From an uncultured Clostridia bacterium (lineage in GTDB: Bacteria; Bacillota; Clostridia; Christensenellales; UBA1242): DNA of 39,752 bases. The translations under genes were made by a program, and so were the position numbers. The stretch is taken from assembly GCA_949841045.1 (NCBI GenBank), contig CATKXS010000011.1:1-39752 (forward strand). Reading direction: 5' to 3'. This document shows positions 1 to 39,752 of the stretch, piece by piece. Under the pieces are notes generated by a model, which was not told the origin of the DNA, made no database searches, and saw nothing but the letters and a program-made list of their open reading frames with translations. Within the stretch, counting starts at the first letter, position 1. Every line of letters begins with the position of its first letter.

Positions 1-76
1 TGTTTAATATTTTTTTATTATGTTAAAATACATTGTAAGGAATAATAAAATTATATTGTCTTTTAGAGAGATTATT

Positions 77-472
77 ATGAAGCATGTTTGGGATTTTTTT
101 ACTTTTTGGACAAAAATAAGATTCAAATATGAAAGGCTTTCAAAAGATGAAGAAAAGAAAAAGAGCTCAATCAAGCTTGGTATTTGGTCTATTTGTGAAA
201 CACTTGTTGGGGCTATAATAACAGTGCTTGCTCTTTGGGGAATGTTATTATGCGTTAATGCTATGGGCAATAATTCGTTTATTCTTCCGCTAATTGGTGC
301 GATTGTGACAGCTGTTTTGGCTTTGACCGCTTTAGTTCGTGGAATAATAGGTGGACTATTATATATGATTTATCAGCTTAAGCTCAATAAACGTGCTATC
401 GGATATATTGCTTTAGCGCTTTGGCTTTTAGCTATCGGGGCAGTGATAGCAGTAGTTATCGTAGTTTTATAA
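77..472 (+). CDS. hypothetical small membrane protein
   Basis: ORF with several hydrophobic segments; internal ATG at 77 is a more plausible start than 20. Confidence 0.6.
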   Translation: MKHVWDFFTFWTKIRFKYERLSKDEEKKKSSIKLGIWSICETLVGAIITVLALWGMLLCVNAMGNNSFILPLIGAIVTAVLALTALVRGIIGGLLYMIYQLKLNKRAIGYIALALWLLAIGAVIAVVIVVL

Positions 473-544
473 CCAAAATTTTGTTTGAACTAAATTTTAC
501 TTAAAATGCTGATGTCTTTTTATGTTATTGTTGTGTTTCAATTT

Positions 545-572
545 AAGCATGCGATTTTGCATGCTTTTTTTG
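545..572 (+). terminator. rho-independent terminator
   Basis: AAGCATGC-gatttt-GCATGCTT followed by T run. Confidence 0.8.
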
Positions 573-731
573 TTTTTATCATATTTGTAATTTTGTTGTC
601 ATAATGTATAATGTAAAAATTTTGTTGATTTTTCAACAAATTTTTAAAAAACGCTTTACAAATGATAGAGCAAAGTTGTATAATCACTTTGTAATTCAAG
701 AATTATAAATTTAAAAAAGGAGGTAAAAGCT

Positions 732-1232
732 GTGAATAAGATTAAAGGTATAGTTTGTTATAGCGGTGGTATCTTATTTTCTGTTTTAACTTTTGTTTGG
801 TTTGCGCTTGCTGGTGTTACAACAAAGGTTGCACCTGTTCAAGGTGATGTTCAATTTGGAAGCGAAACAGTTTACAAATTGTTTACAGGCAATGGTGTTG
901 GTCTAGGCAAAACTTCTGTAATCTTCGCAATTATTGCACTCGTACTTGCATCTCTTCTTTTAATTGCTTGCGTGATTGGTCTTTTAAATCATTTTGGCAT
1001 TTTAAAAGCAGAATGGATTTCTTGGGTAACAATTGCTATCGCATCATTATTTGTTATTGCTGCCATTGTTTCTATGGCTTGCATGATTAAATATTGCGGA
1101 GACAACAGCGGAAATATGATTTACTATACAGTTAAAGCTTCTTGCGGCGTTGGCTTAATATTGCCAGTTGTAAGTTCACTTCTTGCACTTATTTCAGTGG
1201 CACTAAATAAGTTAAATCTTGAAAGAAAATAA
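732..1232 (+). CDS. hypothetical membrane protein
   Basis: GTG start preceded by ggaggt RBS; multiple hydrophobic segments. Confidence 0.7.
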   Translation: MNKIKGIVCYSGGILFSVLTFVWFALAGVTTKVAPVQGDVQFGSETVYKLFTGNGVGLGKTSVIFAIIALVLASLLLIACVIGLLNHFGILKAEWISWVTIAIASLFVIAAIVSMACMIKYCGDNSGNMIYYTVKASCGVGLILPVVSSLLALISVALNKLNLERK

Positions 1233-1397
1233 ACTGATATATAAAAATGCAGGCTTTTTAGGTCTGTATTTTTTAAAGATAATTTTGACTTAATTTAATT
1301 GACAAATTTTAGTATAAATCTTAAAATATTCTTATAGATTGACTACATAAAAATGAAGATTGATCTTACAAAAAATAGTTTTTATAAGGAGGAAAAT

Positions 1398-2054
1398 ATG
1401 GAAAAAATTATTCGAGTAACAGGAGAAGGAGAAAAAGGGGTAAAACCTGACACGATTGAGGTAGCACTTAATTTGAACGGGCTTAACAAAGATTATTCAA
1501 AGTCGCTTAGCCTTGTCGATGAAAAAGTGATTGCGCTTAAAGACGCACTAAAAAGTATAGGCATAAAAGATGTTAAAACTCAAAACTTTTCTGTTAGGCA
1601 AAAAGTCAAACGCATTTACACAAGAGACAATAATTATAAAGATGAGTTTGAAGGCTTTGAAACAAACCATAATCTGAAAGTATCTTTTGATTACGATACT
1701 AAGAAATTAGGCGAGGTTGTAAATTCAATTTCGGCGACAATTGTTGAGCCAAGACTTAATATTTCATTTGTGGCAAAAAATGTTGAAGGAGTAAAAGTAG
1801 AACTTTTAAAAGATGCGGTGGAAAAAGCCAAAGTAGATGCTCAAGTTCTTGCTGATGCAGCTGGGGTTAAACTTGGCTCTATTGTAACTATAAATCATAG
1901 TTTTAGCGAAGTAAGATATGACTATCCACAAAATTCTGAATTCATGGCGAAGGCCTGCAGGTATGGGTCGAGCGTGGGCTCAAGTTTAGATAGCATTGAA
2001 GTTGAAAATATTAAGCTTTCTGCAAATGTGACAATAGAATGGGAAATTAAATAA
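1398..2054 (+). CDS. SIMPL domain (DUF541) protein
   Basis: RVTGEGEKGVKPDTIEVALNL start and NVTIEWEI end typical of SIMPL family; RBS aaggagg before ATG at 1398. Confidence 0.8.
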   Translation: MEKIIRVTGEGEKGVKPDTIEVALNLNGLNKDYSKSLSLVDEKVIALKDALKSIGIKDVKTQNFSVRQKVKRIYTRDNNYKDEFEGFETNHNLKVSFDYDTKKLGEVVNSISATIVEPRLNISFVAKNVEGVKVELLKDAVEKAKVDAQVLADAAGVKLGSIVTINHSFSEVRYDYPQNSEFMAKACRYGSSVGSSLDSIEVENIKLSANVTIEWEIK

Positions 2055-2117
2055 AAATTGCCTCAATTTTAATTGCATAATATTAAATTTGTGTTATAAT
2101 ATCTTTAGGAGGGAAAA

Positions 2118-2342
2118 ATGGCAAAAACAAGTAATGATTATTTTGGACTTGGAAGACTTTTAAGTGTTATTCTTGCTTTTATTCCATTTACTGCTCTTAT
2201 TCTTGGCGTTGCAACTAGACTTAAAGAAGGAAAAATTGTAGCAGCTATTTTAAGAATATTTGTAGGTTGGAATATTGTTTGGATTTGTGACTTTATTCTC
2301 ATGATTCTCAATGGCAAGATTTTAAGACTCTTAAACATTTAA
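2118..2342 (+). CDS. small hydrophobic membrane protein
   Basis: ORF with RBS aggaggg and two hydrophobic segments. Confidence 0.6.
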   Translation: MAKTSNDYFGLGRLLSVILAFIPFTALILGVATRLKEGKIVAAILRIFVGWNIVWICDFILMILNGKILRLLNI

Positions 2343-2351
2343 TTAAAAATA

Positions 2352-2379
2352 CTCTCGCATATGTGCGAGAGCTTTTTTT
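2352..2379 (+). terminator. rho-independent terminator
   Basis: ctctcgcatatgtgcgagag followed by T8. Confidence 0.85.
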
Positions 2380-2544
2380 TCGATAAAATTTTCAATTTTT
2401 TTATTTTTTAGCCTTTTATTTATTTGACTAAATATTTTTTTTGGATATAATCTCTAATGTGTAAATTTTAGATTTGCCGATTTTTTTAAATATTCCTTGC
2501 ACTATGGCATTTAATGTGTTATAATTTAATAAGGAGAATGGGTT

Positions 2545-2778
2545 ATGACAAGTTTGATTTGCAATTGGTTCCATGATTGGGGAAGGTCAATAAGGGCTGG
2601 ACTTGGTCAGGTCGGCCTTATAATTTTTATGGTTGCTTTTGCATGCATTGGTGCTATGCTTATATATGGAATTATTAAACATGCCACGATAACTATAAAA
2701 CGTAAAATTGAATGGGGATATTTATTTATTTTAATTATTATTATATTATTCTTTATTTGGTTTGCTACGCTAGTTTAG
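2545..2778 (+). CDS. hypothetical small membrane protein
   Basis: ORF with RBS aaggag, hydrophobic. Confidence 0.5.
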   Translation: MTSLICNWFHDWGRSIRAGLGQVGLIIFMVAFACIGAMLIYGIIKHATITIKRKIEWGYLFILIIIILFFIWFATLV

Positions 2779-2796
2779 ATTTTTTAAGGAGAGATT

Positions 2797-3120
2797 ATGT
2801 ATAATTTTGTTTCAACATTATTAGATGGTGAAATTGCAAGCGATTTTGCTACGAAAGTTTTACCTGTACTTCGTTATGTACTATTTGCTATTATTATCGC
2901 TGCTGCCATTGTTATGATTATTACAACCCTCATGCAATCAAATGATTCAAATGGAGGAATGGACGCTTTTACAGGTGCAAAGCAAGAAAGTTATTATTCT
3001 CAAAATAAAGGTGCATCAAAAGATGCAATTTTGAAAAGAATAACTATTGCTATGGCAGTGATTATTTTTGTTTGCATTTTGACATTCTTCATCACTGAGC
3101 TTATTGCAGGTATAAAATGA
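2797..3120 (+). CDS. secG: preprotein translocase subunit SecG
   Basis: two TM segments around a TTLMQSNDSNGGMDAFTG...K motif; directly precedes rnr, a common Bacillota order. Confidence 0.8.
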   Translation: MYNFVSTLLDGEIASDFATKVLPVLRYVLFAIIIAAAIVMIITTLMQSNDSNGGMDAFTGAKQESYYSQNKGASKDAILKRITIAMAVIIFVCILTFFITELIAGIK

Positions 3121-5204
3121 CAGTTAAATCAGTAATTTTAGATTTATTAAAGAAAGATGGTCTTTTCATAAAAGGGAAAGACAATCTTTTTTCTTTTATT
3201 TCAAAGACTTATTCCTTTAAAATTGAAGAAATCAAAAAAACTTTCCTTAATCTTGAAAAAGAAGGGCTAATTTATGAGATGAGCAAAAATAGATTTATCT
3301 CTCTTCCTTCGCATGGTTATGTGCGTGGACTCTTTATGGGCAATAGCAGAGGTTATGGCTTCTGTCATATCGAAAATTCTGATAAGGACGACATATTCAT
3401 ACCTGCAAACATGGTGAATGGTGCAATTGACGGCGATAGAGTAATTGTAAAAATCCTTTCTGATAATGAAGAGGGAAGCGATGGCAAAGTTGAAAAAATT
3501 TATAAACCTGTCAAACTACTTGCAGGTGTTGTGGTGAAAATGGGGAGCTCCTATTTTGTTGAGCTAGATAACAACCATATCCCATTTAAAATAAAACTTT
3601 CTGGTGGGATACCTTTTGAGGAAAATGATAGGGTTACAATAGAGCTTGAAAGAGGCAAGATTTTAAGCGGAAAGGTAACTGAAGTCTTAGGCAAGAGTGA
3701 AGATGTTAAGGCGTGCGAGCTTGCAATAATAAGAGACCATGGTCTTTATGAAACGTTTTCAGAAAGTGTACTTGAAGAGGCAAGGGCTCTTCCTAAAAAG
3801 ATAACAGACAAACAAAAGAAAGGTCGCGTTGACCTGACTGACAAGGTTATATTTACTATTGATGGTGAAGACGCGAAAGACCTTGATGACGCTGTTTCAA
3901 TTGAAAGACTTGAAAATGGTTATAAGTTAGGCGTCCATATAGCCGATGTTGGCGAGTATGTTAAATATAGTTCAAAACTTGACGAAGAGGCATTCAATCG
4001 TGGAACAAGCGTTTATTTCCCAACTTCAGTTTTGCCGATGCTTCCAAAAGAGCTGTCAAACGGCATTTGCTCACTTAATGAGGGCGAGGAGCGATTAACG
4101 CTAACATGTGAAATGGTCTTAGATAAAGAGGGCAATGTCAAAGCTCACAAGATTTATGAAAGTGTGATAAAGAGCAAGGCAAGGCTTAACTATACAAATG
4201 TCAACAAAATGTTCTTGGGTGAGACCTCTGACGAAAAGACAGAAAGCGTGAAAGAAGAACTTTTTATCATGAGAGAACTTGCTCATATTGTTGAAGATAA
4301 AAACAAGAGAATGGGAAGTCTCGATTTTGAAATTCCAGAAGTGCAGTTTGTGTTTGATGAAAAGGGCATGGCTGTTGGCTTTGAAAAACGAGAACGCAAT
4401 GACGCTCATAGACTCATTGAAGATTTTATGGTGCTGGCAAATCAAACAGTTGCAAAAGAATTTTGTGACAATGATATTCCATTTTTATATCGTGTTCATG
4501 AAGCGCCACAAAAGGAAAAAACTCTGGGGGTTATTGAATATCTTAAAGGTCTAAATATTAAGACGCCTAAAATTCCAGAAGTGCTTACGCCAAGTTATTA
4601 TCAAGAACTGATTAAACTTACGGCAGACAAGAGCTACACTGAAACGGTCAACAAAGTGATTTTGAGGTCAATGCAAAAGGCGAGATATTTTAATAGATGC
4701 TTAGGCCACTTTGGGCTTGCTCTTAAATACTATTGCCATTTCACTTCACCAATCAGACGTTATCCAGACCTTACGATACACCGCATTATAAAAGAGGTGC
4801 TTCATAAGGGAAAACTTACTGGTCGCAGAATAGAAGAGCTTGAAGAGTTCACCTTTGAAGCTGGTGAGCAGTCAAGTTTGACTGAGAAAAATGCCGACAA
4901 AGCAGAGCGTGAAGTCGATGACCTTTGGAAAGCATATCTTATGAAAGATAGAGTTGGAGAACTGTTTGATGGAGTTGTTTCATCAGTTACAAATTTTGGA
5001 ATCTTTGTTGAATTAGAAAATACTGTTGAAGGACTTATCAGAATTGAAGACTTACCAGATAATGGATTTTTACTCTTTGAAAAGCAACTTAAGCTTAAAG
5101 GAAACAGACTTGTATTTTCGGTAGGTGATAAGATTCAAGTTAAGCTTACCTCAGCAAATATTTATACAAGAAAAATTGATTTCGCTTTTGAGAAATTTTT
5201 ATAA
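3117..5204 (+). CDS. rnr: ribonuclease R (RNB domain + S1)
   Basis: FTIDGEDAKDLDDAVS, HFTSPIRRYPDLTIHR, C-terminal S1 domain (VVSSVTNFGIFVELENTVEGLI). Confidence 0.97.
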   Translation: MTVKSVILDLLKKDGLFIKGKDNLFSFISKTYSFKIEEIKKTFLNLEKEGLIYEMSKNRFISLPSHGYVRGLFMGNSRGYGFCHIENSDKDDIFIPANMVNGAIDGDRVIVKILSDNEEGSDGKVEKIYKPVKLLAGVVVKMGSSYFVELDNNHIPFKIKLSGGIPFEENDRVTIELERGKILSGKVTEVLGKSEDVKACELAIIRDHGLYETFSESVLEEARALPKKITDKQKKGRVDLTDKVIFTIDGEDAKDLDDAVSIERLENGYKLGVHIADVGEYVKYSSKLDEEAFNRGTSVYFPTSVLPMLPKELSNGICSLNEGEERLTLTCEMVLDKEGNVKAHKIYESVIKSKARLNYTNVNKMFLGETSDEKTESVKEELFIMRELAHIVEDKNKRMGSLDFEIPEVQFVFDEKGMAVGFEKRERNDAHRLIEDFMVLANQTVAKEFCDNDIPFLYRVHEAPQKEKTLGVIEYLKGLNIKTPKIPEVLTPSYYQELIKLTADKSYTETVNKVILRSMQKARYFNRCLGHFGLALKYYCHFTSPIRRYPDLTIHRIIKEVLHKGKLTGRRIEELEEFTFEAGEQSSLTEKNADKAEREVDDLWKAYLMKDRVGELFDGVVSSVTNFGIFVELENTVEGLIRIEDLPDNGFLLFEKQLKLKGNRLVFSVGDKIQVKLTSANIYTRKIDFAFEKFL

Positions 5205-5428
5205 CAAAATTGCTTAAAAATTTGCCTTTTTAGAAAATGATGAGAAAAGATAATTTAAACTTTTCTCATTAAAAAAGGTGAAAAAATCGAAAAAAACTTA
5301 AATTTTATTAAAATTTGGGTCGAAATTAACAAAAAAATCAAAAAAAATATAAAAAATTAAAAAAAATATTAAAAATTTGATTTTAGGTATTGAAATATAT
5401 TTATAATAGTGTTATAATAGGAGTCGAG

Positions 5429-5869
5429 ATGAAGATAATAACTAATAATAAAAAAGCTTATCACAATTTCTTCGTTTCAGACCTACTTGAGGCAGGCATT
5501 GAACTTAAAGGTGGTGAAATAAAATCTGTCGTTCGGGGCAAAATAAATTTAAGTGATAGTTATGTCGATATTAAAGGCGGCGAAGCTATTCTTAAAAATT
5601 GCTACATTGCTTCGGCAGAAGGAGCGCAACCTGACAGTCAAACCAAGCGTTCAAGGAGGCTACTCTTACATAAAGCGGAGATAATCAAATTGTCTCGCAA
5701 GGTGCAGGAAAAAGGTTTTTCCATTGTGCCTACAAAAGTCTATCTCTCGGGTGGCAAGGCAAAAGTAGAGATTGGGCTTGCGAAAGGCAAAAAACTTTAT
5801 GATAAGAGGGAAGTCCTTATGCAACGTTCTGTTCGTAGGGACATTGACCGAGCAATCAAAAACGTTTAA
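5429..5869 (+). CDS. smpB: SsrA-binding protein SmpB
   Basis: ITNNKKAYHNFFVSDLLEAGIELKGGEIKSVVRGKINLSDSYV; immediately upstream of ssrA. Confidence 0.97.
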   Translation: MKIITNNKKAYHNFFVSDLLEAGIELKGGEIKSVVRGKINLSDSYVDIKGGEAILKNCYIASAEGAQPDSQTKRSRRLLLHKAEIIKLSRKVQEKGFSIVPTKVYLSGGKAKVEIGLAKGKKLYDKREVLMQRSVRRDIDRAIKNV

Positions 5870-5876
5870 CCATTTT

Positions 5877-6265
5877 GGGGGCGTTATTTGGTCTCGACGG
5901 GGAGCATTGTTCAAAATGCAAAGCACGCGGTGAGCTCTCACCTAAAAAAGGGCAATTGCAAATAAACGCAAAAAATGAAAATGTAGTTCGTATGCCTAGC
6001 CTTGCTTGCGCTGCGTAACTAAAAAAATTCGGTTCGAAAAAATTCGACCTCTCTTCTTGTTTTCTCGCTAAAAACTTGTTAGGGATTATTTAAGCGCTCT
6101 TACATTCACAAGTTTGTCTTTATAGTGAATGCAAATTTTAAAAGGCTCGTTTATAAAAGGTTGTTTGTGGCCTAGTTATAAATTAAATTTAAGTACAAAC
6201 TAAGCGTGTAGAAAAGTTTTGAAAAAGTTTTTCGGAAGCGGGTTCAATTCCCGCCGTCTCCACCA
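5877..6265 (+). ncRNA. ssrA: transfer-messenger RNA; tag read as AKNENVVRMPSLACAA*
   Basis: 5' GGGGGCG...GGTCTCGACGGGG and 3' GGTTCAATTCCCGCCGTCTCCACCA pair as the tRNA-like domain; tag ORF 5968-6018. Confidence 0.95.
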
Positions 6266-6318
6266 AAATCATCGGTCAGATGATAAGCAAAAAATTTATT
6301 AAAAAGGAAGTGTATTTT

Positions 6319-7509
6319 ATGAGTTCAGTAATTATCGCAGTAGTTGTTGTTCTTGGAATCATTGTTGCTGGAGGTTTTCTTCTTTATTTCTTAGGTGACC
6401 TTTTAATGAGCATCTCTGGTAAGAAAAAAGATTCAGACGCAATTAAAGAAAAACAACTTAAAGAGCAAAAAGATTTGGAAGCAAGAGTAAATGCTCTTGA
6501 AAACAGCCAAGAGGTTAAAAATGACCCTCAAATCGCCACAGTTTTATTTAATGGTGGTTATGTAGAGGATTACAATCCTAATGAGGATGAAGAAGTTGAG
6601 GCAGAGGAAGTTGCTACTGAAACAGCTCCAGTAGAAGAAGAGGAAACTGCTGAAGAAACAGAAGAAGTTGCTGAAGAGGCTTCTGAGGAAGAAGACAGCA
6701 CAAGTGAGTATATCAGACAAAGAAGAAAAGAACTTCTTGAAAGACTTGCTAAGATGCAAGAAGAAAATGAAGAAAACAGTGAAAACGAAGACACTGTTGA
6801 CCTTTCTGAAGAAACAGAAGAAGATGAAACTACAGAAGAACCTGCTGTAGATGAAGAAACAGTAGTAGAAGAAGTTGCTACCGAAACAACTGAAGAATCT
6901 GTTGAGACAGAAGAAACTCCAGTAGAGGATGCTGCTGAAGAAACAGAAGCAGAAACAGAAGAAGTTGTTGAAGAAGTTACAGAAGAAGTAGCTTCTGAAG
7001 AAAGAGTTGAACAAAGAGTTGAAGAAACTGTTGCTAGCGATGCTATCAACAACAATAGCCTTGCAGCTAACTTCTCACTTGAAGAACTTGAAGCTAAACT
7101 TGCAGAAGAGCAAGAAAAACTTAAAAACAACGAAAAAGACCTTCGTCAATGCAAGAAAGAATTTATTCCACTCAGAAGAGTAAAGAACACTCTTGAAAGT
7201 GATGAAAAGAAATTACGCAGAAAAGAAGCTCTTGTTGCTAAGCAAAAAGTAGTTCTTTACGGTGTAAACAACTATGCAGATATTGATGAAGAAAAAGCTC
7301 AAAAACTTGCTGAAGACCTTGACCTTCTTGACGGACTTAAACTTTCAGTTCAACACTGTCAAGAAGTTATGGATAAGAATCAAGATAGATACCCTCTTCT
7401 TGAACAAATCTTCAATTTGTTAACATCTCAAAACGAACAAATTAAAGACAACATTAAAGAACTTCAAGATGCTATTGCTGAGTTAAAGGGCGATACTGAC
7501 CAAGAGTAA
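6319..7509 (+). CDS. hypothetical membrane-anchored, Glu-rich acidic protein with C-terminal coiled-coil
   Basis: N-terminal TM segment; long E/T/V/A-rich low-complexity region; charged helical C-terminus. Confidence 0.75.
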   Translation: MSSVIIAVVVVLGIIVAGGFLLYFLGDLLMSISGKKKDSDAIKEKQLKEQKDLEARVNALENSQEVKNDPQIATVLFNGGYVEDYNPNEDEEVEAEEVATETAPVEEEETAEETEEVAEEASEEEDSTSEYIRQRRKELLERLAKMQEENEENSENEDTVDLSEETEEDETTEEPAVDEETVVEEVATETTEESVETEETPVEDAAEETEAETEEVVEEVTEEVASEERVEQRVEETVASDAINNNSLAANFSLEELEAKLAEEQEKLKNNEKDLRQCKKEFIPLRRVKNTLESDEKKLRRKEALVAKQKVVLYGVNNYADIDEEKAQKLAEDLDLLDGLKLSVQHCQEVMDKNQDRYPLLEQIFNLLTSQNEQIKDNIKELQDAIAELKGDTDQE

Positions 7510-7521
7510 AATTAAATATAC

Positions 7522-7553
7522 AAAAAAGGCACAGAATTATCTGTGCTTTTTTT
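7522..7553 (+). terminator. rho-independent terminator
   Basis: GCACAGAattatCTGTGC + T7. Confidence 0.8.
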
Positions 7554-7648
7554 AATATATAAAAATACTGCTTAGATATTTAGAAATAGGTTTGATTGAT
7601 ATGTCTTAATAGTTGTTTATAAAAAACTTTTAATGACACAATCTATGG

Positions 7649-8308
7649 TTATTGCCAATCTATAGGAGTTTGATTATGAGCCTCTAAAAACTCGTTACAT
7701 TTTGAAAAATGTTTACAGCCGAAAAATCCTCTATATGCAGATAATGGGCTTGGGTGAGGTGCTTTGAGTACAAGGTGCTGTGGTGCTATTTCGCTTGCAA
7801 AGTTTTGAGCGTATGAACCCCATAATAAGAATACAAGTGGTTTTTCTCTCTTTGCTACAATCTCAATAATTTTTCTTGTCAAGTTTTCCCAGCCTTTATC
7901 TTTATGTGAGTTGGCTTGACCTCTGCGAACTGTCAACACGCTGTTTAGAAGTAGTACGCCTTGATTTGCCCAACGTTCGAGATTGCCGTCTTTTTGGCAT
8001 TTTATATTAAGGTCACTTTCAATTTCTGTCATTATATTGACAAGAGATGGTGGAATTTCAACATCTGAAGGCACAGAAAAAGAAAGTCCTTGTGCCTGAC
8101 CAGGCTCATGATATGGGTCTTGTCCAATAATTACCACTTTAATTTCGTCTAGTGGAACATGATTGAGTGCATTAAAAATTTTATCCTCACTTGGATAAAT
8201 CTGATATTTTTCATATTCTCTTCTTAGAAAGTCTTGCAAAGTTTTAAAGTAATCTTTGTCAAATTCACTTTTAAGAAGTTCGTACCATTGTCTTTTGATT
8301 TTTATCAT
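7649..8308 (-). CDS. ung: uracil-DNA glycosylase family 1
   Basis: VVIIGQDPYHEPGQAQGLSFSVP, LLLNSVLTVRRGQANSHKDKGWE, APHPSPLSAYRGFFGC motifs. Confidence 0.97.
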   Translation of the reverse strand: MIKIKRQWYELLKSEFDKDYFKTLQDFLRREYEKYQIYPSEDKIFNALNHVPLDEIKVVIIGQDPYHEPGQAQGLSFSVPSDVEIPPSLVNIMTEIESDLNIKCQKDGNLERWANQGVLLLNSVLTVRRGQANSHKDKGWENLTRKIIEIVAKREKPLVFLLWGSYAQNFASEIAPQHLVLKAPHPSPLSAYRGFFGCKHFSKCNEFLEAHNQTPIDWQ

Positions 8309-8382
8309 AGTTTAATTATATATTCAATAATAAATAATTGCAAATAAATTTAACTTTTTTTGGTAAAAGTCATTAATTTTAA

Positions 8383-8415
8383 TAAAAAACATATTCGATA
8401 ATGAATATGTTTTTT
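8383..8415. terminator. bidirectional hairpin terminator
   Basis: aaaaaACATATTCgataatGAATATGTttttt. Confidence 0.75.
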
Positions 8416-8441
8416 ATCGTTTATAAAAGTTGATTGAAATT

Positions 8442-9428
8442 TTATTTCTTTCTTGTTTCAACTGCAACGGCAAGTGCTACAGTTGCGCCAACGATAGGGT
8501 TGTTGCCCATTCCTATAAAGCCCATCATTTCTACGTGTGCTGGGACTGATGAAGAGCCTGCAAATTGTGCGTCACAGTGCATTCTTCCCATTGTGTCAGT
8601 TAGGCCATAACTAGCAGGTCCTGAGCCCATATTGTCTGGGTGGAGAGTTCTTCCAGTACCGCCACCTGAGGCTACCGAGAAGTATGTTTTACCATTTTCA
8701 AAGCACCACTTTTTGTATATGCCAGCAACAGGGTGTTGGAATCTAGTTGGATTTGTTGAGTTACCAGTGATTGAAACATCAACTTTTTCGTGTTTCATGA
8801 TTGCAACGCCTTCTGGTACATCATAAGAACCATAGCATCTTACTTTTGCTCTGTCTCCATTTGAGAAAGCTTTTTCGTTAACGATTTTAAGCTCGCCAGT
8901 CTTGTGGTTATATTTTGTATCAACAAAAGTAAATCCGTTTACTCTTGAAATTATATATGCTGCGTCTTTTCCAAGACCATTTAATATAACGTTAAGAGGG
9001 GTTTTTCTAACCTTATTTGCAGAAGTTACAATTCCAATTGCACCTTCGGCTGCTGCAAAACTTTCGTGACCTGCAAGGAAACAGAAAGATTTTGTATCTT
9101 CATTTAAAAGCATGCTACCAAGTCTGCCATGTCCAAGACCTATTTGTCTTTCGTCAGCAACAGAACCTTTTACACAAAAAGCTTGTAGACCTTCTCCAAG
9201 ACAAAGTGCAACTTCGCTAGCCTTTTCAGTGCCAGTTTTGAGTGCAATTGCAACGCCAAGCTCGTAAGCTTGTACCGCATTGTCAAAACAAATTGGTTGA
9301 ATACCTTTGACTATTTTCCATACATCAATGCCATTTTTAAGACAAATATCTTCTGCCTCTTTAAGGGAAGATATGTTATATTTTTTTAATACATTGTCAA
9401 TGTTTGCATGTTTTACAGTGAAATCCAT
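8442..9428 (-). CDS. GGGtGRT protein
   Basis: ASGGGTGRTLHPDNMGSGPASYGLTDTMGRMHCDAQFAGSSSVPAHVEMMGFIGMGNNPIVGATVA. Confidence 0.9.
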   Translation of the reverse strand: MDFTVKHANIDNVLKKYNISSLKEAEDICLKNGIDVWKIVKGIQPICFDNAVQAYELGVAIALKTGTEKASEVALCLGEGLQAFCVKGSVADERQIGLGHGRLGSMLLNEDTKSFCFLAGHESFAAAEGAIGIVTSANKVRKTPLNVILNGLGKDAAYIISRVNGFTFVDTKYNHKTGELKIVNEKAFSNGDRAKVRCYGSYDVPEGVAIMKHEKVDVSITGNSTNPTRFQHPVAGIYKKWCFENGKTYFSVASGGGTGRTLHPDNMGSGPASYGLTDTMGRMHCDAQFAGSSSVPAHVEMMGFIGMGNNPIVGATVALAVAVETRKK

Positions 9429-10096
9429 TAGTCAATCCTCCTTGGGTCAATAAAGGTGACGCCTTCGTTATATCTTCCATAAGTCTTTGTCGCTTTTTCA
9501 ACAGCTTCTTTTGGGTCAACTCCATCTCTAAGAGATTTCATAAGTGAACCAGTTGAAACATATTCATATCCGATTATTTCACCACGCTCGTCAAGAGCCT
9601 CTTTTGTGATATAACCCTCTGCAAGATTGAGGTAACGTGGACCTTGGTCGTCACGAGAATAAACTGTTCCCACATTGCTGTTAAGTGTCTTGCCAAGGTC
9701 TTCAAGTGCAGAGCCGACAGCAAGTCCGCCTTCAGAGAATGCAGATTGACTTCTGCCATATACAAGTTGCAAGAAGATGTTTTTCATTGCGTCATTTATG
9801 GCATCGCAAACAAGGTCGGTGTTTAATGCTTCAAGAAGTGTTTTGCCTGGTAAAATTTCAGCAGCCATAGCGGCAGAGTGTGTCATGCCAGAACAGCCAA
9901 TTGTTTCTACAAGCGCCTCTTTTATAATTCCTTCTTTAACATTAAGTGTCAATTTGCATGTGCCTTGTTGAGGTGCACATTTGCCACAGCCATGTGAAAA
10001 GCCTGAAACCTCAGTAATATCCTTTAATTGTATCCATTTTGCTTCCTCAGGAATAGGAGATGGACCAAACCCGTTCATGTTTATTGGACAACTCAT
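9428..10096 (-). CDS. iron-sulfur cluster assembly scaffold (NifU-like) protein
   Basis: VETIGCSGMTHSAAMAAEIL plus Cys-rich N-terminus; paired with the GGGtGRT gene. Confidence 0.85.
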   Translation of the reverse strand: MSCPINMNGFGPSPIPEEAKWIQLKDITEVSGFSHGCGKCAPQQGTCKLTLNVKEGIIKEALVETIGCSGMTHSAAMAAEILPGKTLLEALNTDLVCDAINDAMKNIFLQLVYGRSQSAFSEGGLAVGSALEDLGKTLNSNVGTVYSRDDQGPRYLNLAEGYITKEALDERGEIIGYEYVSTGSLMKSLRDGVDPKEAVEKATKTYGRYNEGVTFIDPRRID

Positions 10097-10199
10097 TGTT
10101 TTTATTCCTCCGCTATTATTTTAGCCTAATTTAATAAAATATCAAAATGAAAAGTATAACTTTAACAAAATGATTTTGAAAATATTTAATCAAATTGCG

Positions 10200-10228
10200 T
10201 TGACAAACTTATAAAACTTTGTTAAAAT
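10200..10228 (+). promoter_or_regulatory. sigma-A type promoter for the T-box leader
   Basis: TTGACA, 17-nt spacer, TAAAAT. Confidence 0.75.
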
Positions 10229-10234
10229 GTTTTT

Positions 10235-10687
10235 AATCAAAATGGTGGAATAAATCTAGTAGTCTTTGCTTATTGACTTAAAGAGAGTGAGCGGTTGGTG
10301 TGAGCTCATAGCAGGGCAAAAGATGAATTACAATTATTTCAAGTTTTGCGCTTATGTCAAGCGAATTGACAAATAAGGAATGTATGACAACAATAAATTA
10401 AAAACCAATCTGTGTGTTTCCTTTAAGCAATTTTTATGAGATTGCTTAGCCCGAAAAACAAAGGGAAAGGGCTTAGCCCATCTTGTTTTTCGGCAAGCAC
10501 CTTATATCGAAGAAAAATGTCCAGCGGAATTTTTCGAGATGGGGAAAGGGGTTTATGGGGAAAACAAAAATTTAGCTGTTAGGCAAAGCCGTGCCAGCGT
10601 CAAAATTTTGGTTGTCCATATATTTAAAGTTAGGTGGTACCACGAAGGCACGCTTCGTCCTAATGAAGGATATGCGTGCTTTTTTGA
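10235..10687 (+). ncRNA. T-box leader (Tyr specifier UAC) with terminator, upstream of tyrS
   Basis: Stem I-like agagagtgagcggttggtgtgagct; specifier TAC at 10329-10331 in gaatTACaa; T-box AGGTGGTACCACG 10632-10644; gcacgc...gcgtgctttttt terminator. Confidence 0.92.
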
Positions 10688-10730
10688 TATATAGAAAACG
10701 CTAAATATACGTTTTCATTTTGGAGGTTTT

Positions 10731-11972
10731 ATGATAGATACAAATTTGTTTAATACTTTGAAAGAGCGTGGACTTTTATATCAATGCTCTGATGAAGAGG
10801 CACTTAAAAAACTGCTTGAAAGCGGTGAAAAGATTGCTTTGTATGAAGGCACGGACCCTACAATGGACAGTCTTCATATTGGTCACTGTGTGCCTTACTG
10901 CATTCTTAGGCGTTTTCAACAGGCAGGACATAAAGTATATTTATTAATGGGCGGTGCAACAGCTTGCATTGGCGACCCAAGTGGAAAAAGTGAGATGCGT
11001 CAACTTATGGACAAAGACGCGATTGCTCACAACATAGAAAAAATCAAAAATTCACTCAAAGTGTTCCTTGACTTTGAGGGCGAAAATAAAGCCGAGATTG
11101 TAAATAATTATGATTGGTTTAAGGGATATGACTATATAGACTTTATGCGTGAAATTGGCGTTCATTTCAACGTGAACAAAATGCTTACAAATGATATTTA
11201 TGCAAATAGACTTAAAGAAGGCGGGCTAACTTTCTTTGAAATGGGTTATATGCTTATGCAGGCTTATGACTTTATTCACCTTAATAAAGATAAAGGTTGT
11301 CGTCTTGAATGGGGCGGAGCAGACCAATGGGGCAACATTATAGCCGGGGTTGAACTTGCAAGAAAACTCAATTTCCAAGACGGCGGAAAAAGAGAAATGA
11401 TTGGCGCGACAAATCCTCTTCTTCTTACGCCAGAAGGCAAGAAAATGGGTAAGACTGAAAAGGGTGCAATTTGGATTGATAAAGACAAAATTTCTGCTTA
11501 TGATTTCTATCAAGGTATATACCAAACTCCAGACGCTTGCGTTGAAATGATGTTTGCACTTTTCACCGATTTACCAATGGAAACAATTAGAAATTTAATA
11601 AAAGAAGATATTGTTAAGGCTAAGAAACGTCTTTGTTTTGAGATTACCAAATTTGTAAGAGGCGAGGAAGATGCAATTCTTGGCTCACGCATGAGTGAGA
11701 ACTTATTTACACAAGGCGGCTCTGATGCTCCAATTTTTGAAATGGCAAAATCTGATTTTGAAAATGGAATGAACATTTGTGACATTTTGGTTAAGACAGG
11801 TTTATGCTCATCAAAGAGTGACGGGAGAAGAATGATTGAAGGTGGCGCTGTTTCTTTAGACGGACAAAAAGTAAGTGACATTTCTCTAAGCATAACACTG
11901 AGCGATTTTAATGAAGATTCTATACTTTTAAAGAAGGGAAAGAAAAACTTTATAAAGGTTGTAATCAAATGA
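10731..11972 (+). CDS. tyrS: tyrosyl-tRNA synthetase
   Basis: YEGTDPTMDSLHIGHCVP, MGGATACIGDPSGK, GKKMGKTEKGAIW (KMSKS-like), C-terminal S4 domain. Confidence 0.97.
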   Translation: MIDTNLFNTLKERGLLYQCSDEEALKKLLESGEKIALYEGTDPTMDSLHIGHCVPYCILRRFQQAGHKVYLLMGGATACIGDPSGKSEMRQLMDKDAIAHNIEKIKNSLKVFLDFEGENKAEIVNNYDWFKGYDYIDFMREIGVHFNVNKMLTNDIYANRLKEGGLTFFEMGYMLMQAYDFIHLNKDKGCRLEWGGADQWGNIIAGVELARKLNFQDGGKREMIGATNPLLLTPEGKKMGKTEKGAIWIDKDKISAYDFYQGIYQTPDACVEMMFALFTDLPMETIRNLIKEDIVKAKKRLCFEITKFVRGEEDAILGSRMSENLFTQGGSDAPIFEMAKSDFENGMNICDILVKTGLCSSKSDGRRMIEGGAVSLDGQKVSDISLSITLSDFNEDSILLKKGKKNFIKVVIK

Positions 11973-12322
11973 AATTATTAAAAAATGCCGAAATAATAGA
12001 GAAAAAATCCAAATTTTATGGCTTTTTGTATGAAATTTCTGACGAAAATGATATAAAAACCATTTTGGACACATTAAAGAAAGAACATAATAAGGCCACT
12101 CATATATGCTGGGCAGGAAGGATTATTTCTCCTTTTTATGAAAAGATGAGTGATGACGGTGAGCCTGGTGGAACGGCTGGAAGGCCTATACTTTCTGTAA
12201 TGCAAAAACGAAATATAAACAATGCGTGCGTTGTTGTGGTGAGATATTTTGGCGGTGTTAAACTTGGTGCGGGGGGACTTCTTCGTGCTTATTCAAAAAC
12301 TGCTTCGATGGTTTGCAATTAG
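11969..12322 (+). CDS. YigZ/IMPACT-family protein, N-terminal domain only
   Basis: KSKFYGFL..., SDDGEPGGTAGRPILSVMQ, VVVVRYFGGVKLGAGGLLRAYSK; ends before the usual C-terminal domain. Confidence 0.88.
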   Translation: MKLLKNAEIIEKKSKFYGFLYEISDENDIKTILDTLKKEHNKATHICWAGRIISPFYEKMSDDGEPGGTAGRPILSVMQKRNINNACVVVVRYFGGVKLGAGGLLRAYSKTASMVCN

Positions 12323-12331
12323 GAGGAAATT

Positions 12332-12949
12332 TTGAGAAAAATAACTGAAATTAGAAAGGTTGGAACTGGAGCTAGATACAAATTGTTTCTTGACGATGAA
12401 TATTTTGGCACATATGAGGCCGAGATACTTGCAAGGCATGGTCTAAAAAGTGGCGAAGAGTATGACGAAAAGTTTTTCGAGGACTTAAAATTTGAAAACG
12501 GCGACTATGCTTGTTTTAATCGGGGACTTAGCTCGCTTGAAAAGAGTATGAAGAGTGAGAAAATGCTGAGAGATTATTTAAAAGAGCGTGAGTATCCTTT
12601 GTCTTGCATAGATAAGGCTGTTGATAAACTTAAAGACTATGGTTATATTGATGACGAAGCATTTTGTGATAACTTCATTTCTATTTACTCTGGTAGTAAA
12701 AGTAGACGTAAAATCAAGTATGATTTATTATCAAAAGGGGTTAACGTTGACCTTATAGAAAGAAAGCTAGAAAATCTTAATGATGAGGATGAAGAAGAAA
12801 AATGCTATAAATTTGCAAAAAAATACATGAAAAATAAGGAATTTGATTTAAAAAACAAGCAAAAACTATATAATCACCTTGCTGGCAAGGGGTTTGAGTT
12901 TGGCTTTATTGGGAATGTTTGGGAAAGGTTGCAAAATGATGTTGACTGA
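12332..12949 (+). CDS. recX: regulatory protein RecX
   Basis: RecX-like repeats (LRDYLKEREYP...AVDKLKDYGYIDDEAFCDNFI); TTG start with RBS aggagg. Confidence 0.85.
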   Translation: MRKITEIRKVGTGARYKLFLDDEYFGTYEAEILARHGLKSGEEYDEKFFEDLKFENGDYACFNRGLSSLEKSMKSEKMLRDYLKEREYPLSCIDKAVDKLKDYGYIDDEAFCDNFISIYSGSKSRRKIKYDLLSKGVNVDLIERKLENLNDEDEEEKCYKFAKKYMKNKEFDLKNKQKLYNHLAGKGFEFGFIGNVWERLQNDVD

Positions 12950-13002
12950 TGATGCTTTTTAAGAAAAGTAAATATTATTTAAAAAACTAAAAAACTAATA
13001 AA

Positions 13003-13028
13003 AAGGTGCATAATTGCATCTTTTTTTT
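13003..13028 (+). terminator. rho-independent terminator
   Basis: aaGGTGCAtaatTGCATCtttttttt. Confidence 0.7.
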
Positions 13029-13066
13029 GCAAAATAGTTTAAAATCGCAAAAATTAGGAGATAATC

Positions 13067-13318
13067 ATGACTAAGCAAAGCAGTTACAGAGAGGAGCTAA
13101 ATTTAAGAAAAGAAAAAATAGAAAATCTTGACATTTCTTCTCTTGTACATGCAAATTTTGACGAAGAAGAGCATAAAATGCTTATAGGAGAAGATGTAGA
13201 GGAGTTTTATGGCGCTATGTCAGAAGAACAACTTTTTGAAATCTTCCAGTTAGAAAAAGTCGACCTTATTGATTATTGGAACAATTGCGAGTATGGACGG
13301 ACAGATAAAAAGAGGTGA
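13067..13318 (+). CDS. hypothetical acidic protein, candidate antitoxin of the downstream MazF
   Basis: 83-aa acidic ORF overlapping the mazF-type start by 26 nt. Confidence 0.6.
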
Positions 13319-13640
13319 AATTTATTATGCTGATTTAAGCCCTGTTGTTGGAAGTGAACAGGGTGGTATTCGTCCAGTTCTTATTATCCAAAATGATGTT
13401 GGAAATAAATATTCGCCAACGGTTATTGTGTCTGCTATTACGAGCCAGCTGGGGAAAGCTAAACTTCCAACGCATATAGAACTTTCTGCAATAGAGTATA
13501 ATCTTCCGAAAAATTCGGTGGCTCTTCTTGAGCAAATAAGAACGCTTGATAAAAGACGTTTGCAAGAAAAAGTAACCACTTTATCAGATGATAAGATGAG
13601 GGAGGTTAACAAGGCAATTTTAATTTCACTTGGATTTTAA
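13293..13640 (+). CDS. MazF/PemK-type endoribonuclease toxin (NdoA-like)
   Basis: [47 protein letters not shown]...[13 protein letters not shown]. Confidence 0.95.
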
Positions 13641-13699
13641 CCACATTATGCGGTTTTTGGTTTGCAATCGATAAATTATTATAAAAATTTGATTTAAAA

Positions 13700-13725
13700 A
13701 AAGCCACATTATGTGGCTTTTTTTT
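13700..13725. terminator. hairpin terminator
   Basis: AAGCCACATtATGTGGCTT + T run. Confidence 0.85.
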
Positions 13726-13727
13726 AA

Positions 13728-13811
13728 GTACGTAATAATGATGTGAGATTTATCGAACGTTTTCTTTAGGCACGCAAGAATAACGTGAGATTTATCGAAC
13801 GTTTTTTTTAT
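13728..13811. repeat. two degenerate 42-bp tandem units
   Basis: identical core gtgagatttatcgaacgtttt at 13743-13763 and 13785-13805; offset 42. Confidence 0.85.
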
Positions 13812-14446
13812 GGTCTATATTTTGTTTTATAACCATGATTTTCGCTTGGTCTAAGGTCGTTTGGAAAGATAATGTCAGTCTTAATATCAAGTACAATCTT
13901 TTGAATTTTGTTTAAAATAAAGTATGGATTTTCAATATCTTCAATTACTGAACTTTGTTCAAGGGCTTGAATATAAATATCTCCCACTTTGCACATTCTG
14001 TCAATAATTCCAACTTTTAGGTTCACGCCTTTAATATCAGAGTAGTAGATGTTTTTGAAGTCAATTCCTACAACGCCGCTCCTGATTATAATTCTTTTTT
14101 CGGTGAAAACATATTCGGTGTTTTTATATCTTATATTTGCTTTTATGATGTTTGAAATCCAGAGCCAAACTGGCATTAAGTGAAATAGGAAGAATACACA
14201 CATAAAGATAATTACTCCAACTGGTAATTTAGGCCCTGCAATTGCAATTCCTGCAATAAAACCGCCGTCAAATAAAAGCCATATAAGAGCAATTGGAAAC
14301 ATTGAGAAGATTGAATTTAAAATAAAAGCCGATTTTTTTGGTTTTAAACTTAGAAGCGCACTTTCGTCTGCGTCAAGTATATCTTCTATTGAGTTTTGCT
14401 TCATGTTGTCGTCAATTTTAAAATAATTTTCATCTATTTTTCCCAT
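13808..14446 (-). CDS. membrane protein with bacterial PH-like domain
   Basis: two hydrophobic segments then YVFTEKRIIIRSGVVGIDFKNIYYSDIKGV pattern of bPH2 proteins. Confidence 0.7.
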   Translation of the reverse strand: MGKIDENYFKIDDNMKQNSIEDILDADESALLSLKPKKSAFILNSIFSMFPIALIWLLFDGGFIAGIAIAGPKLPVGVIIFMCVFFLFHLMPVWLWISNIIKANIRYKNTEYVFTEKRIIIRSGVVGIDFKNIYYSDIKGVNLKVGIIDRMCKVGDIYIQALEQSSVIEDIENPYFILNKIQKIVLDIKTDIIFPNDLRPSENHGYKTKYRP

Positions 14447-14918
14447 AACTATCTCCTATAATATCTATTTTATAATCTTTTAGGGAATTGTCAATATTAA
14501 AAGTCAAATTTGCTTTAATTTTTTTGCCTGCAAGTACATGTTTAAGCCAAAGCACATCTCCGTCCCACATTCTATTATATGGAATGTTATTCAAGTCAAA
14601 CCACATAGGCCTCATTTCCTCGCTTTCAGAGACTTCTCCTATATAATCTTTTGCAATAAAGACATACATACTTTCAATTGATTCTTCGCCTTTGTATGAA
14701 AGGAGGCAATCAATTGTCGCAACTTCTGTATAGTCAAGGGGAGTAACACCGATTTCTTCTTGTGTTTCTCTTATCATAGCCTGAATAACAGTTTCTCCTT
14801 TTTCAAGTTTTCCTCCAACGCCATTGAGTTTTCCTTCGCCATGCCCACGCTTTTTCTCTGCAAGCATAATTTTACCGTCCTTAATTATGAATAATAATGT
14901 GGTAGAAAATTTATTCAT
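14430..14918 (-). CDS. Nudix hydrolase (8-oxo-dGTP diphosphatase-like, MutT family)
   Basis: Nudix box GVGGKLEKGETVIQAMIRETQEEIG. Confidence 0.92.
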   Translation of the reverse strand: MNKFSTTLLFIIKDGKIMLAEKKRGHGEGKLNGVGGKLEKGETVIQAMIRETQEEIGVTPLDYTEVATIDCLLSYKGEESIESMYVFIAKDYIGEVSESEEMRPMWFDLNNIPYNRMWDGDVLWLKHVLAGKKIKANLTFNIDNSLKDYKIDIIGDSYGKNR

Positions 14919-14948
14919 ATCTTTCTCCTAAATAGACTTGATTTTTTA

Positions 14949-15048
14949 TTTTGTACCTAAATTGTGCCTAATTTTTTAAAATGCAATATAAAGTTGTTTG
15001 TCTATAATAAAAACCACAATATATTGTGGCTCTAAAAAGTGGCAGGGG
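14949..15048. repeat. left copy of 100-bp direct repeat (putative att-like), includes last 9 nt of tRNA-Trp (CCCCTGCCA on - strand)
   Basis: 99/100 identity by eye with 18201-18300; only difference gtAcct/gtGcct. Confidence 0.9.
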
Positions 15049-15242
15049 ACAAATAAACTAATTTGAACCCCTTTTTATTATAATACCATATTAATTTAAG
15101 TTTTTCAAGTAAATAAGTAAAATTTATAAGAATTATTTGTCAGTCAATATTGCTTTTTAATAACTTGATAAATATAATAAAAATCAAATTTATGAGAAGT
15201 TTTTATGGTAGTGAAACTTTTTTACATATTTAGGATGGAAAA

Positions 15243-15671
15243 ATGGATAGAGCAAATAAAATTATGAAAGAAATGCAAGAGCATTATTTAAAAAAGCAAC
15301 AAGAGACTGCTGAAATAAACGAAAAAATTTTACATATTCCGAATGGATTAACTGATGAAGAAAGGAAAGTATACGAAGATATTATAGCAACTCTTAAAGA
15401 TAGTATTAATTATAGACTTTCGCCTACGGATACAGAACTTATTTGGCAGTATTGTCAAATTAAAGTAATAAGAGATAGAGCATGGCGAGAATATAATAAA
15501 AATCCAGATAGATATATCCGAATTGTAACTGGAATTTGTAGTGATGGTAAAACGCCAAAAGTTATGGTGAAAGAGAATGAGCACTATAAAACACTGCAAG
15601 ACTGCAATAAACAACTAGAGAAGATTTTAAAAGATTTAAGATTAACACCTCAGGAAAGGAGTAAAAAATAA
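15243..15671 (+). CDS. phage terminase small subunit-like (P27 family) protein
   Basis: EMQEHYLKKQ..., KVMVKENEHYKTLQDCNKQLEKILKDLRLTPQERSK typical of P27 small terminases. Confidence 0.65.
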   Translation: MDRANKIMKEMQEHYLKKQQETAEINEKILHIPNGLTDEERKVYEDIIATLKDSINYRLSPTDTELIWQYCQIKVIRDRAWREYNKNPDRYIRIVTGICSDGKTPKVMVKENEHYKTLQDCNKQLEKILKDLRLTPQERSKK

Positions 15672-15672
15672 A

Positions 15673-16011
15673 ATGGATGAGCTAAAAATTGAGTATATAG
15701 ATATAGAAAAATTGAATCATTATGAAAATAATTCAAAAATACATACAAAAGAGCAAATTGAGCATATTGTAAATTCAATTAGAGAATTTGGTTTTAATGA
15801 TCCTCTTGGAATTGCAGGAGAAGATAATATAGTTTTAGAGGGTAATGGCAGAGTTGAGGCAGCAAAGAAATTAGGTTTGACTAAATTGCCATGTGTTAGA
15901 CTCGACCATATGAGTAAAGAGGAATTAGAAGCATATGTTATTGCACATAATTCAACTAATTTAGAAACTGGATTTGATAGTCAAATGCTTTTAAGTGAAC
16001 TAGATAAGTAA
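15673..16011 (+). CDS. ParB N-terminal (ParB/Srx fold) domain protein, phage-type
   Basis: YIDIEKLNHYENNSKIHTKEQIEHIVNSIREFGFNDPLGIAGEDNIVLEGNGRVEAAKKLGL. Confidence 0.8.
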   Translation: MDELKIEYIDIEKLNHYENNSKIHTKEQIEHIVNSIREFGFNDPLGIAGEDNIVLEGNGRVEAAKKLGLTKLPCVRLDHMSKEELEAYVIAHNSTNLETGFDSQMLLSELDK

Positions 16012-16041
16012 CAGTCAAAGTTTGATTTTAAAGACTTTGGA

Positions 16042-16713
16042 TTGACAAATGAAATGTTTGAATTAGATGTACGGGATGATTATTATAAAGATTTTCTTTC
16101 TTTAAAGAAAAAGAAACTTGTAAGGAATGAATTTGAGATGGTGGGGGAATATGATTTGCCGCTCATTAAAAAGCAAAATATTGATATAGAAAAAATAGTG
16201 TTGATGAATTTTAGTAATACAAAATATAACGATGCAAAAAATAAGAATAAAACAATTCAATTTTTTACTTATGATTATAAATTTGATTATGTATATTCAC
16301 ATCCAGAATTTGCTGTTGAAAAATTAAAGCAATATTACTGTTTGCTTTCTCCAGATTATAGTTTATATACAGATATGTCATTATCTTTGCAAATTAAAAA
16401 TACATTTAAAAATCGCTGGTGTGGTGCTTATTTTCAAAGTCTTGGGCTAAGAGTCATCCCAACAATTGAATGGAGTGATGAGAGGAGTTTTAAGTTTTGC
16501 TTTGATGGAGTAGAAGAAGGAAGTGTTGTTGCAGTATCTACATATGGCAAACAAAAAATTGAGGAGGAATTTATGAAAGGTTATAACAGAATGTTGGAAA
16601 TTATTAAACCAAGTGCTATAATATGTTATGAAAAACCATTTCCAAAAATGGGAGGAAAAATAAAAGCATTTCCTTACAATCATAATGTGTGGAGGGATTG
16701 CTATGAGATTTGA
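16042..16713 (+). CDS. DUF4417-like phage-associated protein
   Basis: same reading frame as the ParB-domain ORF, separated by one TAA; contains NRWCGAYFQSLGLRVIPTIEWSDERSF...GSVVAVSTYG. Confidence 0.6.
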   Translation: MTNEMFELDVRDDYYKDFLSLKKKKLVRNEFEMVGEYDLPLIKKQNIDIEKIVLMNFSNTKYNDAKNKNKTIQFFTYDYKFDYVYSHPEFAVEKLKQYYCLLSPDYSLYTDMSLSLQIKNTFKNRWCGAYFQSLGLRVIPTIEWSDERSFKFCFDGVEEGSVVAVSTYGKQKIEEEFMKGYNRMLEIIKPSAIICYEKPFPKMGGKIKAFPYNHNVWRDCYEI

Positions 16714-16969
16714 TTCACAACTTTTTGGTGGTGGTGGAGGTTCAAGTGGTGGGAGTTTTAGGGGAAGTGCAAAACCTCCTAACACTAATCGTCCAAATTC
16801 GAAATATACTCAATATAAAAATGGTAAAAAACACCAAGAAAGATGGTATGATAAATTTGGTAATCCTAAACGAGACAGGGCTTACACTAATCATGGCAAT
16901 CCTAAACAACATCCAAAAGTTCCTCATGACCATGATTGGAATAATGGACAAAGAGGGGAATGGTATTAA
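16703..16969 (+). CDS. small Gly-rich/His-rich protein, possible phage- or toxin-associated C-terminal domain
   Basis: FGGGGGSSGGSFRG linker then KHQERWYDKFGNPKRDRAYTNHGNPKQHPKVPHDHDWNNGQRG; RBS ggaggg. Confidence 0.55.
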   Translation: MRFDSQLFGGGGGSSGGSFRGSAKPPNTNRPNSKYTQYKNGKKHQERWYDKFGNPKRDRAYTNHGNPKQHPKVPHDHDWNNGQRGEWY

Positions 16970-16979
16970 AGGAGATTTT

Positions 16980-17276
16980 ATGAAGAATATAGTAAATCGT
17001 TGTAATGAACTGATGAAAAAAATTGAAAGTAAGCAAAAACTGACTTATGATGAATTTATTGAAATTGTAAGCTATGGGCTCGAAATGCAATTTTATTATA
17101 AAAAGAGAAAATTTGGCATAACTCATTTTGCTGGATATGAGTTTTATGAATGGGAAAAAGAAGAAGGGTATCAAAGTTATAATACAATTGAGGATTTTTC
17201 AAATAAGATTAATATTGAAGGCTTATTAGTAAAAGATATCTGGAATAAGGTTTCTCGTATAAATTTTGCAGATTGA
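16980..17276 (+). CDS. hypothetical protein, possible partner of the upstream His-rich protein
   Basis: RBS aaaggag, ATG 16980, starts 11 bp after the preceding stop. Confidence 0.55.
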   Translation: MKNIVNRCNELMKKIESKQKLTYDEFIEIVSYGLEMQFYYKKRKFGITHFAGYEFYEWEKEEGYQSYNTIEDFSNKINIEGLLVKDIWNKVSRINFAD

Positions 17277-17331
17277 TATAATGTTATTAAATAGTTTTTA
17301 AATTTGATGATGTTTTTGTTATAATAATACT

Positions 17332-18150
17332 ATGAGTATAATTTATAAACCTTGTGGAATGGCTAGAGAATATAGCCCGTATGCCTTAAATATTTATATT
17401 GGTTGCAGTCATGGCTGCAAATATTGTTATGCACCTCACACGCTTCAAAGGCGAGGCGAAGAGTATTTTATTAAACCTGAGCCACGAAAAGATATATTGA
17501 AATTATTAGAAAAAGATTTACAAAAGAATGTTTATACTGAGCAGGTGCTTTTGTCATTTGTAGGAGATGTTTATTGCGATAATACAGATGGAAGCCAGAC
17601 AACAAGGGAAGTGTTAAAACTTTTAAATGCATATAAAGTCCCTGTTGCAGTTCTTTCCAAAGGTGGAAAGAAAATGCTGAGAGATTTAGACATTTTTAAA
17701 GAGTTTGGCGACCGAATTTCTGTCGGGACTACTTTGACCTTTTTAGATGAAGAGAAAAGCAAACTTTTGGAGCCAAATGCAGCTTTGCCAGAAGAAAGGC
17801 TTGAAACTCTTAAAATTTTGCACGAGAATGGAATTAAAACATTTGCAAGTTTTGAGCCAACAATTGAGCCAGAGGAAAGTTTGAAGCTTATAAAACGTAC
17901 TCTTGCAGATAATTCTGTTGACCACTATAAAATTGGCAAACTTAATAATTTTAGGCGAGAGGATAAGTGGCAGGATTGGGGGAAATACTTACAGGATTGT
18001 GTGAATTTACTCCGTCCAACTGGCAAGCAGGTGTATTATAAGTTCTGTTTAAGAAAGCTCGCACCAGAAGTAGAACTAACGGATGAAGAGATAAATCCAG
18101 ATGAATATATTGTTAAAATAAAAAATAAACAACTTAGTATATATGATTAA
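17332..18150 (+). CDS. SPL-family radical SAM protein
   Basis: YIGCSHGCKYCYAPHTLQRRGEEYF (CxxxCxxC); SplB-like fold pattern. Confidence 0.88.
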   Translation: MSIIYKPCGMAREYSPYALNIYIGCSHGCKYCYAPHTLQRRGEEYFIKPEPRKDILKLLEKDLQKNVYTEQVLLSFVGDVYCDNTDGSQTTREVLKLLNAYKVPVAVLSKGGKKMLRDLDIFKEFGDRISVGTTLTFLDEEKSKLLEPNAALPEERLETLKILHENGIKTFASFEPTIEPEESLKLIKRTLADNSVDHYKIGKLNNFRREDKWQDWGKYLQDCVNLLRPTGKQVYYKFCLRKLAPEVELTDEEINPDEYIVKIKNKQLSIYD

Positions 18151-18171
18151 AGTAATTAATATAGTTAAGAT

Positions 18172-18205
18172 AAAAAAGATGATAAAATTATATCATCTTT
18201 TTTTG
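18172..18205. terminator. hairpin terminator
   Basis: AAAAGATGATaaaattatATCATCTTTTTTT. Confidence 0.75.
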
Positions 18206-18300
18206 TGCCTAAATTGTGCCTAATTTTTTAAAATGCAATATAAAGTTGTTTGTCTATAATAAAAACCACAATATATTGTGGCTCTAAAAAGTGGCAGGGG
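18201..18300. repeat. right copy of 100-bp direct repeat, overlapping tRNA-Trp 3' end
   Basis: see 14949-15048. Confidence 0.9.
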
Positions 18301-18365
18301 TGGAAGGAATCGAACCCTCCTCTGGAGTTTTGGAGACTCTCATTCTACCGATGAACTACACCCCT
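18292..18365 (-). tRNA. tRNA-Trp (CCA)
   Basis: reverse complement AGGGGTGTAGTTCATCGG...GTCTCCAAAAC...GGGTTCGATTCC...CACCCCTGCCA; encoded CCA. Confidence 0.95.
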
Positions 18366-18490
18366 ATAAATACTTTGTAATTATATCATATCTTATTTTC
18401 TTAGTCAATAAAAATTGACAAAATTGTTTTTCATGTTTGATTTTTATTGAAGAAGATGATATAATTATGTCTATGAGATAGGAGAAGAAA

Positions 18491-19084
18491 ATGATAATAG
18501 GTGTTGATGTTGATGGTGTTCTTACAAATTTAGATTATTTTTTCAAAAAGAATTATAAAAAGTTTTCTAAAGAGAATAACATTAAGATTAAAAGAAAAAA
18601 GGCAGATAATTTATCAGATTATTTTGGCTGGACTAAAGAACAAGATTTAAAGTTTTGGGATGAAAATATCTGGAAATATTCTGAAAGTGTAAAATTTTAT
18701 AAAACAGCGAGTAAGTATTTGAAGAAATTACATAATGACGGACATGAGATTTATATTATTACAAGACGTCATTATATGGAAAGACAAGATGACTGGGGCG
18801 AAAGAATGAGGGCGATTGTAGATAAACAGTTTAAAGAAAATGATATTGTATATGACAAATTTTTTGCTGTTGGAATAGGTAATTCAAAATTTAATGTAAT
18901 TAAAGATAACAATGTTGAAATTATGATTGACGATGAAAGTGGTAATTTGAAGGAAATTTCAAAGTTAATTCCAACAATTTGTTACACGCAAAATTATAAT
19001 GTTAAGTTAAAACTTGATAATATGCATCATTGCAAAAATTGGAGAGAAATTTATAATTACATAAGAAAATTAAATAAAAATTAA
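18491..19084 (+). CDS. HAD-superfamily protein (5'-nucleotidase C-like)
   Basis: GVDVDGVLTNLD motif; IIITRRHY; MIDDESGN. Confidence 0.75.
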   Translation: MIIGVDVDGVLTNLDYFFKKNYKKFSKENNIKIKRKKADNLSDYFGWTKEQDLKFWDENIWKYSESVKFYKTASKYLKKLHNDGHEIYIITRRHYMERQDDWGERMRAIVDKQFKENDIVYDKFFAVGIGNSKFNVIKDNNVEIMIDDESGNLKEISKLIPTICYTQNYNVKLKLDNMHHCKNWREIYNYIRKLNKN

Positions 19085-19100
19085 ATATTTGAGGTGAATT

Positions 19101-19715
19101 ATGATAATAAAGAGGTTTATTTCCAAGCTTTTAGATTCAAATGTTTATATTCTTGAAAAAGACAATGAGATTCTTATTATTGATAGTGGCGTCGAGGTAA
19201 AAGATGTTGAGAAGGTGATAGGAAACAAAAAGGTAGTTGGTTTGCTACTTACTCATGGTCATTTTGACCATAGTGCTTATTGTCTTGATTATGCTAAAGC
19301 TTTTAACACCAAGATTTACGCCAGTGACAAAATTAAAGATACATTAACCGATAAAAAGGCAATTTATAGTGAAAATGGTGAAATTATTGATGATTTTTCA
19401 AATTTTGAGTTTATAAGTGGTGATAAAAAGTTAAAACTCGGTAAATTTGATATTGAATGTTATTATGCGCCTGGGCATTCAAAGTGTTGTGAGTGTTATC
19501 TTATTGAAGGTCAACTTTTTGCTGGAGATGTGCTTTTTAGACGTAGCATTGGAAGAACTGATTTAGTAAGTTCAAGTAGAGATGAAATGTATGATACTCT
19601 AATTAAACTTGAAAAGGTCGAATTTGAGAATGTTTATAGTGGTCATGATGATTCAAGTAGTCATGAGGAGCAACTTAAAAACTTTGCAATTTATAAAAGG
19701 TTTTTAAGAAGATAA
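19101..19715 (+). CDS. MBL-fold metallo-hydrolase
   Basis: LLLTHGHFDHSAY, APGHSKCCECYLIEGQLFAGDVLF, VYSGHDDSS. Confidence 0.95.
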   Translation: MIIKRFISKLLDSNVYILEKDNEILIIDSGVEVKDVEKVIGNKKVVGLLLTHGHFDHSAYCLDYAKAFNTKIYASDKIKDTLTDKKAIYSENGEIIDDFSNFEFISGDKKLKLGKFDIECYYAPGHSKCCECYLIEGQLFAGDVLFRRSIGRTDLVSSSRDEMYDTLIKLEKVEFENVYSGHDDSSSHEEQLKNFAIYKRFLRR

Positions 19716-19730
19716 TTTCATTAAATTACA

Positions 19731-19760
19731 AAAAAACGGCATAAATTCGCCGTTTTTTTC
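19731..19760. terminator. hairpin terminator
   Basis: AACGGCataaattcGCCGTT + T run. Confidence 0.75.
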
Positions 19761-19772
19761 TTGTTTTTATGG

Positions 19773-20687
19773 TTATTTTTTTGATTTTTCTGCTTTTAGA
19801 CGTAAATCTTCGCCTTCAAGGTACACGCAAATTGAAGTTGATTTATCTGCAATTCTGCTTGATATACGTTCATCATAATAATCAAATATATCATATAAAT
19901 CAAGATTTGAAGTGATTATTGTAGGAAGTTTTTTCATCTTTCTTTCGTTAAGAATTTGGTAGAGATAATTTACCGTTATATCTCGCTGTCTAAGTTCAGT
20001 ACCTAAATCGTCTATAAAAAGTATTTCAGCGTCAAGATATTTATTTAAAAGTCTTTGTTTTTCTTCAAGGTCTCGACAAGAATAACTTTTTACAAAATCT
20101 TGGTGCATTGCGAAAGAGGTGGTGAGTAGTACGACTTTGTGTCTTTTTATAAGTTCGTTTGCCATACATTTCATAAGGTGAGTTTTTCCAACACCAGTTT
20201 GTCCTGCAAGATAAACAAGATTTTTATCAAAACTTGAATGACACCATTTTTTCATAACGTCATAGAGTTTAATAATTTCTTCTTTGTTTTTAAATAAATC
20301 AAAGCTTGTTTTGTCAAAATCTTCAAGATTTAAAAATCCGCTTTCAAGTTTCAATATTTTGTTTATTTCATCAATAAGGCAGTCACAATATTTTCCTTCA
20401 ATAAAGCCATTGTCGTTGCATTTCTTGCAAGAGTATTCTGGCTCGATTGAGCCGATTTTTAATTCTTTCAATCTTATATTTAAATCGTTTTTAAGTTTTG
20501 ATACATCTTTATCGTCATCAACGCCATTTTTGGCATTATCAATCATCTTTTCAATATACTTTTGATAAAGACTGTTGAATTTTTCATCTTTTAAAGCCTC
20601 AATTTTGTTGTTAATTGCATTATTATCAGCTTCAAAGTGTCTATCATCAATGATTTTTTTACCTTTTTCTATTATTGTGGCTTTCAT
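19773..20687 (-). CDS. DnaC/DnaI-like helicase-loader AAA+ ATPase
   Basis: LAGQTGVGKTHLMKCMANEL (Walker A), ILFIDDLGTE (Walker B), TIITSNL; downstream of DnaD-like gene. Confidence 0.88.
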   Translation of the reverse strand: MKATIIEKGKKIIDDRHFEADNNAINNKIEALKDEKFNSLYQKYIEKMIDNAKNGVDDDKDVSKLKNDLNIRLKELKIGSIEPEYSCKKCNDNGFIEGKYCDCLIDEINKILKLESGFLNLEDFDKTSFDLFKNKEEIIKLYDVMKKWCHSSFDKNLVYLAGQTGVGKTHLMKCMANELIKRHKVVLLTTSFAMHQDFVKSYSCRDLEEKQRLLNKYLDAEILFIDDLGTELRQRDITVNYLYQILNERKMKKLPTIITSNLDLYDIFDYYDERISSRIADKSTSICVYLEGEDLRLKAEKSKK

Positions 20688-20707
20688 TTTATCTCCTTTG
20701 GTTTATA

Positions 20708-22159
20708 CTATACGTCTATCTCTTCGATTGATTGGAACAGGGCGTTGATTTCGCTATTAGAAAAACTTCTACCTTTGAAGTTCTGCTTTTTAACTTCGGT
20801 TGAAGATGGTTTGTTAATCGGTGAGGTTTGTTTTGCTTCTTGAATTTTCTTTATTCCTTTTTCATGCCAGTCAGCAAGAATACGGCTTAAATATTTGAGC
20901 GGTGAATCTTTATCTTTTGAAAGCTGGGTTGCATAGTCGATAAGTTCGTCGCTAAGTTTCCAGTTTTCTTTCCAAGTCTTATAGTTTTCTCTATCAATGA
21001 AATTTACTATTCTTTTAATGTTTAATATGTCGAGAATGTTTTGTAATTTTTTATCAGTCTCTAAAAGTTCGCCCATATATTCATTGAAAGCGTCCAAAGA
21101 TAAGAGACCTAATTTATAGAATTTGAGAATTGACCTATCCATGCCGTCAAGTGTGCGGATTGAGTTTTTAAAGCAGTACTGGGCCACTTCTAAAAGTAGT
21201 GCTCTGTCAAAACCTAAATTTATCCATTTTAAAATATAGTTTTCGACAATCGCTTCAAGGTTTTCATAGAAAAGACCCAAAGACTTATTTATATCCTTAG
21301 CAAGGGTGTATAATTCTTGTTTTTCCTTTTCAAAGCTTTCAATTTCTTGAATTGAGAAAAGCTTCATTTCATAGTATTTTGTTAACTTTTCATCACATTT
21401 TTCAATAGAAAACCTATTTTTACCTTTAAATGTCTTTGAAATATGCAAAATTGTCTCAAGATTAAAGCCATAATCGTTGAGCCATTTGTTGACTATGCTA
21501 CGTTCTTCAACATATGGTGCGCGTTTTATTCCTACAGCGTTAAATATTTCAGTAAGTTCTGATGACTTTTCTTCAAATCGATTAAGTCGCTCTTCAACTT
21601 GCATAGTGCTGGTTATTCCTTCGTTTGCCCAATTTCTGGCAACAGTCAAAATATAATTATAACCTACAGCGCTTTGTTTTGTTTCAACGCAATATTTCAT
21701 AATCATAAGAAGTGCTTCTTGTTCAACGTGATAGCGTTCTAAGAAATCATAATATTCTTGATATTCATGTTTGGAAATGCTCCGCTTGCCCATAAAGATT
21801 TCATTTGCTTGTTGATTAAAAGTAGTATATTTATCAGGTTTGTAAAGCTTATTTGCAGACAGCACATTCTTTAGAGGGATATAAGTCACTTCAAGAGGGT
21901 TTGTTCTTAATATTTGCACAAGCCCTTGTTCTTCCCAATATTTGAATGCATCCATAACTTCGTCTTCGCTTAAATTTAAAATTCTTGCCATGTTTGCAAG
22001 AGAGTTGTCAAAGGCGTTTGAAGAGCAAAGATAAAGTCCATATATATAGATTACCACGTGGTTTGGCTGTGCATATGGAAGATAGTCGTTTATGAAGATG
22101 TTGTCAAGCTCGGTTTTTGAGCTTGCTATAAATTCAGTTGAAAATTTACAAAATGACAT
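20708..22159 (-). CDS. DnaD/DnaB-like replication initiation protein
   Basis: DnaD-like repeats (ERSIVNKWLNDYGFNLETILHI...; ALLLEVAQYCFKNSIRTLDGMDRSILKFYKLGL); adjacent to helicase loader. Confidence 0.8.
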   Translation of the reverse strand: MSFCKFSTEFIASSKTELDNIFINDYLPYAQPNHVVIYIYGLYLCSSNAFDNSLANMARILNLSEDEVMDAFKYWEEQGLVQILRTNPLEVTYIPLKNVLSANKLYKPDKYTTFNQQANEIFMGKRSISKHEYQEYYDFLERYHVEQEALLMIMKYCVETKQSAVGYNYILTVARNWANEGITSTMQVEERLNRFEEKSSELTEIFNAVGIKRAPYVEERSIVNKWLNDYGFNLETILHISKTFKGKNRFSIEKCDEKLTKYYEMKLFSIQEIESFEKEKQELYTLAKDINKSLGLFYENLEAIVENYILKWINLGFDRALLLEVAQYCFKNSIRTLDGMDRSILKFYKLGLLSLDAFNEYMGELLETDKKLQNILDILNIKRIVNFIDRENYKTWKENWKLSDELIDYATQLSKDKDSPLKYLSRILADWHEKGIKKIQEAKQTSPINKPSSTEVKKQNFKGRSFSNSEINALFQSIEEIDV

Positions 22160-22288
22160 TTTGTGCTCCTAAGAATATTTTTGCTTTCCATTGTATTCTA
22201 TCACATTAAACAATTTTTTACAAGAAAAATTGATTTATAATTTAGGCTTGTTTGTAATATTTAATTTTTTGTCAAGGTATATTATAGC

Positions 22289-23806
22289 ATGATAAAAAAG
22301 ATATTTGATAAAAAGAATTTAAAAATAATTGTTCCAGCTGTTATAGTTGTACTGGTTATGCTGGTTATTTTAATAGTAAGTCTAACTAAAAAAGATGATA
22401 ATGTTCAAGGACTTCATAATTACAAACTTCAACTTTCTTATAATGATGAGAGCAAAGTTCTTAGTGGTAGCGAAGAGGTGGAGTATTATAACAATAGTGA
22501 AAATATGTTTACTTCTTTATATTTTCATCTCTATCCAAATGCATTTAGAGAAGGAGCAAGTTGCAAAGTTGTCTCTTCAGTAAATGAGAGTAATGCTTAT
22601 CCAAATGGAAAGGATTATGGCTATATTAATATTAAAAAGGTTGAAAGTGATGAAGGAGAACTTTCGTTTCAAATCGCTGGTGAAGATGAAAATATCTTGG
22701 TGGTTGAACTTGGAGGTGAGCTTTATCCTGATGAGATAGCAAAAGTGAAGATAGATTTTGAAGTTAAACTTGCCAATATTCATCATAGGCTTGGCTATGG
22801 AGATAAGACAATAAACTTTGGCAATTTTTATCCTATAGCATGCGTTTATGAAGAAGGCATAGGTTTTAGTACAAATCTTTATCATTCAAATGGTGACCCA
22901 TTTTTTAGCGAGTGTTCAAACTATGAAGTCGAGATAAGTTATGACAAGGTTTTTGAGATTGCAAGCAGTGGAGTGGAAGTGAGTTCGGTGCTGGATAATC
23001 AAAAAATCACAAAAACGTTTAAAGCAAAAAGTGTAAGAGATTTTTGTTTTGTGCTAAGTGAAAACTTTGAAAAGACTTCGAGCAAGGTGGACGGTGTGGT
23101 CATAAATTATTTTGGCTATAAAGGTGACGAAAACCTTGAAACATGTCTAGATGTCAGCGGTGATGCAATCAAAACTTTTAACAAACTTTTTGGAGATTAT
23201 CCATATGAGGAGATTTCCATTGTGAAGGCAAATTTCATTCATGGAGGTATGGAATTCCCTAATATAGTACTAATAAGTGACAATGTTGAGCTCCAAGAAG
23301 ATTATAACTATGTTATCGTCCATGAAATTGCTCATCAGTGGTGGTATGGAGTTGTTGGTAATGATGAGTATAACTATGCTTGGATTGATGAAGGGCTTGC
23401 AGAATATAGCACATTATTATTTTTTGAAGAGAATTCAAAATATGGATATAATTATAAGGAAATGACAAATAATGCGCTTGAAAATTACTTAACTTTCGAA
23501 GAAGTGTATAGAAAAGTTACAGGAACAGTTGATGGACGCATGCAACGCCCACTTGATGAATTTAATACTGAGCCTGAATATGCTCAATGTGTCTATACTA
23601 AAGGTGTTCTTTTATTTAACAATATTAGAGACCTTATTGGTAGAAAAAAATTGATTAAGACTCTTGAGGGGATTTATTCAGTTTATTCCTTTAAAAACAT
23701 TACACCAGAAGAATTTGTTCATGAGTTTGAAAAGGCGGGCGGAAAAGCAATGGTTGGCGTCTTCAATAGTTGGCTTAATGGAAAAGTTATATTGACGAAG
23801 AATTAG
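22289..23806 (+). CDS. M1-family metallopeptidase
   Basis: HGGMEFPNIVLI and HEIAHQWWYGVVGNDEYNYAWIDEGLAEYS zinc motif. Confidence 0.95.
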   Translation: MIKKIFDKKNLKIIVPAVIVVLVMLVILIVSLTKKDDNVQGLHNYKLQLSYNDESKVLSGSEEVEYYNNSENMFTSLYFHLYPNAFREGASCKVVSSVNESNAYPNGKDYGYINIKKVESDEGELSFQIAGEDENILVVELGGELYPDEIAKVKIDFEVKLANIHHRLGYGDKTINFGNFYPIACVYEEGIGFSTNLYHSNGDPFFSECSNYEVEISYDKVFEIASSGVEVSSVLDNQKITKTFKAKSVRDFCFVLSENFEKTSSKVDGVVINYFGYKGDENLETCLDVSGDAIKTFNKLFGDYPYEEISIVKANFIHGGMEFPNIVLISDNVELQEDYNYVIVHEIAHQWWYGVVGNDEYNYAWIDEGLAEYSTLLFFEENSKYGYNYKEMTNNALENYLTFEEVYRKVTGTVDGRMQRPLDEFNTEPEYAQCVYTKGVLLFNNIRDLIGRKKLIKTLEGIYSVYSFKNITPEEFVHEFEKAGGKAMVGVFNSWLNGKVILTKN

Positions 23807-23857
23807 AAATAAACTTATTTTAATTTTTAAAAAAATTTAATTTTTATATTAATAAAA

Positions 23858-23880
23858 AGCGGAGTGTCCGCTTTTTTATT
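23858..23880. terminator. hairpin terminator
   Basis: aaGCGGAgtgTCCGCttttttattt. Confidence 0.8.
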
Positions 23881-23975
23881 TTTCAATATTATATTTATTG
23901 AAGAAATTTAAGAAATTTTAAATTATAGTTGACAATTTTTTAAATATATATTATAATCATCAATGTTTCAAGTTT

Positions 23976-24051
23976 GGACTGCTAGCTCAGTTGGTAGAGC
24001 ATCTGACTCTTAATCAGGGGGTCCGGGGTTCGAGCCCCCGGCAGTCCACCA
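23976..24051 (+). tRNA. tRNA-Lys (CTT)
   Basis: GGACTGCTAGCTCAGTTGGTAGAGCATCTGACTCTTAATCAGGGGGTCCGGGGTTCGAGCCCCCGGCAGTCCACCA; promoter TTGACA/TATAAT upstream. Confidence 0.97.
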
Positions 24052-24057
24052 AAAAAT

Positions 24058-24080
24058 GACGGGAAAGCCCGTCTTTTTTT
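24058..24080 (+). terminator. terminator after tRNA-Lys
   Basis: GACGGGaaagCCCGTCttttttt. Confidence 0.85.
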
Positions 24081-24081
24081 A

Positions 24082-24228
24082 TGCCGGGAGCTAGCAACTG
24101 AAGTTGCTATGGCGTCCGCCATACGAACCCCAGACCAAGTCCGAGTCGGAGCTTTTAAGCTCGGTCATTCGACTTTTCTGTTTCTCCCGAAACAGGTCTC
24201 ATACTACGAGCCCCCGGCAGTCCACCAA
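24082..24228 (+). other. structured element ending in a displaced tRNA-Lys 3' end
   Basis: outer arms TGCCGGG (24082-24088)/CCCGGCA (24213-24219); internal hairpins GCAACTgaAGTTGC, ATGGCgtccGCCAT, AAGTC..GACTT, CTGTTTctcccgAAACAG; 24207-24228 identical to 24031-24052. Confidence 0.75.
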
Positions 24229-24236
24229 CCTAAACT

Positions 24237-24349
24237 CTGTAAGAACACTGAAACAAATTTTCAGGCATCGATTAAATCGCTCCACCAAACCATTTGCTGT
24301 ACGAACACTTAAACGAATGTTCAGACAGCGACTAAGTCGCTCAACCAAA
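24237..24349 (+). repeat. two 53-nt direct repeats (period 60), each with hairpin(s) and a C(C/A)ACCAAA tail
   Basis: 44/53 matches between 24237-24289 and 24297-24349 by eye. Confidence 0.85.
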
Positions 24350-24355
24350 TATATA

Positions 24356-24378
24356 ACGGTGAAAAGCCGTCTTTTTTA
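24356..24378 (+). terminator. second terminator closing the Lys hairpin array
   Basis: ACGGtgaaaaGCCGTctttttta, resembles the 24058 terminator. Confidence 0.75.
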
Positions 24379-24392
24379 TTGTTTTTTAAGTG

Positions 24393-24914
24393 TTAATCTT
24401 TAAAATCCACATATACTTTGCTTTCTTGGGGACCTATGCTATTTTGATATTTGCCGTTATATAATTTGATTTTTCCTAAAGTTTTCCAAAACATGATTTG
24501 TCCTATTTTCATGCCTTTATAAATTCTAAGGGGTTGGACAGCATGAAGTTGAAAAGTTAAGTTGCCTTTAAAACCAATATCTACAAGTTCGGCGGTTATT
24601 TGAACAAATAAACCAAGTCTTCCTGTCGAGCTTCTTCCAGTTAGAGTAGGCACGAAATAGTCGCTCCCCAAAATTTCTTTTGTAAAGCCAAGATAAATTT
24701 TGTTTGGCTTTAAGACAAGCCCTTCGTCTGGAATTTTTATGATTTTTGTTTTAAGTTCTTTTTTGCTGTCAAGAATTTCGTCATCATATACTTTTAAATA
24801 ATCGCCAAGCTCTACGTTATAACTGTTTGGATTTACATTTTTTTCGTTAAATGGTGAGATAGTAATTTTGTTTTTACGTACCTGTTTTTTGATTTCGTTG
24901 CCCGTAAGTATCAT
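24393..24914 (-). CDS. dCTP deaminase/dUTPase-family paralog 1
   Basis: GRSSTGRLGLFVQITAELVDIGFKGNLTFQLHAVQPLRIYKGMKIGQ. Confidence 0.88.
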   Translation of the reverse strand: MILTGNEIKKQVRKNKITISPFNEKNVNPNSYNVELGDYLKVYDDEILDSKKELKTKIIKIPDEGLVLKPNKIYLGFTKEILGSDYFVPTLTGRSSTGRLGLFVQITAELVDIGFKGNLTFQLHAVQPLRIYKGMKIGQIMFWKTLGKIKLYNGKYQNSIGPQESKVYVDFKD

Positions 24915-25432
24915 TTTAACTCCTTATAAAACTTGCTTATTTGTGCCGATTGAAATTGTTTGTATTCGCCATTTTTATATGTGCGAGTCTTTCTGCCTTT
25001 TATCTTCCAAAAGGTGACTTGACCTATCTTCATGAGGGGATAAACTCTAAGTGGCTGAACGACTTTAAGTTCAAGCGTCCATGAATGGAAAGTTCCCACA
25101 TGACCGAGCGGGGCGGTGATTTGAAGAAAAAGTCCAAGTCTGCCCATTGAACTTCGGCCTATAAGTTGTGTCACAAAATTATCGCTTCCGATTTTTTCAT
25201 AGGTGCTGGCGAGATATAATTTGCCAGGCTTTAAAATGTAACCGCTCTCTGGAATGATGATTTTCCTAAACTTTGGTTTTTCTTTTGCGTCTAGGTCAGT
25301 GTCAAATTCAATAAGCTGGTCAGCAAGCCGATAATTATAGCTATTTGGATTTAATAATTCTTCATTAAAAGGCTGGATTTTAATGCGATTTTTACGCACT
25401 TGTTTGATAATTTCTAATTTTGTTAAAATCAT
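24911..25432 (-). CDS. dCTP deaminase/dUTPase-family paralog 2
   Basis: GRSSMGRLGLFLQITAPLGHVGTFHSWTLELKVVQPLRVYPLMKIGQ; overlaps paralog 1 by 4 nt. Confidence 0.88.
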   Translation of the reverse strand: MILTKLEIIKQVRKNRIKIQPFNEELLNPNSYNYRLADQLIEFDTDLDAKEKPKFRKIIIPESGYILKPGKLYLASTYEKIGSDNFVTQLIGRSSMGRLGLFLQITAPLGHVGTFHSWTLELKVVQPLRVYPLMKIGQVTFWKIKGRKTRTYKNGEYKQFQSAQISKFYKELK

Positions 25433-25466
25433 AGTTCACCTAGTTTGTTTAAGGTTTATTGTATAT

Positions 25467-26177
25467 TTAAGATTTGATAGTTGCCCATGCCTCAGGGGTT
25501 CTGAAGTCTATAGGTAGCAAATTTAGATATGAGTCAATTCTAATAATAAGTTGAAAGGTGTTATGGCAGTTTTGTGCGATTAAAAAGTCTCGAATATTGT
25601 CGATTATATTATGTAATTTTGAAATTATATAAGAAATATCATAATTACTAAAATGGCTTTTCTCTATCATTTTTTCATTAAATCTTTTTACATGAAATAT
25701 ATTGCCATGATTATAAGGAAATTCAACCATTAAATAGGGTGAATTATCTCTTGTTGATACGCCAGGAACGACTGAGGGAATAAAACTTATTCTGTCTATA
25801 AAATCGGTGTTTTCTTGGGTACTGAATTGAACAATTGCAAGTTTGTCACTATAATAGTTCTCATTTTGCTTAAATTTGTGACATTCTACACAAAAGATAA
25901 ACCTATCTTCAAATTCTTCTGCACCTATTTTAAGGTCTGATAAAGTTTTGAAAAAACGATTGTCCTTGCATTTTATATCGCTCAAAAATGCATATTTATT
26001 GTCGCCACTTCGCTTTAAAACTAGGGTGTCATAACTGCCAGACAAATTTAACTCTATAAGTTCTTTTTTGGAATCAACGAAATAAAGTTCAATTCGATTT
26101 TTGTTAAAATAATATGGAAAATTCTCATACAAGAATTTTAAACCTAAAACTCTATTAAAAGTTGGCAATTCTATCAT
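25467..26177 (-). CDS. hypothetical protein in nucleotide operon
   Basis: ORF overlapping neighbour by 4 nt; no family recognised; one VECHKFK Cys/His motif. Confidence 0.7.
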   Translation of the reverse strand: MIELPTFNRVLGLKFLYENFPYYFNKNRIELYFVDSKKELIELNLSGSYDTLVLKRSGDNKYAFLSDIKCKDNRFFKTLSDLKIGAEEFEDRFIFCVECHKFKQNENYYSDKLAIVQFSTQENTDFIDRISFIPSVVPGVSTRDNSPYLMVEFPYNHGNIFHVKRFNEKMIEKSHFSNYDISYIISKLHNIIDNIRDFLIAQNCHNTFQLIIRIDSYLNLLPIDFRTPEAWATIKS

Positions 26178-26698
26178 AATTTTTCCTCGCTTAATATTTT
26201 ATTAATCAGATTTAACAGGTTGTTTTGATATTCTTCAATTGTGCCAAGATTGTCGAGTTCATAGTCGCAAGGAAGTTCGTTTTGCCATTCAAGGCTGAGT
26301 TTTGTGTTTGCCTCAGTGTGGTCTTGGCGCTCTCTTTTGTAGCCATTTATTTTTATAAAAACAAAGCCTAAATCTTTTAAATATTGAAAATCTGGTGGTC
26401 TGCAATCATCATTTGTTATAATGCCGTCATAGTCATAAAAATTGTCTAGCTTTTTAGTGAAATTATCGAGAATAAAAGTTGGATTCTCTTTTCGTATTTT
26501 GCTTCCTAGAAATTGCAAGAGTTCGCCGTCTTGTTTTTCTTTCATTTGAGTGCCAAGAAAGGTATAAAAATAATCTTGAAGTTCATAGAGGGGAGAGGCG
26601 AGTTTAATGTTTTTGATTTTAAAGTGTTTTTCCAAAATCTTTATGGCCCTGCTTTTACCATATCCGCTTGGTGCAATAAAACAAATCTTTTTATTCAT
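26174..26698 (-). CDS. P-loop NTPase, possible (deoxy)nucleoside monophosphate kinase-like
   Basis: KICFIAPSGYGKSRAIKIL Walker A; start at 26698 has RBS AGGAGA. Confidence 0.75.
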   Translation of the reverse strand: MNKKICFIAPSGYGKSRAIKILEKHFKIKNIKLASPLYELQDYFYTFLGTQMKEKQDGELLQFLGSKIRKENPTFILDNFTKKLDNFYDYDGIITNDDCRPPDFQYLKDLGFVFIKINGYKRERQDHTEANTKLSLEWQNELPCDYELDNLGTIEEYQNNLLNLINKILSEEKL

Positions 26699-26716
26699 AT
26701 TTTTCTCCTTAAATAA

Positions 26717-26735
26717 ATGTGTAAAATTTACGCTT
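26717..26735. promoter_or_regulatory. candidate operator for Nudix regulator
   Basis: ATGTGTAAAaTTTACGCTT, imperfect palindrome matching the 27496 site. Confidence 0.6.
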
Positions 26736-26798
26736 TTGTTGTTTTTATAAAACACGATTTTCATCGTGTTATATTTGTTATCTCATAATTCAAAATTT

Positions 26799-27476
26799 CT
26801 ATTTATAAAAACTTATTGATGAGATTTTGTCAGTAAATCTATAAAGTTTGGTTGCTTTTTTATTTTCTTCTTTTATGGTTTGGTTTGTTTCAGCTATTAT
26901 ACCGTCAGACAATAGTTTTTTTCTGAAATTTCGTCTGTCAAGTTCTTTATCCAGTATTTTCTCGTATGCGATTTGAAGTTCGGGCAGGGTGAAAGTGTCT
27001 GGATATAATTTCTTTATGATAGTCGAAGTAAAGATTTTCTCTTTTAATGTTGCAATAGCTTTTTCTAGTATTTCCTGATGGTCATAACCAAGAGGGGGCA
27101 CTCTGTCTATCTCAAACCAGTCAGCATCTGATGCTTTTTCAGTTTGTTTGAACTTTTCAATAATACTAGAGTCGCTGACGCCAATATATCCTATTGCAAT
27201 CATTCTGCGAATAGGTGAGCGGTCTGGTTTTGTGAAAACATCAAACATTTCAAAGTCTATATTTTTAATACAGGTCTTTTCATAAAGCTCACGTTTCATT
27301 GCTTCTTCGCCAGTTTCAGTATTGTAAGCACATCCTCCAACCATTATCCATTTGCCTTTAAATGGCTCGTTTTTTCTTTTGATTAGAAGTACTTTAAATT
27401 TGCCTTTATCAATGGTGAAAAGTGCGAGAACTACGTGCAAACCTTGATTATTATATCGAGGGTCGTTTGCCTTCAT
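26799..27476 (-). CDS. NrtR-like transcriptional regulator (Nudix domain + C-terminal winged helix)
   Basis: N-terminal Nudix fold (GKWIMVGGCAYNTETGEEAMKRELYEKT), C-terminal LPELQIAYEKILDKELDRRNFRKKLL; RBS GGAGG before ATG 27476. Confidence 0.85.
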   Translation of the reverse strand: MKANDPRYNNQGLHVVLALFTIDKGKFKVLLIKRKNEPFKGKWIMVGGCAYNTETGEEAMKRELYEKTCIKNIDFEMFDVFTKPDRSPIRRMIAIGYIGVSDSSIIEKFKQTEKASDADWFEIDRVPPLGYDHQEILEKAIATLKEKIFTSTIIKKLYPDTFTLPELQIAYEKILDKELDRRNFRKKLLSDGIIAETNQTIKEENKKATKLYRFTDKISSISFYK

Positions 27477-27495
27477 TTTTGCCTCCAAATATATT

Positions 27496-27514
27496 ATGCG
27501 TAAATTTTACGCAT
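27496..27514. promoter_or_regulatory. candidate autoregulatory operator
   Basis: perfect palindrome ATGCGTAAA-t-TTTACGCAT just upstream of regulator start. Confidence 0.7.
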
Positions 27515-27616
27515 TTGTCAAGTGGTTAATTGAATTTTTTGTGCATTATGCACATTTTAATAATATTTTTATGAAATGAATAGGGGATTAGAGGGTAGAA
27601 AGATAAAAGATAATTA

Positions 27617-27646
27617 AAAAAATCCACTAAGAAAGTGGATTTAATA
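27617..27646 (-). terminator. terminator-like hairpin after degV
   Basis: AATCCACTaagaaAGTGGATT. Confidence 0.65.
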
Positions 27647-28483
27647 TTAATCTTTTACAAAGAATCCAAGACCATAACAGCCTGCGCCAACATGTGAGCC
27701 AACAACGCAACCAATTTCACCAGTTACAATTTCTTGATTTGGGCTTATTTTTGCTTTAACTTTTTCTTTGAGATTATTGACTGCTTTTAGGTTGTCAGAG
27801 TGAGCGAGGTAGAAATATTTATCTTCGTCAATATTTTCAATTTTATCGAGGAGGTATTGGTCTGCTTTGTTTGCGCCCATACATTTTGCAATATTTACAA
27901 CTTTGCCGTCCACAATGCTTACGATTGGTTTTACGTTAAGCATAGAGCCAATGACAGCACTGGTTGAGGTGAGGCGGCCGCTGTGTTTAAGATATTTAAG
28001 GTCGTTGATGACAAATCCGCAACGTATATTTTTTCTTAAACGGTAGAACTCTTCTTTAATCTTTTCAATGTCATGTTCTTTTTCCATGAACTTGCAAAGT
28101 TCAACGATGATTGCTCCTTGAGCAATAGTTGTTGAGGCGCTTTCTTCAATAAAGACATTCTTCATGTAAAGGTTGTCTGCCGCCATTTGAGCTTGAATTT
28201 TGGTTGTGCTCATTTCCATTGAGATGACGATTGTAAAAATAAAGACGTCTTCCTTATTGCAATATTCTTTATAGAACTTTTCAAATTTATATGCGTTTGG
28301 CATGGCAGTTTTGGGAATAAGTCCTGTTTCGTTAAGTTTTTTATAAAATTCACGAGTCTCTAGTCCTTCCTCGTATATTTCCTCACCAAACATGACCTCA
28401 ATCGGAATAATTGATATATCATATTTTTCCATGAATCCTTCTGGAATATCGCATGACGCATCAGCTAAAATTTTAAATTTCAT
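27647..28483 (-). CDS. DegV family protein
   Basis: MKFKILADASCDIP..., SGRLTSTSAVIGSMLNVKPIVSI, VGSHVGAGCYGLGFF; RBS GGAGGG. Confidence 0.95.
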   Translation of the reverse strand: MKFKILADASCDIPEGFMEKYDISIIPIEVMFGEEIYEEGLETREFYKKLNETGLIPKTAMPNAYKFEKFYKEYCNKEDVFIFTIVISMEMSTTKIQAQMAADNLYMKNVFIEESASTTIAQGAIIVELCKFMEKEHDIEKIKEEFYRLRKNIRCGFVINDLKYLKHSGRLTSTSAVIGSMLNVKPIVSIVDGKVVNIAKCMGANKADQYLLDKIENIDEDKYFYLAHSDNLKAVNNLKEKVKAKISPNQEIVTGEIGCVVGSHVGAGCYGLGFFVKD

Positions 28484-28671
28484 TTTCCCTCCATATTTTA
28501 TAAAGTATTGTAACATACAATTTATATTTCTGCAAAATAAAAAGGTCAAATTTTATAAAAAAATACAATTCTTTACAAATATGTCGAATTTTTGTAAAAA
28601 ATCAAAAAATCGTTTTACATTTTGCTCTGTAGTTTGTATAATAAACCTTGAAAATCATAAGAGAGGTTGTT

Positions 28672-29088
28672 ATGAATAATTTGAATGATAGTTTCATTGA
28701 AGAAAGACTTAGCCTTTATCTAATGCTTTTGAAAATCACACCCAATTTAAAAGGCCATGCATTTTTCAAGGAATGTGCAACGAAGATATTAGATGACCCA
28801 ACGTTAAAGTTTAACATACATGATAAGCTATTTAAAAACATAGCTGATATGTTTGATGAAACAATATATATGGTTGCTCGTTCGCTCAGGCATGCGATAG
28901 AGGTGAGCTTGAAAAGAGAGGGGATAAGGGATTTTGAGAGATATACTAAAGTTGAACTTTTTAATCCAAAACCCTCGCCACGCGAACTTCTTTGTATTTT
29001 GGTGGAAAGAGTTATGGTTGAAAATAGTCATATGACCGCAAATTTAGGTGATACTGCAGACCTGTGGAATGATTGTTTAATTTTTTGA
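28672..29088 (+). CDS. Spo0A C-terminal DNA-binding domain protein without receiver domain
   Basis: LLKITPNLKGHAFFKECATKIL...IADMFDETIYMVARSLRHAIEVSLKR resembles Spo0A_C. Confidence 0.75.
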   Translation: MNNLNDSFIEERLSLYLMLLKITPNLKGHAFFKECATKILDDPTLKFNIHDKLFKNIADMFDETIYMVARSLRHAIEVSLKREGIRDFERYTKVELFNPKPSPRELLCILVERVMVENSHMTANLGDTADLWNDCLIF

Positions 29089-29109
29089 AAAAATTTGGCA
29101 AAAACACTT

Positions 29110-29167
29110 GATTTATTTTTTCAAGTGTTTTATAATGAACCCATAAAAGAACACGGCGTTCTTTTAT
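29110..29167 (+). promoter_or_regulatory. lexA promoter with overlapping palindromic operator
   Basis: TTGATT-17-TATAAT followed by ATAAAAGAAC-ACGGC-GTTCTTTTAT (29143-29167). Confidence 0.75.
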
Positions 29168-29181
29168 AAATTGGAGCGAGT

Positions 29182-29778
29182 ATGAAAGTAATAGATGAAA
29201 CATTGCTTGAAAAGATGCTTGATTATATTAAAACTTATCAGATAAGTTATGGTCAGAGTCCAACTTATCGTAATATAATGAAGCATATGTCTTTGAAGAG
29301 TTCGTCCATTGTTTATCGTTATGTCGAGATTCTTTGCGAAAGAGGAATGCTTGATAAAGATGAATTTGGAGGAATTGATATTTCAAGCAATTTAAGCTGT
29401 GATGAGACTATAATTGCCCCTATAGTCGGCACAGTTACTTGCGGTGCTCCAATTTTGGCACAAGAGAATATTGAAGGGATTTTAAAACTGCCATCTTCTA
29501 TTTTTGGAAAGGGAGAAAAGTTTTTGCTTCACGCCGAAGGTGACAGTATGATTGATGCAGGTATACAAAGCGGTGATATGCTTGTTGTAAGAAAGTGTGA
29601 AACGGCTGAAAATGGCCAGATTGTTGTGGCACTTATTGATGATAGTGCGACTGTTAAAACTTTCTACAAGAAAAATGGCTATGTACTATTGCATCCAGAA
29701 AATCCAAAGTATGATGATATAAAAGTAAAAAATGTACAAATTTTAGGTATTGTTGAACATTACATTCACAAAATTTAA
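29182..29778 (+). CDS. lexA: LexA repressor (S24 autopeptidase)
   Basis: N-terminal wHTH (GQSPTYRNIMKHMSLKSSSIVYRYVEIL), Cys-Gly cleavage site VTCGAPI, GDSMIDAGI Ser, VKTFYK Lys. Confidence 0.88.
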   Translation: MKVIDETLLEKMLDYIKTYQISYGQSPTYRNIMKHMSLKSSSIVYRYVEILCERGMLDKDEFGGIDISSNLSCDETIIAPIVGTVTCGAPILAQENIEGILKLPSSIFGKGEKFLLHAEGDSMIDAGIQSGDMLVVRKCETAENGQIVVALIDDSATVKTFYKKNGYVLLHPENPKYDDIKVKNVQILGIVEHYIHKI

Positions 29779-29788
29779 GGAGGCAAAA

Positions 29789-29977
29789 GTGCAGATTAAA
29801 TTGTTTTGTCCTCATTGTGGTAGATGTTTGGGGGAGTGCAACTCCACTGATGAGCATGCAAATTGCAAGGTACTTGTGAATATGCCAGAGAGGAAAAGCA
29901 AAAAGTATTTTATTCATGATATGAAATGTGTAAAATGCAAAAAAGAGATTTTTATTTTAATGGAATTTAAAGATTAA
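29789..29977 (+). CDS. small zinc-ribbon protein
   Basis: CPHCGRC ... CVKCKKE; GTG start with RBS aggagg. Confidence 0.65.
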   Translation: MQIKLFCPHCGRCLGECNSTDEHANCKVLVNMPERKSKKYFIHDMKCVKCKKEIFILMEFKD

Positions 29978-29998
29978 AATTGTCATAATGAAAAAAGC

Positions 29999-30050
29999 GA
30001 GCCTAGCGTTCCAAAAATCATTTAGATTTTTGACGTTAGGCTTTTTTTAA
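29999..30050. terminator. long hairpin terminator-like structure
   Basis: AGCCTAGCGTtccAAAAATCatttaGATTTTTgACGTTAGGCTttttttt. Confidence 0.75.
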
Positions 30051-30147
30051 GCCTTACGCTTAGCGAGCAACCAAATGTTGCACGACTATTGTAAGGAATA
30101 AATAAAATAAAAAAAAATGAACTAGGCAAGGTTGAAAGATAAAAAAA

Positions 30148-30481
30148 CGCTTGACGATAATCGCCAAGCGTAAGGTTCGGGGAACACATAGTAGGTTTAA
30201 TAAAGTGGCTAAGCCACACGATAAACGTCAAGCGTAAGGCTTGTGGTGCCGATGGTGGGAGCCTTTACCCTAAAAATCTAACGATTTTCAGGGGACCCAG
30301 AACCCATGGGTTCGCCTCCCACTTAATGAGAAAAATTTATTTGGAACGAAATAACTTTAAATAAAACAAACGCTTGACGATAAACGCCAAGCGTAAGGCT
30401 TGTGGAACGTAATAAGATTAATAAAGAAAGAAGTTGAACGATAAACGTCAAGCGTAAGGCTTGTGGTGCCGATGGTGGGAG
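30148..30481 (-). repeat. palindromic repeat array downstream of tRNA-Leu with a displaced tRNA-Leu 3' end
   Basis: four copies of (cgcttg)acgataaacg(c/t)caagcgtaaggcttg near 30153, 30218, 30372, 30438; 30218-30261 identical to 30438-30481 (44 bp). Confidence 0.85.
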
Positions 30482-30550
30482 TCGAACCCACATGAAGTTG
30501 CCTCCAACGGATTTTGAGTCCGTCGCGTCTGCCATTCCGCCACATCGGCA
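30464..30550 (-). tRNA. tRNA-Leu (CAA)
   Basis: reverse complement TGCCGATGTGGCGGAATGGCAGACGCGACGGACTCAAAATCCGTTGGAGGCAACTTCATGTGGGTTCGACTCCCACCATCGGCACCA. Confidence 0.96.
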
Positions 30551-30841
30551 TTGCGAGATAATTTTATCACATAAATCATTTCTATGCAACTGTTTTTTGA
30601 AAATTTTTGACGATTTGGTTTGATTTTTTAAAAAAATATTTTCTTGATTAACAATAGAATAAATTCTCATTTTCTATTTCTTTTTATCGAATAAAAAACT
30701 ATATTGTCGCATTTTTTACTTTTTAAAACAAATTTCGACATGAATTTTTGTAAAAATTTAACATTTTTGTAAAAAATTGTCAGTCATCGTTGACTAATGA
30801 TGAAAATAAAAATTATAATCACTTTAAAGCGGGAGGGAAAA

Positions 30842-31336
30842 ATGAAATCTAATGAATGGGCTAAAACTTTATTGCATGTTTACAAATATCTTGATAGGGT
30901 TACTGAAGGTATAGATAAGATGGTTTCGCAAAATGCTTATAATTCTTTTTATACACGTGGGGACAAGCAGGGCGAAAACGGAATAATGGCGGTTGCAGAT
31001 AGAATTATTAATTTAAGTGCAAGAAAGGTGCGTCTTATAAACACAAAGGTTCTTTGTGATAAAGCTCTGCTTGCCATTGATAAACCAAGTGCAAGGCTTT
31101 TAATAGAGCGCTATATGGATAATGATGAAGCAGATATTATTGCTGAAAGGCACGGATTCAATGTTCGTACATATTTTCGTAAGCTTTTTCAAGCTGAGGT
31201 GAGCTTTTGTCAAGCTATGTCAAGAATGGGATTTAATGAAAACAAGTTAAGCGATTATTTGAATCAAGAGAAATGGATAATTGAAGTTTATGAAAAATTT
31301 AAAAATGAAAAAGAGGAGCTTAAAGAAGCTGTTTAG
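30842..31336 (+). CDS. hypothetical protein with sigma-region-4/ArpU-like HTH
   Basis: RLLIERYMDNDEADIIAERHGFNVRTYFRKLFQAE; RBS gggaggg. Confidence 0.55.
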   Translation: MKSNEWAKTLLHVYKYLDRVTEGIDKMVSQNAYNSFYTRGDKQGENGIMAVADRIINLSARKVRLINTKVLCDKALLAIDKPSARLLIERYMDNDEADIIAERHGFNVRTYFRKLFQAEVSFCQAMSRMGFNENKLSDYLNQEKWIIEVYEKFKNEKEELKEAV

Positions 31337-31337
31337 G

Positions 31338-32132
31338 CTAATTTAAGTCTCCTTCATCAAATTCAAAATAATCTTTATTTTTGGCTCTCTTAAATTTTGT
31401 TTTTGGGGAAGTTACCTTCTCTTTTGCGATTGTAGGTCTAATGAGAAGATATAGCACAATAAGGCAAGGAATTGATACGCCGACAATTATAAACCCCATT
31501 GCGACAGAAGTTAGTTCTTTTGCGCTTTGACTTTTAAAGAAAGGGTCTTTGATTATTTCAAAACGTTCATTATTTGTGGCAATTGTGGGAAGTTTATCAC
31601 AAAAGACTGAATATACAAAGCCATAATTTGATGCGTCATAACTATATTTACAGTAAATCCAAATGCTACTTTTATCGGGAATAGCTTCTTGCCCAAGTAT
31701 GGTGCCATAATATGTGACATTATCTGTTAGATAGGGAATAACACATTTTTTATTTTCTTCGTTTAGGCTTGGTGAAGAATATAGCCCCAGTCCTTCTGTT
31801 GCAAATACTCTAAAGTTTGCTTCAACAAAAGGTTGGGTTGGTGTTCCGTCCATAGCGGTTACTTCGGTCTTTTTGACATAGCCATAAACATCTTTGTATA
31901 CGCAATAATAGAAATTGTCATTAGCACTTTCTATAAGCCTAACGAAATAGCTGTTTGGAATTTCAAAAAGCCTTAGCGAGTTTTCGCTTCTTGGTGCAGA
32001 ATAAAGATAAATTCCACTTTGCTCAATTTTGGCATAGATTGAAGAGGAATCAGCGAAAGAAATATTTCCCATAGAAAATGAGAAAGGCATAAACAAAAAT
32101 AAAATGAATAGAGATAGGAATAATTTTTTCAT
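31338..32132 (-). CDS. exported/membrane protein with SH3-like repeats
   Basis: signal peptide ending GNISFA; two SH3-like segments; C-terminal TM. Confidence 0.65.
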   Translation of the reverse strand: MKKLFLSLFILFLFMPFSFSMGNISFADSSSIYAKIEQSGIYLYSAPRSENSLRLFEIPNSYFVRLIESANDNFYYCVYKDVYGYVKKTEVTAMDGTPTQPFVEANFRVFATEGLGLYSSPSLNEENKKCVIPYLTDNVTYYGTILGQEAIPDKSSIWIYCKYSYDASNYGFVYSVFCDKLPTIATNNERFEIIKDPFFKSQSAKELTSVAMGFIIVGVSIPCLIVLYLLIRPTIAKEKVTSPKTKFKRAKNKDYFEFDEGDLN

Positions 32133-32219
32133 GACTTTATTTTAAAATGTTTGATTACCTTTTCGCAAATCAATATTTGTCGAAGAGAGGCTAATATTAT
32201 ACAATTTAGGCAGGTGAGT

Positions 32220-33656
32220 ATGAATGAAAAATTAAAAGAATTGAAACGAAAGTTAAAACTTGTCAATGATGAAATAAAATTAAGGCAAAAAAATGATTAC
32301 CTTTCGAGATATAACACGGGCAAGTTTATACATAAAAAGCAAATTGAATTTCACAAATGTAAAAAGAAAAATAGGTGGGTGTTTGGTGGCAACCGCTCGG
32401 GAAAGACAGAATGTGGTGCGGTTGAAACGGTTTATCTTGCAAGAGGAATTCATCCATATAAAGATAATAAGCCAATATCATGTTGGGTGGTGAGTTTGTC
32501 AAGACAGGTTCAAAGAGATGTCGCTCAAGAGAAGATTCTTCACTATTTAAGACCTGATTGGATTGCAGATATTGTCATGTCAAGCGGAAGAGCGGATAGT
32601 GCTGAGAGCGGAATTATCGACTTTATTTTGGTGAGAAATGTGTTTGGGTCACTTTCAAAAATAGGGTTTAAAAGTTGTGACCAAGGTCGTGAAAAATTTC
32701 AAGGCTCTTCGCTTGATTTTGTTTGGTTTGACGAAGAACCGCCTTTTGATATTTATCAAGAATGCAGAATGAGAGTTTTAGATAGAAAGGGAGAAATCTT
32801 TGGTACTATGACACCGCTTAAAGGTTTGACATGGGTGTACAATGAGATTTATCTAAATACAAATCATGATGATAATGTTTGGCATATTTCAATTGAATGG
32901 GCAGATAATCCTTACCTTGACAAGGGAGAGATTGAAGCGATGACAAAGTCTTTGTCAGAGGAAGAACTCGAAAGTAGGCGATATGGCAAATTTATGCTGT
33001 GCGGGGGACTTGTTTATAATGAATTTGATGAGAGCGTTCATGTAATTGAACCCTTTGATGTGCCAAAAGATTGGTACGATAACATTTCAATTGACCCTGG
33101 TCTTAATAATCCACTTTCAGCGCATTGGTATGCTAAAGATTATGACGGAAACGTCTATGTTATCGCCGAACATTTTGATAAAGGAAAGGACGTTGCATAT
33201 CATGCAAGTCGAATTAAAGCTATTTCAGAAAGGCTTGGTTGGCATTACTATAATGGAAAAATTAGGGCGCTTATTGATAGTGCTGCAATGCAGAGAACAC
33301 TCGCCAGTATAAAAAGTGTAGTCGAGCTCTTTGCTGAGAATGATATTCTTGTCAATCCAAAAGTCAACAAGGACATGTATAGTGGTATTTCAAGAGTTAA
33401 GAGATATTTAAAGGACGGAGAAGGTAAACCTCATCTATTTATATTTAAAAATTGTATAAACATGATTGAAGAAATCAAAGGATACTGGTGGGGAAATGAG
33501 GACCTTCCTATTAAGAAAGATGACCACTGTTTGGATGAATTGAGATATTATCTTATGAGCATAAATCAAAATGAGCGGTTAAAAGAAGAAAAATCGGCTA
33601 TTCAAAGGGAAAAAGAGAGGCTTATTAAAAAACTTGACCGCTCTAGGCGAAAATAA
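32220..33656 (+). CDS. phage-type terminase large subunit
   Basis: VFGGNRSGKT (Walker A), DFVWFDEEPP (Walker B), nuclease acidic motifs SIDPGLNNP, ALIDSAA, DHCLDELRYY. Confidence 0.9.
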   Translation: MNEKLKELKRKLKLVNDEIKLRQKNDYLSRYNTGKFIHKKQIEFHKCKKKNRWVFGGNRSGKTECGAVETVYLARGIHPYKDNKPISCWVVSLSRQVQRDVAQEKILHYLRPDWIADIVMSSGRADSAESGIIDFILVRNVFGSLSKIGFKSCDQGREKFQGSSLDFVWFDEEPPFDIYQECRMRVLDRKGEIFGTMTPLKGLTWVYNEIYLNTNHDDNVWHISIEWADNPYLDKGEIEAMTKSLSEEELESRRYGKFMLCGGLVYNEFDESVHVIEPFDVPKDWYDNISIDPGLNNPLSAHWYAKDYDGNVYVIAEHFDKGKDVAYHASRIKAISERLGWHYYNGKIRALIDSAAMQRTLASIKSVVELFAENDILVNPKVNKDMYSGISRVKRYLKDGEGKPHLFIFKNCINMIEEIKGYWWGNEDLPIKKDDHCLDELRYYLMSINQNERLKEEKSAIQREKERLIKKLDRSRRK

Positions 33657-33806
33657 ATTGGCTATTAATTTAAAATGCCTTGCAATTTGTTTGGAAAAAA
33701 TCAAAATATATGATAAATTTAAATTAAGTATATTTATTATATAAATATTTCATACTATTTTAATAAAGTTTGATTTCTTTGCGGTTACAAAATAAGTGGT
33801 GAGAGA

Positions 33807-36104
33807 ATGAAAAGATTTTTGGTTTTGATTTTTTCTGTAATGATTTTTGCTTTTGGCGGGGTTTGCTTGTCTGTGGGCAATATTTCTTTTGCCCAAGAGG
33901 GTGACAAGGTCTTTAAAATTTCGTCAGCAGAAGAATTTTTGGAAGTTATGACAAATGAAGGTGTCTATGATGACACAAGTGTAAATATTATGCTCACCGA
34001 TAGCTTCGACCTTGCCGAAACAGATTTAACTCCTATCTTTGAGCTTAATGCAAAGTTTAGAGGAAAGTTTGATGGAAATGGTTATACAATTTCTAATATT
34101 AATTTCCCAATGTCTGGGCAGTATGTTGGACTTATCCCACAAGCTAGCGGTGCGGAAATTACAAATGTAAAAATAAGTGGAAATGTAACTTATGGATTTT
34201 CATCAAGTTATGTAGATGAACTTTATTTAGGTGTGCTTGTTGGATATGGCGAAAATGTTACTTTCTCAAAATGTGAATTTGATAACCTCGATGATGAAAA
34301 TCATGAGGATATTGAACTTAAAGTCTATTCAAACTTAAACTTTGGAATGCTTGCTGGGAGACTTAGAAATGACATTGCAGTAAATTCTTCTATTTCAGAT
34401 TGCGTAAATTATTTTAATGCCAATGTTATTTTAAATAAAGATGCCAACGTAAGAGTTGGGGGACTTGTTGGTTATGGCGAAAACCTTTCTATTTTAAATG
34501 TTTTAAATTTTGGAAATGTGACTTTAACAAACAACCTTTCAGATAGTCCTCTTGATAAAGTTTATATTGGTGGTATTGTTGGAGCGGTTAACGGCAGTAA
34601 AACAGCCATTCGTAACGCTTGCTTTGGCGGAAATATTACTGTTCCAAACGCTAGTTCCTCAAATATTATTTATGGTGGAATTTTAGGTGGAGCTATGACT
34701 AGTCTGCCAGCAAGAGCTAACACCAACTTCGTTTATTATTCTGATTTCAATTTGAAGCCAAGCGGAGATGATTTCCTTGTTTTAACTGATAAGGTTGCAA
34801 AGGTGTCAAGCATTAATCGTGAGTTTGTTTCAAACAAAGAAAACTTTGACCCTGCTAATTCATCGTTTGATTTTGAAAAAGTTTGGAGACAGGTGGCTTC
34901 AAGGTCAAGTCTGCATCTTCAAAATTTCCAATTGTTCGACTTTGCATTCAACTCTCTTCTAGATAACGCGCAAATGATTGATAATGCGACTTTCTCAACA
35001 CTTGACCAAAATGAATTAAATAGCCTACAAGTAAAATATAATCAAGAAATTCAAATCCATATTAGCCTTAAAGAAGAGTATTATGGTTATTATATTCTAT
35101 CGCGTGTGCTATTGAATGGAAATGAGCTTTCTTCTGAATTTAAGACAGAAGAGGTTAAAAATAGCGAAAATTTAGTTACTGGCTATGTGGTAACGCTTTT
35201 GGCTAACGCGCAAACAAGCGGTTCCTATTCTTTCTCGGTCACTCCAAAAGCTTATAACTGTGTGATTGCAGTGTCTGACAGAGCTAAGACTAACGGTGAA
35301 GGTGTTATTCGTTTCAATGATGGAGACCCTATTATTGATATGTCTTATCCTTTCTATAACAATAGTAGAGAGCAAAAGATTGTTGCCGAAGGTAAAAGCA
35401 TCTATAGCTTCGATTTTTGGGAGCTTTATTATAGAGACTCAAATGGCAACTTTACATCAAGAGCTACTTTTGAAAATTATCAAGACAGTGGCCTTAGAAT
35501 AAATTTTGGAACAGCACCTTTTGATAGAGAGTTTAAACTTGTTGCAAACTTTACAGACCAAGCGGCGATTGAAGTGTCTTTTGGAAGAATAAATGCAAGC
35601 GTCATTAAGTCAATCTCTTTTGGCGGGGTTGAATATGATGGTATGGCGATTAAGGTATCTCCAAATAGTTCACAATCTCTTGAGCTTGTTGTAAACAAAG
35701 ATTATGTTCTTGATGTTGATGTCTTTGTTGGAGATATTGGAGCTCTTTATGGTGGAAATCCAACTTCTTCACTAATTGTTCGAGACCCAGAAAGTACAGA
35801 CGATAATATTTATAAACTTAATGATGATGGCGATAAGGTTTATAGATTTTCAATCAATATGAGATATATAAAAAATATTGAAGATAACAGCCTAAGACTA
35901 TCTTTCTTGACTCACGAAGACAAAACGGGCGGCGCTAAAAGTTTGTTGTGGCTTTATATAACTCTTCCTATTGTTGTAGTAGTTATTGTAGGTGTGATTG
36001 TATTCATCGTCCTTAGAAGAAGAGGAGGCGGCACCTCTTACAGCAGAACTTCGGGTACGGCAAAGACTAAAACTAAAAAAGAAAATTATAAAGATTTATA
36101 CTAA
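33807..36104 (+). CDS. large surface protein with GLUG-like repeats and C-terminal TM anchor
   Basis: signal peptide ...GNISFAQ; FRGKFDGNGYTISNINF, VGGLVGYGENLS, IGGIVGAVNGSKTAI; TM then LRRRGGG tail. Confidence 0.75.
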   Translation: MKRFLVLIFSVMIFAFGGVCLSVGNISFAQEGDKVFKISSAEEFLEVMTNEGVYDDTSVNIMLTDSFDLAETDLTPIFELNAKFRGKFDGNGYTISNINFPMSGQYVGLIPQASGAEITNVKISGNVTYGFSSSYVDELYLGVLVGYGENVTFSKCEFDNLDDENHEDIELKVYSNLNFGMLAGRLRNDIAVNSSISDCVNYFNANVILNKDANVRVGGLVGYGENLSILNVLNFGNVTLTNNLSDSPLDKVYIGGIVGAVNGSKTAIRNACFGGNITVPNASSSNIIYGGILGGAMTSLPARANTNFVYYSDFNLKPSGDDFLVLTDKVAKVSSINREFVSNKENFDPANSSFDFEKVWRQVASRSSLHLQNFQLFDFAFNSLLDNAQMIDNATFSTLDQNELNSLQVKYNQEIQIHISLKEEYYGYYILSRVLLNGNELSSEFKTEEVKNSENLVTGYVVTLLANAQTSGSYSFSVTPKAYNCVIAVSDRAKTNGEGVIRFNDGDPIIDMSYPFYNNSREQKIVAEGKSIYSFDFWELYYRDSNGNFTSRATFENYQDSGLRINFGTAPFDREFKLVANFTDQAAIEVSFGRINASVIKSISFGGVEYDGMAIKVSPNSSQSLELVVNKDYVLDVDVFVGDIGALYGGNPTSSLIVRDPESTDDNIYKLNDDGDKVYRFSINMRYIKNIEDNSLRLSFLTHEDKTGGAKSLLWLYITLPIVVVVIVGVIVFIVLRRRGGGTSYSRTSGTAKTKTKKENYKDLY

Positions 36105-36174
36105 ATTTTTGTGTAAAAGCTTGAAAGTTTTGAATTTTTCAAGAAATGAATACAATAAAGAGTAAAAAAAATCG

Positions 36175-36235
36175 TTTAATAAGATTTATGTTTTCTTCAA
36201 GATAATTTAATAAGATTTATGTTTTCTTCAAGATA
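36175..36235. repeat. 31-bp tandem duplication
   Basis: tttaataagatttatgttttcttcaagata at 36175-36204 and 36206-36235. Confidence 0.95.
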
Positions 36236-36238
36236 TAA

Positions 36239-36268
36239 AAAAAGCTATAGTTTTCTATAGCTTTTTTT
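36239..36268. terminator. hairpin terminator
   Basis: AAAGCTATAGttttCTATAGCTTTTTTT. Confidence 0.8.
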
Positions 36269-36297
36269 TGGTAATACTTGAGCTGTTTTAGAGAGCT

Positions 36298-37308
36298 TTA
36301 AGCGATTCTGCTTGCGATTTCAGTATTTACAAGAGCGGTGTAGTTTGGATGATAATCATCTTTGCTTGCATTGTTTAATACTTTAAGAAGATTATCAAAA
36401 GACTCTTCAGTCATGACTGGGCTAGCGCACCAAGCGTCAATTGCAAGATACTGCTCTACAGCGATTTCGAGTTCGGTTTGTGTCATTCCATCGAATGAAG
36501 CTTTGAGAGCTTTTGCAGATTCAGAATATGGTTCTGTCTTGATAAACTGATAAGCTTTATAAACGGCTTTCAAGAATTTTTCAGCTTGCTCGTCATGTGA
36601 TTTTAAATAACTTGACTTTGCAACGAAACATGTATATGGAATATATCCAGATAAGTCGCCGACAGCTTTAAGAACGTGACCATTTCCAGCTTTTTCAAGG
36701 TTGGTTGCAGTTGGCTCGAAAAGAGTGCAGTATTCGTTGCCCGAAGTTATAAACTCACTGGCAATGTTTGCAAACGCAACGTCAGTACGAAGGTTTACTT
36801 CACCTTTAGACGCGTTTGTTCCAATTGTTAAGCCGTTACTCTCAATGACATATTGAAGTGTCATTGCAGGGAGCCCACCTTGTCTACCGCCGATTATTGT
36901 TTTGCCTTTAAGGTCATCAAGAGTAAAACTTGAATTTGCCTGTCTGCCAACAATGAATGAACCATCTTTTTGAGTAAGTTGACCGAATACCATTGGGCGG
37001 TCTTTTACTTCTTCGGCGTATACAACTTGCTCTGGGCCGCATAAAATTATGTCAGCACTGCCACTTATTAAAGTGGTCATTGAAGAGTCAGAGCCATTTG
37101 TACTTTCTAGAACTACGTTAAGCCCTTCATCTTTAAAGAAGCCTTTATTTAAAGCTACATATAATGGGGCATAGAATATGCTATGTGTAACTTCGTTAAG
37201 ACGTATCTTGTTTTCATCTTTTTTGCCACAGCCTACAAACATGAGCGATGAACATACCAAGATTGCTAGGCATAGTGCAAATAATGAAAATCTTTTGAAT
37301 TTTTGCAT
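36298..37308 (-). CDS. ABC transporter substrate-binding lipoprotein (NMT1/SsuA-like)
   Basis: lipobox LMFVGCGKK; HSIFYAPLYVALNKGFFKDEGLNVVL...GSADIILCGPEQ. Confidence 0.9.
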   Translation of the reverse strand: MQKFKRFSLFALCLAILVCSSLMFVGCGKKDENKIRLNEVTHSIFYAPLYVALNKGFFKDEGLNVVLESTNGSDSSMTTLISGSADIILCGPEQVVYAEEVKDRPMVFGQLTQKDGSFIVGRQANSSFTLDDLKGKTIIGGRQGGLPAMTLQYVIESNGLTIGTNASKGEVNLRTDVAFANIASEFITSGNEYCTLFEPTATNLEKAGNGHVLKAVGDLSGYIPYTCFVAKSSYLKSHDEQAEKFLKAVYKAYQFIKTEPYSESAKALKASFDGMTQTELEIAVEQYLAIDAWCASPVMTEESFDNLLKVLNNASKDDYHPNYTALVNTEIASRIA

Positions 37309-37441
37309 TTTTCCTCCTTACATTAGTCAATTTATGTTTTTTGAGGGTTGTGTGTGAAAAAATATTGATGAATTTGATTAAATTTTAAACAAAATCCTTA
37401 ATGTTTTGACTTTTGACTGCTAAATAAGTTATAATATCCTC

Positions 37442-37972
37442 ATGAAAGTAACTTCTGGAATTTATAAAGGACGAAAACTTATAGATAATAAATTTGAGCA
37501 TATAAGACCGACGGCTGATATGGTAAAACAGGCTATGTTTAATAAGCTTAGCGAAATTGTTGTGGGAGGAAAGGTGCTTGACCTTTTTTGTGGCACGGGG
37601 GCTCTTGGAATTGAGGCAATAAGTCGTGGGGCGAGCAAGGTGGTTTTTGCCGATAAAGACAAAAGAAGTGTTGAGCTGACCAAAAACAACTTAAAAAATC
37701 TTAATATTTCAGCCAAAGTATTTTTTGCAGACTATCAAAGCGCTATTAAAGCACTTAAAGGCGAGAAGTTTGATTTAATCATTTTAGACCCTCCGTATAT
37801 GGCGGGATTATATGAAAACGCACTCAAAACTATTTTTGAGTGTGAACTTTTATCTGACGGCGGAGTAATAGTTTGCGAACATGAGCGAAATGTAAAAATT
37901 GATTTTAGTCCATTTATAGTTCAAGATGAAAAAAACTATGGTATTAAGACATTGACATATTTAAGTTATTAA
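37442..37972 (+). CDS. rsmD: 16S rRNA (guanine966-N2)-methyltransferase RsmD
   Basis: GKVLDLFCGTGALGIEAISRGA, LIILDPPY, RPTADMVKQAMFNKL. Confidence 0.95.
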   Translation: MKVTSGIYKGRKLIDNKFEHIRPTADMVKQAMFNKLSEIVVGGKVLDLFCGTGALGIEAISRGASKVVFADKDKRSVELTKNNLKNLNISAKVFFADYQSAIKALKGEKFDLIILDPPYMAGLYENALKTIFECELLSDGGVIVCEHERNVKIDFSPFIVQDEKNYGIKTLTYLSY

Positions 37973-37988
37973 ATTAAAAATTGATAAA

Positions 37989-38022
37989 TAAAAAGGAAGA
38001 TAATCTCTTCCTTTTTTTATTT
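37989..38022. terminator. hairpin terminator
   Basis: AAAAGGAAGAtaatCTCTTCCTTTTTTT. Confidence 0.75.
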
Positions 38023-38023
38023 T

Positions 38024-38752
38024 TTAAATTATTGGCTCAAAGTCTTCAAAGATGACATTATCACAATATTTGACAACTTTAAGATATTCGCTTTCACTTC
38101 TTACTGTCCAGGCGAGAAGTGGAAGACCTTTAAACTTTCTTGTAAAGCGGTTTGGAAGTCTTTTTGCTTCATAACTAATAAAGTCAGGGTGGCTTACATT
38201 TTTGTTGAGAAGCATTCTTTTAAGAGCAAACTTTTTTACGAGAGAAAGTTTAACATCTCTAAAATAACTTGAAAGTTGACCTCTTGGAATTTCTGGTGCA
38301 TGCTTATAGAAGTATTCAAGCACATAAGGATTGAAAGACTGAACTGCAAACTCTCCATTATAATCTTGCAAAAGTTCTACCACGCCTTTTTCAAGGTCGC
38401 CGACTTTGCCTTCGTTTTTCACTTCTATAAGAAGAGGAACGCGTCCGTTGACAAACTCAAGCACTTCTTTAAAGGTAGGTATTTTTTCATCACTGCCTTT
38501 AAGAGAGAGATATTTAAGGTCTTCCTTGTTTAAGAATTTTAAATATCCGTCATTATCAGTAAGTCTAGAGAGTGTTGTATCGTGGAAAACCACAATAGTT
38601 CCGTCAGAAATGATTTGAACATCAAGTTCAATAGGGTGACCAGCTTCAATTGCTTTTGCAAAAGCTGTCATTGAATTTTCTGGAATTTTGTTGTCGTGTA
38701 AACCTCTATGTGCGATTGGCTGGAGAACGAGCCAAGAATTAAATAAATCCAT
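38024..38752 (-). CDS. glycerophosphodiester phosphodiesterase family protein
   Basis: PIAHRGLHDNKIPENSMTAFAKAIEAGHPIELDVQIISDGTIVVFHDTTLSRLT. Confidence 0.95.
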   Translation of the reverse strand: MDLFNSWLVLQPIAHRGLHDNKIPENSMTAFAKAIEAGHPIELDVQIISDGTIVVFHDTTLSRLTDNDGYLKFLNKEDLKYLSLKGSDEKIPTFKEVLEFVNGRVPLLIEVKNEGKVGDLEKGVVELLQDYNGEFAVQSFNPYVLEYFYKHAPEIPRGQLSSYFRDVKLSLVKKFALKRMLLNKNVSHPDFISYEAKRLPNRFTRKFKGLPLLAWTVRSESEYLKVVKYCDNVIFEDFEPII

Positions 38753-39299
38753 TGTAACCTCAGTTTGATAAAATATAAAATATATAATTGATTTTTCAAT
38801 AATTATTAAATATAGTATAACATAATATATGATAGAAAATCTACAAAATAGTAACTCTTTCTATAATTGTTTACGGATATTTACAATTAAGAATATTTTT
38901 TGTGTCAATAATTTTTGAATAGTTCCTATAAAAAGGAGCTATTTTAACGTATGAATAATTCCTATAAACGTTTCATTTATATTGATTTTAGTTTAGTAAC
39001 AAAATTATTTACATTTCGTCTTACTTCTTTACTATAAACTGGATCAACTTTATCTTCTAGATAAAAAATAAAATTAATTATCTCTTCTGTATTTATCTTC
39101 ATTTAATTCACGCTTCTTTTTTCTTTTAAATAATGATAATAACGAGTATTTCTATCTTGATAAGTTAGTATAGCTCTTTAGAAGATTTCTATTCACTAGT
39201 GAATAAAAATCTTCTAGATGAGCTTTTGGTTTTGTAACAAGAAAGAAATAGTGTCGTAATTTGTTTTACGAAAATAAAATTATTATTTAAAAAAATATG

Positions 39300-39752
39300 T
39301 TAAGATGTAGTTAGCAAAGGAGATAGTTCTTTAGAATTGTAACTACATATTTCTGTAGCGAATTTTTTAACAGTAGCTTCATATTCTTTGCAGAATTTAT
39401 TTAATGTTAACGTTGAATATGTAGAAGGTACATTATCTAGGCAAACTACTTTGTACCTTTTTTTATTGTATTCAACTATAATTCCAATTTTCTGTCTCAT
39501 ATATATATTTACTTTAGCTTTAGGTAATATATCATTATCAATAATTTGAAACTTTTTATTTTGAATACTAAAAGTACCAGAATTATCAATTATTCTTGTA
39601 AATTTATTTGTTAGCAACATATTTAAATCTATATATGATGGCAATGGAATAAATTTATTTTCTTTTGATAAAGGTTCTACTGCAAACTTTTTATTGTATT
39701 TTTCAATATATTTAGGTAAAAATTGATTGGCTTCTTCAATAGTTGTAATATT
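39300..39752 (-). mobile_element. C-terminal part of an ISNCY-like transposase, running off the window edge
   Basis: frame stays open from 39752: NITTIEEANQFLPKYIEKYNKKFAVEPLSKENKFIPLPSYIDLNMLL... Confidence 0.7.

Follow-up and report, generated by a model that had tools for sequence, protein, structure and literature searches.

The window analysed here is a stretch of 39,752 nucleotides from an uncultured Clostridia bacterium (Christensenellales, UBA1242). On its forward strand it carries an intact tRNA-Lys (CTT) gene at 23976–24051, as judged by ARAGORN and Rfam RF00005, preceded by a sigma-70-like promoter read from the sequence (TTGACA-17-TATAAT, 23929–23957) and followed by a terminator, T1, recognised by sequence and folding (GACGGG/CCCGTC + T7, 24058–24080). 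Behind T1 lies an array of a 147-nt block, termed X (24082–24228), two hairpin units of about 60 nt, termed B (24229–24289 and 24290–24349), and a second terminator, T2 (24356–24377), which on sequence comparison matches T1 over 17 nt at 88%. The last 22 nt of X (24207–24228, CGAGCCCCCGGCAGTCCACCAA) are an exact copy of the tRNA-Lys 3′ end with a start-to-start spacing of 176, as found by repeat comparison. Chance is excluded as the origin of this copy, because exact copies of the tRNA's own 3′ end of at least 15 nt occur downstream of 7 of the 31 tRNAs of the genome, compared with 3 of 926 mismatched tRNA/flank pairs. The original prediction had proposed all of these elements—a closed block of about 147 nt with at least four internal hairpins, a block end identical to the tRNA-Lys 3′ end 176 bp upstream, two further hairpin units, and a second terminator resembling the first—and each of them is present, with five hairpins in the block. 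It had also seen no plausible protein in the array, in agreement with the single listed ORF (24104–24403, 99 codons), which is without a Pfam match. In an Rfam search of the array, only the tRNA reaches its cut-off. The folding that the prediction called for gives a z-score of −4.7 for the 334-nt stretch as RNA against shuffles. Two neighbouring paralogous dCTP-deaminase-like genes follow on the reverse strand (24393–25432), and the one downstream of the array is transcribed toward it.

Anatomy of the array

The X block is closed by an 11-nt inverted repeat, P1, formed by TGCCGGGAGCT (24082–24092), the antisense of the tRNA T3′/acceptor strand, and AGCCCCCGGCA (24209–24219). P1 features compensatory double changes across species in 5 of 8 pairs. 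It is followed by hairpin 1 (AGCAAC/GTTGCT, 24093–24108), defined by folding and alignment, and hairpin 2 (ATGGCG/CGCCAT, 24109–24122), seen in folding and with double changes across species in 4 of 6 pairs. The next element is an antisense copy of the tRNA T5′ strand (CGAACCCCAGAC, 24124–24135, read from the sequence), which forms the helix H3 with the sense copy of T5′ behind it (GTCCGAGTCG, 24139–24148, from sequence and alignment). The core (24149–24198) occupies the T-loop and consists of hairpin 4 (GAGC/GCTC), the motif GGTCATTC—GGCCATTC in most relatives—and hairpin 5 (CTGTTTC-TCCC-GAAACAG), as supported by folding and covariation. The sense T-loop, T3′, acceptor strand, and CCA complete the unit. 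In 5′ to 3′ order, X thus holds the tRNA T-arm twice, once antisense and once sense with a hairpin core in the T-loop. A single strand of X folds into a T-arm helix from whose T-loop the core protrudes; in the alignment and in DNA folding, P1 and H3 pair and the core is looped out. The folding z-score of the 148-nt X block as DNA is −4.0 for the forward and −4.9 for the reverse strand. Between the two tRNA 3′ ends of the window lie the terminator and X alone. The original prediction was correct in that X reuses the T-arm and acceptor strand, but it missed the antisense T-arm, the 5′ copies at other tRNAs, the genome-wide pattern, and the different nature of the B repeat.

The two B units end in CTCCACCAAA and CTCAACCAAA. 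Both lie on the reverse strand and match the covariance model at 74.3 bits (unit 1, also seen in an alignment) and 89.7 bits (unit 2); the consensus on that strand is TGGAGCGACTTAGTCGCTGTGCGAACATTCG...TTTGGTGGAG. Six further units occur elsewhere in the genome and, judging from sequence comparison, the last two units of the array are a dispersed repeat separate from X. B lies directly before start codons at four loci of the own genome (L002, L004, L005, and L006 on contigs C1, C1, C9, and C10; tandem in L002), and its end GGTGGAGG on the opposite strand is the apparent Shine–Dalgarno sequence of four genes. Beside tRNA-Lys and tRNA-Ala, the orientation is reversed and B ends in CCACCA. In G054, a B-like unit lies between X copies. 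A T-box-like leader role was considered because TTTGGTGGAG complements tRNA 3′ ends; it was rejected, since the genes behind B, which include penicillin-binding-protein-like and MarR-like proteins as assigned by eye, are without a link to tRNA charging.

Occurrence in the genus and at other tRNAs

In a DNA search of the genus, many species show the same arrangement 3′ of tRNA-Lys(CTT), and tandem terminator–X repeats are frequent. A strict pattern of the core (GGCCATTC..CTCATA) has matches in 19 of 112 genus genomes, compared with one for the reversed control. It fails to pick up the source genome and no fewer than five further carriers (G004, G011, G023, G043, and G072), and an earlier strict pattern missed units with a short hairpin 4; with these known carriers added, the X core is present in at least 25 of the 112 genomes. 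The upstream tRNA, where it lies on the DNA covered, is tRNA-Lys (CTT or TTT), with the first unit 83–107 bp away. Two tandem X units each are found in G081, L085, G005, and G021, and G054 carries two identical units and a truncated one; in G122 and G069, the end of the site occupied by an X agrees with tRNA-Met. The original prediction had named random debris of an old insertion as the alternative. X is not debris, because its core is kept in this number of genomes, nearly always directly 3′ of tRNA-Lys and often in tandem, and because second instances in related genomes and covariation are both found. Elsewhere in the order, the core pattern has one match in other families (G376), which is about the reversed-pattern background. 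X was also looked for in viral contigs from IMG/VR and in records of phages and was found in none of them, so that the mobility of X is putative.

At tRNA-Lys(CTT), the tRNA-derived parts of X follow the host tRNA. Of 16 units compared, among them 15 at Lys-CTT, 15 have the acceptor end of the host tRNA, with seven acceptor types represented, versus 42 of 240 cross-species pairs. The antisense T5′ strand in relatives likewise follows the tRNA type and reads CGAACCCCGGAC or CGAACCCTG (CCCCGG or CCCTG types). Where the two units of a tandem differ, as in G081 and G005, the one nearer the tRNA agrees with its present sequence and the farther one with an older type. The tracking does not hold everywhere: the Lys-TTT X units of G120, G124, G054, and G010 deviate from their own tRNA in the acceptor portion.

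Partial self-copies flank 10 of 31 tRNAs in the source genome, 9 of 30 in a sister species (G069), and 13 of 30 in another genus (G200); a control for these flank copies at a looser E-value gives 12 of 93, 4 of 90, and 13 of 90, respectively. Exact 3′-end copies of at least 15 nt lie downstream of 7 of 31, 3 of 30, and 5 of 30 tRNAs in these genomes and of 3 of 32 in a genome from another family of the same order (G029), compared with 5 of 3654 mismatched pairs from all four. Exact 5′-end copies lie upstream of 3 of 31, 3 of 30, 2 of 30, and 0 of 32 tRNAs, and the mismatched pairs of the four genomes contain 1 in 3654. Some tRNAs are nested in an exploded self-copy whose 5′ part precedes the gene and whose 3′ part follows it. 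Many of the flank copies feature a common order, namely an antisense arm followed by a sense arm with a core in its loop, and at least three cores recur among them. The X core is found at Lys and Met tRNAs; the Z core (GGGTCCCC..AAAAT..ATTTTT..GGG) at Met, Glu, Leu, and Thr tRNAs; and the W core (AACGCCAAGG..CCTGCGTA..) in the anticodon loop of Asn and Lys tRNAs. A search of the literature outside subscription journals yielded no paper on this general pattern.

Individual loci extend this picture on the 5′ side. At L105 (tRNA-Asn), L104 (tRNA-Lys TTT), L102 (tRNA-Ile), and L177, part of the tRNA is copied upstream, and the copy has a structured insert in its anticodon loop; the insert is the W core or similar, mostly followed by the antisense anticodon arm, and the arrangement is a 5′ mirror image of X. 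In one operon with tRNA-Phe (L090, G122:C26), two tandem 5′-copies lie upstream and two tandem 3′-copies downstream.

Level at which the fold is kept

In a plain MAFFT alignment of 11 X units, RNAalifold predicts 45 pairs, 20 of which carry compensatory double changes. The covariation is taken from this unbiased alignment count, a swap test on hand-parsed helices having been set aside as circular. Of the cells in the alignment, 92% are paired, compared with 29–45% for slid partners, and none of 500 shuffles is as good. The mismatches bear on the level at which this fold is kept, since a functional RNA is expected to tolerate G-U far better than A-C. In the X helices, G-U and A-C mismatches occur in a ratio of 18:26 over two alignments—with cells that are not independent because the sequences are related, and 11:21 when counted by column—versus 51:5 in the tRNA acceptor stems of four related genomes, a difference with p ~ 7e-8. 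A swap of strands does not rescue an RNA reading, because the ratio merely becomes 26:18. The absence of wobble pairs suggests that the fold is kept at the DNA level, and X looks to be maintained either as single-stranded DNA or by palindrome-correcting replication.

These results bear on the other half of the original prediction, which had left the choice between an element reusing the T-arm/acceptor strand and a structured RNA; the first stands and the second loses ground. As an RNA, X would be produced by read-through transcription of the tRNA gene or by transcription of the opposite strand and would act, for example, as an RtT-like processing product or a tRNA decoy. The stable fold and the covariation fit such a role, as does the dCTP deaminase gene transcribed toward the array on the opposite strand. 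However, X is positioned after the strong terminator T1, it has no Rfam match, and its mismatches, with no G-U preference on either strand, argue against an RNA function. A structured RNA is hence a decidedly unlikely explanation.

The closest known counterpart, which also lends this explanation some support, is the RtT RNA of the rttR repeats in the E. coli tyrT operon (Rfam RF00391; Bosl and Kersten 1991, as cited in PMC2965389 and PMC4986893). According to PMC4986893, RtT is an RNA set free from the transcripts of tRNA operons, and a connection with the stringent response has been proposed for it. Like the array, the tyrT operon has direct repeats after a tRNA, 178 bp in E. coli and 176 here, and every repeat finishes with the tRNA 3′ end including CCA. 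Internally, too, the order in E. coli is that of X: an antisense T-arm (GGGGAAGGATGAGAAGCTTCGA) comes first, then a sense T5′ (AAGGTTCGA), a hairpin core, and the 3′-end copy; no description of this order was found in the literature searched. Unlike in E. coli, many tRNA families are concerned here and 5′ copies occur as well, and the core sequences are unlike X. RF00391 has no match at its gathering threshold in the window or in 15 related loci and is absent from the E ≤ 10 list over 23950–24420, and the positive control returned four E. coli matches at 133–138 bits. X is therefore built like RtT, with the same internal order, yet lies outside the RF00391 family.

Mobile DNA and the origin of the units

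Larger integrative elements also target tRNA-Lys and abut its anticodon loop. One family of them (L066, L067, L069, L082, and L095) has a conserved right end, ..AATAAGTTTTATTCAT..C, followed by CTCTTAATC of the tRNA-Lys anticodon loop. In the source genome (L197:10031–11464), a tyrosine integrase adjoins a complete tRNA-Arg with the 5′ part of a different tRNA-Arg upstream; from its sequence, this locus appears to be an integrative element that carried in a replacement tRNA. Conceivably, X and the upstream copies are decayed attL/attR sites of elements that insert in tRNA loops and supply a replacement tRNA or 3′ half. Integrative elements that are real, such as the one with its integrase beside the replaced tRNA-Arg, and element ends that abut CTCTTAATC speak for such attachment-site debris. 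The ends at tRNA-Lys are, however, without antisense arms, and covarying helices and a core kept in at least 25 species-level genomes are not expected from decay, so that this origin is given a low probability, on a par with that of a structured RNA. Tyrosine-integrase elements that target the anticodon loop or T-loop of tRNAs do resemble X in duplicating the tRNA 3′ end at their boundaries and supplying a replacement, but X units are about 176 bp, gene-free, and equipped with conserved folded cores. In the window, no element with an integrase lies between the two tRNA copies.

The second explanation, and the main rival to recombination, needs no enzyme of its own. Tandem duplication of the tRNA 3′ end and terminator would be combined with template switching, which adds inverted copies at tRNA hairpins and keeps the palindromes perfect, and slippage would expand the arrays, all with no selected function. 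Compensatory changes without G-U bias are as expected from palindrome-correcting template switches, T1 and T2 are alike, and tandem arrays are common. In addition, no recombinase correlates with the arrays: among members of the Phage_integrase family, no tRNA-targeting integrase common to the carriers was found, and G069 has nine flanked tRNAs with one detected tyrosine recombinase, probably Xer. Against this, the X, Z, and W cores contain no tRNA sequence, are kept between species, and are common to different tRNAs, for which duplication alone is insufficient. Enzyme-free duplication is held to be somewhat unlikely.

The preferred reading, with a probability of about 0.4, is that X, as one member of a class of such repeats attached to tRNA genes, is a DNA-level fold-back unit at a tRNA arm, similar to an integron attC site, that moves or expands by recombination. 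Speaking for it are the tandem arrays after tRNA-Lys, the agreement with the host tRNA, the covariation, the lack of G-U preference, the self-copies at other tRNAs, and the matching order in the E. coli tyrT repeats. In integrons, the attC single strand folds to rebuild a double-stranded recombination site with looped-out parts, and the array grows beside a fixed site. X may be compared with this because it, too, would be a folded single strand with looped-out parts in a tandem array next to a fixed site. It differs in that X units have no gene cassettes inside and the target would be the tRNA T-arm instead of attI; a by-eye search of X for the GTTRRRY core site of attC saw none. The unit comprises the tRNA 3′ end, the terminator, the antisense T-arm, the sense T5′, the core in the T-loop, and the sense T3′, acceptor, and CCA. 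When single-stranded, it would adopt a hairpin-ended fold that imitates the T-arm and loops out the core, in the way that attC resembles its target, and units would enter, leave, or multiply via recombination at or near the T-loop by a putative recombinase. The tRNA would receive its 3′ end and terminator anew from each incoming unit, and the previous 3′ end, pushed aside, would persist as the downstream copy. In two species (L082 and L095), a 2.2-kb ABC-transporter segment with 99.5% identity starts exactly at the T-loop side of X and runs toward a second tRNA 3′ half, and the adjoining X and tRNA clearly differ between the genomes. This sharp boundary could fit recombination at X; alternatively, it could stem from a shared deletion followed by ordinary exchange. 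Points against recombination are that no candidate enzyme emerged, that no cargo is seen between most X units, and that some Lys-TTT units are mismatched.

REP sequences and BIMEs, small palindromic DNA units in intergenic positions, offer a further comparison. REPs carry GGAG 5′ of a hairpin, as do the B units, which are likewise intergenic. The arms of X copy the neighbouring tRNA, whereas those of REPs do not. PMC2965389 counts rtT-like elements among the BIMEs.

A wider and rather speculative proposal, held to be improbable, is that tRNA-anchored, integron-like systems exist, whose noncoding cassettes end in single-strand folds resembling a tRNA arm and insert by recombination in tRNA loops. 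The tRNA genes would be the fixed attachment sites with repeatedly replaced 3′ ends, and RtT of E. coli would be a remnant of such a system. At the level of observation, the design of the E. coli tyrT repeat, known for decades, is common to units beside about one-third of the tRNA genes in three genomes of an uncultured Clostridia family. If recombination drives X, very small elements edit the 3′ ends of tRNA genes, which would shed new light on the attraction of mobile DNA to tRNA genes and point to a possible source of attC-like sites.

Follow-up and report, generated by a model that had tools for sequence, protein, structure and literature searches.

A displaced tRNA-Leu 3' end with a hairpin insert in an uncultured Clostridia bacterium: a probable satellite of the RtT type

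The window, which means here the whole analysed stretch of 39,752 nucleotides (contig CATKXS010000011.1 of an uncultured Clostridia bacterium), carries on its minus strand an intact tRNA-Leu(CAA) gene at 30464–30549, recognized by ARAGORN and by Rfam model RF00005 (61.9 bits). The last 18 nt of this gene (30464–30481) and 26 nt of its trailer form a 44-bp stretch, D (30438–30481), which is repeated at 30218–30261, also on the minus strand, where the displaced tRNA tail occupies 30244–30261 and is followed by the same 26 nt of trailer. A base-by-base check confirmed that the two 44-mers are identical and that neither side allows any extension; thus, the exact stretch joining a repeat unit to the end of tRNA-Leu, reported in the initial annotation, does exist. 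Read in the direction of the tRNA, the copies of D are offset by 220 bp and separated by a putative insert I of 176 bp (30262–30437, minus strand), delimited from the sequence and by analogy with the empty and filled lysV alleles of Escherichia coli considered below.

The end of the insert, in the tRNA direction, consists of GTGGGAGGCGAACCC (30308–30322, minus strand), which is an antisense copy of the T-arm of tRNA-Leu, then AT, GGGTTC (30300–30305, minus strand), the 32-nt hairpin GGGTCCCCTGAAAATCGTTAGATTTTTAGGGT (30267–30298, minus strand) and AAAGG; next come the T-arm 3' strand, the acceptor strand and the CCA of the displaced copy. GGGTTC is the T-arm 5' strand in sense orientation, and both sequence and fold give it the GAACCC of the antisense arm as a partner. 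The 32-nt hairpin, named core1, recurs in genomes of the same genus, and in other species the antisense arm is likewise antisense to the local tRNA. The heptamers GTGGGAG (30255–30261) and CTCCCAC (30316–30322) enclose the small palindrome GAACCCATGGGTTC (30300–30313) and CCCTAAAAATCtaacGATTTTcAGGG (30268–30293). Folding of the minus strand, both as RNA (–34.0 kcal/mol, z –3.1) and as DNA, upheld the three-way junction proposed earlier between these heptamers; as DNA, the strand of the tRNA reached –18.8 (z –4.2) and its complement –14.6 (z –2.35). The sequence likewise bears out a palindromic structure linked to a tRNA and to a displaced tRNA 3' end. The body of the tRNA is not replaced, as had been supposed: the functional tRNA-Leu is intact, and the structure lies within an extra, truncated copy. 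This layout exceeds chance, because the end of an exact 44-bp repeat coincides with the break in the tRNA and because the same layout is found at many independent tRNAs and species. Near the locus there is also a lone gene of a phage-type terminase large subunit (Terminase_6N/6C, 32151–33656), with no further phage gene among the ORFs tested.

A 32-bp palindromic unit occupies part of the same region. One exact copy lies inside the insert (30371–30402) and another, with 3 mismatches, at 30148–30179, neither being assigned to a strand, while two 5'-truncated copies are situated at 30218–30243 and 30438–30463. Thus, of the two complete and two truncated copies initially described, the truncated pair stands and only one of the others is exact. 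By terminator scoring, the unit makes a terminator-like hairpin between the tRNA and the satellite (30370–30394, minus strand), and a terminator-like hairpin with a T tract lies past the satellite (30147–30171, minus strand); judged from the sequence, the window copies look like predicted intrinsic terminators of the tRNA transcript. Of the roughly 12 loci at which the genome has the unit, 2 adjoin tRNA genes and most lie apart from any tRNA. It is therefore a dispersed terminator-like repeat without tRNA specificity and not the tRNA-associated element that it was taken for. The element linked to tRNAs is the core1 hairpin with its tRNA-derived arms, which is separate from the 32-bp unit; the first reading had merged the repeat array with the branched structure, and the tRNA link holds for the latter only.

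All four core1 copies in the own genome lie beside tRNAs (Leu-CAA, Leu-UAG, Glu and Met) and on the tRNA strand. A pattern search allowing few mismatches, applied to metagenome-assembled genomes in which some satellites lie at contig ends, found core1 in 32 of 112 genomes (species) of the genus, with up to 18 copies per genome and 0 matches in the controls, which were small; the pattern was absent from 375 genomes representing 141 other genera of the order. Among 136 distinct copies collected, 89 were within 700 nt of a tRNA, 88 of these on its strand and 75 with flanks matching the same tRNA; across the genus, tRNAs for Leu (five isoacceptors), Met, Glu and Arg are concerned. Satellites with 3' pieces of the tRNA stand downstream of it and have core1 in the T-loop, and those with 5' pieces stand upstream and have core1 in the D-loop. 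Downstream copies (n = 46) keep a tRNA tail of 15–20 nt, usually with an antisense T-arm, and upstream copies (n = 16) keep a head of 10–16 nt with a snap-back of the anticodon 5' strand. The duplication reaches at least 8 nt into the trailer in 15 of the 46 downstream copies; in 18 of the 46, the two trailers have no common base past CCA, for which a recombination event that replaced the trailer would be another explanation. Copies of core1 distant from tRNAs exist as well, the core there being part of other branched palindromes.

One core variant found in no other genome is common to Leu-UAG (D-loop, upstream) and Met (T-loop, downstream) in the own genome. Similarity of cores within a genome across different tRNAs was above that in shuffles (p 0.012), and pairs of loci that otherwise nearly coincide are distinguished by a complete unit (G029/G099, with 2 and 1 units, respectively) or by one core (G016/G026). 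From this private variant, the within-genome similarity and the sister loci, we infer that core modules move between the tRNAs of one genome. Cores at the same tRNA in different genomes likewise resemble one another more than chance would give (p 0.008), which shows that part of the pattern is inherited vertically.

Several other structures were noticed as well. Genome G029 has large tree-like inverted-repeat elements (L211:1400–1900, reverse strand, and L210), which start with CAGACTGTAG; the L211 element ends with CTACAGTCTG, contains core1 among its branches and has no match in Rfam. A second insert type (CCTGTCGGACCCGGACCGCGACGAGTCGCTCCCGGCTTTGGCTAAAAAC..), common to several species, occurs in anticodon-arm and T-arm satellites of tRNA-Leu (L061 and L292 in G004, L288 in G006 and L075 in G011). 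Dispersed tandem units of 60–70 bp (L006, L009, L299) have a central hairpin that varies yet stays complementary (CAAGC/GCTTG, CAGC/GCTG, GCAAAC/GTTTGC).

Partial self-copies of tRNAs are not confined to core1. In a survey of tRNA neighbourhoods in the own genome, a fragment of the tRNA's own sequence was found no more than 300 nt away for 12 of 37 tRNAs. Eight of these fragments are 3' pieces, every one downstream, and six are 5' pieces, every one upstream, so that 14 of 14 follow the positional rule. In G371, which belongs to a different genus of the same family, 11 of 32 tRNAs have self-copies, with a further insert type, and 12 of 12 pieces follow the rule; three genomes from other families gave 0 of 22, 0 of 11 and 3 of 21 tRNAs. 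Self matches of at least 12 nt were found for 16% of upstream and 21% of downstream flanks, against 0.4% and 1.3%, respectively, in unrelated tRNA/flank pairs. At tRNA-Asn and tRNA-Lys, a different insert is situated in the anticodon loop, being GCCAAGGAC..GTCCTGCGTAYGGAGC..AGCGGA in the former and a variant of it in the latter. The window itself contains a second tRNA with a 3'-end satellite (23976–24227), namely tRNA-Lys(CTT) on the plus strand (23976–24051, ARAGORN), whose last 21 nt reappear at 24207–24227, also on the plus strand, after a split antisense T-arm (24084–24092 and 24124–24131); the insert is multi-hairpin and different from core1. No known RNA family in Rfam matched the window insert or the other Clostridia insert types.

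The same layout is present in E. coli K-12 in the tyrT/tyrV repeats (RF00391, four units of 133–138 bits) and behind lysV (RF00391, 47 bits), and the argQZYV cluster has a weakly similar one. The tyrT repeat of E. coli was described in the older literature. In both organisms the tRNA is followed by an antisense T-arm, a branched core and the last 18–19 nt of the tRNA ending in CCA, the antisense T-arm and T-arm 3' strand closing a stem around the core; the trailer is duplicated within the unit (as the 44-bp D in the window), and the tandem copy number is variable, as in G099 and G029. In contrast to RtT, the window has an unrelated core, and the Clostridia lineage possesses upstream 5'-piece satellites as well and many more isotypes. 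The RF00391 covariance model gave no match at the window locus up to E = 1, with the positive controls L414 and L417 scoring 137.5 and 47.3 bits. In the E. coli stretches, 8 of 25 tRNAs were positive, a biased rate, since the choice was partly guided by the expected tyrT positive. In E. coli HR12-1 (L421:70–790), tandem tRNA-Lys genes have RtT-like units behind different copies, and one insert is shorter and different. In the literature examined, RtT is mentioned only in passing and the general layout is not described.

Alleles of lysV with 0, 1 (MG1655) and 2 units occur among E. coli strains. The empty allele reads [..GGTTCGA][D][TTGCG..] and the filled one [..GGTTCGA][D][93 bp][D][TTGCG..], where D of 63 bp starts after A58 in the T-loop and includes 18 nt of the tRNA-Lys 3' end and a 45-bp trailer, and the 93-bp insert consists of an antisense T-arm and a multi-hairpin core. 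D+I is thus all that distinguishes a filled allele from an empty one, and the lysV unit is an insertion accompanied by a direct duplication of considerable length. The insert is present in about 3206 of 5426 E. coli genomes, and many strains lack it.

In our opinion, the window locus is somewhat more probably than otherwise a tRNA satellite of the RtT type, that is, an insertion in the T-loop duplicating the stretch from the T-loop to the trailer and having core1 as a hairpin module in its insert. Its reading as an insertion is drawn from matching bookkeeping (D = 44, I = 176) and from alleles that only E. coli has shown; no empty site was found for the locus itself, the relatives being too distant. 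An insertion after A58 would duplicate everything from that point through the end of the tRNA and on into the trailer, 44 bp in this case, and the inserted DNA would be core1 with an antisense T-arm of the target and the T-arm 5' strand beside it. If the duplicated stretch ran from the leader to the D-loop instead, a 5' piece would appear upstream. The intact tRNA would remain and the displaced copy keep only its last 18 nt because the far end of the duplication lies outside the tRNA; a duplication with both ends within the gene would lose it. If the tRNA is spared in this way, 3' pieces are expected downstream of it and 5' pieces upstream, and neither the own genome nor G371 has an exception. 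Target-like arms were observed as antisense T-arms, snap-back anticodon stems and antisense D-arms, and it is inferred that a replication or template-switch step on a hairpin-prone tRNA gene makes them as copies of the target. The process might be the work of a recombinase that acts on folded single strands or of ordinary template switching where a fork has stalled; the searches made turned up no enzyme for it.

Other origins should be weighed against this insertion with duplication. An integrative element or prophage that used the T-loop as attB and was later deleted, leaving the displaced 3' end as a remnant of its attachment site, is improbable. Partial tRNA copies from integration of the tyrosine-integrase type are common (PMC9897764), and the window resembles them in having the displaced 18-nt 3' end as a direct repeat and the break in a tRNA loop, where crossovers of such integrases are typical; in G022 and G029 the sequences diverge directly past CCA. 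However, upstream 5' pieces, mirror images of the 3' pieces, are just as regular, one core is found at Leu, Glu and Met tRNAs, the inserts of about 100–200 bp are structured, with antisense arms and tandem repetition, and the E. coli alleles differ by D+I only. Unlike att sites of integrative elements, the locus has no element genes: no integrase was found among eight neighbouring ORFs, and the insert itself has 176 bp. A purely mutational by-product is unlikely, though a better candidate than an attachment remnant: a fork that stalls at tRNA hairpins, with snap-back template switching, would give quasi-palindromic partial duplications, the cores being neighbouring hairpins caught up in the process. 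Antisense arms, the snap-back anticodon hairpins of 5' copies and tandem units are signatures of such switching, and cores differ between genera. Both the recurrence of one 32-nt core at many tRNAs and in many species, almost without exception on the strand of the tRNA, and the precision of the loop boundaries argue against it, since random switching would not suffice for them.

That the satellite is a functional RNA, transcribed behind the tRNA and acting through a branched fold and a tRNA-like 3' end as a regulator or decoy, as was proposed for E. coli RtT RNA, may be considered about as unlikely as the mutational origin. RtT RNAs are products of tRNA operons expressed in Actinobacillus, where Northern blots showed them, and in E. 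coli (PMC4986893); the locus has a stable fold when read from the strand of the tRNA and a weaker one from the opposite strand, and the strand bias of 88 of 89 copies points in the same direction. However, the tRNAs concerned vary, a minority of species have the element and many E. coli strains lack the unit. In 5 of 7 pairs, both strands of stem 1 are altered, and 0 of 500 shuffles reach the covariation score; this is no proof of selection or function, because the arms would derive from the tRNA by copying. Strand-specific RNA selection is not supported by wobble pairs: G-T and A-C mismatches in stem 1 number 16 and 17, showing no strand preference, and the corresponding counts in the core, 29 and 0, all come from one position.

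Placement of a REP element by a RAYT transposase, to which the initial annotation had pointed, is very improbable. Short palindromes in intergenic DNA are common to the window and REP/BIME sequences; however, the arms here are tailored to the tRNA and placement is tRNA-specific, where REP elements are dispersed regardless of the gene. A Y1_Tnp/RAYT search of the own genome gave no match, and such genes, present in 13 of 112 genus genomes, are unrelated to core counts. Rickettsia palindromic elements and hairpin elements of organelles are short hairpins inserted in genes or structured RNA genes and, by description, resemble the window in this respect; by description, too, they differ from it, since in the present case duplication of part of the functional gene leaves that gene intact. 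Reverse transcriptase was rejected as a driver, RVT_1 being present in 26 of 112 genus genomes and absent from the own one. The exact core was not found in viral contigs, the phage matches listed cover the tRNA-Leu part of the query, and a plasmid search gave no match. SbcD, the loss of which was considered as a cause of palindrome build-up, gave weak matches below the cut-off in most genomes.

So far, RtT/tyrT repeats have been treated as an oddity of E. coli or as a small RNA. The RtT architecture was known already; judging from the sequences compared, the unrelated core, the 5' satellites and the many isotypes are what differs here. In a reduced lineage of gut Clostridia, this layout is found widely around tRNA genes, with cores unrelated to that of RtT, and obeys simple positional rules, by which many tRNA fragments could be annotated. 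The units of E. coli segregate as a clean insertion with a long duplication, so the origin of the repeats is directly testable in K-12 strains. We suggest tentatively, regarding it as a doubtful but conceivable generalization, that bacteria may hold a general, undescribed insertion process recognizing tRNA genes by their arm hairpins and not by sequence, which would bring folded modules into D-, anticodon- and T-loops with long target duplications and target-complementary arms, and of which RtT of E. coli would be one case.
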